Origin: Sphaerolaimus hirsutus
Lineage: Eukaryota > Nematoda > Chromadorea > Monhysterida > Sphaerolaimidae
Assembly (NCBI GenBank): GCA_964036195.1
Contig: OZ038452.1
Coordinates: 14,688,704-14,752,703 of the forward strand
Direction: 5' to 3'
Length of the DNA stretch: 64,000 nt
A program made the position numbers and the translations under genes. Within the stretch, counting starts at the first letter, position 1, and every line of letters starts with the position of its first letter. The notes below the pieces were generated by a model. That model had not been told where the DNA came from. It saw only the letters and a program-made list of their open reading frames with translations, and did not search any database. This document shows, piece after piece, positions 1 through 64,000 of the stretch.

Positions 1-209
1 GAGCTTGCGCTCAACAATTAAAAATATCAGCGAGCAAATTGACGCAGAGAATCAAGCAAGACAAAGGGCAAATACACCTGCACCTTGACCGGGTGTATCG
101 CTAAGCCGAGCGCGTTTCCATACAAACAACTAGGTAGTTAGAAACAAGTCCATCATTCTCAACCACCGCATGCACTTCAAAGCGGCCGCCCGCACTTTGA
201 TGCCGCACT

Positions 210-3200
210 TCAATACTGCGTGCTGTACTGCTGGGCGAAGCTGCGCCAGTCCATGGGCGTCGCGTTGTACAGGCCGGCCTTTTCGGGCGTGAAGGCGCGC
301 GCGCGCGGCGGCGGCGCCGGCGGTGGGGGGCTGAACGTGCTGCGCAGCGTGGTCGTTGGCTGGGCTACCTGCGGGGGGTGTTGAGATGTTGGATTGGTGT
401 CCCTTGACGTGTGACGCGCCGTTGATCGGCTTGGGAATCGAGGAACGCGCAAACTGGGTGTTGACTAGTGCTAGCCAGCTATTTTAATGAGCTGGTTGGT
501 TGAGACACAATTTTGCCAGACGTTTGAAGCTCAATTTTCGATGTTTCACGATTCGTGACATTTTGCAGGTCACTTTCCGGGGTGCAGAATTTGTGCGCTT
601 TTAACTCTGTGTAACTCTGTTGACTTACCTCGCGACTAGGTGAGAACAACCGCGGCATGGAGGTTGACAGGCTCGGTCCGCCCCCGCCGTAGTCGGTGGA
701 TTTTGTGGCGCTGTAAATCATTGCATGGCCACTGTTATTCTACGTGTATTTACGTGGCGCACCACAGAGTGCTCCCACAGTCGCATACTGACCTGTAAGA
801 CTCTTGCACGTAGCCCTGAGTGATGGGCGCCACACTGGCCAGTGGCACATTGCGCTGGTGGACATTGGCCGCAATGTGTTCGATATTCTGATCGCGCTTG
901 GCGGCCGCCTTCTCCAGCACCGTCTGCGGCAAGTAGTCGATAGCAGAATTGTGCTCGTTGCGGCCCGCCTCGACGACCCATCGGTCGGCCGCCTCGCGCC
1001 GCCTGGGGCAGTCCCGGACCTTGTAAAATGTCAAATGTCACGCAAAGTGTCAAAAGTCATGTAAAATGCCCTGCAAAATGGCATACGTATGTACGTATGC
1101 CTTTTTCCAGGGCATTTTACATGACTTTTGACACTGCGTGACATTTTACAGGGCATTTTACAGGGTCTGGGACTGGCACCTGGAGAACAGGTCCATGCCG
1201 CGGCTGCGGCCCTGCTCGGACTCGCCGTGCAGCTGGCCGAAATCCTTGGGCCTGCGTTGTTGTTTTTTCGGTTGGATGGTGTGGTTTCACTTTCAAAGCT
1301 GACATTCTTTCTAACTGACCCAGCGGCTAGCTCTGCGTTCACACTCTGGATATGTTCCTTGCGCACGTCGCTCGACTGTGTCTATGTGTTGGTGGCGCGT
1401 TACAGAAAGCCTATTGAAGCATTGACTCTAATGAGAAGAAATTTCACTAAAGATAGGGTATTAATAATGAGACTGTCCACCGAACATGCACTAATTATTC
1501 AAGTGTAAGTGAGCTTCCTACAGACTCGCGTGTTTTGCACTGCGCTAATGAAAAGATTGCTGGAACGGCGCCAGAAAGATTTAACTAAGGACCGACAAAC
1601 ATTGGTGGGACTGTATTCTTCCCACTGCCCCCTAAGGAAAAGTAAAACAGCATCCGAACGCTTTTTGGCGCCAATCCATGGTATTGAGAAGAGGCACACT
1701 AAGTTATTTTTCAGCATGTTTTGGCTGGTGCATGTTCGTCATAGCCAGGTGTAACTCGTAGCTCGTAAGAATGTCGGGTGCACACATCTGACGCCTGCCT
1801 GATCGCAGCCAATTTGTAAATACCCTGTGCCTTACTGACCTGCTCTGTTCTCGTATCTGCGAAGTTGGGTGTTTTTGACGTATAAACAAATAAACATGCA
1901 TGGACTGGGGGCAGTCCCGAGCCCTGTAAATAGTTAAGTCAGGTGTCAAATGTCATGTAAAATGTAAATCAAAACAAAAACAAAATTGTTATTGGACTTT
2001 GCATGACAATTGGCACTTTCCATGACAGTTGACAAATTTGTATGACATTTTACATGACACTTGACACTTGACTTTTCACGTGTCAGGGTACGGGACTGGA
2101 ACCTGGGTGCAGTCCCAAACCCTTTAAAGTGTCAAATGTCATGTAAAATATGAATCAAAACAAACAAGAAAATTTTATTACTGAACTTTGCATGACAATT
2201 GACACGTCTTTATTTTACACTTTACAGGGTACGGGACTACCCCCAGGTGGTCACTTCAATTTGCTCACCGGTCTTGTAGCGGCTGTAGGATGCCATGCTG
2301 CTGTATGCGGTCTCCGGTTGAACTGCAGCGTTGGCGGGCGTGGACGGCCACTGCCTAGCCATCTGCGCCGCCGAGTCGTCACCGCTGGCAGCGCTGAACG
2401 GTGCCGTCGAGGGCGGCTTCTCCACTGCCCTGAATTTGGAGCCATGTGTGCAAACGAGACATTTCATGTGACACATTTCATGCATGCACTCACTGTGCCT
2501 GTGTATCTGCTGGCTGCCACGTGCTCGAAGTGGGCCGTTTGGGCGAGATGGGCCCCGCTGCGACGCCGGCGGGCGCGTGGTGAAACGAGTGATACATTTC
2601 CAGCCGCGGCACTTCGGCGAAGGCGGCGCTGAAGGGCGCCCGCCGGCCGTCGGACAGGCCGCCGCGCGGCGGCACGCTGCTCTCGCGCACCTCTTGCGAC
2701 AGGATGCGTAGCTTAACCTGCGGGCGGTTGGTGGCTGCTACGAACACGTGACAATCATTTATGTATACAGTATTCCCTCGAAATACCCCCGGGGGTTTAT
2801 TGTTTCAAAGTGCGAATTTGGGGGGTCAACAAAGGAGGGGGTATTTCGAGGGAACACGGTGTGTTTTTTTATCGATACATGACCACATGCGTCTAAATAT
2901 TTATGTATGTGTTATGTATAACAGTGTTGCATCGTAAGTATAGGCATTAGTAAACGCTGAGCAGACCCTGATGTGGAAGCCATGGCGTCCGGTGATATCA
3001 ACATTGAGGAACTGAATTATATACTCCGTGAGATCTGCCAGTGGGCGCTTGCGCTGCCCGCCCATGGCTGAGCGGCACGCCGAGATCACTGCCAACACCA
3101 GCGGGATCATTCAGCCGTTGTTGGACGTCTCCATTAATTAGCGCATAATTAATGACTTTTAATTGTCATTTGATTATTATCTAGCGTCTATGTACGGCCG

Positions 3201-6200
3201 GTGGGTAGAATGCATCGTTTCACAGGGACAAGTAATTTTTTGGGTGGGGAAAGGTTGTAGCGCGCCGACGCCCGCGGTCGGCATCCGCTTACTTTATGAC
3301 ATCAGCGCTAGATCGTTTACATTATGCTTCACTTCCAAATGGCACCGCTGCGTCTTACCTACTCGTAAAAAGAAAGATGAAAAACGACTACCTATCATTC
3401 AGCGATGCTGCCGATAGGCATTAGCTAGGCTTTTACTGCTACTGTGACTTTTAGGTAAATGGGGCGACAAAATGAATAAAAAATGGGTACGCTGCAGCTA
3501 GGGCACTGTTTTGCTACTTGCACTGCGGGACTTCACGGTGACACCTGTCACTTGGCGCCTTTTGCAATTATTTGGCTAGTTAAATACTTTTGACCTTTTT
3601 GAAAATATCCAGGCGTTCAGACAACTGCCACTATATTGGTGGGCGCAAAATAGAAGAGTGCAGCTAATAAAATATAAAGTTCTGCTCGAAATCGGGTTCT
3701 TTTTTCGTTTTTGTACGAATAGAATTTTTTTATAAGGTGGTAAATATCTTTGCTCGCCGGTGTTAACCATTTGTTTTCTAGATTTTTTCACACAGGGTAA
3801 AACTTTCCAACACTTGTTAGTTGGAAATTTATATATGCCTTTCTATCTTGGTGGAACACCCAACGCGTGAAAAAGCTATTACTATTTGATAAATTAACGT
3901 CGATGCTGACCTTGAATTACGTAGGCGTACGGATTTAATGTCTTGGATATTTGATAAACGTACTTCACTCAACTTTTTCTCGGTATGACACCGCCAAAAA
4001 CCGAACAAAAAAAACAAAAAAATCAAAACCATTTATAACTGTCATAAATTTAAAAAACAAAAACAGAAAGAAAGAAAGAAAAAAACATATTTTGAAGCAA
4101 GCGAATAACGCCAAACCTGTGGCTTGTGCCCACCGCCGGGCGACAGCGACGCGGCTGGCTGGTGCCGGACCTCCATCGTGGCACCGGTGAACGCGGGCGG
4201 CTCAACGGCACCGTACGGTTTGGCCTGTGCGACGCGTCCGAATGGTCAACTGCACCGTCAACTGCACTAAAGCTGCTCAGTGAACGAACCTGTGCAGCCG
4301 CAAATGCACTGGGCGCGTGCGTGACCGCGTGCAGCGGCTGCGCTTGCTGGGCGAAGTTTTGCACGCCTGATCGGAACGTCGGCCGGTCGGGTGCGGTCGC
4401 GCCGCCGACGCCGGCACCTAGTGCGCCGGGATAGGCGACCGGCGTGTCGACTATCGGTACGCTGGGCGCGGCCTTCTGCTCCAAGCTGACGCGCGGCGCC
4501 GCGGTCGGCGTTGGCAGCGGCGCCGCAGCCGGCCGTGCGCCCGTGTCTGCGAAGCAACGAGGTAACCGTGCAGCCGCGTCTCCATGTCCATGTCAATCAA
4601 AATACCGCCGCACCTTTCTTATCATCTTTCTTTTCCTTCGCGAAGAGACCTTTTATGTCGGGCATGGCGGGCACGCCGGGCATGCTGTCCTTGAGCGCTT
4701 TGACGGCATTGGCGGGCGCAGCGGCGACCTGTGAGCCCGCGTCGTACAGCCGCTTCATGTAGCCGTCGCCGGTGCTGCCGACGCCTGCCGACTTAGCCTG
4801 TGTTTAACGCCGTGTTAGAGCGCTGGTTCCTTTTCAGTTGGCTGCATTTCTTGCACACCCACCTGCTCGACATTTTGCTTGGCGCGCCAGAATGGCGTAG
4901 ACTGGTCACTCGGCTCGTGGTGTTTTGCTGTCGCTGGCGCAGCGTGTGCGTGCTCGGGTGCTGGGTAAGTAACTGCTTCTGGCCTGCCATTTTGCAGTGC
5001 CGGCTGCGGTCTGCACGAATTTTTGGTTCTGGTGTTTCCCATACGAAGCGACATTTTACCCACCGAAATATGTCAATCACGTTTGAAGGTCCATTACAAC
5101 CATAGCTTGTTTTTTACTATTTTTCACTTATTTAATAAATTGCATTACTTTCGACAAATATTATCATTTTATTACAAGGGACTTTTACAGCATGACTAAA
5201 AATAGCGCTGAAAATAAAAATTGAAATTCGCCGCAAAATTGGTAACATTGGGACAGATAAAGCTATGATCCGCAGATCTAAAGTGAAGAAAGTGTTGGTC
5301 GTGTTCAAAAATCAGCATGTGTGGTCTGGGTTTCCGGAGAAATACAAATTTTTCGATTATTTCGGTCAATGAAACAACGGAAAAATGCTAATTTTTGGAT
5401 ACGATTGACATAATGCGTAACACTTGCTTCATGACAATTTCAGGGGTCATATTTACCTCGATCAGTTCTAATGTTATCTGTTATACGGCGGCGTTCAATT
5501 GAACGTTTCAGTGCTATTTTTCGTAATGCTGTCAATACCCCTTAAATATGGGTAAGGTAAAAATACCAACTTCAACAAATAGTAGATAAAGTATGCAGCC
5601 ACGAGTGAGCCTTCGATCACAAATTCCACCAGTTTATGGATGCCAGTAGCCTGGTCCACCGACGAGGGCGGCACGCCGGCCGGTCTGTGCTGCGCGCTGG
5701 CCATCTGCCCAGTGTGATGCACCGTGTAGTGGGTGTACTGCTGCGGCTGAGGCTGGGGCTGATGCTGGGGCTCAGGTTGGTGCTGCTGCTGCCGCGGCGA
5801 CGGCTGCTGCTGCTGCTGGTGGTGTTGTTGCTGCTGCTGCTGCTGGTGCGCGGCGTTGTGTCGCAGGTGCGGCGCCTGGTGCCACTGAGGCTGCGCAATG
5901 CGCGTGTAGTCCAGGCCAAACTCGGGCTTGGAGAAGACTGGCGCCATGCACCGGTCGCTGTTGCCGTCCTGGTGCGCGCCCTGTCGCTCAGCTCCGCTGG
6001 ATGCAATAGATTCGCTGATTGCAGTGGCTGTGTGCAGTGTGCGCTCGAGCAGCGCGACAATGAAATTTGTCCTTGTTGCTGTCACTTGGCGCAGAACAGT
6101 GCCACAGCCAAATGTAGTGGGGAGGGGGAGGCTTAAGTGTTCGCTAATATTCGATCGTGTTCGTTGTGTGAGAAATTACCAGCTTTCCGCGGCACAGCGG

Positions 6201-6771
6201 AACAACTAAGGCGGCCTGTTCTTGAGGGGAAAAAGCTACAAAGAAAAGCATCGGCGCGCAATATGGGGCAAAGAATAGCGTACACGGTCAGATATACCTA
6301 AATCGTTTGTGGATACTTCACATAAGCGATCTCTGCTGACAAATGTCCTGAGTGAAATAGGGTCTGCCGCACAGCCTTCATTGGGACACAAATGTAAATA
6401 CAAATACATTCAAATGTGCGTACATAATGATGTAAATGTTTACCTGAATACATAACTACACAAAATATCTATTTATGGAATTCGAAATTAGTCATTTGTC
6501 TTGCCGTGCGTGTAGTCCGCCCAAAAGTTACTAGATTTCATCAGCCTATGTGTCTTTATTTGTTGCACAGTGCGCAAAACAAGTCGGTCACAACACAAAT
6601 AGGTATACGCAAAATATGCTCCACCCTAGAGTAAGGTAGCCTGCACTGGAGACCTAAAAGCTTTCCTAAAAGAATGCCGCGGGTCAGCTGCTCGTTCGCC
6701 GGGCGGCTGGAAGCAGTTTCTGCCGCCGTGCCGCCGCGACTCGTTTCGCAGCGGACTTCGCTGCCGCTTTG
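210..6771 (-). CDS. Gene A: Pro/Ala/Gln-rich protein, possible synaptopodin-like actin-associated protein (12 exons, 5' end open)
   Basis: Exons in coding order: 6771-6654, 6027-5630 (acceptor could be 5996; donor could be 5660), 5003-4863, 4797-4614, 4546-4290, 2717-2494, 2429-2255 (stronger donor at 2269 breaks the frame), 1375-1320, 1251-1180, 1002-793, 710-629, 368-210 with a TGA stop. All joins keep phase; the total is 2076 nt, 691 residues without the N-terminus. Exons have very high third-position GC. The protein is low complexity: a Gln/His tract (about 5750-5860), a basic KEKKDDKK stretch, Pro/Ala linkers, a C-terminal SPPPPAPPP run and an end in QQYSTQY. Seen near the C-terminus is GMDLFSRRREAADRWVVE, which resembles the G-x-x-LF-x-+RR-motif I recall from synaptopodin-family Z-disc/actin proteins; that assignment is tentative. 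No signal peptide or membrane segment is seen. One intron (1003-1179) is an introner-like hairpin. Confidence 0.7.
793..1002 (-). CDS. Gene A exon after the introner, encoding the RRREAADRWVVE segment
   Basis: The exon has one base completing an Arg codon, 69 codons and two bases into the next exon. Its acceptor CCCCAG is the end of the hairpin element at 1003-1179 and its donor is CAG|GTCAGT. The segment is hydrophilic and helix-prone (IDYLPQTVLEKAAAKRDQN) with strongly GC-ending codons, unlike either flank. The phase fits both neighbours exactly (AG|G and AG|C). Confidence 0.8.
1003..1179 (-). mobile_element. Introner-like hairpin element forming a complete intron of gene A
   Basis: On the minus strand the intron starts GTGCCAGTCCCAGACCCTG and ends GGACTGCCCCAG. 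The ends are inverted repeats (CAGTCCC(A/G)GACC), and the interior is a long palindrome of TGTAAAATG-type blocks centred on the CATACGTATG region near 1090. CAG lies on both sides, so the acceptor AG comes from a 3-bp target duplication and the donor GT from the element. Removing it restores the open frame LFS-R-RRE. Confidence 0.8.
1376..2254 (-). mobile_element. Gene A intron holding two tandem introner-family elements
   Basis: About 1907-2104 and 2105-2246 are two copies of the family seen at 1003-1179. On the minus strand one starts GTTCCAGTCCCGTACCCTG and ends GGGACTGCCCCCAG; the other starts near GGGGTAGTCCCGTACCC and ends GGGACTGCACCCAG. They abut at a shared CAG. The interiors share the TGACATTTGACA-type palindromic blocks. 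The rest (about 1380-1900) shows no supported exon, though a missed small exon is possible because the stronger donor at 2268 would need one. Confidence 0.65.
2718..4289 (-). other. Large gene A intron with a small MITE and one ambiguous conserved-looking stretch
   Basis: About 2768-2863 is a short copy of the ACCGTATT-CCTCGAAATACCCCC terminal-repeat family. About 2962-3138 is GC-richer and open on both strands. Plus has a run ASGDINIEELNYILREICQW and, in another frame, HAEITANTSGIIQPLLDVSIN then stop; minus has RKRPLADLTEYIIQFLN. None has splice sites in phase with gene A. Nothing else was recognised; 3430-4130 is AT-rich. Confidence 0.4.
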
Positions 6772-7695
6772 CTGCACACCTTCTGGACTTATGTGAACCA
6801 TACTTTACAACTTCCACTGTGAAGCTGGGGACTAAAACGGCGGCCGGACGCGCTCAATGGCTATGTGAGCCGGGCCGAGCTGACATTTAGCCAGCTGCAT
6901 TTTGAACCGAAATTTTGTCCACTTAAATAAAGCTGGAGCTGAAGAAAGAGCGAGGAAACATGATGTTAAATATGAATGTGTTGTAGAATAGTAGGCGAAA
7001 TAGAATTTCCTTCCTAAAACAATCTACTGGAACACTCTGACGGAAGGGGTAGCGCGTTTCAAATTGCAGCAGTCATTTTATAGTAAATTACAATATAACT
7101 ACCTACTGCGCTGCGGTAGGCAATAAATGCTAGAGCAGGGCTGCTGGAGATGACCAAAATATGTTATTTATGAAATGATTTCAAAAAAATTTCATCAGCA
7201 ATTTTTTATTAAAAGACTCAGGCTACATTTCGTGTGGATGTACCAAGAAACACATACTGCCAGTTTCCTCTAAACGCAGTGTAAAAGAAGTCAATCAGAC
7301 GGTATCGACCACACTACAAAACCGCCAAACTTAAAAATTTAAGGTATCCTCCTTTTGCCTGAAGATCGTTTCAAAACGGCAGAAGGGGGAATGATCGTTG
7401 GACGTACTAGAACATTGTAAACATGTATGAAAACACCGCCGCCCGTCGCATAGCAGTGGCTAAAAGGCCGAGTGAGCGCATGTTCGGAACAAATGTGTTG
7501 CCAGGTGGGGCTAGGAAACTTCGACCGTAAGCTTCATACAGTACACGGTACTGCCGCACTCAGCCTACGTGAACGACAGCCCCGTGCACTCCGAGTACGC
7601 ATTGGCGCTGCTGAACAGGCCGGCACCGACTTCGACAGTCTGCAACAAACAAAACGGTCATTTTCACCATCTCCGCTGCGAATTTTTAAACCGTG

Positions 7696-7872
7696 GGGGC
7701 AGTCCCAGACCCTGTAAAGTGTAAAGTAAAGTGTCAAATGTCATGTAAAATGTCAATCAAAACAAAAAAAGAAAAAATTTATCACTGAACTTTGCATGAC
7801 AATTGACACTTTACTTTACATTTGTCATGACATTTGACAGTTTACACCTTACAGGGTCTGGGATTGGCACCA
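7696..7872 (-). mobile_element. Introner-family element without a usable acceptor
   Basis: Same family as 1003-1179. On the minus strand it starts GTGCCAATCCCAGACCCTG and ends GGTCTGGGACTGCCCCC. The flanking triplets are ATG and ACG instead of CAG, so no AG lies at the 3' junction and it does not form a GT-AG intron. Confidence 0.7.
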
Positions 7873-7910
7873 TGGCTACACAGTAGGTTTTACAAAAGAT
7901 CATCACTAGT

Positions 7911-8140
7911 GATGTAAAGGCACCGGGGCACCGGTGCCCCGGTGCTGGGCACCGAAGGGCACCAGCACCGGTGCTGGTGCGGTGCCATTGCAATCTTCAG
8001 GGGTGCCATGCCGGTGCCGGTGCCATTTTTTTCAGAATAGCACCGGTGCCGGTGCGGTGCGGTGCCATTTTTTTGCCGGTGCCAAAGGTGCTAGCACCAG
8101 GGCCAAAGTAAAAGGCACCGGGAAAGGCACCGGCCAAGGC
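7911..8140. repeat. Palindromic GGCACCGGTGCC-rich element
   Basis: The sequence is dominated by iterations of CACCGGTGCC and GGTGCGGTGC beginning near ACTAGTGATG. Related copies lie at about 9060-9262 (ending AACATCACTA) and 24752-24920. TAGTGATG/CATCACTA ends recur in the GGCGCCATGGCGCC-rich element at about 14300-14442, so these look like variants of one small terminal-repeat family. Confidence 0.6.
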
Positions 8141-8176
8141 TTCATGTGCTGTGCAATTTTGTCGACAGTATGTGCT

Positions 8177-8602
8177 TACCGTATTACCTCGAAATACCCC
8201 CTGGGGGTTTATTATTTCGCCAGCAAAATTTGAGGGGGGATAATTCGAGGGGGGGGGTTTATTCGAGGGGGGTCTATTATTTCGCCAGAAATTTTCGGAA
8301 ATTCCCCATACTTGGACGTAGAAAAATCGAACAATTACAGAGATGTATATGTCTTTATAGGCATATATAACTGTATATAAACACATAAACCCTTCCCTAA
8401 CGTCACTCAATCTTCAGTTTTAACGTGTGTTCTCCAGTGTACAGATCACAAACTGCGGTATTTGTCATGTACGTTCTCTTTACACTCAATGTTAGGGGGG
8501 GGGTATTTCGAGGGGGGGTTATTATTTCCTCAGCCGAATTTTAGGGGGGTATTTCGTGGGGGAGGTTAATTCAAGGGGGGGATAATTCGAGGTAATACGG
8601 TA
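8177..8602. mobile_element. MITE, TACCGTATTACCTCGAA family
   Basis: Terminal inverted repeats are TACCGTATTACCTCGAAATA and TTCGAGGTAATACGGTA. Its interior nearly matches, in inverted orientation, the copy at 35272-35679, including the stretch around AAACCCTTCCCTAACGTCA. Confidence 0.75.
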
Positions 8603-9059
8603 TTCATATTTCAAAAAACAGCTATATATTTACCCAACCGTTTTTGCCTATTTTGTAACCCTCCCATCAAATAAATATATCTACTGTGAAATCCTTTACA
8701 CCCGATACGTGATCTGATGAGCGAATCTTAAATTTTGTTGTATTTTAAATCATTTTTATATTTTATATTTATTTTTTAGTTCAAAATTTGTTGTCAGTTT
8801 ATGCCAGAGATAGTTCCATTCTCTGTACAGCAACGACTCCGATCAGTAGACAATAGTGGCCAATGGACATTGTAGTAAATTAAATATTTTATCTTTCATT
8901 TGTAATCATTGTAATTGCTTCATAAAAGTGATTGCCACATCATTCTGATCATTTTAAGTGCTCAACCATCATAATCGGTTGAAAATTCATGGAAATATGC
9001 ACTTCCAAATGTGAGACCACTGAGAAACTGCCCGATATTTACTTCAGAAATTCCAGCCC

Positions 9060-9262
9060 GGTGGGGTGCCTTTCGGTGCTAGCACCGGCAACCCGCCGGT
9101 GCCCTTCGGTGCCGGTGCCATTTTTTCCAAAAAGCACCGGTGCCGGTGCGGTGCGGTGCCATTTTCTGGCCGGTGCCCCAGGGTGCCAGGTGCCCTTTTC
9201 ATGCGTTGGCAAAGGTGCCGGTGCGGTGCGGTGCCGTTTTTCCCGGTGCCTTTAACATCACT
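9060..9262. repeat. Second GGCACCGGTGCC-rich element, immediately 5' of gene B
   Basis: CACCGGTGCC/GGTGCGGTGCC iterations as at 7911-8140, ending in AACATCACTA. It stops about 15 bases before the CACTTGCAG acceptor that opens gene B. Confidence 0.6.
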
Positions 9263-9277
9263 AATCATCACTTGCAG

Positions 9278-12200
9278 GTGGGAGGCAGCGTTCATTTTAC
9301 ATGTTGGATGGAAAGGAGACATGGAAGAAACCACCTCCGGCAGTAGAACCGTCTACGCTCCCGACTGACCACTTCAGCAGCTACTACCCCTTGAACAAAT
9401 TCGTGGCATGCCGCCCGCAACAGCTGGATGAAGACTACGCGTCCCCGTCGATGTTCACAGCTAGAGAGGGGCTGACCTCTGGCAGCGATCCTGAAAACGA
9501 TTACTGCTGCTCAGGTGCCAGTCCCAGACCCTGTAAAATGCCATGTAAAATGTAAAATGTCATGCAAAGTGTCGAAAGTCATGTAAAATTCCCGGTAAAA
9601 TGGCAAAAGTGCGTTGAAATTGAAAACTTTACTTCTACTTTACGCATTTTCTCGATAGGGCCATCCAACAAGCTATACACGAAGTGAGGAAACTTTCCTA
9701 TGAAAATACTCACTAAATTCTAACTTGGGGGGTTGTGGCGACATAAACACCTTCCCGATCAAGTCCGGCCCCCTATTTTTATTTTCACTTCACATGCCCT
9801 ATCTCTGGTTGTAGGAGGGGTGGAAAGCTAATACTTGTGGCGTACGGTATATAGGTGCAACGCCCCACTACCCCTCATGAATAAATGGGGCAGCGGCGAC
9901 TCACTATAGAGGGGGTCGCCGTATATGTGATAAAATTTCGCAGCGTTTTCACTGTCCCACACAGGTCCAGCCCCCAGTATATTTCTTACGTTACGGCTTG
10001 AAAAAGGGGCGTCAGGCGCCAATAACGCCACAGGAAATAGGTGCCACGGCGCGGCACCACTTGGCTATCTCAAATGGCGCCAGTGCCATGGCGCCATTCC
10101 GTCACTAACATTCCACAAACACCCACCCCTTAAGCAGCAGAGGAGAAAAAGAACTTTTGCAAATTTTAAAATGCATTTTTTGCTTTTATTTTTTTACACA
10201 CTTCACACGCTGGTTTATGATGCTTTTAAGAGGGGGGTGTAAGGGTCCAAGCTGCGTAAAAAAAGTTACCTCAAAAACGCCTCCATTAGAAAATTTACTT
10301 GGGGTGAACTTTATGATGTCAAAATTACGCCATCACAGGAACAAAAATTGTCAAAACTTTCAATTTTATATTAACCCCAAGTAAATTTTCTAATGGAGGC
10401 ATTTTTGGGGTATAGTTCTTTACGCAACTTGACACCTTAAACATTCCTCTATAAAACACCCTAAACCAGCGTGTCAAGTTTGTCACAAAATATAAGCGAA
10501 AAGTGCCTTTTAAAATTTAGTGTTTGGGATAAGGAATAAATATTGAGGTGTCGGGATTAGTGATGGAATAGCACCATGGCACTGGCACCATTTGATAAGG
10601 TCATTAGCGCTTAGCGTCTCTTTTATGTGACATTATTGGCGCCTAACGCCCCTTTTTCAAGCCTTAGTGTAAGAAATAAACTGGGGGCCGGACCTGTGCG
10701 GGACAGTGAAAACGCCGCAAATTTTTTTCACATATACGGCGACCCACTGTATAGTGAGTCGCCGCTGCCCCATTTATTCATGAGGGGTAGTGGGGGGTTG
10801 CACCTATATACGCCACAAGTATTAGCTTTCCACCCCTCCCACAACTGGAGATAGGGCATGCGAAGTGAAAATAAAAAAAGGGGGCCGGACTTGATCGGGA
10901 AGGTGTTTAGAACTTTCACGCAATCAGAAACATCATGGCGTATTTTGCCTTTGGCGCTAGTGCCATTGCGATGCTTAATCACTAACTATTTACTACCACT
11001 CGTAGATCTCACCGCAGCTCCAGACAATCCGGTTATCATAAGCGATCTGTCTGACGGCGACAAAGGGCCGCCAGCGACGACGCAAGCCGAGGACACATCT
11101 CTGCGAACGACGATTCACAAGGAAATTTGCAACGCCGCGGTGCAATTTCTACCTGTAAAACAGATCAGACGAGTGAAATCACATTCAGCGACCATTTTCA
11201 GTGCGCCTGCGACTGGCAGTCGTCGCTGCGAGGCGCCCTGCACGCTAGAGCGGCCAGTAACTGCAGCTCGCTGCTCGACGCGTACGTGCCGTGCGACATA
11301 GACCAGGTGCCGGTTACGCAAGTGGAGAAGTGTAAAGTAAAATAGCAAAAGCGAAGTAAAGTGGCAAGTAAATTGGCAAAAGTGAACAAAAGTAATTTCT
11401 CTTCACTTTTGCCATTTTACTTTTCACTTCTCCACTTGCGGAACTGGCCCCAGCAGCACTCGCGTGGCACAAAGTCTCCAAATGGGCGGCACGACCGCAG
11501 CGCCGACTCGCAGCGCGATTCGAGCAGAAAGGAAGTGCTAGGTGTCGATTCGGCGCGGTCATTTCATCCGCGCCTACGACGTTCGATGATAAATGACACA
11601 ACCACGGTTGGTCGATTGTATTCGATGTTGGTGCGCTCGGGACGTAATCTAGCGATGGAAAGCGACGGATAGAATTTACGACGGCACTGGCGCCAGTTGC
11701 CATCACCGCGCAATGGCCCTTGGTGCTCTCTTCTGAAGTAGTTTCTGCCGTCATACTTATGAGTCATGACCAATTACCATTGACGCCGTATTGGTGCTCT
11801 GGAACAGCACTTTTTTATGACGCATCACCGTCACTAGCCGTCACAATTTCCACATACCAAGCCATGATATTTCGCACGCAGCAACTGGCAACGGTTGAGG
11901 AACGCGATTCGGATAGCGCACACTCTGCATCTGCGGTCGACTCGTGTGGAAAGGACACGATGGTCGACTCCCGTGGATCGACGACCGCGAGCGGGTCTTC
12001 ATCGACCGCCGGATTGCACAGGATGCACTACGGCGGCACCGCGCTGCTGACTCGCTGCAGCAGCCAGCCATCCTTCGTGGTCGACCCCCGCTGGCCGGCG
12101 CTCAGTCACGAGCCGGTCGTGTTCGTGTGCGGTTGGCAGACGGTATGGTTTTGTTCACCTACCGTATTTCCTTGAACTAATCCCTCTACGGAATACCCGC

Positions 12201-12547
12201 AGGTCTAAGCGACCTGCGGAAATTATTAACCCCCTTCGAATTAACCCCCTCAATATTTGCTGTCGAAACAATAAATAAATATACCGCATGTCCTCGGATA
12301 AGTCCCCCTCGAACTACCCCTCGAAAAACTGCCCCTCAAATAACACCCCTTATTAGCTGACAGAGGAAAAACCAACTCCCCCCTCGAAAAACTCTCCCCA
12401 CTTTGATCGGTGGGAAAGACGTCCGATGCATATAAAACGTTTTATGTGTAGGTGGAATGTGCCCTGGCGGCCATCTTGTTGCTGGCAGTGCTATCCATGC
12501 ACACGCTCGCGTACGTGGCGGCACAGGGGCGCCGTGACGACGCGTGA
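9278..12547 (+). CDS. Gene B: unrecognised protein with one C-terminal membrane segment (6 exons)
   Basis: Exons: 9278-9514, 11006-11154 (or 11139), 11202-11306, 11454-11534, 11882-12142, 12452-12547 with a TGA stop. With ATG at 9301 the open frame is 301 codons and all phases match. The ATG lies 23 nt after a CACTTGCAG acceptor, which could be a spliced-leader site or an internal splice site. The first exon encodes an acidic/Pro-rich stretch (TLPTDHFSSYYPLNKF) and the second an Asp-rich stretch. The third encodes a Cys/Trp module (CACDWQSS, NCSSLL, YVPCDID) and the fifth a Ser/Thr-rich segment. The last is a membrane helix, ECALAAILLLAVLS, followed by RRDDA. No signal peptide is seen, so a tail-anchored or partial type I protein is possible. 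I do not recognise the family. The intron at 11307-11453 is an introner. Confidence 0.65.
9515..11005 (+). mobile_element. Gene B intron beginning with an introner end and carrying a ~1.2-kb fold-back element
   Basis: The intron opens at CAG|GTGCCAGTCCCAGACCCTG, the introner 5' end, but the matching 3' end is absent and the acceptor is CTCGTAG. About 9740-10050 and 10600-10910 are long inverted arms (shared GGGGCCGGACTTGATCGGGA and GCAGCGGCGACTCACTATA). A second inner inverted pair lies at about 10262-10312 and 10372-10420 (CTCCATTAGAAAATTTACTT). The structure is a nested fold-back inserted into or beside an old introner. Confidence 0.65.
11202..11306 (+). CDS. Gene B exon 3, Cys/Trp-containing module
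   Basis: 35 codons in phase 0 after ATTTTCAG, with five Cys (CACDW..., ...NCSS..., ...YVPCDID). It ends at CAG, where the introner at 11307 begins. Spacing faintly recalls a leucine-rich-repeat C-terminal cap, but no leucine-rich repeats are visible, so I do not assign it. Confidence 0.65.
11307..11453 (+). mobile_element. Second introner-like hairpin, a complete 147-nt intron of gene B
   Basis: It begins GTGCCGGTTACGCAAGTGG and ends CCACTTGCGGAACTGGCCCCAG in overlapping blocks, a near-perfect inverted repeat with a palindromic GTAAAGTAAAAT-type interior. The interior differs from the 1003-1179 family but the ends match it: GTGCC(A/G)GT at the donor, ACTGGCCCCAG at the acceptor, CAG on both flanks. 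Excision joins CAG|CAG in phase 0 and restores the frame into QHSRGTKSPNGRHD. Confidence 0.8.
11882..12142 (+). CDS. Gene B exon 5, Ser/Thr-rich domain
   Basis: 87 codons after CGCACGCAG, phase 0 at both ends, rich in Ser, Thr, Asp and Gly (VEERDSDSAHS, STTASGSSSTAG) and ending FVCGWQT before ACG|GTATGG. The other open frames here have worse composition and do not join the membrane exon. Confidence 0.6.
12143..12451 (+). other. Gene B last intron with a degraded CCTCGAA-family MITE
   Basis: From about 12159 the intron contains CTACCGTATTTCCTTGAA followed by several CCCCCTCGAATTAACCCCC-type blocks. This is a decayed copy of the family seen intact at 8177-8602. It ends TTTATGTGTAG. Confidence 0.5.
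12452..12547 (+). CDS. Gene B terminal exon with membrane helix
   Basis: 31 codons plus TGA. A hydrophobic run of about 20 residues (CALAAILLLAVLSMHTLAYV) is followed by AAQGRRDDA and stop. The short, charged tail fits a single-span protein anchored at its C-terminus. Confidence 0.65.
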   Translation: MECALAAILLLAVLSMHTLAYVAAQGRRDDA

Positions 12548-15500
12548 CTGAGGTCCGTGCAGCTTGCACAGATAATTCGAATCTGAAGTTGGAATGCTGC
12601 GAATTATCTGTGATATAATGGCATGATAAATAGGTAGTATGAACAAATGAGGGTGTGTTGCGTCAAAGTCGAAACATGAATAAACGGTTGAAATTGCCAT
12701 TTTATATGACTAGTGTGCGTGACGCTCATCTGAGCCGCTGAACCGCGCGCCTGAGGAACTGGTGGATAGTGCCGAGAACGAGGATGAAACCCGACCGCCG
12801 CTCACTGCCGCTCGGTTGAATCTCGTTTCTGCCCACTCATGCAAGGCCGCTCACCGCTCACGTGCACTCACCGAGCCACTCGCTAGCAAGTGCGAGGGTC
12901 TCGGAAAAACTGAGCACAGTGACTTGCCGCTCAGAGTCTGATATGGCAAAGTCACTGTCAGGCCGCTCAATTTCCTGGCGAGTGGAAATTGAGTGCCGTG
13001 AGCGGTCGAATGGCCGCAGGAGTGGAACTGTTGACTTGAGTTGGGCTGATCTTCCGAATAATAGTAATCGACACTTTTTCAATTCCACTTCATTCTCAAA
13101 TCACGCGAAAGAACAAAATCAAATCCAGACTGAACTGCCGGGTTAAGAATGCGCGGCACCTTAAATACGATTCAAATAGCCTTCGGCGACAAAGAACAGA
13201 CGCGTGCACATGCGGAAATATCAACCCGATGCATGAGAAAAGTCGATATGAGAAAACGGGGCGGTCCCCCTTGGCGTACCGCCAACACTAGCAGTCAGCA
13301 CATGATATATATGTTTTTAATGTCATACACCCTATATGCCTAGTGCAAATCCCGAAATAGGTAAGTCCTTTCCGTAATTAATTGCCCTTTCCACTTGAAC
13401 GCGCCCTCTTCACAGCATACAATAGGATATTTTATATTAATGTTGAGAAATGCCCTGATGGTTGGAGAATTATCAAAGTTACCATTGTGCTTATTTTAGC
13501 TTTCCCAGATATTTTAAACAAATACAGCATTATGCTTTAGTAAAATATGCAAAAAAATTGGAAATGTAATCAAATTTTCACCACACATTCCAAAACTATT
13601 TACTAAATCAGTATTGTAACAACTCAGCATGAGTGCACTCACATATTCATTTTACAATATCACCTGGGAGATTGTTTTCACTATTTCATGGCATTTTTGG
13701 TGTCTCAGCTTCCCTTTGTGAGGCAGGGGATTGCGTCCTATACTGTAGCTTGAAAATAACATTCATGCAAAATAAAAGTTGCACAGAAATGCATAAATCC
13801 AAATGTGCTAAGATTGTGATGTGATAACTAGTTCAAGGAATTAGTTATTTGGCAATGTTTTCGTGTTTGTTTTGTGTGCTGGCAAGGTATTACTATGCCC
13901 CCAATATATCTTATGTTCTTACTTACACCAACATCTTTTTCTACAAAAAGCATGAAGTGTCAAGTAGTCTAGCAGATGTCAAAGTAATATTTTACACAAT
14001 CGCCAAGAAACCCCGTAGAACAATTGCACTCGCAAAAAGAATAATGTACATTCATAACAGTGTGGGAAAGCCAGAAATTGTGACAAAATGATGATCGGCG
14101 AAACAAGTTTTCCCTCGGCTGCAGCTGCAGCAAAGCGGCGAACATGGGCCAAAAATGTTGATTAATGAGTAATCTCGAAATGACATTGATAGAGCCCCAT
14201 GTGATTGAAACTAGATGAATGATGGATGTCGTAGCATTTCTTCATTTTTTACATGTAAACGTACTCATCCATTGTTCATGGATCAGCAGTCAACTAGGTA
14301 GTGATGGAATGGCGCCATGGCGCTGGCACCATTCAATGGCGCCAAAGGATGCTTGGCGCCCTTTTCGCTGGCGCAATTTTTTTGAATCGCCATTGGCGCC
14401 TGGCGACATTTTTTCCTTTGCGATGCCTTTTCCATCACTACAGTCAACACAACTACGGCATTAAGCAGTACATGCGTTCGTCGGGCCGAGCGTAACTAGC
14501 CAGGCCGCAATGTCCGCGCGACTAATTGACGCAGCTAATATCACGCGCAAGTGAAAACCGGTAGCGAGTTTACACCGACGCGTGCGCAATTACCGAAATG
14601 AGTAGGCGACGCCTGAATGGACAATCCGATGAGCGACCAATGCGCGTTGTGCTCAGTGTTTACTTAAAAAAGTTAAGCACAGGTAATTGAACGTCATCAA
14701 GGAAGATATTTGGATGCGACGTCGGCGCGCAAATGTGCATTAAATGCGAGTTCAACGGTCTCTTCATATGTTGTTCATTTCGCATTTGCTTCCAGTTTGG
14801 AGTCGACACTTTGACACTCGACCTTCGAACGTTTAGTTTGCATTTGAGTTTTAAAAAGCTTCGAAAACACCATGCTTCGAGACAAAGGCTACTTCATGGC
14901 TCGGAAAACCAGCACAGTTATGAGCTTGCAGTTGATTTATGCACGTATTTGACAAATGCGAGATAAGCCATTTAGATTTTTACCAGCGATCCTGTGTTTC
15001 CATAGTCCAAATTCAGAAACAGTACATGAGGCGTCTAATTCTAAAAGTCGACAAGTCCACAAAATGCGATTTTGAGTAAATCGCATTTTACGTTTCAGAC
15101 CCAATTCCAAGCCCGTGGTGAGTGTCGAATTTGGCTCTCTCATGCTTTCCATTAAGTTCCATATGTTGACAAAAAATAGTCAAATTTTCAGTCCCAGCTC
15201 TCAACCTATATGTGAAAAATGGGGTGTCCATAAAATTCCATTCGGTCAGAGCAAAACTGTTTTGGGGAGGGAATTGGACTTGTCGACTTCTTGCACGCGA
15301 GAAACTTTTTGTTCCCGGCGACGACGACGACGCTGCCTTATGGGAAATTTATGGACTTGTTGACTTTTAGAAATCGGTGTCCACAGTGGACTGAACATAT
15401 TTCTTGCGTTTTTTCCCATAAAAAAGGATGCGAAGGATGGACTTGTCGACTTTTAGCCCAAAACTAGGTGGACTTGTCGGCTTCTTGCCCAAATTTTTGG

Positions 15501-16246
15501 CATTTTTTTCCCAAAAAAGTCAAATTTGGCACTATGCCATATGGGAATGTGAGGTCAAAAAATGTAGGGAAAATTATGAAAAATGTGCGGGAGTAGCCCC
15601 AGATGACGTTTCCGGGGCTAACTCGAAATTTTTATATTTTGGACTTATCGACTTTTAGAATTGGACGCATCAAATATAGTCAGCTTCGTCGACTCAGTAT
15701 CGAGCGCCTGCTGCCGCTTTACGTGGTAATTGCTACTGTAAATTTGTATCGTTCAAACACACTGTCTCGATACGGAAAAGGCATGCATGAATGCGTCAGA
15801 CCTAAAATTTTTCGTATCCCCGCGTGGCCTAATTGTGCAATTTCCTATTTAAATAGAAACAAATGTGTCCGATTTTTACAACGGCTTGAGTCGAACGAAT
15901 CTCTGAACAATAGTGTCGCACATTCCGCGAGCGACATGCTGTATGACCATTTCGGTAAATGCACAGCGTTCCGACCACTTGTAGTCTTGTATTACACAAT
16001 CGCTTGGTCATATCAATTGTCGAGCCCGTTCAGCATAACTTTTTTCATTAATTCATTTACCTGTGATGCGGTCAAGATGATAATTTATTTTGACATTTAC
16101 ACAGCAAAGTCCACAATAGGCAGCAACTCCCTCGTGCTAAGGTGCATAAATTCAGTCCACACATAATTCAGGTGCGGTCAATTCCTACTGGGCAACTAAA
16201 CGTGGGTCGTTAACTCTAAACAGCCACGTGCATCACCCTCGACGAC
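12548..16246. other. Gap between genes B and C: no supported gene
   Basis: About 12740-13070 is GC-richer with CCGCTCA-type inverted blocks (GTGAGCGG / CCGCTCAC) but has no convincing frame. About 13350-14090 is AT-rich and unique-looking; an 80-codon plus frame at 13849-14091 has no homology I recognise. About 14300-14442 is the GGCGCCATGGCGCC element, and 15028-15671 is a MITE. The last 575 bases, possible gene C promoter, have no recognisable motif. Confidence 0.5.
15028..15671. mobile_element. MITE, GAGGCGTCTAATTCTAAAAG family (copy 1)
   Basis: The left end is GAGGCGTCTAATTCTAAAAG continuing into TCGACAAGTCCA. The right end is ACTTATCGACTTTTAGAATT then GGACGCATCA. Interiors align with 28191-28802 and 49573-50214. 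This copy is the most diverged at its right end. Confidence 0.7.
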
Positions 16247-16405
16247 ATGCTGCTGGTGGCGTTTGTGTTGTGCGTGTTGCCGCTGGCTTCGTGCGTGCCG
16301 GTCGACAACGCGGTGATCAACGACCCCGAAATTAGCTGCCTGGCTACCAGCATAGCCATAGGCGTCGACTCGCGCAATCCCTGGGAAGGCCATCTCTATG
16401 TCAAG
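16247..16405 (+). CDS. Gene C exon 1: signal peptide and start of ZP domain
   Basis: 53 codons, phase 0, donor AAG|GTGTGC. It carries the hydrophobic leader ending ASC, then VPVDNAVINDPEISC and NPWEGHLYVK, the typical opening of nematode cuticlins. Confidence 0.9.
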
Positions 16406-19400
16406 GTGTGCTCAATAGACAGTGGCTCAGTTGTGTATCGAAAACATCGGCTCAGTCAAGTGACATTTCACACAAATATTCAAATTCCCAATTTTAATGC
16501 TAGCCTGAAAGTGCGAAGGGTGATCGTTTCCGAACTCAACACCGATCGCAGAACCACTTCTTCGAGGAGGGCTGCCGGGTGACGGGCAGCGGGGCGTCGG
16601 CGCGCGCCGACATCGACCTGCCCTTCGACTCGTGCTCGGTGACGCGCACGCGCTCGCTCAACCCCAGAGGCATTTTCGTCACCGCCACCGTAGTCATGAA
16701 CTTCCACCCCTACTTCCTGACCAAGGCCCGTCGAGGCTCTTAGCACCTTTACCCATATAGTCCATCATGCTCTGTGTATTTATTTTTACATATTTACTGT
16801 TTTTACATATTTACATAGAATTTGGTGTCAGAGTGTTACCTAATTGTGAGGCTGTAGTCTAAAATCACAAACACAAGTTTCCAACGTAAATAGCATGGCT
16901 TAGTTTATGTGATGTAGAACAGTAGCCAGTGTTCGGTTTTCACCCAAATCTACTAATCGAATGAAACTATGTCCATTCAAACTTGTAAAAAATGTCACAG
17001 CGGCGCTCACTCTAAATAACAGGTCGACCGGGCGTACACGGTGCAGTGCTTCTACATGGAAGCGGACAAGACGGTGAGCACCGAGATCGAAGTGAGCATG
17101 ATCACCACCGACTTCAGGACGCAGTTCGTGCCCATGCCCGTGTGCCGCTACGAGATCAGAGAGAGCGATGCTGAGAACGCGCCGCAGGTCGCCTACGCGC
17201 TCATCGGCCAGTCCGTCTATCACAAGTGGATCTGCGACACCGAGACAAGTGCTACTATTTATTTTTTTAACACTTTTATCACTGTTTTCAAGAAGATATG
17301 TGAGAGTGCAGCAAGTTAACGGTGACAATTAGATCATGATATAATATACTGAGAGAGAATTGACTGAATAACGCAAGAAGTTCACAATGTGCGGCAATTG
17401 CACTGCATATCCAGAATTCCGATATATACCATCTGTATTACGGTAGAACCAATACCTAAGTGTGTACATCAACTGTGGTAATCACCCGGACCAGATTTAA
17501 TTCGCCCTACAGATTTTGTAGTATAGGGCATACGCACGATAGATTTTCGACCTTCCGCCAGGTCGGCGCACACGCACCGAGAGCAATGCAGTTCGTGAAA
17601 AAAGGGAAAGTTTACAGCACGTCGCCGATATTGCAATATGACGCGTTTTACTTGTCGAGACATGAGGGCAGTGGAAAAAAAGGAATGCATGCACGAGCAT
17701 ACAAAATCGCGAGTTATGCGAGTAGCCCGCCCGACAAAATAAAAAGAAAAACGAGTTGGCCGACGGCCAAAAAATGACGACATCGTTATTTCCGGGCCAA
17801 AATCTAGTAAAGCCCAAAAGTAAAACGCGTCATATCGCAATATCGGCGACGTCGATGTAAACTTTCCCTTATTTCACGAACTGCATTGCTCTCGGTGCGT
17901 GAGCGTCGACCTGGGGGAACGTTGAAAATCTATCGTGCGTATGCCCTATACTACAAAATCTGTAGGGAGAATTAAATCTGGCGCCAGGCGGGACATGCAC
18001 TCTCAGACATCTTTATTTTTTCCGATCTCACAAAGATGGGTACGTGTACTCATCGTAAATTATAATTTTAATAGATATTTACATATTTTTTTATACCGTG
18101 TCATATTTTTTTGTAGCTAGTGTAGCACTGGTGTGCAGCACCGCTATATCAACCCAATAATGATAGTCCAGTACCAGAAGACTAGGTTGAGACACCCGAA
18201 AGGCTCCAAATTCAGTGAAGACAGGAAAACAGGGATGTACTTCGCATCCACGTACGCACTTTAAAAAGGAAGGGAGTATCGCGAATGGATACCGCAGTGG
18301 TGAATGGATACAATTACCAACTACAAAATGCCTTTCTTGAAGTCTGTATTAATGCCCGTAAACGGTTTTTATACACGTTATGTCTTTCCCACCGATCAGA
18401 GAGGGGAAGGTTTTCGAGGGTTTTTTCTAACCCAGCCAACAGAGGGAGTTATTCAAGGCGGGACTTATTCAAGGCAACACGGTATACACGAATGTGTAGC
18501 CAAGCGGGTGAATCATCAGTGTCCCCTCGTCTCCTTGTATGGGGCCGTTGCGTGCGTGTGTGTGGTGTCGTGTATATCCGTGTGTATCCCCGTGTGCCCG
18601 TCCCGCGCAGTCGACACGTTCTGCATGCGCGTGCACTCGTGCTTCGTGGACGACGGCGCCGGCGACCGGCTCGACCTGCTCGACGAGGCCGGCTGCGCCA
18701 CAGACAAGTCAGTGCAACCAGCGGCTAACTGGATTACATAGTTTGACACACTCTTATCGGCTGAGCTACCAAATAATAATTGGATTGAATGGTGGCGCGC
18801 AAACTGTTATTTACACTACCGAAATTTGGGAAACTTATATACCTACCTGTTTTGCACAGATTTTAGTTTACCAGTGAGTAGTTTTTCAACTACTGATGAG
18901 TTTTTCAAATACTGACCGATTAACGATAGGTAATTCATTCTGGTAAACTCAAAATGCGTTCAAAGCAGGTTGATGAGTTTCCCAACTTTCTGTGGTGTAC
19001 TGGTGTGCGTGGCTGCAATAAGACAACGAATGAAATTCGGATGTAAATAATGAACCGACATGACAGAAATAAATTTCGAGTATTTAAATGCCGCCCCGAA
19101 CCAGCGCAGTTTTTCAGTGAAAACTTCCACCCATAGATACCTGCTCAACAACTTGGACTACCCTACGGACCTGATGGCGGGGCAAGAAGTGCACGTGTTC
19201 AAATACGCCGACCGCGCCGCATTGTACTTCCAATGCCAGATCACCATCCATGTCAAGGTGGGTCACATATTTACCTATTTATATAAATCAAGATTTATAA
19301 ATTGACGGACAAACGCGAGACAAAATTCTCACTGAGCGTATTTTAGCTACTAATTAGCCATGAATTCTTGGGGAGGGTATTCACGAGATATATAGCTTTT

Positions 19401-22400
19401 TCAAGACAGAAAAGACACTGAAAGTAGGTAAATATGGCTCAAAGCGGTTAAAAGTAGCTAAAAATAGGTGTTGAACGAAAGATGTGTATACCACAAGATA
19501 ACGACTTTAAGTGCGAAAATTGGCAAACAGGTGGAAACATTTTGAGTAAAAATCGGCAACAACCGCTCCAGATTTGCTCCAGATACCTAGGTAGATAGCT
19601 GAGCGAGTCGATAGTTGGCTTTTAGGGGAAAGTAACCAAAACAATAAATGTTTCCACACACGCTTTAAAACACACACAAAATTTCAGGAGCCAAACGGTG
19701 ACTGCGGGACGCAAACCCAACCGCAGTGCGAAAATCCACTCGGCGCAGGGGATGGGCAGCCGAACGTGAGAAGGAAGCGTCAATCGCGGGAAGGTGACGT
19801 GACCGACGTGTGGGCCAAAATGGATGCGCTTGATCTGAGCGAGCAGGTGCGCAGTCGCAGCAGTATGTACTGTATTTCCTCGAAATACCCAAGGGGGTTT
19901 ACTTTTCATTGTGGCCATTTTGAGGGGGCTATTTCGAGGGGGGGGGCATTTCGAGGAAATACGGTAGCGGTGGTCTACGGTGCTCGCAAACAACAGCCAC
20001 CCTTCAAATCTGTCAGGAGCCGGCGGCGCGCACTCGGCCACACTTTGCACCAAAACCTGTGGCGTTGGACCAGCCGGAGACGTGCGTGCCGCTCGGCATG
20101 GCCGCCCTCGTGTTTGGCATCACCCTGGCCGGCGTCACGTTGGCAGCCGCAATTCTGCTCATCAGGTAAATATACACATTTCCCTCCATCAGTTTTTTTT
20201 AATAATCTGAATCAAATAATTCTCCCTGTTAGACCAGTGAGGAAAAAATAATTCCCCCTGTTAGACCAGTAAGGAAAAAATAATTCCCCCTGTTAGACCA
20301 GTAAGGAAAAAATAATTCCCCTCCTTGAATAATTCCCCCTTTAATGCATACGAGTAAGTAGTTTTGTCCAATTTGAACAAAAATGGCATGTTATTTTGTG
20401 AATAGAGCAATTTCTATCAAGTCATATTTCGTGATATAACTTGATATAAATATTCTTTCAAATTTTGACGAGATGATAATTCCCCTTGAATAATTTCCCC
20501 TCGAATAGTTCCTTCCCCCCAAAAAAACCCGACGAAAGAAAAATCCCCAGGAGGATTATCCAGCAAATACGATATTTATATACCGTATATCCTTGAATAA
20601 GACCCCCCCCTCGAATAATACCCCCCCTTGAATAACACCCCCCTGTTGGCCATGTGAGGAAAAAATAACGCCCCCCCTTGAATAACTCCCCCCTCTTGAA
20701 TAAGTCCCCCCTCTGGGTAAAACGATCGATGAGCAACACACGAAAATGAAAACGAAACAAACAGAAAAATAAAGCTATGTCTGGGCTGATTCATCGAATG
20801 CAAATGGGGTTTGGTGTGTGAAACGAAAAATAGAAAAGAATGTTAGCCGACGGCCGGGACGGCACAACAGATACATTTTGTGTACGCAGCGTATGCATAC
20901 CTACACGCTGATGAACACGACTTTTAGGATGGATACGTTGTTTTTGTGTTTGTTGAACTGGTCATTTTCTGCATTAGATGTGTTGACGGAATGCATACAA
21001 ACAATGAATAAAGTGAAAGTTTTCCTGGAAGTTCTGAGGAAAAAATAACTCCCCCCCTTGAATAGTACCCCCCCTTGAATAACTCCCCCCTCCAAAACCT
21101 CTGACGAAATAATAACGCCCCTGGGGTCTTATTCAAGGATATACGGTATTCCACAAACGCATGGCTGCTTCACAGAAGAGCGGGTGCGAATGATGATGAG
21201 AAGTGAAGAGCCGTGAGAACATGTGATTCTACTGCAATACCTCGCAACGGGGGCGACTTTGGAAACGGGTCAGCGCGCGGCGCCGTGCAATACTTTTCGT
21301 CTTGATGTTTTATCAACTTGATCGCTTTGCAATATACCAGTAGTGGAGGATTTTTTACATTAGGGTAATCCGAAATTCTGTAGATTTCTGTATCAAATTA
21401 AGGTTGGATTGCCGTAGTTGAATTAGAGATTGAGCTAAATGTGACGGAACTGAATTTAATAACACATTAGAAGGAGGCCAAGACACTTTATATACTGGCC
21501 ACTTTATATACTGCCAAAAACGACACTTAAGATACCAAAGTGCGACACTTCTGATACCAAAGTGCGACAGTTTTGATACCAACATTTTTTCCTCTCATGC
21601 CGCTTTGACGCGACACTTTTGATACCAAAGTGCGACACTTCTGATACCAAAGTGCGACACTTCTGATGCCACCATTTTTTTACCTCATGCTGCTTAAACG
21701 CGACACTTTTTGTACCACTGGTGCTGTTGTGCGATCGTTTCAAGCTACCGTTTTTTGCAACATGCTACCGTTTTTTCGTCATGCAGCAAAATGCTACACT
21801 TTTCATTGTGTGACAGTTCACGTGAATGGGTTGTAATTTATGTAAATGTACATTTTATATGGGGCAGGCCTGATACGCACATCTGCCCGTTACGCACATT
21901 TGCCCGTTTTTTTCACTTGACACTTTTTCAAGTGATTTTCAGATATGAGTAAAGTGAAAAAAAGTTGCACAATGACATTAGTGAACTTTTTCCACTTCAC
22001 TCATATCTGAAAATCACTTGAAAATGTGTCAAGTGAAAAAAACTGAAAAATAGCCATTTTTCACTTGACACATTTTCAAGTGATTTTCAGATATGAGTGA
22101 AGTGAAAAAAAGTTCACTGATGTGATTGCGCAGCGTTTTTCACTTCACTCATATCTGAAAATCACTTAAAAAACTGTCAAGTGAAAAAACAGGCAAATGT
22201 GCGTAACGGGCAGATGTGTGTATCAGTGCACCCCCATTTTATATACTCATTATTGTACATTGATTTCTACTTTACAAATCAACTTTTCAATTGAATTAAC
22301 AATGGCAAGCTTTAACAATGTGTTAAAAAAAACTAAATAAAGCAAATCAAAGTAAAAATATTAGTAAACAATAACTGGATCATCTTCAATGGAATTAAAT

Positions 22401-23240
22401 CAAAAATATACATTTAATTGACAAGCATCTCTAATGTTCATGCTGTTATCGAGTTATAATAAGGAGGTGGCACTGGCGGTGTGATGCTCTCAAGTTTTCC
22501 ATGCTTTATTCTGAAGAGTGCCACACACTTAATAGCAGGTGCGGCACTTCCCAGCCATCTAAAGATTCTCTATTCTTGCAGCACATTTATCCACATAATG
22601 GCATATCTACAATACGGCATGTAATATGACGCGTTTAATTAGCATGAGAGAAATTTACATTGGTATGAAAACTGTCGCCCCTGCAGTATCAGAAGTGTCG
22701 CGTTTTCGTGGTATGAAAACTGGCCAGTATCAGAAGTGTCGCGGACTCCATTAGAAGTGCTAGCCACCGGACAGTACCCCAGTTGTATTTATTTACGTTT
22801 CGGATTGAACTCTGTCACAAAGTCCAGTAATTATACTCACCGAATATATTGTGAGAGTAGTGCTGTATTTACTGACTAATTGCGGAAAAGCTCATGTTTT
22901 TGCAAATTACAGGAATTTCGATTATGAGCAGTCTTCGCATGGAATTTCAGCCTAGCGTTTTTCAAACTTTAGCGGTTTTAGATGTGATTACCCATAGAAT
23001 GGCAAGAGACTAAACTCGGCGGACTTTTTGGAAGTCATTGTTCTACGGGATTTTTGTACGAGTGTGAATACACAAACTTGGCACATGTCCAAGTTTCTTG
23101 CATTTCGTGCAAACAAGTTTCAAGGGTTAGGTATACTTATAGTCCTAGATAGCAGTGCGTCTGTTTGCAGCACGCGCGCAGCGGTCATCAGATACTGCCC
23201 GAGAAACGGGAATAACTCGGCCCCTCTCTCGCGCAGCTAA
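16247..23240 (+). CDS. Gene C: cuticlin-like ZP-domain protein of nematode type (8 exons, complete)
   Basis: Exons: 16247-16405, 16552-16725, 17023-17248, 18611-18707, 19137-19257, 19688-19846, 20017-20165, 23171-23240; 1155 nt, 384 residues. Residues 1-16 are a signal peptide (LLVAFVLCVLPLASC). The N-terminal VPVDNAV...EISC and GHLYVK, then LPFDSC, TRTRSLNPRGIFVT, VDRAYTVQCFYMEADKTV, PMPVCRYEI, YHKWICDTET and LLNNLDYPTDLMAGQE are hallmarks of nematode cuticlin ZP domains. RRKR (287-290) is a furin-type site and about 339-361 is a membrane helix, so the ectodomain is probably released into the cuticle matrix. A 22-residue tail follows. Start: first ATG, 23 nt after AAACAG, before a good signal peptide. 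Odd: intron 2 needs a GC donor. The final-exon join (AG|C) is supported only by phase and acceptor. Confidence 0.92.
16552..16725 (+). CDS. Gene C exon 2: ZP-N core
   Basis: 58 codons after ATCGCAG, phase 0. It encodes FFEEGCRV, LPFDSC, TRTRSLNPRGIFVTATVV and FHPYFLTK. The expected continuation VDRAY is in exon 3, so the exon must end at AAG, where the intron begins GC, not GT. Confidence 0.88.
17023..17248 (+). CDS. Gene C exon 3: ZP domain middle
   Basis: 75 codons plus one base, after AATAACAG. It encodes VDRAYTVQCFYMEADKTVST, PMPVCRYEI and YHKWICDTET, the most conserved block of the family. The donor ACAA|GTGCTA leaves phase 1, matched by TC in exon 4. Confidence 0.9.
17491..17985. repeat. 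~490-bp near-perfect palindrome in gene C intron 3
   Basis: The left arm from CCAGATTTAATTCGCCCTAC is mirrored by the right arm ending GTAGGGAGAATTAAATCTGG. Arms of roughly 230 bp meet near 17735. No coding capacity; it looks like a fold-back transposon. Confidence 0.75.
18611..18707 (+). CDS. Gene C exon 4: ZP-C part 1
   Basis: 97 nt after CCGCGCAG encoding DTFCMRVHSCFVDDGAGDR and LDLLDEAGCATD. Phase 1 in and 2 out; the donor AA|GTCAGT completes Lys with the first base of exon 5. Confidence 0.9.
19137..19257 (+). CDS. Gene C exon 5: ZP-C part 2
   Basis: 121 nt after CCCATAG encoding YLLNNLDYPTDLMAGQEVHV and FKYADRAALYFQCQITIHVK. Donor AAG|GTGGGT, phase 0. Confidence 0.9.
19688..19846 (+). 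CDS. Gene C exon 6: end of ZP-C and furin-type site
   Basis: 53 codons after ATTTCAG. Two Cys (GDCGT, PQCEN) close the ZP module; RRKRQS is the consensus cleavage site that follows ZP domains; VWAKMDALDLSEQ comes after it. Donor CAG|GTGCGC, phase 0. Confidence 0.88.
19868..19965. mobile_element. 98-bp MITE occupying most of a 170-nt intron of gene C
   Basis: Ends TACTGTATTTCCTCGAAATA and ATTTCGAGGAAATACGGTA; intron 6 is 19847-20016, so the element makes up 58% of it, leaving 21 and 51 nt beside the splice sites. Confidence 0.75.
20017..20165 (+). CDS. Gene C exon 7: transmembrane anchor
   Basis: 49 codons plus two bases after ATCTGTCAG. A Pro-rich stalk (RPHFAPKPVALDQPETCVPL) leads to GMAALVFGITLAGVTLAAAI and LLI, a clear membrane helix. 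Donor CAG|GTAAAT, phase 2. Confidence 0.88.
20217..20313. repeat. 32-bp tandem repeat, three units
   Basis: AATTCCCCCTGTTAGACCAG followed by TAAGGAAAAAAT is repeated three times with few changes, 51 bases after the exon 7 donor. The unit resembles the interior of the CCTTGAATAA MITE family nearby. Confidence 0.8.
20581..21148. mobile_element. 568-bp MITE in gene C intron 7
   Basis: Terminal inverted repeats TACCGTATATCCTTGAATAA and TTATTCAAGGATATACGGTA with sub-terminal runs of CCCCCCTTGAATAA on both sides. Confidence 0.75.
21515..21720. repeat. Iterated GATACCAAAGTGCGACACTT array
   Basis: The 20-mer GATACCAAAGTGCGACACTT and variants recur about six times. CAGAAGTGTCGCG copies at about 22690-22745 on the opposite orientation suggest these are the two ends of one decayed element of about 1.2 kb. 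Confidence 0.6.
21861..22238. mobile_element. ~378-bp terminal-repeat element with internal palindromes
   Basis: Ends CTGATACGCACATCTGCCCG and CGGGCAGATGTGTGTATCAG. The interior alternates CACTTGACACATTTTCAAGT and AAATCACTTGAAAATGTGTC, so it can fold at several scales. Confidence 0.7.
23171..23240 (+). CDS. Gene C exon 8: short cytoplasmic tail and stop
   Basis: After TCTGTTTGCAG the first base C completes AG|C (Ser) from exon 7; 22 codons (TRAAVIRYCPRNGNNSAPLS then RS) precede TAA. The 3-kb intron before it is mostly repeats. Support is the acceptor, exact phase and a charged tail length typical of the family; no other downstream candidate was as good. Confidence 0.6.
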
Positions 23241-26200
23241 ATTGAGTATGCGTAACTGTATTTAGATATTTTTTAGACGTGTGCCGAATTACGTGCGTAT
23301 TGTGCGGTCACTCTGATGTAACCAGCGTGCTAATCTGGGGGATTATGTCGGGGGAATTATGATGGTGTGTTCCTAAATCGTCACTCAGCAAATTGTCATG
23401 TTTTGAATAGTCATGTTCTGAATGATCATTTGCCTGACTGAACACAGAGCCATACTGCCAAAATTATGATGTCCGCCGATAAAGAATATTGCGCACTCGC
23501 TTTCACTGTCATACTAAGTGTGATGTCTGCCGATATATGTACTGTATTGAAAAAAACGGGTGATTTGAGAAAATATAATTAAACCATCAGCATTAATTGA
23601 CAGACTCCTCGCTCCGGTAAACTCAAATGTGTTCAAAACAGATGGGTTCAATTGTGTTTCCCTATAAATTTTTACCAAATTATAAATATTTTTCCAATTT
23701 TTCAAGATTTTGCCAATACTGACCCCGCGCACACTAGTTGACATCAACAACAGATGTCAACTGGTTCCCATCCCAATTCAAAGCTTGCTAGCGAATAACA
23801 ATACGCATCGTATACATATTACTTCATGCCGGCCGTATACATTGCACATACCGCAATAATTTTTCTGCGTTTTGCACAGACCACAACACTTTCACTTGAA
23901 CGTCGCTTGTCGGCTTGTGAGCAAGCTTTTAATTGGGGTGGTAACCAGTTGACATCTGCTGTCGATGTCAACTAGTGCGTGTGGCAATTCATTAGTGCAC
24001 TCTGTCACACTCGCCACACACTAGTCGGAGTCGGATCTAGTCGCAAATCGGCACCTTTGATGCTTACCGCTCTGACCCCTCGAACGTGCAAATGTAAATG
24101 GCGCGCGGCGTATCAAAAAAATACGAAAGACAATCGATACTGACCCAAGCGACGCCAGGACTATAAGTATACTTTGCCGTTTCAAGACGCACGATTTCTC
24201 TTCGCGTCTCCAATAATGGCCGCGGAATCCAATAAAACGACTGCAAATGGTCGCTAATAGCGACTCACGTACTAGTTGACACTTGTGTTGACTTAATTGC
24301 ATTGCGCGGCCATTATCGTTGACGCGAACAGAAATCGTGCGTCCTTAACGTTGTTGGTATAAAACGCAAGGAATTTGGACGTGTGCCAAATTCATATACG
24401 TTCGTTTTTACAGGAATTTGTCGGGGCTGCGACAATTAGATCCTACCTAAGACCTTACAATCCGACTTTCTAAAACGATTTGTCTATCAAACTCATCTTG
24501 TTCTTGCATAAAAAGTCGGATTGAATCAAATCTATTGTGAACTGAATGGAATCTGTCCATTCAAGTTAAAATTAAAAAACATACGTCATTGGTAACCAAG
24601 GGCCGAATCACTGATTCGTTTCATGTCCGCCGAGTTTACCTAAATATTAACAACAATCGCCCATAATAGCAGAAAGAACACAGCTACGTGCAGTTTGAAT
24701 TTGGCCGCTGTGCATTCATATCTTCCCATTCAGAGATACACTATTAATAGTGATGAGAAGGCACCGGCCTAGCACCAAAGGTACCAGCACCGGTGCGGTG
24801 CAACTACAACTATTTTCAGAGATGCCTCTCCAGTAACACTGCACCGGCGCGGAGCTTTTTTTGCTGGTGCTTTTGGGTACTAGCACCAGGAACACAAATC
24901 AATCTGGACACTAGAAAGGCACCATTGGATAAGAACACAATGAGAATTGGAACACATAGATATACTCGATCTTGTGGACATTTCACTTCCGTCTAATTTT
25001 ATTTCAATTTCAACGGTCATTTCCCGCTGCTGTATTGATTTTACATATATTATATAATCAGCGTGTGAATGCAACCACGAAATCACATGATGTAGGAAAT
25101 ATACATGATGTTCTAACGAAAAATGACAGCACTTTATAGGTTAATTCGTCTACCAGTCCCAATAGAGCAAGTACAAAAATAAACGGAGCGCTGAATACAC
25201 AAATTGAAGGACTAAAATTCATTCTCAAAAATTCCAGAGTTCCTAAAATACAAAAAGTAGATACTCAAGATTACAAAAAGGTCGCACATCGATAAAAAAA
25301 TACCAGTTATGCCAGGTTTTCATAAAAGATACAACAAACCTAGAGAACATTTTGATTCGGGAGTACCTAAATTTAAAATGTATAAATATGTACAATTCAA
25401 GTATATATGTTCTTAAATGATAGATAGATTTAGTCAAGTTCCTATAATCTAAGTACAAATGATTAAAAGGCATGCATGCATACGTAAATATTTATATCGA
25501 GCAACGGACGGAATTCGCTTTCCAGACTTTTCACAAGGACAGTTCATAACAGAGGTCTCTTTTCTATTGGAGACAAACAGCTTTTGCGGCCATCACCCAA
25601 AAGTCGACTTGCTATAGTTTAGTTTTTTTACCTATCCGATCAGAATCAACAACATTTTTGGGGACATAATTTCAATGAGAATAAAATGCCGCTTCAAAAT
25701 TAGATAGAGGTAATAGAGTCGGCAATCGATCATATTCATAAAAAAAAGTTCCATCACACCTTTTATGATAGACCGTTAATGAACTTGATGGATAAAAAAT
25801 TGCGTTCCGTCTGTTGCCCAAAAACTCACTCACTCACATAACAATGAACTGGGAACAAAAAAATGTCGATCAGGTGAAACGTCTAGAAATTTTGACACTT
25901 GGAAGTTTGGTTAGGAAGGGAAAACACCGTCCAACGTTTTCAAAGAAAGTAATTCACAGCAAAACGTGGAAAGCAAGCAAAAACGGAGAACTAATTTGAT
26001 TGAAATCGTCATCTGCGCGTAAAAAAAGCGTTAGCATCGCTGTAGGACTCATCGTAGAACGTGAAAAAAAACCGAGCGTTGATTGACTGAGCAGCAGCAC
26101 CTTAATATTTAACAACACCGACAGCCGGTGGCCCAATTAACGAAGCCTACACAAAAACACGGCTAAATGGTGAAAATACGCAGATTATTGTAGAAAGATA

Positions 26201-27436
26201 ACCTTTATGCACAACAAAATAGCATAGTTGTTAAAACGTTTTTACGTTTACTCGATAAACACGTATATTCGCGTACTGCGTAAATACGTTTAGGTTTCCA
26301 ACCGAAAAAAATACCGGTACCCACATATACTCGGCGTACATGATACTCTGCCCTCGCACTGATTTATGTCTCGTGTTGGAAGCGTGCCAATGATTATCAA
26401 ATCATGCGATTTCCGTAAAAAGATGAAAAAAAAATTCATCGATGTGAATATGTTAATGAATAACATAACTCCAACAATCAATTTTGTCATCTTTTTATGA
26501 AACTCGCACGCGTTAACCATCATTGGCGCACTTCCAGCGGGAACCATGCGTGCAGGGTGTAAAGTAACCGGAGTATATGTACTCGCGTACTTTTTGAAAG
26601 TACGAGAGTACAGAAAACGAATTTTAAGGGGACAGAAAATGTCATTTTGCCAGACAGAAAGTGACAAACATAAAACAGTTTTCTAAGAAATACATATCAG
26701 GAAGAAAAACACATCTTCGATGTATTTCAGAGAAAAATTGAGAGAGAAAAACACAAATTTTTACGTTTTCACTTGAAACCCTCTCATTTTTACGTCTTCC
26801 ATGGAAAAAGTATTTTACTCACCTTCTATGCAGTAAAAGTAAAAATAAAATACTTTACGTTTTCTGTACTCAGGTGTGAGTAAAATTAAAATACTTTACG
26901 TTTACGTTTACTTTGAAAAAGTTCAGTACTTTTAACAACTCTGCAAAATAGAATGTCGTATACGTTTAGTCGCAATTCCTCAAATAGCAAAATACGACGA
27001 GCAACACAGCGCAAAGTCACAAATATGCAGTGCAAGGCGTCTGAATGACTAAATCATGTCACAATCCAATTTGAAATTCGTGGCCCGATTATCAAACGAT
27101 GAACGATCGAAATGGCATCAAAACTAGAACGATGTAAATCAATGGCGTGCGCAAAACGCTGATCAATGGCATGCGCATAACCTAAACACGGCTGCACGGG
27201 TGTAAATATTTCGAACACTGGATAGAACTTGCAAATGCCAACGGCGAAACTGCGCATCGGCATATTTTCATAGTCATCTTTTGGCCATAAAATCAACACA
27301 AATATTACATATAAACGTCATAGTAAATATTTATATTATAGAAATGTATTTATGCACAACAAAAAGCACGCAACGGAACAGAACCGCAGAATTCTCAGCG
27401 TCGTGGTAGGCGCACACAAGCCGAACGTGACGTTGC
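23241..27436. other. Convergent intergenic region between genes C and D
   Basis: No gene supported. About 23727-23985 is a terminal-repeat element (CACTAGTTGACATCAACA / TCGATGTCAACTAGTGCG). 24752-24920 is a degraded GGCACCGGTGC element and 26227-26939 a MITE. The rest is AT-rich without recognisable structure. Gene D's polyadenylation signal may be the minus-strand ATAAAT near 27346. Confidence 0.5.
26227..26939. mobile_element. MITE, GTTGTTAAAAC family (copy 1)
   Basis: Left end GTTGTTAAAACGTTTTTACG, right end GTTCAGTACTTTTAACAAC. The interior has CGATAAACACGTAT and GTACTGCGTAAATACGTT blocks and degenerate TTTTACTC/TTTACGTTT runs, as in 31281-31746. Confidence 0.7.
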
Positions 27437-27631
27437 TCACACTGGGAACATTGACAGGAGGTCGTCCCAATCCAGTTCGGGTTGTGCGAATGAGTCTTCC
27501 TGCCGCGGCTGGTCACCCGGCAACTGGGGCTGCTGCTGCTGCTCCTGTCCAGTTGACGGGCAGTTCGCCACGCCGTCGCTAGTTGACGAGTCATTGAGAT
27601 ACAACTGCAAGTCCTGATCCGTCAACACCGC
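27437..27631 (-). CDS. Gene D last exon, acidic-hydrophobic C-terminus
   Basis: After TTCTTCGCAG, 64 codons and TGA. It contains a Gln run (GQEQQQQPQLP) and ends ELDWDDLLSMFPV, matching the DDLLSLF-type end of ZMIZ proteins that acts in transcriptional activation. Confidence 0.88.
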   Translation of the reverse strand, partial: AVLTDQDLQLYLNDSSTSDGVANCPSTGQEQQQQPQLPGDQPRQEDSFAQPELDWDDLLSMFPV

Positions 27632-30600
27632 CTGCGAAGAAATGTTGTTGGGAAATAAAACCACTCACAAAAGCTGTCGGATAAAAAATTACGGGTCCAA
27701 TAAAAGAACAATCGCTCAAGGTACAAATTAGGGCAGACAAAATACATTTTTCACCGATGCAAATGGTGTAACGTGAATTTGTGTGTAATGCGAATCCAAG
27801 GTTATAACCGCACCCAGGTCACACTACTCTCCACAAAAAGCCCCAAGTCTGAGCACGCACCTCGCTGGGCTGGTACGAGCCGAGCATGTTGTCCAAAGTG
27901 GCCTGGTCGATACGGTCCAGCGCGGCGGCGTCATTGTGCTGCTGCTGCTTGTGCTGCTGGCTGGGCGCGGCAGCGCCGCCGTTTCCCGCGCCCGTGCTGT
28001 TGGTCGAGCCGACTGACGCGGGCGTAAAGGGCGCCGAACCGGCCACCGACGCGGGACACTCGCCGCTGCTCGACGCCGACGGCACGGACGGCAGCGGCGC
28101 CATGTTGTAGCCCGCCTGGCCGGGTGTGCCTGCACAAGAAGACAACTTATGGATTAACAAGGTCAATACAATTACGGATTATAAATAATTGAGGCGTCTA
28201 ATTCTAAAAGTCGACAAGTCCACAAAATGCGATTCTGAATATATCGCATTTTAAGTGTCAGACCCAATTCCAGGCCCATGGCTCTCTAATTTGGCTCTCT
28301 CATGATTTCCATCAAGTTCCATATGTTTACAATAAAGTGTCAAGTTTTCAGCCCCTGCTCTCAACATATATGTGAAAAATGTGGTGACCATAAAATTCCA
28401 TTTGGCAGAGCAAAACTGTTTTGGGGAGGGACAAGGACTTGTCGACTTCTTGCACGCGAGAACGAGGCTGCCTTATGGGAAATTTCTGGACTTGTCGACT
28501 TTTAGAAATCGGTTTCCACAGTGGACTTTCCACAGTGCACATTTCTTGCTTATTTCCAATAAAAAAGGGCACGGAGGATAAACTTGTCGACTTTTAGCCC
28601 AAAACTAAGTGGACTTGTCGACTTGTTGCCCATTTTTTTTGTTGCAATTTTCCCAAAAAATGTCAAATTTGGCACATCGTATATAGGCATGTGAGGTCAA
28701 CAAATGATAGAAAATGTGCGGAAGTAGCACCAGATGACGTTTCCAGGCCACACTCGAAATTTTCATGTTATGGACTTGTCGACTTTTAGAATCTGGCGCC
28801 TCAATTATAATCTATCGCAATCCCAACCTGGCGTGAGTGGGCTTGGTTGGGGCAGCATTTTCTGTGCAGAGCCGGGTTGCTGCTGCGGTTGAGGGCGGGC
28901 CGACTGCGGCGCGCCCGTGGGCGACATGATCCACTGCGTAGAACTGGCCGACGGCATGCTGTAAGGCGACAGGATCGCCTCAGCGCCGGCCAATGGTTGC
29001 GGCGGGTCGCTTCGCTGCCTGAAAATGATAGTGCTCATCAATGTTGCGTACTCAGCGCTGTGGCCACAGTGGTTGCGAACCGTTTCAGCGAGTATCCATC
29101 CGATTCAGACGATTTCCGCCGCTTGCCGCCCGCGTGAGTGCCGCCACTGACGCTGGGTACTTGCGCTGGCTGCGCATTGACTTTGTGCTGTTGTGGCTGC
29201 AGCTGCGGCATGCCGCCCGCGTTGGGCGGTAGCTGGCCAGCCGCGGGCGGGAGGCGGGTGGCGGCAGCGGCAGTCGAGGCGTGCGGCATGTCGGCGGGGC
29301 CGAGGTAGCGCCAGCCCATTTGCTCGGCGGGGTCGAGTCGGATGGCGGTCACGGCGTTGCCCAACGGGTCGGCCTTGCGCACCAGACCCAAGATGGAACA
29401 GACGAACCCGTCCACTTGCACGTCGTTCAGCGGTAGGGCAACGCTGCAATCGCACAATATTTTTTCCTTGTCCGCTATTCGTTACCACAGAATACCTACT
29501 GAATCACTAATAACTGAATCACTTTAACAAAAAATCAGTTAAACACAGTTGAAGAAAAAAACAACAACAAATTTTTAAAACAATCCATTTAATTAAGTTG
29601 AAAAAAGTGCCCCTGATCCGATCTCAATCAATTTCCCCATATCTACCCAGACGAAAAAAAACGCGCGAACAACCAGCGCTGCTTACGATGGTAAAAGTGA
29701 CAAATAATGAATCTATTAGACAGTACCTTGTACGGTTTTATAGCCACTATATTTTAGGGTTGGGAACCTTTGTCCCACTATTATCCCACAGTATTTGGCC
29801 GTGGCAAGGCCTCAAATGGTATTTAAAAACTGTAATTTTGTAGTAGGTGCCTCACAGATCTTTTAGCGTTGTAGGTGTCAAAAATATCCGTTTTATGTCG
29901 ACTTATTACGTATATCGGGTTTTGTCGAACATTCATGACTTCAAGTGAAGTTGGCCATGGAAATTGTGTTTAAATATTGTTCAAATTAGGTTGCAATAGA
30001 AGGCTAATCTATTAGGAGTGATTTTTCACACTGTACAAGTATATGGAGGCACATTGAGTGGGTATTATATACTACACTAACATATCACGGCTTATCATGA
30101 CACAATAGCATGAACAAATGGAAGCTTTCACACTAAAAATGCCTCAAAACCAATGAAAACAACCACCAATGGTAATGGGTATGTGAAATTGCGCGCTTGC
30201 GCGCAAAAAATGCAAAATACCTAGTGCTTAGTACTAAATTTTATGGCCAGTTAAAAAAAAACGGTTTCTATGGTCGGGTTTTTATTTAAATAAAACCTTT
30301 TTTTTACAAAAAAACCTTTGAAAAAACCCCCGGCCATCCCTACTTCTAGGTCAACCCATAAAAATGTGCATTGCATCTGATCGAACTGACCCGCAGCAGG
30401 GGCACACCATGACCGTCCGCTCGCTGTTGTACTCCAGGAAGGTCTGCAGATCGAAACACTGAGAGTGGCAGCAGTTGACTCCACGAGCGGGCATCGATAT
30501 GCGGCGTCGCGACAGTGGACACCGCAGAGGGATGTCCTCCCACCGCGCGCCCGTCTGACGTAGTACGGCCGTCACTGCAAAACATTACGTTGTGTTTTTT

Positions 30601-33600
30601 GCCAACACTGAGGCTAAAATTAGAATATTATTTTTCATTATATTTTGGCACCATACACTGAAATGGCTGAAATTACGGCTCGACGTAAAATGCAAAACCA
30701 AAAATTTCACCGCAAAATTAATTACAAAATAGTGGATGATGATGATATCCATGTGGCTACACGGTTCACGAATTTACCCAATTACCAGTGGAATATTGTC
30801 TAACCTCGTTGTCTAGCACTGTCTAAGGACAAATTCTTAGCATTGACGACGTTCTGCGCGACAGCATCGACCGGCACGCGTTCCACCAGTTGCAACGCGA
30901 AGAAATGTGACTGCACAAGTGGAAACAATGCAAATTATAGATATTTACACACATTATAAATAATACATATTTACACACATTCAAAACCACACAAAGAAAA
31001 CCACTAACGCAGCAGCACTGTTTCACAGCTATGCTGAGCGCGTTCTTGCCGGGCCTGCACTGGCGCTTCACGTAGAGCGGCCGGTGCAGCGACGCGACCG
31101 GCGTTTCGATGCCGTTCACGCCCACCGCCACGCTGACCAGGCCGGACGGCTGCTGCTGCGGCCAGTTGTTCGCGTGCGACGCGTCGTCCCGGTGGAAGCA
31201 GCGCAGCTGCAGCTCCATCGTCGAGCTGGACATCAGCTTGCTGCAAAAGGGGGCACACAATTCACTTCTGGCACTCCACAGTTGTTAAAACATACTTACG
31301 TTTGCTCGATAAATACGTATACTCGAGTACTGCGTAAATACGTTAACGTTTCCTCCCGAAAAAATACAGGTACGCACTTACTCGCGTACTTTTTGAAAGT
31401 ACGTGAGTACTGAAAACGATTTAAACGGGACGTCAAAGTGCCATTTTGACACACAGAAAGTGATAAAAATAAGACTTTCCTAAGAAACACTTATCGGGAG
31501 AAACAAACACATCTTTGATGTATACTAGAATAAAAATTTAAAAAAATTCTGACTTTTACACTTTCACGTTTTCTGTTAGAAAAATACTAAGTCTTACGTT
31601 TTGCCAAGAAAAAGTATTTTACCTATGTTTTACGCAGAGTAAAAGTAATAAGTTTTTAATTAACGTTTTCTGTAATCAGTGATGCGTAAAATATGAATAC
31701 TTTACGTTTACATTTCATTTGAAAAAAGTTCAGTACTTTTAACAACTTTGACGCACTCGTAGAGTTGCTGCGGTAGGTCGAACTCTCGCTTGGACACTTC
31801 TCTGTTGTGCTCCAACTGGAAGGGCGGCAGCAGCACGCCGTTGCGGATGGGCAGGGTGAACTGGCGCGGCTCGGCCGGCGGCTGGACCATCGCCTGCTGG
31901 CCGTACGCGATCATCGGCGCAACACTTCCATCGTTGTAATACATGTAGGCCGCCTGGAAACAGGGTGGCTCACGTTGAGTACTGTAATGGCATGGCAGTT
32001 CTTCCAGTACCGTAAAACCTGGGGTCTCCAATTCGGGGAGGGGATGCATGCTTGCACATGCAGTATGCTAACTCATGGCTGCTCAGATATTATATGGATA
32101 TCTGAAACAACACTAAGTACTGACAAGTGTTTCATAAAGCTGTATGTATACATATGAAGGGTGTGCTTCTAAAAGTACCGATCTACAAAAAAAATTGATT
32201 TTGAGATAATCGCAATTCAAAGTTTGGAGTATGCAATTCCCACACATGAGTATTGGGTATGGGTATTTTGAGTATTGGTACTTTGGGTATATTGTTGGTT
32301 ATTGTTATGCATGGTATAGTCTTTGGGTGACACTTGTGTAACTAGCTATATAGAATTTAGCGAATCACCTCCATTGTAGATCAGAACTTTTAATGGTACA
32401 ATTGGTGAAGAGCATGAAGATCGGTGGTACCTTTAAAAGCACAAAAGCGGATACCGTATTTCTTCGATTTTATTGACCGCCAATGTATTGTTTCATAAGC
32501 CATTTTGGGGGGCAATGTAAACGAACATGGCGAAGTGAATGAGCATGGCAATGTATATTCCACATTGTATTTTTAATGTGAATTTCTTAATAAAATATGA
32601 ATGTGGAATAAGTATAATGAAAACAACAATCTGCGTTCATCATAAATTTGGTAAAATTTCGCAGTAGTAGAGTTGTTAGACTCCTTAGAGCGGCAAACAT
32701 AAAGTGATGAATCAGATAGCGCAACATCCATATTTTCATACGCCAATGTATTCGAACATGGCAATGTATTTTTCGGATGCCCCACAGACCCGACAATGTA
32801 AACGAGCAAGGCAATGTAAACGAACAGTCAATAAAATCGAAGAAATACGGTAGATGTAGATCGGTACTTTTACCCATAGTAAAAAAGCACAAAATGAGTT
32901 TTTGCGCTGAGAAGTGCCGATCTGACATCGGTACTTTTAGAAGCACAAAAAATGTTGTGCAGATCGGTACCTTAACAGTACAATTTTGAAAAAACTGTGT
33001 AAATCGGTACTTTGAAAGATATAAAAGCTGAAAAAGCTTGTAGATTGGTACTTTTTAAATTACATTAACTGTATTTTGCTATTTTTTTGAATTTTTCGAC
33101 CCCCATATCTCAAAATTGAATTTCGCACCCCCCACATATTATATATTTTTTTGATGCACGTTTTTATGGAGACCCCAAAAATGGTCCTAACTCAAATTTG
33201 AAAAAAATGTAAATAGATCGGTACTTTTAGAAGCACACCCATCATATGTTGACCCATAACCATGATATTTTATTTAAAAAACCGTTTTTAACACGCTAAA
33301 AATGTTTTTCCATCCCAAGCCAGTGCTCACCTGGTGCTGGGACGCATAGGCTTGCTGGTGCTGCTGCGCGTGCTGGTGCTGCACGGTGGCGGGCGGCGTG
33401 GGCGCGTAGGCGGACGACGACGGCGGCACCTGCGCCCGGTGGTAGAGCACTTCGTAACTGCCGCCAGCAGCCGTGCCCACTTGCGTCTGAGGGTGCACCA
33501 CCGCGCGCGGCCGGATGTACACTGGCGCCTGCGCGTTTGCGCTCAGCTCGAGGTAAGCTAAGGTACTTTTCGCGTTGATTTATTAGCCCGACACGTTTTT

Positions 33601-36600
33601 CGGTAGCCCCAACTTATTGTATACGATACGTAATTATTGTTATGATACGCCGCTACATACTGGCAGACAATCAAAAACCTACATTAAGTCGGGCTACCAA
33701 AAAACGTGTAGGGCCAATCGAATTCATTGGCGATATTCAAGATTGCATGGCACGAGATCAGAAAACCCTAATCATGGACGACACGAAGGGCAGTTCTGGT
33801 TTGCATGGCAACAACCTGGGCGGCACTCACCTCGGCGGCAGATGATGCGCGGCCAGACGCCGCCGCCGTCGACGAAGTCGGGTAGTTTGGCGACACGGCC
33901 GGATGCATACTGCGCGTAAAAGAACGTCAGTCACAGACGCCGGTGCTCATTGGAACACCTTCACGGCCGGGGTAAACGATACTCACACGTAATATCCACG
34001 CGGCGGCATATTATGCGCGGGCGCTGATTTGACCATGCCGCTAGACGCGCCGACCTGCACGATATAAATGCATGGTTTAATGGAGAAAGATGCGTGAAGA
34101 AGGTAAAAGTGTTGCAGGCACATGTACCAGCGCCATGCGCCAGCTGCAGTGTTACACTTTGTAAAGAAACGGCACCTACACTCTTCTTGGGACAGTATCA
34201 GGGTTGGCAGCCGGTTTTCAGATGTTTGTTGATCAAAACAACATTGGTCAAAATTGAATTATTGTCAAAGCTCATTTGACAGATACAAAGGATTTATTCA
34301 AGGATTTTTTTCCTTAGGATTTTCACCAGGGGTCTACAAGATTTTGACCCTCGCGGGGACTGGATAGATAGCAAATAGCTCCTCTAGAGATATAGATAGC
34401 TGAAAAAAATTCTGGCGGGACTGGAGGGGGCGGGCTCGCGGGGGTACAATACAGGCTTTTTTAAAGGTATTGAAAGTGTAAAGGAGAAAACATCGCTACA
34501 AACAGGTTTAAAATAGCCTAATTGGTTTAAATGGTATATAGCCAAAAACATTGATTTCAAAAATTAAAATTGGAACCAAATTAAACGATTTTGAGTAAAA
34601 ATTTGGGGAAGTTTGAACCACAAAGGTAGATAGCTGATCGCCATTCGCGCTATGGGTAAGCTACGGTCATAAAATTTTGACAGGTTAAGATACCAGATGT
34701 TTTGAGTTTTCGCCTAAAATTTTATCCCTCTAGCTCCACCCACTGTGGAACTCTTTATTCTCGTAAAATGAAATGCATTCAAACCGACTGATGCCTTCTG
34801 TGCATGAAAACCCGGTGCACATATGAACCGTAATTTTCACTCAAAATCGCTAATTTTCATACCTTTTTATAGATTTTCACCTTCAAAATCACTAGTTCGT
34901 GTTCTATTTTCTATTTTCAGCTATTTTTGTAGTATATGTGCTTATATACCTATTTTTAGCAATTTTCCACCTAATTTGAGCGATTTTTCTACATTTTTCT
35001 ATATCTACAGAGCGATTAGCTATCTATCCAACCCCCTGGAGGGTCAAAATTTAGAATACCCTGACGTGCACAGCGGGTAAACATGCACAGAGGCACAGGC
35101 TCATTCAAACCTGACTTATCAGTTTCCAAAATTAGGGGTTGGGACAAAAAAAAATTTGAAAAAAGTTTTTTTACTACCCTGTTTTAACCCCCCCCACGAA
35201 TTTTTAAAAAGCTCCCATATATGGTAGGTTCTCATAGGTTCTCAGTGGGTTATCATATATTCACAGGTAGGTACCGTATTACCTCGAATAATCCTCCCCC
35301 TTGAATTAACCCCCCCTCGAAATACCCCCCCTAAAATTCGGCTGAGGAAATAATAAACCCCCTCTCGAAATACCCCCCCCTAACATTGAGTGTAAAGAGA
35401 ACGTACATGACAAATACCGCAGTTTGTGATCTGTACCATGCAGAACACACGTTAAAACTGATGATTGAGTGACGTTAGGGAAGGGTTTATGTATATATAC
35501 AGTTATATATGCCTATAAAGACATATACATCTATGTAATTGTTCGATTTTTCTACGTCGAGTATGGGGAATTTCGGAAAATTTCTGGCGAAATAATAGAC
35601 CCCCCCTCGAATTATCCCCCCCTCAAATTTTGCTGGCGAAATAATAAACCCCCTGGGGGTATTTCGAGGTAATACGGTATATCAGACAAGTGGCAGTAGT
35701 TGTGGTGTTATTTATTTATAGTCATAGAAAGGCTGTGGAGCCATGGGATAGCATTATAAGTGTTGATTTCTTACAAAAATCCTCTTTTGATGTTGACTTG
35801 TAACATCTTTAGTTATTTTTTATATATCACGTTTTGTAGAATGTTTGTTACTTCAATCAAGTGAATAGTGCTTAAATAAGGTTATAAGAGAATGCTAATA
35901 CATTGATAATGATGTTACCCACTGTGGAAGCCGACTGGCTGGATATTAAATACTACACTAACATATCACGGCTTATTGTCACAGGTCAGCAGTAATATAC
36001 AGGAATAGAAGCAACCCCCCCCCCCCCACAAAAAAAACTTTTTCAGCTATCTATCCCTCCGAAGGAGCGATTTCCTATCTATCCAACCCCAGGAGGTTTA
36101 AAATCTAGGATACCCCTGGAATGGAATATTGGGAATGGATTGATTTTTGAAAAACCGAAATGAAATGTCTTATTTATAATGGGCGAAAATATACGCTTAG
36201 GTATATCAGATCCACACTCAATTTTTGTCACTATGGCCCAACGGAAGTATCCTACGGAAACCGTGTGAAAGTTGCCAATTAATTTCCAAATGAGTGCATA
36301 ATCCAACCGGGTAGGCGGGCTGCGGGTACGCGGGCGACTGTTGCCGCTGCTGAAATGGTTGTTGTTGCGTCGGCGGCGGCGCGACGGCCGGCCGCGTCTG
36401 CTGCTGCTGCACGTAGCCCACGTTCCACCTACGCATGGCAAAACAGCAATTACTGCGCGCATGCGATTTGCCGCCATAACGGAAAAGCCATTCAAAGAGG
36501 AACTGATAAATTTAAAAACAAAGTTGCGACAGTTCAAACACATCAATGCTTCTACAATGGAAATGTATGTAGCAGGACCGAGCTGCAGTACTCACTGGTT

Positions 36601-36693
36601 GGCGGGCATGCCGTTGGGATAGACGGCCGCTTGTCCGGGCGCCGTTTGCCGCTGCTGCGGATACACGACGTAGTGCTGCCCAGTGGCCGCCAT
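27437..36693 (-). CDS. Gene D: ZMIZ/tonalli-type SP-RING (MIZ) zinc-finger transcriptional coactivator (13 exons)
   Basis: Exons in coding order: 36693-36596, 36428-36308, 34054-33987, 33909-33831, 33528-33331, 31953-31757, 31240-31009, 30910-30805, 30574-30391, 29443-29068, 29014-28828, 28129-27861, 27631-27437; 2310 nt, 769 residues. Residues 1-190 are Gln/Pro/Tyr-rich. Then QFTLPIRNGVLLPPFQLEHN, QLRCFHRDD...NNWP, LYVKRQCRPGKNALSI and KQCCCSHFFALQLVERV follow the conserved ZMIZ core in order. The SP-RING is about 385-427 (C385, C401, H403, C406, C424, C427). A Pro/Gln-rich tail ends in the acidic-hydrophobic LDWDDLLSMFPV, like the ZMIZ activation tail. Likely nuclear, a coactivator and SUMO E3-type factor. 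Start: ATG at 36693 is the first Met in frame, but the N-terminal domain of vertebrate ZMIZ is not seen, so upstream exons may exist. Confidence 0.9.
27861..28129 (-). CDS. Gene D exon 12, Ser/Pro/Ala-rich linker
   Basis: 269 nt after TTGTGCAG. It contains a QQHKQQQH run and DRIDQATLDNMLGSYQPSE; the latter probably forms a short amphipathic helix. Donor GAG|GTGCGT. Confidence 0.82.
28191..28802. mobile_element. MITE, GAGGCGTCTAATTCTAAAAG family (copy 2), filling a gene D intron
   Basis: The element makes up 612 of 698 nt of intron 28130-28827. Ends GAGGCGTCTAATTCTAAAAG and CTTTTAGAATCTGGCGCCTC; flanks AATT/AATT suggest a short target duplication. Confidence 0.8.
28828..29014 (-). CDS. Gene D exon 11, Gln/Pro-rich
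   Basis: Encodes RSDPPQPLAGAEAILSPYSM and further Pro/Gln-rich residues to LTP; donor CCAG|GTTGGG, phase 1. The 5' boundary could be 29018 (TTTTCAG|G) instead of 29014 (GGCAG|C); see the related finding. Confidence 0.75.
29068..29443 (-). CDS. Gene D exon 10, C-terminal flank of the SP-RING
   Basis: After GATTGCAG. The start ALPLNDVQVDGFVCSIL matches the LEVD-x-[YF]-hydrophobic helix that follows the ZMIZ SP-RING. IRLDPAEQMGWRYLGP corresponds to the TIDPT-x-SWRPV segment and SDGYSLKRF to DGIPSKRF. Pro/Gln-rich sequence and a basic patch, GGKRRK, lie between. Donor ACT|GTGGCC is weak. Confidence 0.82.
29755..30342. mobile_element. hAT-like MITE, TAGGGTTGG family (copy in gene D intron)
   Basis: Ends TAGGGTTGGGAACC and GGCCATCCCTA. 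The interior shares TGCGCGCTTGCGCGCAAAA, the TACCTAGTGCTTAGTACTAA block and the CAACCACCAATG block with 37433-38096. Confidence 0.7.
30391..30574 (-). CDS. Gene D exon 9, SP-RING (MIZ) zinc finger
   Basis: 184 nt, acceptor TTTTGCAG, donor GG|GTCAGT. It encodes RCPLSRRRISMPARGVNCCH then SQCFDLQTFLEYNSER and CPCC. Cys/His spacing fits SP-RING ligases. The Trp normally just before the last Cys pair (WxCPxC) is Met here. Confidence 0.93.
30805..30910 (-). CDS. Gene D exon 8
   Basis: 106 nt after TTGTGCAG, encoding SHFFALQLVERVPVDAVAQN and 15 more residues, the counterpart of SHLFVLQLVHRPSV in ZMIZ1. Donor GAG|GTTAGA, phase 1. Confidence 0.88.
31009..31240 (-). CDS. Gene D exon 7, conserved ZMIZ core
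   Basis: 232 nt after TTTTGCAG. It has ELQLRCFHRDDASHANNWPQ and LYVKRQCRPGKNALSIAVKQ then CCC, co-linear with ELQFKCYHHEDRQMNTNWP and LKHVCQPGRNTIQITV in vertebrate ZMIZ. Donor TGC|GTTAGT. Confidence 0.93.
31281..31746. mobile_element. MITE, GTTGTTAAAAC family (copy 2), in a gene D intron
   Basis: Ends GTTGTTAAAACATACTTACG and CAGTACTTTTAACAAC. It occupies 466 of 516 nt of intron 31241-31756 and stops 10 nt from the minus-strand donor. Confidence 0.78.
31757..31953 (-). CDS. Gene D exon 6, start of conserved core
   Basis: 197 nt after TTTCCAG. It contains FTLPIRNGVLLPPFQLEHNR and EFDLPQQLY, matching LTFPVRDGVVLEPFRLEHN of ZMIZ. Donor GA|GTGCGT, phase 2. Confidence 0.92.
32159..33240. mobile_element. 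~1.1-kb terminal-repeat element in a gene D intron, with a nested MITE
   Basis: Ends GGGTGTGCTTCTAAAAGTAC and GTACTTTTAGAAGCACACCC. At 32452-32852 it contains a TACCGTATTTCTTCGATTTT ... AATCGAAGAAATACGGTA element, inserted later. Sub-terminal AGATCGGTACTTTTA blocks recur inside. Confidence 0.78.
33331..33528 (-). CDS. Gene D exon 5, Gln/His/Pro-rich
   Basis: 66 codons: APVYIRPRAVVHPQTQVGTA, then a Tyr/Pro segment and a QHQHAQQHQQ run. Acceptor ACGCGCAG at 33529-33530; an alternative, TACCTTAG about 31 nt upstream, is also in frame. Donor CAG|GTGAGC. Confidence 0.82.
33831..33909 (-). CDS. Gene D exon 4
   Basis: 79 nt after ACGCGCAG: MHPAVSPNYPTSSTAAASGR and 6 more residues, donor GAG|GTGAGT, phase 0. 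Confidence 0.75.
33987..34054 (-). CDS. Gene D exon 3
   Basis: 68 nt after TCGTGCAG: VGASSGMVKSAPAHNMPPRG then YY, donor GT|GTGAGT, phase 2. Confidence 0.72.
34055..36307 (-). other. 2.25-kb gene D intron, mostly transposon remnants
   Basis: About 34322-35065 is a CAGGGGTCT...AGCTATCTATC element like 60603-61105. 35272-35679 is an intact MITE. About 35690-36000 is a decayed TAGGGTTGG-family interior. About 36005-36120 is another AGCTATCTATC fragment after a run of C. Confidence 0.6.
35272..35679. mobile_element. MITE, TACCGTATTACCTCGAA family, near-twin of 8177-8602
   Basis: Ends TACCGTATTACCTCGAATAA and ATTTCGAGGTAATACGGTA; the interior matches 8177-8602 in reverse orientation through the ACGTTAGGGAAGGGTTTATG region. 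Confidence 0.78.
36308..36428 (-). CDS. Gene D exon 2, Gln/Pro-rich
   Basis: 121 nt after CATGCGTAG: WNVGYVQQQQTRPAVAPPPT then QQQPFQQRQQ and YPQPAYP, donor CCG|GTTGGA. Confidence 0.82.
36596..36693 (-). CDS. Gene D first recognised exon
   Basis: MAATGQHYVVYPQQRQTAPG and 12 more residues, donor CA|GTGAGT. The ATG is preceded by GCGGAG. The frame stays open about 45 nt further up to a TGA, with no good acceptor, so this may be the true start; an N-terminal exon further upstream is not excluded. Confidence 0.7.
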
Positions 36694-36839
36694 CTCCGCG
36701 TAACAATGTCGCCGCCAAAACGGAATAAATATACAAATTCAATTAGAAAGCGCCGTTTAGAAAGTCATGTGTCCATTGAGCTCCTGGAAACAATATCGTT
36801 GACACAAAAATGCATTAAAGTTGGCGAATCGATAAAGTG

Positions 36840-37300
36840 AAGCGACCGAAAAAAATCGACTTAGCATTTAGGGCGGCAGAAAACACAGACGAGGTCCGCC
36901 CACGTGCGCGCATATCAAAACAAGCGGCACCCGGAGCCGCAACGCCGCCTTACTTACTCATCCCGGCGCGGCGGCGGCAGAAACCACCTGATGGTCGAGA
37001 ATGCGAAAGGTGCAACCGGGACCCGGGCAAAACCGATTTGAAACATCAACAGTCGCAGCCATGGAGACAAACGAATCAAAGGGGCAACATTGACACACGA
37101 GTAACGAGCGCGGCCTTCACTGTTGGGCGGCAATTTGCCACATGTAGCGGCGGCGGGGCGGCGCTGCACCAGCGCAAGCGGCGCGCCTTTAACGACTACG
37201 CCCACCAAACGGGCGCCCACACGCAGAGGTGGCAATTCCGCCACCCGTGCCAATGTGCACCAGTGCTTCCACCCGCTGGCACGCATCTTCTACAGCATAA
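36840..37300. promoter_or_regulatory. GC-rich island upstream of gene D, candidate promoter or 5' exon
   Basis: A 460-bp GC-rich, CpG-rich block abruptly flanked by AT-rich DNA, immediately 5' of the first gene D exon. Both strands are open (110 codons minus, 155 plus), but neither product resembles a known protein or continues the gene D style. Promoter identity is inferred from position and composition only. Confidence 0.35.
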
Positions 37301-37432
37301 CTAGAGTTGATTTACAATTGAAATATGAATATGGACGTATTCGTATTTATTTGCATTACATAATAATTGATAACCTACATATGTTTATTTCTAAATCTGA
37401 GGCACGGGAACGAGCAAAATTGCACGTGCACC

Positions 37433-38096
37433 TAGGGTTGGAAAAAAAACGTTTTTTTTTAACTCGATGTTTTTTAAAAAAAAAAAACGTTTTTTTTTAA
37501 AAGCTCCCAGATATGACCTAGTGTCAACATATATAGGTATATCAGACACTGGCAATACTCTGTGATGTTAAATATGACCATATAATGGCTGTGGAGCCAT
37601 GGGATAGCATTATAAGTGGTGATTTGTGTCAAAAATATCCATTTTTCGTCGACATATCGTTCGTATATCGCCTTACAGTCGAATGTTTGTGACTTCAGGT
37701 AAAGTTTGGCACAGAATGGTGATCAAACAAGGTTATAAAAGGAGGTTGTTACTTTGGGAGTGAAGTTACACACTGTGGAGGTACATGGAAGCACATTACC
37801 TCAATATTATATATTACAGCAACATATGTCAGCTTATTCACCCATGGTAGCACATAGAAATGGATGTTTTGATACTAAAAATGCAACAAAACCAATGAAA
37901 ACAACCACCAATGTCAATTTGTGTGTGAAATTGCGCGCTTGCGCGCAAAAATTTTGCAAAATACCTAGTGCTTAGTACTAAAAATTTCGGCCGATGTTTT
38001 TTTTAAAAAACAAACATTTCGGACGTCATGTTTTTAAAAAAAAAAAAACGTTTAAAAAAAAAAAAAAACGTTTAAAAAAAACATCGGCCAACCCTA
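37433..38096. mobile_element. hAT-like MITE, TAGGGTTGG family, 8-bp target duplication
   Basis: Ends TAGGGTTGG and CCAACCCTA, flanked on both sides by CGTGCACC. Poly-A/T-rich sub-termini (AAAAACGTTTTTTTTAA) surround an interior with TGCGCGCTTGCGCGCAAAA. No transposase frame. Confidence 0.9.
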
Positions 38097-38299
38097 CGTG
38101 CACCATAACTATTTATGTCTCACGTTGGAATCGTGCCAATGATAATTAAAGCAAACGATCTCTGAAAAAAAAGATAATTGTTGTAATATGAAATATTTAA
38201 TAATGAAATATTTAATAAGTAAGCAGAAACTGGCCTTAAAAAGCGACGGACAACCAAACAATACGTGTATAGTGTGAGCACCAAACAGATTCATTGTTG

Positions 38300-38600
38300 T
38301 GAGGCGTCAACATGACCCCCAGCCAACGGGCAGGTCTGGTGACACGACTGTGGAAAGGGTCCGCAGCAAACGGTCGCCCGTGCGCAGCGCCGCGAAGACG
38401 ACGCCACGGTGCGAACGGCGGCGCGTCAGACTGACATTAGGGCGAACGGCGTCAGCGGCGGAGCATGGGCGACCGGTCGCCAACGACACCTAGACGCAGA
38501 GAACCTGCCGCTGCTGCCACCGCGCAACGCATGTCCACATTTAGCCGCGCTGCCAATTCTCGCTGCACGTCACCTATCTCGGCGCTCCACTAGAGCCGGC
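38300..38600. other. GC-rich island without supported gene
   Basis: Short frames on both strands but no splice-consistent or recognisable protein. Similar islands: 40440-40880, 42400-42860, 44960-45480, 50270-50660, 62930-63200. Confidence 0.4.
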
Positions 38601-38689
38601 AGACAGCAATACTTCATCTTTGGATACCACATTCGACCCCGTTAGCGCGGAGCCAATGCGGCCGCAACACGGTGCTACATACTACATAC

Positions 38690-39420
38690 AAGCCAATATC
38701 ACAGTCTGTATCCCTATACATACACAGGTGGCAATATCACAGTCTGCTACCCTACACATACACACATGCGTTCTTAACAGTCAAACAGGTGCGATATATA
38801 TACATGCGGGGCGGTGTTGCGACATTCCATGCCACGCGACACACGCATATTTACCTTTATATGTATCAATTGATATGTATGCTGCGCCCGCTGCTCGCTT
38901 TCCATGTACAAATGCCACTCCTAGATAGAGTTTAATAGTTAGTTGATTAATTTATTGATTGCATGAGAACTCAATGTGTAAATAGGTTAATTGTGTGAAG
39001 TCTCTTTAAAGTATAGAGGGTTCTTTCCCTTTGTGGTCAAACCAGCTGGAAATGCCTCAGTGACACACGGGCCAAAGTTGGCCATCACCAACTAAAACAA
39101 TCACTTTAAAAAATACACTGTAAACAACTAAGAATTGCACCGATCTGTTATGCACGCATGCAGTAAATCGATATCTTGACAATCAAAATCATGGTGGGTG
39201 CCAGTTGCGCTTTCACACCTTGTCGATCAGGGTGATAATTACTGATAGTGATTTCATACTGAGTATCTGTTTGGACGCATGCTCGCAACACCACCCCACA
39301 TGTATGTATATCGCACCTGTTTGACTGTTAAGAGCGCATGTGTGTATGTGTAGGGTAACAGACTGTGATATTGCCACCTGTGTATGTATAGGGATACAGA
39401 CTGTGATATTGGCTGTATGT
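38690..39420. repeat. Large inverted repeat with ~140-bp arms
   Basis: The left arm 38690-38830 (AGCCAATATCACAGTCTGTA ... GGGCGGTGTTGCGACA) is mirrored at about 39275-39420 (TGCTCGCAACACCACCCC ... ATACAGACTGTGATATTGGC). The spacer of about 450 bp is AT-rich and non-coding. Confidence 0.75.
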
Positions 39421-41041
39421 AATATTGGATTCAGCCGGCCGCAACAGCTGCGGCAGAGGCGGCGCAAGCGCCGCGTCAACAATAAAAGCCACCATTGCCG
39501 CCCGTCCGCACAGATGGGCAGATTCCTGATGCGTACCTCCACGTTGCGTACCTGTACTAATGAGAACCCAATTAGGGTTCCCATCTGTACATGAGGGGTT
39601 CCCATCTGTACATGAGGGATTCCTTACAGTCAACGTATCAATTACAAAAAAGCTTGTTTGGTTGCGTATCCACCTATCCACCGAAAACCACCCAACACTT
39701 GATTGATTGATAGGTTTATAAATATTTACCTACACGCGTGAGCGTGCACAGTGTGCATAGAAGTAAATAGAGATGGTGTTTCATGTGTGTCACTGCATCT
39801 GTTTCACTGCACCAAAAAACGTCAATCTATGGCAAAATGCTACTACACTGATGGAAGACACACGCAACAGGCGCTGGATTATAGCATACGTTGAGATCAA
39901 AGCCATGAAGTGTTGTCAAATGTTTTTGAATTATGAATTTCGATATAAATTCAATAAAAAATAAAGCATTCATGTTTGAATTTTTTTATAAATTCTGTGC
40001 TGGTACCAGAAGGTTACCAGAAACTGAAATTCCAGTAAACAAAACAACATTCATTACAAAACAAAATTCATTGCATTCAGTGAATATAGTATTTACTATA
40101 AATATTTACCCGCAATATTTTTACATCAATATTTACAGTCTTATTTAAAAAATAAATATTATGCAGTTGTATTTTTATATAAATATTTGCAGGGTCGCAA
40201 ATTGATTGCATTTTAACAGCTGCGTAGACTTTCTAATCCCCTATACTATGATCTAACCGCGTGCAGTTCTGGTTTCCCATTGTTTACACATGAAGCTAGG
40301 ATGCACGACTAGAATTAAGGTTCCCTATGGTACATGAAGGTTCCCTATTCGAAAACGAAGGTTCTCTATGCTACATTGCAAGTTTTGGGTATCCAGCGTA
40401 GTGGGGTTCTCATAGGTACATAGTTGAGGGTACGCAACGCGGGGGTTCCCAACAGTACCCTCCCCACAGATGCGCGCTCCAGTCGCGCCCTTAGCGCCGC
40501 CCCGTTTATGCAATAGAAGCCGCGCCGCCGCAGTGCAAGCATTCACACATGTATGAATACATACGGCGTACGTAGGTGAAGCGCATATTATAAGCTGTCC
40601 CCAATGGCGGCCGTTCAGCCAGCCGCCGGTGTTCCGCCTAAGCGAGTGTGCCGTGGGCGGCGGCGCGGCGCGACACCGGCACAATTGCGCAGTGCTGGCG
40701 ATGGCGCGACACGGCCGGTTGGCACGTGCCGCCGACTCGCGGGGAGGCTAGAAACAAGGCGGCGCGAGTGCGACCGGCGACAACCGCAAGCAGTGCCGGC
40801 GAGCCGCCCGATGCGCTGCCAACGCGAGCACGTGCAGCCGGTCCAGTCAGTGGCTGTCGCTCATGAGCGGTCCATCTGCACTGCGACCATAAATGGAATT
40901 AGGGGGTGGCATTTTAGGGGTGGGCGCAGTGATTTAGACATCTTAGATTTAGACATTTTTTCACTTTGAAAAACCAGGTCAAATCGGCAAAGTGATTTAG
41001 ACATCACTAATCTGACCACAAAAATTGAACCTGTAGATACA
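39421..41041. other. Non-coding stretch with short direct repeats and a GC-rich island
   Basis: About 39585-39620 has GGGTTCCCATCTGTACATGA twice and 40315-40450 has diverged AGGTTCCCTAT copies. 39720-40200 is AT-rich with no feature. 40440-40880 is a GC-rich island with an open plus frame of 121 codons that I do not recognise. Confidence 0.4.
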
Positions 41042-41688
41042 TACCCTATTTCCTCGAAATATCCCCTTCAAAATAGGCACTATGAATTTATTAACCCCCC
41101 CCCCCAATTCAGTGTATACAGAAAAGTTAACAAAAGAAAAGATGACAAAAGCTGCGTTCTGTGATCCGGGAAACGCAGAACACACGTTAAAACAATGACT
41201 ATGTTATGTTAGAACAGGGTTTATACTGTCTACGTACTTATATAAGTTTATATAGTCTTATAAATGGCAGTTTATGTTGCATTATTCGACGTCTGTGTAC
41301 GTTACAAACAGCGATTTAGTATACTCGGCAGACCGCACGCTATGCATTTTTCGGAAGGAAACACTCCATCATGACGTCATCGTTAATAAAATAACAATTG
41401 TTTCAACAAAAAAAAACGTTCCGGAAAGAAAACATACCTTTTTCTTTTTTTTAATATTTTTCTTTTTGTGAAAGTGCGTACATAAGTATCCTGCTCGCGC
41501 GTTATTGACTAAGACATAAGTAATTTTGGGCGCATACTTTGCGGTCCTCATAGTATAATGGGATTTCAAAAAATTTCTGGCGGAATAATAAATCCCCCCT
41601 CGAAGTACCCTCCCTCGTTTAACCTCCCCTCAAAATTTCCAGTCTGAAAAAATTAACCCCCCGGGGGGTAATTCGAGGAAATACGGTA
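41042..41688. mobile_element. 647-bp MITE of the CCTCGAAATA family
   Basis: Ends TACCCTATTTCCTCGAAATA and TAATTCGAGGAAATACGGTA. The interior has the AACGCAGAACACACGTTAAA block shared with 35272-35679 and about 43590-43640. Confidence 0.75.
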
Positions 41689-41949
41689 GTACCGATTATT
41701 TTACGTGTCGTTTCTTTCTGTGTAGAGGACTGTGTTGTTACTTTCTGAACAACCAAACAGAATACAGCACAGTGTTTGCATAATGCGACGTAAATACTGT
41801 CTAGTGTCTACTTCATAAATACATTTCTGAATGCGTGGTAAATATAATAAGCAATGGACGAATTAAAGGCGGGGCGTGTTCACTTTCAATTCCGCTATGT
41901 CTCATACATATTTAGTGCCAGCGATGCAGGAGAACGCAGCGGGTTATGG

Positions 41950-42395
41950 CGGTGCACACACTAGTTTACTAACGGTAAACAAAGAATTTGGTAAACTCAT
42001 TTTTCAGCTTCTGAGCGCATATGAGTTGTTTTATTTTTAATCTCCGTCAACTGCAGTTGACGATCAGCTGAACCACGTAAACTCAGATGCGCTCAAAAGC
42101 TGAAAAATGATTTTACCAAATTCTTAGTTTACCGTTAGTAAACTAGTGTCTGCAGCGCCATTGGCCCTACACACACTAGTTTTCACCGTGACTTCTGTGA
42201 AAACTGAAATGGCGACATCCAGCCTACTTTTTTGTACGCTAAATGTGTTTGAGTTTTAAAATTTTCAAATATTAACTTTCATTAATTCCAATTCCAATTT
42301 AACGTTGATAAAATCATTCAACCGTGTTCATTAATTTACATTTGAAACAATTTCAGTTTTCACATGAAGTCGTGGTGAAAACTAGTGTGTGCAGC
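41950..42395. mobile_element. Two adjacent CACACTAG-ended hairpin elements
   Basis: About 41955-42152 ends ACACTAGTTTACTAACGGTA and TACCGTTAGTAAACTAGTGT. About 42170-42392 ends CACACTAGTTTTCACC and GGTGAAAACTAGTGTG. Both share the outer CACACTAGTT with 56380-56530, though the interiors differ. Confidence 0.7.
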
Positions 42396-45300
42396 GCCAT
42401 TACTACAGCAGCGGGAGACGACCAAGCTGGACACGTTACGGTAGCGTGGCTCGCGTGGACGCGCCAAGGTGCACCACTGGTGGCTGTTGTGTTATAAGCT
42501 CAAGTCAATTCAAATATGCCATGCAAATGCGCAAGCAGGGCGGCAACGGCGAGCAGTTTGCCCGCTCGCTAGCCGCGCAGCATGCACCGCAGTTGCCGGC
42601 TCGGACGGTAGACTGTATAAATACGCATGTGCATGCGACTGGTCCGGCGGCGCGCCAACTCGGCCGCGGCTCCACTGGCGGCACCTTTGCGGCCAAGAAC
42701 AATTCGCCGCCGCGGCCCCGTCTATCGCATTAGCGTCTGTGCGCCGTCGCAGCTAGGCCAGTCAGCTGTGCGGATCGCGTGCTCCAGGCGGCGCCGCGCC
42801 ACCATTCTTTTACTTGCCATCCCTACGGAGAACGGGCGCACTTTGCATCAGTGATTTTTCCATGACATGCACGTCAGCAACTAAATATGCAGTCAGTCCG
42901 CACGCTCAACGAGCTAAAGTACGCTAGGGTTGCGCAAAGTTCAAAATGTTCGGATCCGGTATCCACTGCAAAAACATTCAGGGTAGGGTTTTTGGGTTTA
43001 AAATAGGGATATGGCCGAGTGTTTTTTCAAAGGTTTTTAAAAAAACAACGTTTTTTTTTCAACGCAAGCATCGAAACCGTTTAAAAAATATATCTGTTGC
43101 AATTTTTAGTACTTAAGCATAAGATATTTTGCATTTTTTTGCATGCAAGTGCGCAATTTCACATACACATTGCCGTTGGTGGTGGTTTTAATTGGTTTTG
43201 AGCTTTTTTTTGGCTTTATAAAAAGCTGTGATATGTTAGTGTAGTATATAATATACAGCAAATGTGCCCCCACATTCTTGTTAAGCATTTTTCCAATGTA
43301 TTAGCCTTCTATTGTAACCTAATTTAAACACTATTCCATGCCCAACTACACTTTAAGTCAGGAATGTTCATCAAAAGGCGATATAAATATGTAACAAGTC
43401 AACATAAAACAGATATTTTGACAGAAATCATCACTTAATACTATCCCATGGCTCCACAGCCATTTTACAGCTATATACCATATTTCCTTGTAATACCCCC
43501 CCCCCCCCTCAAAATGACCACAGGAATTAATAGACTCCCCTCCCCAAATTAAGTGTAAAGAGAATATGAATGACAAAAGCTACGGTTTGTTATCCAGGCA
43601 ATGCAGAACACACGTTAAAACAATGACCATGTTATGTTAGAACAGGGTTTATACCATCTACATACTAATATAAGTCTATAGACTCAGTCAGTTGTCTAAT
43701 ATGTATATGTTGATCCGTAGCCATATCTGGGAGGTTTTGAAGAAAAAAAACAGTTTGATTAAAAAACGGGGCCGTTGAAAAAAGTTTTTTTCCATTCCTA
43801 GTATAAAATTGTAAAATTTCGGCTTAGGGTACAAAATTATTGGGCACAATGATAGGCATATTTATATTTGTTTTTTTTTTCTCTAAACCAAGCATCTAAA
43901 CCTTTTTTTTAAACAGCAACCAAATTTTTTGTACTTTTAGCACCGGGTATATTTTCATGGTGTAGTTTCACTAAATCTATTCATAACTACTTGTATTTAC
44001 CAGTGTAATATAATAATAGCCAGCCAATTTGGTTCCACATACTTCCAGTATATTCCTTTTCATCAAACAGTTGTCGCTTCAAGAAAGGTTATTGGAGGTG
44101 AATAGAATAGATAAGAGAAGATGTTTCAATTAGCTAAGAAGAGAAGCTTCATAAATACTTCGGAACCATATGAACCTTCAGAGCCCCCGCCTGTTTGGTA
44201 AACAAACAGCCCCTCCCGCTCAAATATCCTGGCAGATATAGGCAGATATAGTTTAGTAGTAGTGTAGAGGGGATGTCACCAAACCTGCAACTTTGTTTCA
44301 TCTAAAAAATAGCTTAAGATAGGCAATAAGGCATGTGAACTAGTGATTTTTTAAGGTGGAAATTGGTAGAGATTAGGGATGACAAAAAGCTGTTTATAAA
44401 AAAATGTTGTTGTTTAAAAAACAGTGTTAAAAAAAACTTTTTTAAATCTCCCAAGTATGCGGGAGTACTTGGACTGGATATTGTATACTACACTAACATA
44501 TCAGGGATTATTATTACACAATAGTATGAACAAATGGGAGCTTTTAAACTAGAAATGTCTCAAAAACAATGAGCGAAAACATGGGTGAAATTTCAAAAAA
44601 TTGCACTAGATAAATAGATAGGTAGATAGCTGGTCGTTTTTTTTGAGGGGGGGGGTGTTCAAGGTGAAGGAAGTAGCCGAAAATTCTGCCACATGGACAG
44701 ATAGACAGCTGGGCGATTTGGGGAATATTCCCCCTACTGTGGTCATACTGTGATAATACCCCTTAATTACGTTATTTTAAAGAAAATAAATATTTTTCTC
44801 CAAAAACTTTTTCAAAAAAAATAGTTTGCTGGGAAATAAAATTAGAATATGGCAGATATGGGCAACGGAAATGTTCAAAATATAATAATCCAAATCACTC
44901 TTCATGACGCTTACACCATTCAAATCCTATTTAGAAAATGAGTGCCACAATTCAGGTTATATAGCATGCGCGAGGTGGCTATACTGCAGCAAGTGTGCCA
45001 GGCTGCATCTCTCCGAGCGCAGAGCGCATGCAGAGACAAAAATCAACGATCAATAAGTGGCGGTGCAGCGGCAGCGTAGAGAGCCAAGTGGCAATAGGAA
45101 GCTCTGGAGCTCTGAACACAATCGCAAATGGGGAGTCGGACAAGCGGCCGGTCGGATGGCAACACGGCGGCCGGCCATGTGGCAGCGGGCACTTACATCA
45201 GGTGCAGTCGCCGCACAGTTAATGCTGCACGTTCGAGGCAGCTAAAGCAGTTGAGGGAATGCTTACAAGCGCTTATTCGAAGGACGCCGCTCATTGGGGG

Positions 45301-45841
45301 GAATTGCGAGCCAAAGACATGCGGAGCGGCGGCGCCGCGGTGCTAAGCGTGCGGGCGGCGCGGCCGGCGCTCACAGTAGTGCGCCACAGTTCAAGACACA
45401 CGCACGTGACTGGAACTGCGGCTGCCGCAACGGCAGCACTGCTTCGATTTACAATGAGATTTGCTGAAGAGCCAATAATTAAACTGTAGTGGCAGGCTAG
45501 CGTATGAGCAATGCGGCCACGCGCGGCACCGCTTACGCCCACGATGTGCGATAATTAACAGCATGGTCATATCGTTCAAGTTATACGCCGTGTGAAGTGC
45601 AACAACTTTTAAATAGTTCATTCAAATGGTTAAAAAATGACTAAGTTACAGGTATAGTATGGGGGGGGGGGGTTACAGCCCCCATATCGCACCAGCTATC
45701 CCAGATCGTAATAGGAAAAAGTTCTTATTTGAAAGTGTCCAGACTAGGAATGTCCAGACTAGGGTTGGAAAAAATGAGCGTCAGTACCGGGACCACCCCA
45801 GTCCCGAAAATTTCGTTTGAACTCTAATAAACACCCACAAC
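42396..45841. other. Non-coding: GC-rich islands and decayed elements
   Basis: 42400-42860 and 44960-45480 are GC-rich islands. About 42925-43800 is a diverged TAGGGTTG-family copy with a CCTTGTAATACCCCC fragment near 43480 inside. About 44360-44720 has TAGATAGCTGG fragments. Frames in the islands give no recognisable protein. Confidence 0.45.
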
Positions 45842-46279
45842 CAGGGACGTATCCAGGATTTTTGAGCGGGGGGGGGCTGTTTGTTTACGGAACCCGGCAA
45901 ACGTGCCCCCCCCCCCTAAATTGTACCTACAAAGTGATGGAATGGCGCCATGGCGCTGGCGCCATTCGTAGGCGCCACGCCATGGCACCAATCGCGTTGG
46001 CGTTAGTGCCAGGAACCGTTGTATATTTATATACTAAAATATTCAAAATACGTGCATTTACAGCGAGAGGTACACGATTGAGTACAATTTCATTGATTTC
46101 TGATTATGGGGACAGAAGAAAAGATAATAAAATGTGTCTAGCAGTAAAATGCGCGCAAAATTTTGTCACAAATGTTGAAAATTGAAAACCAAAAGTCGCA
46201 TTTCCAGGGGATTTTTAGGTTTCACTCCGGGAAGGTGGGGCTGCAGCCCCCCCCCACCCCCCCTGGATACGGCCCTACC
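45842..46279. mobile_element. hAT-like MITE, CAGGGACGTATCCAGG family
   Basis: Starts CAGGGACGTATCCAGGATTT and ends CCTGGATACGGCCCTA. The interior has a GGCGCCATGGCGC palindrome. Its right end was hit by the TAGGGTTGG element at 46280; restoring the site gives CCCACA on both flanks. Confidence 0.8.
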
Positions 46280-46996
46280 TAGGGTTGGCCGATGTTTTTT
46301 TTTAAACGTTTTTTTTTTTTTAAAACCTTTTTTTTTTAAAAAAAACATGACCTCCGAAATGTTTTTTTTTTAAAAAAAACATCGGCCGAAATTTTTAGTA
46401 CTAAGCACTAGGTATTTTGCAAAATTTTTGCGCGCAAGCGCGCAATTTCACACACAAATTGACATTGGTGGTTGTTTTCATTGGTTTTGTTGCATTTTTA
46501 GTATCAAAACATCCATTTCTATGTGCTACCATGGGTGAATAAGCCGACATATGTTGCTGTAATATATAATATTGAGGTAATGTGCTTCCATGTACCTCCA
46601 CAGTGTGTAACTTCACTCCCAAAGTAACAACCTCCTTTTATAACCTTGTTTGATCACCATTCCGTGCCAAACTTTACCTGAAGTCACGAACATTCGACTA
46701 TAAGGCAATATACAAACGATATGTCGACGAAAAATGGATATTTTTGACACAAATCACCACTTATAATGCTATCCCATGGCTCCACAGCCATTATATGGTC
46801 ATATTTAACATCACAGAGTATTGCCAGTGTCTGATATACCTATATATGTTGACACTAGGTCATATCTGGGAGCTTTAAAAAAACAACGTTTTTTTTAAAA
46901 AAAAAAACGTTTTTTTTTATAAAAAACATCGAGTTAAAAAAAACGTTTAAAAAAAAAAAAACATTGAGTTAAAAAACGTTTTTTTTTCCAACCCTA
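46280..46996. mobile_element. hAT-like MITE, TAGGGTTGG family, 8-bp target duplication
   Basis: Ends TAGGGTTGG and CCAACCCTA with GCCCTACC on both sides. The interior is almost identical to 37433-38096 in opposite orientation: both encode the same 73-codon frame between stops, which is only a mark of recent copying. Confidence 0.9.
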
Positions 46997-47006
46997 GCCC
47001 TACCCA

Positions 47007-47440
47007 CAGGGGTATCTTGAATTTTGACCCTCCGAGTGGTTGGATAGATAGTAAATCGCTCCTCCGGAGGGATAGATAGCTGAAAAATTATAGAAGGAAG
47101 AAAAGGGAGAAAAATCGCTAAAAGTAGGTGTAAAATAGCTCAAAATGGGTATACAAGAGCATATAGTACTTAAAATAGCTGAAAATAGGCAGTTAGACGC
47201 ATGAACCAGTGATTTTGGAGGTGAAAATCTATATATAGGTATGAAAAAAACGATTTTGAGCGAAAATTGGGGTATAGTTTCTGAAAAATCGCTCCAGATA
47301 GGTAGATAGCTGGGCGATTTGGGGGGGGGGGGGTTAAGGGGGTAGTAGCCCAAAATTTTGCCTCCGGGATAGATAGATAGCTGGGCGGTTTGGGGGGAGG
47401 TAACCCCCCCACCCAACCCCCCCCCCATTCGAGACCCCTG
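47007..47440. mobile_element. hAT-like element, CAGGGGT family with AGCTATCTATC motifs
   Basis: Starts CAGGGGTATCTTGAATTTTG and ends GAGACCCCTG. The interior has repeated GATAGATAGCTG and AGCTGAAAATAGG motifs. It abuts the two preceding elements, making a 1.6-kb run of three. Confidence 0.7.
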
Positions 47441-47824
47441 CCTGCCCACAACCCCCTCCCCCGCCACTAATGGACAAAGGTGACTAGTACTACTTTCATA
47501 CGGCTGTACATATCGACTCACATATAACTACATCATTGAGCAGTTTAAAAAAACATTCTGTCCTTTTTAGAAATGAATGAGTTCAGTTAAAAACGTTTCT
47601 TAACGGATCCTTTAAAAACGTCGTTCTTTCCATCCCTAGAAAGCACATTAGTAAATTGGCTTTCGTACATTTTTTTTCAGTGGCTCCGGTGTCACACTGA
47701 TATGATGCAAGCTTATCAGTCAACCAGGTGACTGTGAGTAAGGCTTTCCAGCCGCTGCCACAAAAATGCATGACTTTTCTAATTGTATTTAAGGCACATG
47801 TGTATCGCATGGCATGTGATGTGT

Positions 47825-48257
47825 CAGGGACGTATCCAGGATTTTTGAGCGGGGGGGCTGCTTGTTTACGGAGACCGGCGAACGTGGGGGCTCAGCCCCC
47901 CCCCCCCCCCCTAGAATTTTAGTTTCAGAGTGGCGGAATGGCGCTGGCGCCATTAGTAGGCGCCACGCCATGGCGCCATTGGCGTTGGCGCCAGCGCCAT
48001 GGAACGCTGTATATGTATGTAAATATACATACAAAAACAGCAAAAAGGACAACATTGAGTGTATTTGTAACGATTTGCGGCCAGATGGAGCAAATCTGAT
48101 GATAATACCTTATGTCTGGTGAAAAATGCGCGCTTGCGCGCAACAATTTTTACGCTGACGTCGAAAAACTCGCATTTTCCGGTCACTTTCTGTTCTCACC
48201 CCGTGAAGGGGGGGGGGCTGCAGCCCCCCCCCCCGCCCCCCCCTGGATACGGCCCTG
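47825..48257. mobile_element. hAT-like MITE, CAGGGACGTATCCAGG family, 8-bp target duplication
   Basis: Ends CAGGGACGTATCCAGG and CCTGGATACGGCCCTG, flanked by TGATGTGT on both sides. The interior has GGCGCCATTGGCGTTGGCGC and TGCGCGCTTGCGCGCAA. Confidence 0.9.
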
Positions 48258-48584
48258 TGATGTGTAGTGCCACGCAAACTGACAAAACCAATGCCGTAAG
48301 GTAGGATTTTGTCCGTTGATTGCACCTGGTCATGCACAAAGTGCCAGATAACATAAAAAAATTGAAAACCACAGAATTACAAATATCGTTGTACCCTATC
48401 TGAAACAAACACCGCCCAATTGATGCCAAAACGACTTATGATGACTAAAGGATGCAATAAGCGCGTCTTCAGGTTACTACAAAGATCAGGAAAATATGTA
48501 CAAACCCAATAGGGGTGAAAACAGAGACACAAATAAATACGAGATAGAACTACTCAGAGAGATATAAATGGCCAGTCCATCACA

Positions 48585-49312
48585 GTTGTTAATGAGTATT
48601 TACTTTTACTCAAAAAGTGTGCATACTCAAAGAGTACTCGAGTACAGTAGAGCAAGACGTAGCCAGGGAGGGGCGAGGGGGGGGGGTACCCCCCCTTCCT
48701 GGGCAGGACCAAAAAATGTGCCAGAAATGGCACTTCCAGAAGACAATTTTGTCACAGTTTGAAAAATGTTGCTCACAAGCGTGCATTTCTCTGTCAAACA
48801 ACATTTATTTCAGGCTGAACAGTACCCACAGCCTCGAAGCCAGTGAGAAACCTAAATTCCTATCCATGTCACTGTATATGCCTGTAAGATACAGGTGTAT
48901 ACAGCTGTTTTGGCGCCAATGCCAATGACAGTGGTGCCATGGTGTGGCACCATTCCCTTACTACAGAGGCAGTACAGTACTTTTTGCGAGTACAGAAAGA
49001 GTATTTTTGCCATTCAAGACCCCTGCTTTTCATAAATAATACTTATTAATGGAAAGAAAACATATTTTTGTAGTCCAGGGTAAACATTCATACTGCTTTT
49101 TCCAGAAAGAAAAGGTAATTTTACTTGCTTTGAAACTTTTCTGAGAAAAAATACTCGCATTTACGCTTTCTGGGTAAAAGTGTTTTAGTCTCATTTACTC
49201 GGAAGTAGAAGTAAAAACATTTACTTTAGGCTTTCTATACTCAGGGGGTGAGTAAAAACAAAATACTTTATGCATACGCATATTTCGGAAAAAGTTTGGT
49301 ACTTTTAACAAC
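48585..49312. mobile_element. MITE, GTTGTTAA family (copy 3), interrupted by a CAGGGACG-type fragment
   Basis: Outer ends GTTGTTAATGAGTATTTACT and TTTGGTACTTTTAACAAC. About 48650-48965 is a diverged insertion beginning AGACGTAGCCAGGG and ending with a GGTGCCATGGTGTGGCACC palindrome. Confidence 0.65.
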
Positions 49313-49572
49313 TCCGCAGCTCATTCGGTGTCTTGAGAAAGTGAGAGGTAATAAAGATATAGAAGGTTCGAGTAACTTGTAGAATCTAGCAGAAAGGCAA
49401 GTGGCATGATGAATTTCGCTTATAAGGGCAAAACACAGGTATAATAAGAGACAAATGCTGTTTAGTACAAACGGTTGGCGCGCACAGACATGTTATTGAA
49501 ATACAGTAAAGTTATTTGCCCAGACATGCGTCAATTACCACCGCAGCGCTACATCAAACGCATATAATATAT

Positions 49573-50214
49573 GAGGCGTCTAATTCTAAAAGTCGACAAG
49601 TCCACAAAATGTGATTTTGAGTAAATCGCATTTTAAGTTTCCGATCCAATTCCAGGCCCGTGGTGCATGTCCAATTTGGCTCTCTCATGGTTTTCATAAA
49701 GTTCCATATGTTGACAATAAAGTGTCAAATTCTCAGCCCCTAATCTCAACGTATATGTGAAAAATGGGGTGTCCATAAAATTCCATTCGGTCAGAGCAAA
49801 ACTGTTTCGGGGAGGGAAATGGACTTGTCGCCTTCTTGCACGCGAGAACATTTTTGTTCCCGGGGAAGCCGAGGCTGCCTTATGGGAAAAAGTTGGACTT
49901 GTCGCCCTTTAGAAATCGGTTTCCATAGTGGACTTATCACATTTCTTGCGTTTTTTTTCCATAAAAAAAGGAAGCGGAGGATGGACTTGTCGCCTTTTAG
50001 CCCAAAACTAAGTGGACTTATCGACTTCTTGCCCAAACTTTTTGCATTTTTCCCCAAAAATGTCAGATTTGGCACTTTGCCATATGGGCATGTGAGGTCA
50101 AAAAATTTATGGAAAATGATGAAAAATGTGCAGAAGTAGCCCCAGATGACGTTCAGATGACTAACTCGAAATTTTCATATTTTGGACTTGTCGACTTTTA
50201 GAATTGGACGCCTC
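49573..50214. mobile_element. MITE, GAGGCGTCTAATTCTAAAAG family (copy 3)
   Basis: Ends GAGGCGTCTAATTCTAAAAG and CTTTTAGAATTGGACGCCTC, flanked by ATAT on both sides. Confidence 0.82.
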
Positions 50215-52635
50215 ATATGTATTCCTCAATCGGTATCAGTAAACAACAAGCGAAAAGGCTGACAAAGGTGCAAAAACTCGCTCATTCCGACAATCAAAAC
50301 GCGGCGGCAGCAGGGGCAGCGGTTGCGGCGGCGGCGCGGCACGGCCGACAAAGCAAGCAATAAAGACGAGAGATCGGTCGGGCGCAGTCGCGCTACTAAT
50401 GCGTGCTGGATTGCACACAAACGCACGTGCACGAGCACAGACAAATCCATTTCATCGCCGAGGCGGCACAGAGAGAGACGCGAATCGCGCATAAGGTCGC
50501 CTGGCCACCAGGCCGCTGCCGTTGCTCCCGCCGCCGCGGCACAAACGGGGGGGGGCGGCGGCCGGACAGCCAACCGGCGGCCAACACACCGAACGCGCGG
50601 CTCCAGCACGGGCGGGGACGCGGCCGCCTGTAGACGCCTTCATCCCATCGTCAACCACTACTAAATACTACCGCCGGACAGACATGTAGCTTGGGGGGGG
50701 GGGGGGCGGCGCTACCCACCCACGAGTGGTGTCTCACTATAAACAGTGAGTGTGCGAAGATGTACGCGAGCGCGCCCTGTATACAGTACCGAAAAGAAGT
50801 CTGCCCACACACTCGTTCCAAAATCCACAGCACAAATGCACCGTTAAAACAAAACAAAAAAAAACAATTTTTGGATACAGGGAGTCGAGCGCCAAGACTC
50901 AAAATCAGACGTGACGGGTCCACACAAGCGCGAAGACCAGTGTCAAAAGGCTCGCTGACACCAAACAAACGGACGGGGGCAAGTGCCCCCCCCCCCCCCC
51001 GGTGCGGTGCCACGCGCCGCCGCAACAGCCCCGGTCACCATCATGCCTACTATTTACATTTGCATACGCATGCCGTTCGGCAAATTACCGCAGGCTAAAC
51101 CACGTAAATAGGCGTCCATGAATCGCGCGGCCGTGCCAAATCGATCAGATTCAGTGATTCTTAAAAGCGACCCATCGGTGACAATTGGGTTTTGAAATCG
51201 AAATTGACACTAGACGGGTACTTTCGTAATTGGTGGGATGGGTCCAAAATTACTTATGTCTTAGTCGAGCAGGATGCTTATGCACGCACTTTCAGAAAAA
51301 AACATAATATTGATAAAAGAAAAACGTGGAGTTCCGTACAGATGACGAATGTTTTTTCCTGAAACTTTTTTCTTTTTGGAACAATTATTTATTTCATTAC
51401 CGATGACGTCATTATGGAGTGTTTCATTCAGAAAAATACATAGCATGGGTGCGTCGAGTATAACCGATTGCACGTATTTATGCAGCGGGAAGCTGGCGGC
51501 GACTATTACTGCGCGTGGACGCTTCAAATGCTAGTCCTTTCATAATATGCAGCGCAAAAGCTGTAGGGCATCAGTTTACACGAGAACGTGCTTGACTTCA
51601 TATGCCAGCACGCAATCATCTCATGCTCATGACCTTAAATTAAATTGTTCGCAGACTTTAACAAGTGTCAAGTGTTGCACCATTAGCATTGGAAAAATCA
51701 CCCAAATCTATTTTTTTTTAAACAGAAAAATCTCCGGTTGTAGGGGGTAAATATTTGAATTTTTTGGAAATGTAATCTACACCCCCCAACAACTACACAC
51801 TGAAGGGGGCGCTCTCATCAAACTCATCTCATCCGAAAAGGTAAAATTTTGCTGTTCAAGCAAGGTTTGGCACTGGGCAGCAAAAAATTTGGCTGTAATG
51901 ATGGCTCTTGTGGGGGTCAATCCAGTATTTTAGGCGAATATACCTGACATCCCCCCAGTGTTGTACAAGGCAGGTGGGGCAGATTTTAATGAAGTGCCAA
52001 TGAGGAAACATTTGTTCTAGATGAAATTTCCTTGTGGGCACTTTTTAATATGCACTTAACAAGATGATTTACAGCAACTTTCAAGGGATTATTAAAGTTA
52101 AACCGCTGTAAAAAACTTTGCCTCAAAAATACATTAGCAATGACATCATTGCAGGAACAAAATTCAGCCTGCTATGCAACCTTTGCAGTGGGTGCTGGAC
52201 CTCCCTTGGACACATTTTTCAAAAAATATTCATGTATATGGTAGCCCACACTCAGATGGGATGGCAGCTCCTCCCCCTCTTCAGTGTATAGTTATGGGGG
52301 GAGGGCGTTAGGGTATAAATATTACCCCAACATTTCGACTTCATACCTCCCCCACAACTGGTGATATGGTGTTTGGCACCGATTAAAACGTGGGTGCCGG
52401 ACATGGCTTGGATTGTGTTTATTTGTGAAAATATATGAGACTTGTATTTGTGACAAATGTAGCATAACAGTAATATGTATTGGGCAAACAATGCACATAG
52501 AATGTAAATGATTGAGCATGCAGAGTACAGCACTAATTGGTATGTAAAGTGTGCTAACCCCCCCCCCCCCCCCGCTAAACCCCCGGAGGTACATGGACAG
52601 AGATACACAACGGGAAGATTACAAACTGTATCCTC
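50215..52635. other. Non-coding: GC-rich islands and unique AT-rich DNA
   Basis: 50270-50660 is a GC-rich island. About 50660-51060 has two poly-G/poly-C blocks facing each other (50690-50705 and 50983-51000), suggesting a small element. 51100-52560 is AT-rich. A short CCTCAAAAATACATTAGCAA stretch near 52120 echoes the inner arm of the 9.7-10.9 kb fold-back. No gene supported. Confidence 0.4.
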
Positions 52636-54696
52636 TAGGGTTGGAAAAAAAACGTTTTTTTTTAACTCGATGTTTTTTTATATAAAAAAACGTTGTTTTT
52701 TTAAAAAAAACGTTTTTTTTTAAATAAAAAACGTTTTTTTTTTAAAGCTCCCAGATATAACCTTGTGTCAACATATATAGGTATATCAGACAGTGGCAAT
52801 ACTCTGTGATGTTATATATGACCATATAATGTCTGTGGAGCCATGGGATAGCATTATAAGTGGTGATTTGTGTCAAAAATATCCATTTTTCGTCGACATA
52901 TCGTTCGTATATCACCTTATAGTCGAATGTTCGTGACTTCAGGTAAAGTTTGGCATGGAATAGTGATCAAACAAGGTTATAAAACGAGGTTGTTACTTTG
53001 GGAGTGAAGTTACACACTGTGGAGGTTAGGGTTCAAACGATATATCGTATCGAATATCGAATATCGGATATCGACCATTTTTTAATATCGAATATCGAAT
53101 ATCGATATCGAAAATTTTGAAAAAATATCGAATATCGAATATCGATATCGAAAATTTTGAAAAAATATCGAATATCGACCATTTTTTCGATATATCGAAC
53201 CTGTATTGTGTCCCCAAATTTACTTTTCATTTTCATTTTGAGATGTTTATGGTTGATCTGATGTGCTTATAGTATTGTATTTGATGAGTAAAAGTACAGT
53301 ATTTATAATGTCATTGTTGTTGGAGTGCTAAATTTGAAGCAAGAAAACGCTGATATACTTTTTTTTTGCAACATGCCCTTAAGCAATTAGGTTAGGATGA
53401 ACTGTAATATCTACCAATTGTTATTTGTCTGATACACTTTGATTCATCATGTTTCTCTTCTATTTTCTACCATTGAGTGATGTAAAGCTTGTTAAAATCA
53501 CTTGTACCATTCAAATTTCAGTAAAGAGATGATTAAACATGTGTGCAACCACATGAAAATACAATATGCCACTTGAAATATGCCTTGCTATACCAAAAGC
53601 ATATCGCAATATCGAATATCAAAAATATTGAATATCGAATATCGACCATTTTTCAATATCGAATATCGATATCGAGGTTCCATATCGTATCGATATCAAA
53701 TATCGAGTTTCAGAAGAAAATATCGAATATCGAATATCGATATCGAAAATTTTGAAAAAATATCAAATATCGAATATCGATATCGAAAAGTCATATCGTT
53801 TGAACGAGTCTGCATCAAAATCCAAACAGCGCATAATCCAAACAGCATAATCCAAACAAAAATGAGGCATAATCCAAACGAAAATGAGGCATAATCCAAA
53901 CACTTTTTGTGCCCCAAACTGCAGCATAATCCAAACAGAAATGAGGCAAAATCCAAACAAAAATGAGGCATAATCCAAACACTCGTCCAAGCACTCCATC
54001 AGAGAAGTGAACACCACCTGACATTTAAGGGGCAGGTTAAATGGGAAAATGACTTGATTTGTAGCTTTGAAGTGACCAAACAACGAATGGATGGTTCTTG
54101 CCATTATTGCAATTTCAGTGCAGTGGTTGTCAAAATGGCAACATCATATGTAAATACATGAATGCATGAGAATAGGCAACGTGAGTGTTTGGATTATGCT
54201 TCATTTTTGTTTGGATTTTGCCTCATTTCTGTTTGGATTATGCTGCAGTTTGGGGCACAAAAAAGTGTTTGGATTATGCCTCATTTTCGTTTGGATTTTG
54301 CCTCATTTTTGTTTGGATAATGCTGTTTGGATTATGCGCTGTTTGGATTCTGAGCTTTCCCCGTTTGAACCCTAGTGGAGGTACATGGAAGCACATTACC
54401 TCAATATTATATACTACAGCAACATATGACGGCTTATTAACCCATGGTAGCATATATAATTGGATACTTTGATACTAAAAATGCCACAAAACCAATGAAA
54501 ACAACCACCAATGTCAATTTGTGTGTGAAATTGCGCGCTTGCGCGCAAAAATTTTGCAAAATACCTAGTGCTTAGTACTAAAAATTCCGGTCGATGTTTT
54601 TTTAAAAAAAAAAACATTTCGGACGTCATGTTTTTTAAAAAAAACAACGTTTTTTTTAAATAAAAAACGTTTAAAAAAAAACATCGACCAACCCTA
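52636..54696. mobile_element. hAT-like MITE, TAGGGTTGG family, split by a nested element
   Basis: Outer ends TAGGGTTGG and CCAACCCTA with GTATCCTC on both sides. Removing 53027-54374 leaves a copy of about 713 bp co-linear with 37433-38096. Confidence 0.9.
53027..54374. mobile_element. Nested 1,348-bp element, TAGGGTTCAAACG ends
   Basis: Ends TAGGGTTCAAACG and CGTTTGAACCCTA, flanked by GTGGAGGT on both sides (8-bp duplication). Two TATCGAATATCGA satellite blocks (53040-53195, 53600-53790) and an inverted pair of AATCCAAACAAAAATGAGGC arrays (53818-53985 versus 54186-54350) make up the interior. Confidence 0.88.
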
Positions 54697-55013
54697 GTAT
54701 CCTCCTTAAATGCCGTAAATCCTCGAGTAAAGCCCCCATCGAATAACACCCCCCTGCTAGCTGACTGAGGAGAAAAACTTCCCCCTCGAAAAAGTCTCTC
54801 GATAATAGGTGCGAAAGACGCCCATGTATAAAAAACATATGCAAATGTATATGTTCATTAGAAGAATGATTATTTCGCAGTTGATGTACACTAGCGTTGA
54901 TTTCATTGCATGAATCACGGGATTTCTATTCTGTCTTACACGTTAATGCAACTGATTTAACGTCATTGAGACAAAAGTGCTTTGAGACAACAGTAGCTTT
55001 GGTTAGGGTGTCA

Positions 55014-55605
55014 ACTTTCCGTTTTCCGTTTCCGCTTTCCGCAGGCAAATTTTTTTCCGTTTCCGTTTCCGTTTTCCGGCTGCTAAATTTTTTTTCCGTT
55101 TCCGTTTCCGTTTTTCCGGCTCATTTTCCGTTTTCCGGCTAAATTTTTCAGTTTTTCCGGCTTTTTTCAATTTTCCGGTTCAATGTTCCTATTTCCGGTC
55201 TGTTTTTCCTATTTTTTTCCACTTTCTAGCTCAATTTTATGTTTTCTGTTGTAGCCAAACTGGTAAACATGCATGCAGATTCTCAATTATGTGAATTTTT
55301 CTATTTCTAGTGAGATTTCTGCAAATTTTTTTATTTCTGGATAAATTTCAGCACATTTTTATCCGTTTCCGACAAAATTTCAGCAAATTTTTTCCGTTTC
55401 CGGCATAATTTAAGCAATTTTTTTCCGTTTCCGGCATACTTTCACCAAATTTTTCCGTTTCCGTTTCCGTTTTCCGGCCTTTTATTTTTCCGTTTTCCGT
55501 TTTCCGGCAAGTGCCCAAATTTTTCCGTTTCCGTTTCCGTTTTCCGGCAAGTGCCAAAAATTTTCCGTTTCCGTTTCCCGCCAAAAAGTTTTTGTTGACA
55601 CCCTA
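55014..55605. mobile_element. hAT-like element, TAGGGTGTCAA ends, TTTCCG-rich
   Basis: Ends TAGGGTGTCAACTTTCCG and TTTGTTGACACCCTA, flanked by GCTTTGGT and GCGTTGGT (7 of 8). The body is mostly TTTCCGTTTCCGTTTTCCGG iterations. Confidence 0.8.
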
Positions 55606-55745
55606 GCGTTGGTACAACCAAAATGCTCATTGAGACAAAAGCTACTTTGGTACAACAGTTTGTGCATTGGTACAACTACCTGTGCATTGGTACACCATTT
55701 GTTGCTTTAATACAACAAAAATAATTGTGTCCCTTTGATACAACA

Positions 55746-56065
55746 TACCGTATTACCTCCAATACAAGGTACACCTTGAATATAAGGTGAAATTGATGAA
55801 AATCAGATGAAAATGGTGCCGAAGGGCACCCTGACAACTCTGTATCAAATTGTATTAAGCCTGGTTCACCATTTTGTTACATTCCAGTTTGATCAAATGA
55901 ATTGCGTTCTTGTTCACTGTTGGTAACATGTTTGCAAAATATGTCGAAAACAATATAAGGTATACCTCTAATACAAGGTACCCTCTAATATAAGGTATAC
56001 CAAAACGCTGAAAAAAACTGACAAAATCAATATAAGGTATACCTTATATTGGAGGTAATACGGTA
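55746..56065. mobile_element. MITE with TACCGTATTACCTCCAATA ends
   Basis: Ends TACCGTATTACCTCCAATAC and TATTGGAGGTAATACGGTA; sub-terminal AATATAAGGTATACC blocks face each other. Related by its first 12 bases to the CCTCGAA family. Confidence 0.75.
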
Positions 56066-57136
56066 AATAATGGTGATTACATAGGTATACACAAATATTT
56101 ATGTAAGTACAGTTGAGCAGCGTATGCAAGTTGGATGTAGTTACATATTTGTGTATACCTATGTATTTACCATTCTTTATGTTGTATCAAAGTGACACAA
56201 TTATTTCTGTTGTATCAAAGTGACAAATGGTGTACCAATGCACAGGTAGTTGTACCAATGCACAAACTGTTGTACCAAAGTAGCTTTTGTTTCAATGAGC
56301 AGTTTGGTTGTACCAAAGCTACTGTTGTCTCAAAGCACTTTTGTCTCAATGGGATACCCCCGATTTAACCCCATTGGCCCACACACACTAGTTGACATCG
56401 ACACCAAATGTCAACTAGTTCCCATCCCAATATAAAGCTTGCTCACGAGCCGACGAACGATGTTCGAATGCAAGCTATGTATTGGGATGGGAACCAGTTG
56501 ACATTTGGTGTCGATGTCAACTAGTGTGGGCGGGCCCAACCAGACAATATATTGATCATGCACCTTCCTGAATATTCCGACGAAATAATATCTCCCCTCG
56601 AATAAGTCGCCGCACAAAAAGTTCTGACGAAAAATAACTACCCCGGGGACTTATTCGAGGATTTACGGTAGTTCACGTTTCATCACGAGTTAGCGTATAC
56701 GATAGAGTACGCCCCTGATCTACAGGGAGCAACACTGCGTGTGCAAAGTGGAAACAGCAACAAGTAACTCGCGGCGGAGGTAGCGTGCAAGCCGCCGTCG
56801 TTTACTGGTGCTTATTCCACAAGTAAAGCATGTGATGGGGTACAAAGACTGAAAGCGCGACTCCGAAATCTCATGTGTATAGGCGCTGCGCACTCTGGTA
56901 AAATACACCAGAGCTTCGCATTGTGTACTCAACATCTAGTACGCCAAACAACATAATTTCTGTGGCAACACCAAGAAAGTGAACACGTGAGACGTGACAA
57001 GACGTTATTTTGTGCGTATCTTTCACATTTACGAAATTATCACACTATGTTCACGATATGGTTCACATGTATCATGCATGCTGCTGCAAGCGCTTATTTA
57101 GAATAATTCAAAATCACTTGACACAAAATCCAAAAC

Positions 57137-58301
57137 TAGGGTTGGAAAAAAAGTTTTTTTTAACGCTATGTTTTTTCTCTCAAAAAAACGTTGTTTTTTT
57201 AACGCCATGTTTTTTTCTCAAAAAACAACGTTTTTTTGTATAAAAAAAACGTTTTTTTGAAAAGCTCCCATATATGTTCCTGGGTCAACATATATAGGTA
57301 TATCAGACACGTGACAATACTCTGTGATGTTATATATGACCGTATAATGGCTGTGGAGCCATGGGATAGCATTATAAGTGGTGATTTGTGTCAAAAATGT
57401 CCATTTTTTGTCGACATGTTCATATATCGCCTTATAGTCGAATGTTAGTGACTTCAATGAAGTTTCGCACGGAATAGTGATCAAACAAGGTTATAAAAGG
57501 AGGTTGTAACTTTGGGAGTGATGTTACACACTGTGGAGGTACATGGAAGCACATTACCTGAATCAGGGACGTAGCCAGGAATTTTGAGCGGGGGGGGCGG
57601 ATTGTATACGGAGCCCGGCGAACGGGGGGGGCGGCGCCCCCCCCCCCTAAAATTTTACCCCTGTAGTAGGGGAATGGCGCCATGGCGCTGGCGCCATTCG
57701 TAGGCGCCACGCCATGGCGCCACTGGCGTTGGCATTGGCCCCAAAACAGCGGTATATGTCTGTATTTTACAGGCATATAGAGCGACATGGACATGAATTA
57801 AGTCCATTTTCACTGGCTTTGAGGCCGCGGCAACCGGTCAGCCGAAAATAGATGTTGTGAAGGGAAAATGCGCGCTTGCGCGCAAATTTTTTTCGAACTG
57901 TCGACAAAATCGTCGTCTGAAAGTGCCATTTCAGGCACATTTTTTGGTCCGGCCCGGGAAGGGGGGGGGGCGGCCGCCCCCCCCGCCCCCCCCCTGGCTA
58001 CGTCCTTGACCTGAATATTATATACTACAGCAACATATGACGGCTTATTAACCCATGGTAGCACATAGACATGGATGCTTTGATACTGATCATAATGACA
58101 CAAAACCAATGAAAACAACCACCAATGTCAATTTGTGTGTGAAATTGTGCGCTTGCGCGCAAAATTTTTTGCAAAATACCTAGTGCTTAGTACTAAAAAT
58201 TTCGACCGATGTTTAAAAAAAAATGTTATCGACCTCGTGTTTAAAAAAACAACGGGTTTTTTTTAAAATAAAACGTTTAAAAAAAACATCGGCCAACCCT
58301 A
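57137..58301. mobile_element. hAT-like MITE, TAGGGTTGG family, split by a nested hAT MITE
   Basis: Outer ends TAGGGTTGG and CCAACCCTA with TCCAAAAC on both sides. Contains 57564-58008. Confidence 0.9.
57564..58008. mobile_element. Nested hAT-like MITE, CAGGGACGTAGCCAGG family
   Basis: Ends CAGGGACGTAGCCAGG and CCTGGCTACGTCCTTG, flanked by ACCTGAAT on both sides. The interior has GGCGCCATGGCGC palindromes and TGCGCGCTTGCGCGCAA. Confidence 0.92.
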
Positions 58302-59132
58302 TCCAAAACACAAAATCCCACACTTAAGAATTAGCTAATAAACGAAAAACGAATAGCTAATAAACGAGAAGGGTATGCAGCATGTTTTCAATTAACAAGT
58401 TATTAGATTATGTAGTGCACTCAAAGTTTTTCTAAGCAATTAAAACATGACAATTAACAACACATAATATCCACCATATTACAATACAGTGTTGGAATTA
58501 AGGAATAAAACCTAATGCATACAATAACGCAGCATGAGTGGCAATCGATAACCGAAATTCAAAAGGGACAGTCATAGTGCAATGGGGCAGCCAAGACAGG
58601 AAGGGATCAATTCAAACAGCACCGGCATTCTCATGCGCGTTTACATTATGTGAGCATGTGCATCCAAAGGTCACAGACTTGTGCAGGGAGGTAGAATGTT
58701 TCATCAGCAGGGGAGTTATGTATTTGCAATAATGTACTTCTGAAAAAAAGTGTGGGTGCAATATGAAATATAGAGAAAAAAAACATTGCAAATTTACAAC
58801 AAATTACACTTATTAAATTTGTATTCATTATATATTTATATTCATCGGGTGATTCTATACACTGAAAAACCGATACAGTGGTAAAAAAGTGTTTATAGAA
58901 ATACAGAATTCATTTTTTTCTCGTTTGTATTCAAGTTAAAAGAGGCACTGGCGAGGTAGTGTTTTTCTCTTTCAATTCATTGGGGCATTTTACGCTTGAC
59001 ATGAGATTTGACATTTTCAACCCCCACTGGCGATCTGACACACACATTAACATTGGCGGTTGTTTTCATTGGTTTTGATGCTTTTTATTGTAAAAGCTTC
59101 CATTTGTCAATGATATTGTGTAATAATGTAGT
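58302..59132. other. AT-rich non-coding DNA
   Basis: 58310-58980 is unique-looking AT-rich sequence with no supported feature. From about 59035 the interior of a TAGGGTTGG-family element begins and is interrupted by the element at 59133. Confidence 0.5.
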
Positions 59133-59575
59133 CAGGGACGTATCCAGGATTTTTGAGCGGGGGGGGGCTGCTTGTTTACGGAGGCCGGCGAGGGGGGGGG
59201 GGGGGGGCTGAGCCCCCCCCCCCCCTAAAATTTTAGCTACATAGTGGCGGAATGGCGCCACGGCGCTGGCGCCATTAGTAGGCGTCACGCCATGGCGCCA
59301 TTGGCGTTGGCGTCAGCGCCATGGAATGCTGTATATGTATGTAAATATACATACAAAACAGCAAAAAAACACAACATTGAGTGTATTTATAATGATTTGT
59401 GGCCACATAGAGCAAATCCGATGATAATACCTTATGTCTGGTGAAGAATGCGCGCTTGCGCGCAAAATTTTTAACGCTGACGTTGAAAAAGTCGCATTTT
59501 CCGGTCACTTTTTGGTCTCACCCCGGGAGGGGGGGGGCTGCAGCCCCCCCCCCGCCCCCCCTGGATACGGCCCTG
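59133..59575. mobile_element. hAT-like MITE, CAGGGACGTATCCAGG family, 8-bp target duplication
   Basis: Ends CAGGGACGTATCCAGG and CCTGGATACGGCCCTG, flanked by AATGTAGT on both sides; very similar to 47825-48257 throughout. Confidence 0.92.
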
Positions 59576-60602
59576 AATGTAGTGATGTGATATGTTAGTG
59601 TAGTATAAGCTATCCAACCAGGTGGCAGTACCTTGTGGTGTTATATATAGCCATAGAATGGCTGTGGAGTTATGGGATAGCATTATAAGTGGTGATTTCT
59701 GTCAAAAATATCCATTTTACACCGACTTATTATGTATATCGCCTTTTGTTGAACGTTCATGATTTCAAGTGAAGCTGGGCATGGAAAAGTGCTTAAAAAA
59801 GGTTAAGAGCAGGGTAATACATTGGCAGTGGTGTTTCACACTGTACAAGTATGTGGGGTACATTTGGTGTATATTATATACTACACTAGCATATCGTGGC
59901 TTATTATGACACAATAGCACAAACAAATGGAAGCTTTTACACTAAAAATGCCGCAAAACCAATGAAAACAACCACAAATAGGAATGTGCATGTGAAATTA
60001 CGTGCAAAAAAATTGCAAAACACCTAGTGCTTAGTACTAAAAAATTTGGTCAAGGTTTAAAAAATGGTTTCAATGGTTGGGTTTTTTTAAATAAAACGTT
60101 GTTTTTTTTAACTTTTGAAAAAACCCTTTGGCCATCCCTACATAACCATCCCATCCCCTTGAACAGATATTTTTGACAGAAATCACAACTTATAATGTTA
60201 TCCCATGGCTCCACAGCCATTCTGTGGCCATACATAACATCACAAAGTACTGTTAAATACCTGTCTGATATACCTGCATATGTTGATTCATAACCATACC
60301 TGGGAGTTTTGAAAAAACGTTTTTTTAAACCCCAACATAAAAAATGTGACGTTTTCAACGTTTTGTGAAACATCAGTGCCAATGCATATTAGCCTTCTAT
60401 TATAACTTTATTTAAGAACTTTTCCATGCCTAACTTCATTTGAAGTCCCGAACTTCTGACAAAAAGTGATATTCAAATGTGTCAACATAAAAATGGATAT
60501 ATTTGACAGAAATTATAGATAGAAATACGACCCCCCACAATGCTATCCCATGGCTCCACAGCAATTCTATGGCCATATTTAACATCACAAAGTACTGCCA
60601 CG
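59576..60602. repeat. Decayed TAGGGTTGG-family copies
   Basis: Shared blocks (ATCCCATGGCTCCACAGCCAT type, CTAGTGCTTAGTACTAAAAA, AACGTTGTTTTT) recur in both orientations at least twice, with one recognisable end near 60140 (GGCCATCCCTA). Boundaries are not clear. Confidence 0.55.
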
Positions 60603-61105
60603 CAGGGGTCTCCTAGGGGGGGGGGGGGCTGCCCCCCCCCCCAAATCGGCCAGCTATCTATCTATCCCGGAGGTGGTGTTGGTGAGCTTACAACCTATCG
60701 TAATACCTATATTTTTTGCCGAATGTAATTGGCTACTACCCCCAAAGACCCCCCCAAATCGTTCAGCTATCTATCTATCTGGAGTGGTTTTTGAGAAATT
60801 TTGCCCCAATTTTCGCTCAAAATCACTAATTTTTGCACATTTTTATAGTTTTTCACCTTCAAAATCGTGCTTTCCGGCTATATACATGGTTATATACCTA
60901 TTTTTATTCATTTTATACCTACTTTTGGCTACTTTTAACTGATTATTAGCGATTTTTTCCCTTTTCTGCCTTCTTAACCTTGAAAAAGCCTTTATATTGT
61001 GCCCTCGGCAGCCCCCCCAGAAAATTTTCCAGCTATCTATACCTCCGGAGGAGCTATTTGCTATCTATCCAGCCCCCGCGAGGGCCAAAATCCTGGAGAC
61101 CCCTG
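60603..61105. mobile_element. hAT-like element, CAGGGGTCTCC ends with AGCTATCTATC motifs
   Basis: Ends CAGGGGTCTCC and GGAGACCCCTG, flanked by CTGCCACG and CTGCCACC (7 of 8). Interior CAGCTATCTATC motifs face each other in inverted orientation. Confidence 0.82.
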
Positions 61106-64000
61106 CTGCCACCTATGTCTATTGACTCAACCATAAATATTTGGAAACTTAAAAAACAGCTTAAAGAGGTATTGTTAAACATTAAAAAACGTTGCTTTAA
61201 AAAACAATGTTGTTGTTGTTAAACAGGGTCACTGAAAGAAAAACACTCTTTTTCATTCCTTTTTTGACAACTGTCTTACTTCTTACTAAACAATTTTTAA
61301 TTGCAAGAGTTTTCCCACCGCGAGATGAAACTTCCTAACACCACACATCTTGAGAACACACCCAGAAACAATTTATTCAATTACAACAGACATTTGATTA
61401 TAACCAGACATTAGGTTCAAGCAAAGATGAGGGGGCAGACACGGCCCACCGCTGGTTTGCATGCAAGCATTTGAATCACACGCATTTACTGGTATATTCT
61501 GCGGACATCACACTTAGTATGAAAACCTACCATAACCCATCTGAATAATGAACCAAAATTATTTATTTTGTTCATCATCATATTTCGTTTTTACTGTGGA
61601 ATAAAGAATTACGAAATTTATCACAAAATTTTTATTATATTAAGTTATGGTAGGTTTTCATACTAGGTGTGCTGTCCGCCGAGTATACTAATAGACAGGG
61701 TGCAGAGATGAATCCAGGATTTTATGGGGGGGGGGGGGGTGGAAAAACAATATGATCTGTATTTAGCAGCAGCATAACTTTGGCTCTTTCTTCCACAGCA
61801 TGGTGGCTCGTGGTGATAAGCGCGAAAAACAGCTACAAAATGTGTAAATATTTGTTGAGGAATATATATTTGAGGTGTAGAATGATGTATTTTTATTCTA
61901 ACATTATTATTCAGCGCAAGTGGGCATCACAGGACAAACCAAACAAGACAACCTGTAGGTACATTGTTGCTGTGCAAATGTGGTCGATATACACAACAGA
62001 AATCGTATTTATGTCCTACGCAAATGAAGCCCATGGTGCCGGTGCGTGTGCGCGATAGTCGCCCAAAACCGATGGCGGCTCCATCTCGCGCACTTTTGCC
62101 CGTTGCGTTCAATTCCATGTTGTAAATTCTCCGGGTATAATTTTATACAACAGGTCTTAGAACTGAAAAACGGGAAATTTACATCACAGCCATCCCATTT
62201 GGAATAACTAAATATATGCACGTAAATACTGTGTATAAAATATTTGCATACGTGACAGTGATGTTGGTAACATTTTGCAGGTGGTAATTTGACAATGATG
62301 TATTAAAAATCAGTTAAAAAATCGAATCGACAGTCTAAACGTGCCACTAAAACGGTCAATTTACAAAAACAATTGGTCGAGAAAAGCACTTATAAAGCAG
62401 CTAGATGCCAATGTCAATATCTATGCATTTTGTACAGAAATGCGCGTTCATAAAGGTGCGCGGAAATGTCTAGGTACATAACTACAGCTAGTGATGGCAA
62501 AATGGTGGCACATGTCTGAGAATAGTAACACCTTTTATTACTACTATACAATGGTGTTACATGCGTAAGAGTATTTGCGAAAGGGTTTCATACACACGGT
62601 TTATCTTTGTACCTTGGTGGCGCCACGCATGCTGTCGCTATTTAAAGGCACCGTTGCATGTATTTTCATACGATCCGCGTGTACACATGTATGTCCTACG
62701 GAAAAAATGTGAATTTAACGACCGAAATGAATGAACTTTTTTCATTTACAATATTTGAAATCATTTCAAGGAGCAGCGCCGAGTTTCATAGTCAACGATT
62801 TGGCTTAGTACCAAAGCGTTCCACGAAAATCAGCAAATTGAGACCAGAAAAACACAGTCGCAGTTGAACAACAGGCGACGAGAATCAGCACCTATCTAAT
62901 AGACACATACATATGCGCATAAATGAGTCCAATAGCTGCGTCGAAGTGAATCGAAGTTGCAAGCGCGTCGGGAGGGGAGCTGTCCGGCCGCGCGGCCGCA
63001 CAGCGGCGGAGAGGCGGCGCTACAGGGGCTCCAGTGCGGCAAAGTGCGCGCGTGGGCGAGCGGCAAGACTGCTGAACAAACACACCAGCAGCGGGACGCA
63101 TTCACTTCACATAGTTCGCACCTGCGCTCAGATGGAAGCCAAACGGCCATCTTCAGCTATCAACGCGCAGAATGCGGCCCGCCCAACCGCCGTTTTGATC
63201 GCGTTCGTTTCAATTCGCCATCTCTATGTACAGCGCAGATACGTACGCAATTCAATTGGGATATGCGTACAATGCGGTGTATTTATATGGCTGTATGATG
63301 CCCATATGTAGCTGACGCGTTGTAAAATTTGCCCACCGTCGGAACACATGTGCGCGCGCACTTATGACGCACACATAGTGACGGAAAAAGTTGGAACGTT
63401 GCGAAACGTTGGAATCTTGCCAATTTGCAAAACGTTGGATCTAAAAAACACATGAACAAGTGAAATATAAGAATCAACAATGCCAAAACATGTCAACACC
63501 AACTTGAATAAGGGGTGGCCGGTACCACAGCGGTTCTGCTAATCTGACAACATTTTTACAAAATGTCAATTCGTCACAAAAGTACACCTCACAGAATTTC
63601 AAGCGACTACCAAGTAAAGCAACTGATAACCAACCAAGCTTCCCTGATCGGGTAGAATGCGAAAGATGCAAGGAATTTTTTATAGCACCGTTCTACAGCG
63701 CGTTCTGCGAATAGAATAAACCTTGTGAAAATGACCATTTAGAAAAGACAATAAAAGCGATGTGATACCAAGAAATTTCAAAAAAAATAAAAAGTTGACT
63801 CCGCCCTACCCGAATAACTGGCGAAAACATCTGAAAAAATTCGTCTGCCGTTGTTGGCAGTGAACCACTTCTCGTTGACGTTAGCCATTTCTGGAAGATT
63901 TATCTGGCATGACTTGGCTATCTTGTATTTTGATCTGACTACTTTCATGCTCAATCTATTCTTCTCAGAATTCCAGCAATGTGTATCCAAAAATAATAAA
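61106..64000. other. Right flank: unique-looking DNA with one GC-rich island
   Basis: About 61518-61670 has an inverted pair (TATGAAAACCTACCATAAC / GTTATGGTAGGTTTTCATA), a small hairpin element. 62930-63200 is a GC-rich island open on both strands without a recognisable product. A minus frame at 63990-63778 (70 codons) is not recognised. No gene supported. Confidence 0.45.

Follow-up and report, generated by a model that had tools for sequence, protein, structure and literature searches.

The window analysed here, a stretch of 64,000 nucleotides, carries near its start (minus strand) a hairpin element that seems to be a transposon and an intron at the same time. This raises the question of whether a mobile DNA element has made a whole intron here and, if so, by which route it is taken out of the transcript again. 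The answer that we find very probable is that the element is an introner, namely a non-autonomous DNA transposon (MITE) whose insertion into an exon, in sense orientation, creates a spliceosomal intron. The case is built up from the element itself, its relatives in the genome, the reading frames and proteins around them, and the biases of their ends.

The hairpin element of gene A and its relatives

Read on the minus strand from 1179 to 1003, the element starts with GTGCCAGTCCCAGACC and ends with GGTCCGGGACTGCCCCAG. A CAG directly precedes it (1182-1180), and CAG also forms its final three bases (1005-1003); the junction sequence thus runs ..CTCCAG, then GTGCCAGTCCC..GGGACTGCCCCAG, then GCGG... 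Its inverted repeats comprise an outer pair (1009-1030/1154-1175, 91%) and a central pair (1046-1089/1092-1135, 95%). The strand folds at -112.2 kcal/mol, compared with -41.1 +/- 4.1 for 200 shuffled sequences (z -17.25), none of which folded as well, and the stem is interrupted by only a few small bulges. The sequence-only reading had described a single hairpin transposon-like element that carries the GT donor, with a duplicated CAG giving the AG acceptor, and a hairpin element whose ends are the proposed splice sites is confirmed at this place. A chance origin is excluded, as ten contigs carry other copies that are 77-90% identical to it (scored were 40 of the 2078 first-look candidates).

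Taking the element out gives TTC TCC AG^G CGG CGC, in the frame that has the top coding score on both flanks, and joining 1251-1180 to 1002-793 in phase 2 yields FS-R-RREAADRW. The earlier claim of a frame restored with phase AG/G thus holds, the best-scoring coding frame being the same across both exons. The gene itself, here called gene A, has no relatives to lean on. Its 310-aa model (six joined exon pieces, partly guessed) found no protein-database homologue at E <= 0.001 among 2308 candidates, and the two-exon peptide found no Pfam match above the cut-off (best E 0.022), while its top PDB match had an E of 0.73. Lacking a match in Pfam above cut-off, in PDB or in the protein database, we rejected naming the gene; its exons accordingly stand on codon statistics and splice-site logic. 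For the same reason the case of gene A taken alone is suggestive only, and the argument is carried by the family to which its element belongs (family A). The features are collected in Table 1.

Table 1. Gene A, hairpin elements and related features, in window coordinates unless a locus is named
Feature	Position	Strand	Remarks
Probable introner (family A) forming an entire gene A intron	1003..1179	-	GTGCCAGTCCC..GGGACTGCCCCAG; sequence, repeats, fold, family matches, coding frame
Exonic target-duplication copy, CAG	1180..1182	-	partner copy 1003-1005 as putative acceptor; family-wide CWG duplications
Gene A upstream exon	1180..1251	-	PKDFGQLHGESEQGRSRGMDLFSR; best coding frame, agrees with downstream exon; without homologue
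Gene A downstream exon	793..1002	-	ends TCTTACAG, then GTCAGT; coding frame
Old family A copy, CAG/CAG	1905..2102	-	28.7% from consensus; within the inferred preceding intron of gene A; profile match
Old degenerate family A copy	2102..2248	-	left end GGGTAGTCCC; profile match
Diverged family A copy	7692..7872	-	profile match, 112.7 bits
Partial family A copy	9510..9615	+	profile match, 96.3 bits
Family B introner candidate	11307..11453	+	GTGCCGGTTACGCAAG..CTTGCGGAACTGGCCCCAG between CAG duplicates
Further family B copies	L007 1831-2051; L029 403-587, 1067-1282; L031 3273-3487

The preceding gene A intron (2240-1252) may draw its donor, GT at 2240-2239, from the left end of the old degenerate copy, a reading suggested by phase 2 fitting both exons. 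Elsewhere in the window, a 630-nt inverted repeat pair (37470-38099/46277-46906) is 96% complementary over a distance of 8.2 kb and has relatives at about 52.7, 54.4, 57.4, and 59.8 kb. Nested inverted repeats at 9744-10909 (194 nt, 90%; 101 nt, 95%) form a palindrome of about 1.2 kb. Satellite-like arrays of short units occupy 53084-53789 (AATATCGA units) and 53821-54353 (GCATAATCCAAAC units, with near-perfect inverted copies), and 32-bp tandem units (CCCCCTGTTAGACCAGTAAGGAAAAAATAATT) with dispersed relatives lie at 20222-20339. Neither a tRNA nor an Rfam family reaching the gathering score was found in the window.

Family A is large. Searching the element against its own genome (348 Mb, 762 contigs) gave at least 80 alignments, both strands counted (40 of 2078 candidates scored). 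With a profile made from 26 retrieved copies, we obtained 48 matches without overlap at E <= 1e-3, fragments and degenerate copies included (26 above 60 bits), in 20 stretches of 10 kb (200 kb in all). The stretches were taken from 10 large contigs at round coordinates and do not form a strictly random sample. Extrapolating from these stretches, we arrive at tens of thousands of copies genome-wide, again with fragments included. The 25-base left end CWGGTGCCAGTCCCNGACCCTGTAA alone occurs exactly 1,243 times (control 0). The sequence-only reading had further proposed a genome-wide search with the element ends. Family A ends in GTGCCAGTCCC (left) and GGGGGCAGTCCC (right), and a search for exact ends returned 362 full-length copies. 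They are a subset of all copies, since the end motifs had to be identical and the inner length had to lie at 138-168 (the window copy, with one C fewer, falls outside it), and a few cases may pair the ends of neighbouring copies. By left/right triplet these are CAG/CAG (194), CTG/CTG (100), CTG/CAG (51), and CAG/CTG (17), and every reversed-pattern control gave 0. A 27-mer of the element had 0 matches in viral contigs.

The consensus of 40 copies measures 183 nt and folds into one stem (-138.5 kcal/mol). Apart from a loop of 4 nt and a bulge of 12 nt on one side, only its ends are unpaired, with four bases on the left (GTGC) and seven on the right (CCCCCAG). Since the divergence of the 40 aligned copies from the consensus splits into 33 copies at 2.8-11.2% (the youngest at 3-5%) and seven at 27-31%, it suggests a recent wave on top of an older layer or subfamily.

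Reading frames and proteins across the junctions

For the closer analysis, loci L001-L030 were chosen by similarity to the window copy; several were one place read on both strands, and duplicates were removed by sequence (L002 and L008 look like a segmental duplicate, and the boundary of the L017 copy, with 5 end mismatches, is uncertain). From a set of 57 copies we dropped six in which no right end could be recognised and then ten whose ends had more than 3 mismatches, leaving 41 good-ended copies. On both flanks of 21 of them there is a coding signal, meaning a score above 2 on both sides on at least one strand, with the score trained on peptides from eight loci that are partly among those tested. 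The same similarity is thus repeated in many genes, and it reaches the proposed splice boundaries.

Removal of the element together with one CWG triplet (CAG or CTG) keeps the frame in 20 of the 21 coding-flanked copies (L030 is the exception). When flanks are shuffled between copies, an agreement of 10.1 is expected, and 0 of 200,000 shuffles reached 20. Outside the training loci and L015, the frame agrees in 13 of 14 copies and the gene runs sense to the element in 11 of 14. Over all coding-flanked copies the codon score favours sense in 18 of 21; antisense does as well or better in the other three, by a near tie in L003 and in L004 but clearly in L019, though the antisense frames of L019 disagree.

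Ten joined peptides were compared with Pfam. They were picked by eye and CTG sites were favoured on purpose, so that the CTG share among them is no estimate. Half of them (5/10) align across the junction, and all five are sense to the element. In L015, a sodium/calcium exchanger (NCX), the alignment to PDB 8jp0 (a solved NCX1) passes through the junction without a gap (77 residues, 114 bits), while the Pfam match covers one side of the junction only. A receptor-like tyrosine kinase (L029) and the large subunit of primase (L031) likewise align with no gap at the junction, an ENaC/ASC channel (L038) has a Pfam match across it, and a DOMON protein (L007) matches across it at E 2.3e-7, just under the Pfam cut-off. 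Four of the ten peptides had no Pfam match, and a weak Tudor match stops short of the junction.

These boundaries bear on the idea that the element jumped into a pre-existing intron, which it now happens to fill. Some copies do lie in apparently non-coding DNA, such as the one at 1905-2102 in a longer-looking intron, and 20 of the 41 good-ended copies are without coding signal on both flanks. However, the coding-flanked copies abut coding sequence on both sides, with a target copy in the exon and the frame kept, and excision exactly at the element ends gives the NCX protein without a gap or an extra residue. On boundaries and frame we rejected this idea, which we hold to be very improbable.

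Target sites, element ends and the proposed acceptor

CAG or CTG stands on both sides of 35 of the 41 good-ended copies, and the triplet is identical on both sides in 28, so that terminal inverted repeats and a target duplication occur together, as in a DNA transposon (MITE). Before filtering, the number was 40 of 57, where the first CWG encountered near the right end, at most a few bases away, counted as the right triplet, a rule that favours finding CWG there. The base preceding the triplet is C in 25/41 copies and the base following it is G in 26/41, which makes the target CCWGG-like, a palindrome.

The two ends of the element are not equivalent. Their outer bases differ (GTGC on the left, CCCC(C) on the right), the remainder being inverted repeat, and symmetric ends of the GTGC/GCAC type were found at 9 places, against 362 asymmetric ones. 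An intron with its donor at one end and a pyrimidine-rich acceptor at the opposite end would need such an asymmetry. The triplets are biased as well: in the 362 exact-ended copies the right one is CAG 245 times and CTG 117 times (p 1.5e-11), and the left one shows a weaker bias (211 vs 151, p 0.002). If no selection acted on the ends, one would expect as many CAG/CAG as CTG/CTG copies, and equal numbers in the two mixed classes. Both expectations fail, with 194 vs 100 for the former (p 4.5e-8) and an excess of CTG/CAG over CAG/CTG for the latter (51 vs 17, p 4.5e-5); these p-values assume independent copies, which duplicates such as L002/L008 slightly weaken. The CAG bias of the right copy falls where the acceptor AG would sit. 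On the other hand, the consensus holds a stronger-looking acceptor (TTTTACAG) 19 nt upstream of the proposed one, which counts against an introner.

From these features a mechanism can be proposed. A DNA transposase would insert the element at a C-C(A/T)G-G-like target and duplicate the 3-bp CWG. The left end of the element would bring the GT donor, forming CAG/GT with the first target copy, and with the second copy the intron would end in CCCCCAG, which offers an AG acceptor rich in pyrimidines. The spliceosome, using the GT of the element and the (A/T)G of the duplication, would then remove the element plus one target copy, whereby the original coding sequence would be regained; the hairpin may help by drawing the element ends together. 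Insertion at a CTG target would give a GT-TG intron, and there would be pressure on the right copy for a T-to-A change that makes the intron GT-AG. Such a selection from TG to AG agrees with CTG/CAG being commoner than CAG/CTG.

The CTG sites deserve a separate look. In four of the five cases with homology across the junction the right end is CTG (L029, L038, and L007 are CTG/CTG, L031 is CGG/CTG), and exact removal of the element and one CTG yields the conserved protein, which would imply GT...TG introns. GT-TG introns at CTG sites appear to be tolerated, with TG as their putative acceptor. Any coding copies among the 100 exact CTG/CTG ones must either use TG as acceptor or be removed by another route, which counts against an introner; the candidate readings are efficient splicing, such another route, or damaging young insertions. 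In the available text of PMC2374985, TG 3' splice sites are described in 36 human genes. A closer likeness comes from the IE-B and IE-D introners of Micromonas, for which the accessible part of PMC3879977 gives GT-TG sites, the class predicted here for the CTG/CTG copies. The Micromonas families differ in being small (25 members for IE-B, 6 for IE-D) and in that some IE-B copies extend to 6.5 kb, and the term 'inverted repeat' has 0 matches in the text of that paper as available.

With an element paired almost throughout, the main rival is a removal of the hairpin from RNA that depends on its paired inverted repeats and not on splice sites, with GT and AG at the ends being incidental. In animals, a hairpin-recognising, splice-site-independent RNA removal goes by the name of 'SOS splicing' (in our literature search the term was absent among the papers listed). 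In its favour, the element is a near-complete hairpin, and copies without AG (CTG/CTG) sit in conserved genes with the frame kept. Yet a removal of this kind should ignore orientation and end sequence, whereas all five junction homologies are sense, asymmetric ends outnumber symmetric ones (362 against 9), and CAG prevails over CTG in the right copy. Orientation and acceptor biases thus speak against hairpin-directed removal as the sole route, and we regard it as unlikely.

One may also ask whether the coding copies are removed from RNA at all. They could be recent harmful insertions or assembly/haplotype artefacts that stay in place, or be cut from the DNA in some cells, and the low divergence of the youngest copies would suit this. 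But coding-flanked copies at 5-11% from the consensus remain in open frames, and excision at the DNA level leaves both the AG bias at one end and the sense orientation unexplained; we consider this reading highly doubtful. On orientation and acceptor bias, DNA-level and hairpin-only removal were rejected, and the introner remains our preferred reading.

Candidate mobilising enzyme, known introners and significance

MITEs of the PIF/Harbinger group make 3-bp target duplications, usually of TWA, and a zebrafish Harbinger element reportedly has a palindromic, CCWGG-centred target (that target string was not found in our literature search). Family A shares the 3-bp duplication, and its CWG within CCWGG recalls the zebrafish element, but what it duplicates is CWG and not the usual TWA. 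DDE_Tnp_4 (PIF/Harbinger-type) matches are present in the genome at a count of at least 163 (150 of 306 candidates scored), and dozens of them lie at 58.5-58.8 bits, being very homogeneous. A PIF/Harbinger-like transposase is the leading and most likely candidate for the enzyme that would mobilise family A.

Most of the listed DDE_Tnp_4 matches are 633 bases long, although they cover about 147 profile positions, and contain 4 in-frame TGA, so they look as if each carried an intron of about 190 nt. That this in-frame interruption (~192 nt) is itself a family A introner was not supported, because the consensus has at most 2 TGA per frame against the 4 in most listed matches.

A second, related hairpin family (family B), with ends GTGCCRGTTCCGCAA..TTGCGGAACTGGCCC, adjoins CWG copies in several loci. 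When its copy in the window (11307-11453) is removed, an open sense frame results (score 12.7); an antisense frame with stops at the ends scores higher (16.8), which makes the coding flanks uncertain. Family B may be a second introner family.

The host genome itself calls for a comment. Its mitochondrial contig uses the invertebrate code, with AGA read as Ser at 8/8 scorable conserved positions and TGA as Trp at 11/12. In the best 120 matches listed for each protein, COX1 is closest to two unnamed proteins (89% and 79% identity) and, among named ones, to insects (~66%). For NAD1 the nearest named proteins are those of gastropods (~47%), and the list includes a flatworm and a bryozoan as well. 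The nearest named matches point to different phyla, and none of those listed is a close relative of this animal. No nematode names were seen in these lists, in which some entries are unnamed or have shortened names. Of the sequence-only reading, the introner interpretation was well supported (a repeated element with terminal inverted repeats, ends at the splice sites, and a restored frame), while the attribution to a nematode was not borne out by COX1 and NAD1.

That reading had also placed introners in a few eukaryotic lineages; their range is wider, as the accessible part of PMC9860276 reports them in 175 of 3,325 genomes, including two animal groups, with copepods named. Family A shows every introner feature that we examined by sequence and corresponds to the class described there that carries its own 5' splice site and takes the 3' site from the duplication. 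In common with the introners of that survey, as far as its text was available, it has near-identical repeated introns, ends at the splice boundaries, terminal inverted repeats, and short target-site duplications; introner insertion plus splicing usually leaves mRNA length unchanged (PMC9860276). The introners of Chrysochromulina sp. (Fig. 2C of PMC9860276) likewise carry a 5' splice site and co-opt the 3' site from the duplication. The elements of that figure are described as lacking terminal inverted repeats and making 4-bp duplications, whereas family A is a near-complete hairpin with unpaired ends and a 3-bp CWG duplication. Set against the survey as available, the copy number here appears very high.

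The introner elements of Amoebophrya (PMC7789003, seen in part) resemble family A in their hairpin-forming inverted repeats, direct repeats of 3-5 nt at the boundaries, and many copies. Most introns there are described as non-canonical, with no clear dinucleotide signature, and a splice-site-independent removal has been proposed for them, whereas family A has GT within the element and favours AG. The available part of a nematode intron-gain study (PMC9169325) reports that no source sequences for gains were found in Caenorhabditis. No description of family A was found among the introner papers listed for animal, copepod, transmission, and nematode contexts, a list that subscription papers mostly fall outside.

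Taken together, these elements allow a broader picture that we offer tentatively, as possible rather than probable. An animal genome would be filling with introns through tens of thousands of insertions of hairpin MITEs, moved by a PIF/Harbinger-type transposase. Its spliceosome would take TG as routinely as AG at 3' ends, the single variable base of the CWG target would set whether a new intron is GT-AG or GT-TG, and selection would turn TG into AG.

Introners are a leading explanation for bursts of intron gain, and the survey found them in two animal groups only, going by its accessible text (PMC9860276). Here one animal family displays the proposed mechanism in its sequence, namely a target with one variable base, a donor borne by the element, and an acceptor made by the duplication. 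With hundreds of candidate introns, GT-AG and GT-TG, matched within a single genome, it also amounts to a natural experiment by which two questions become testable: how new introns gain efficiency, and how strictly the animal spliceosome needs AG.
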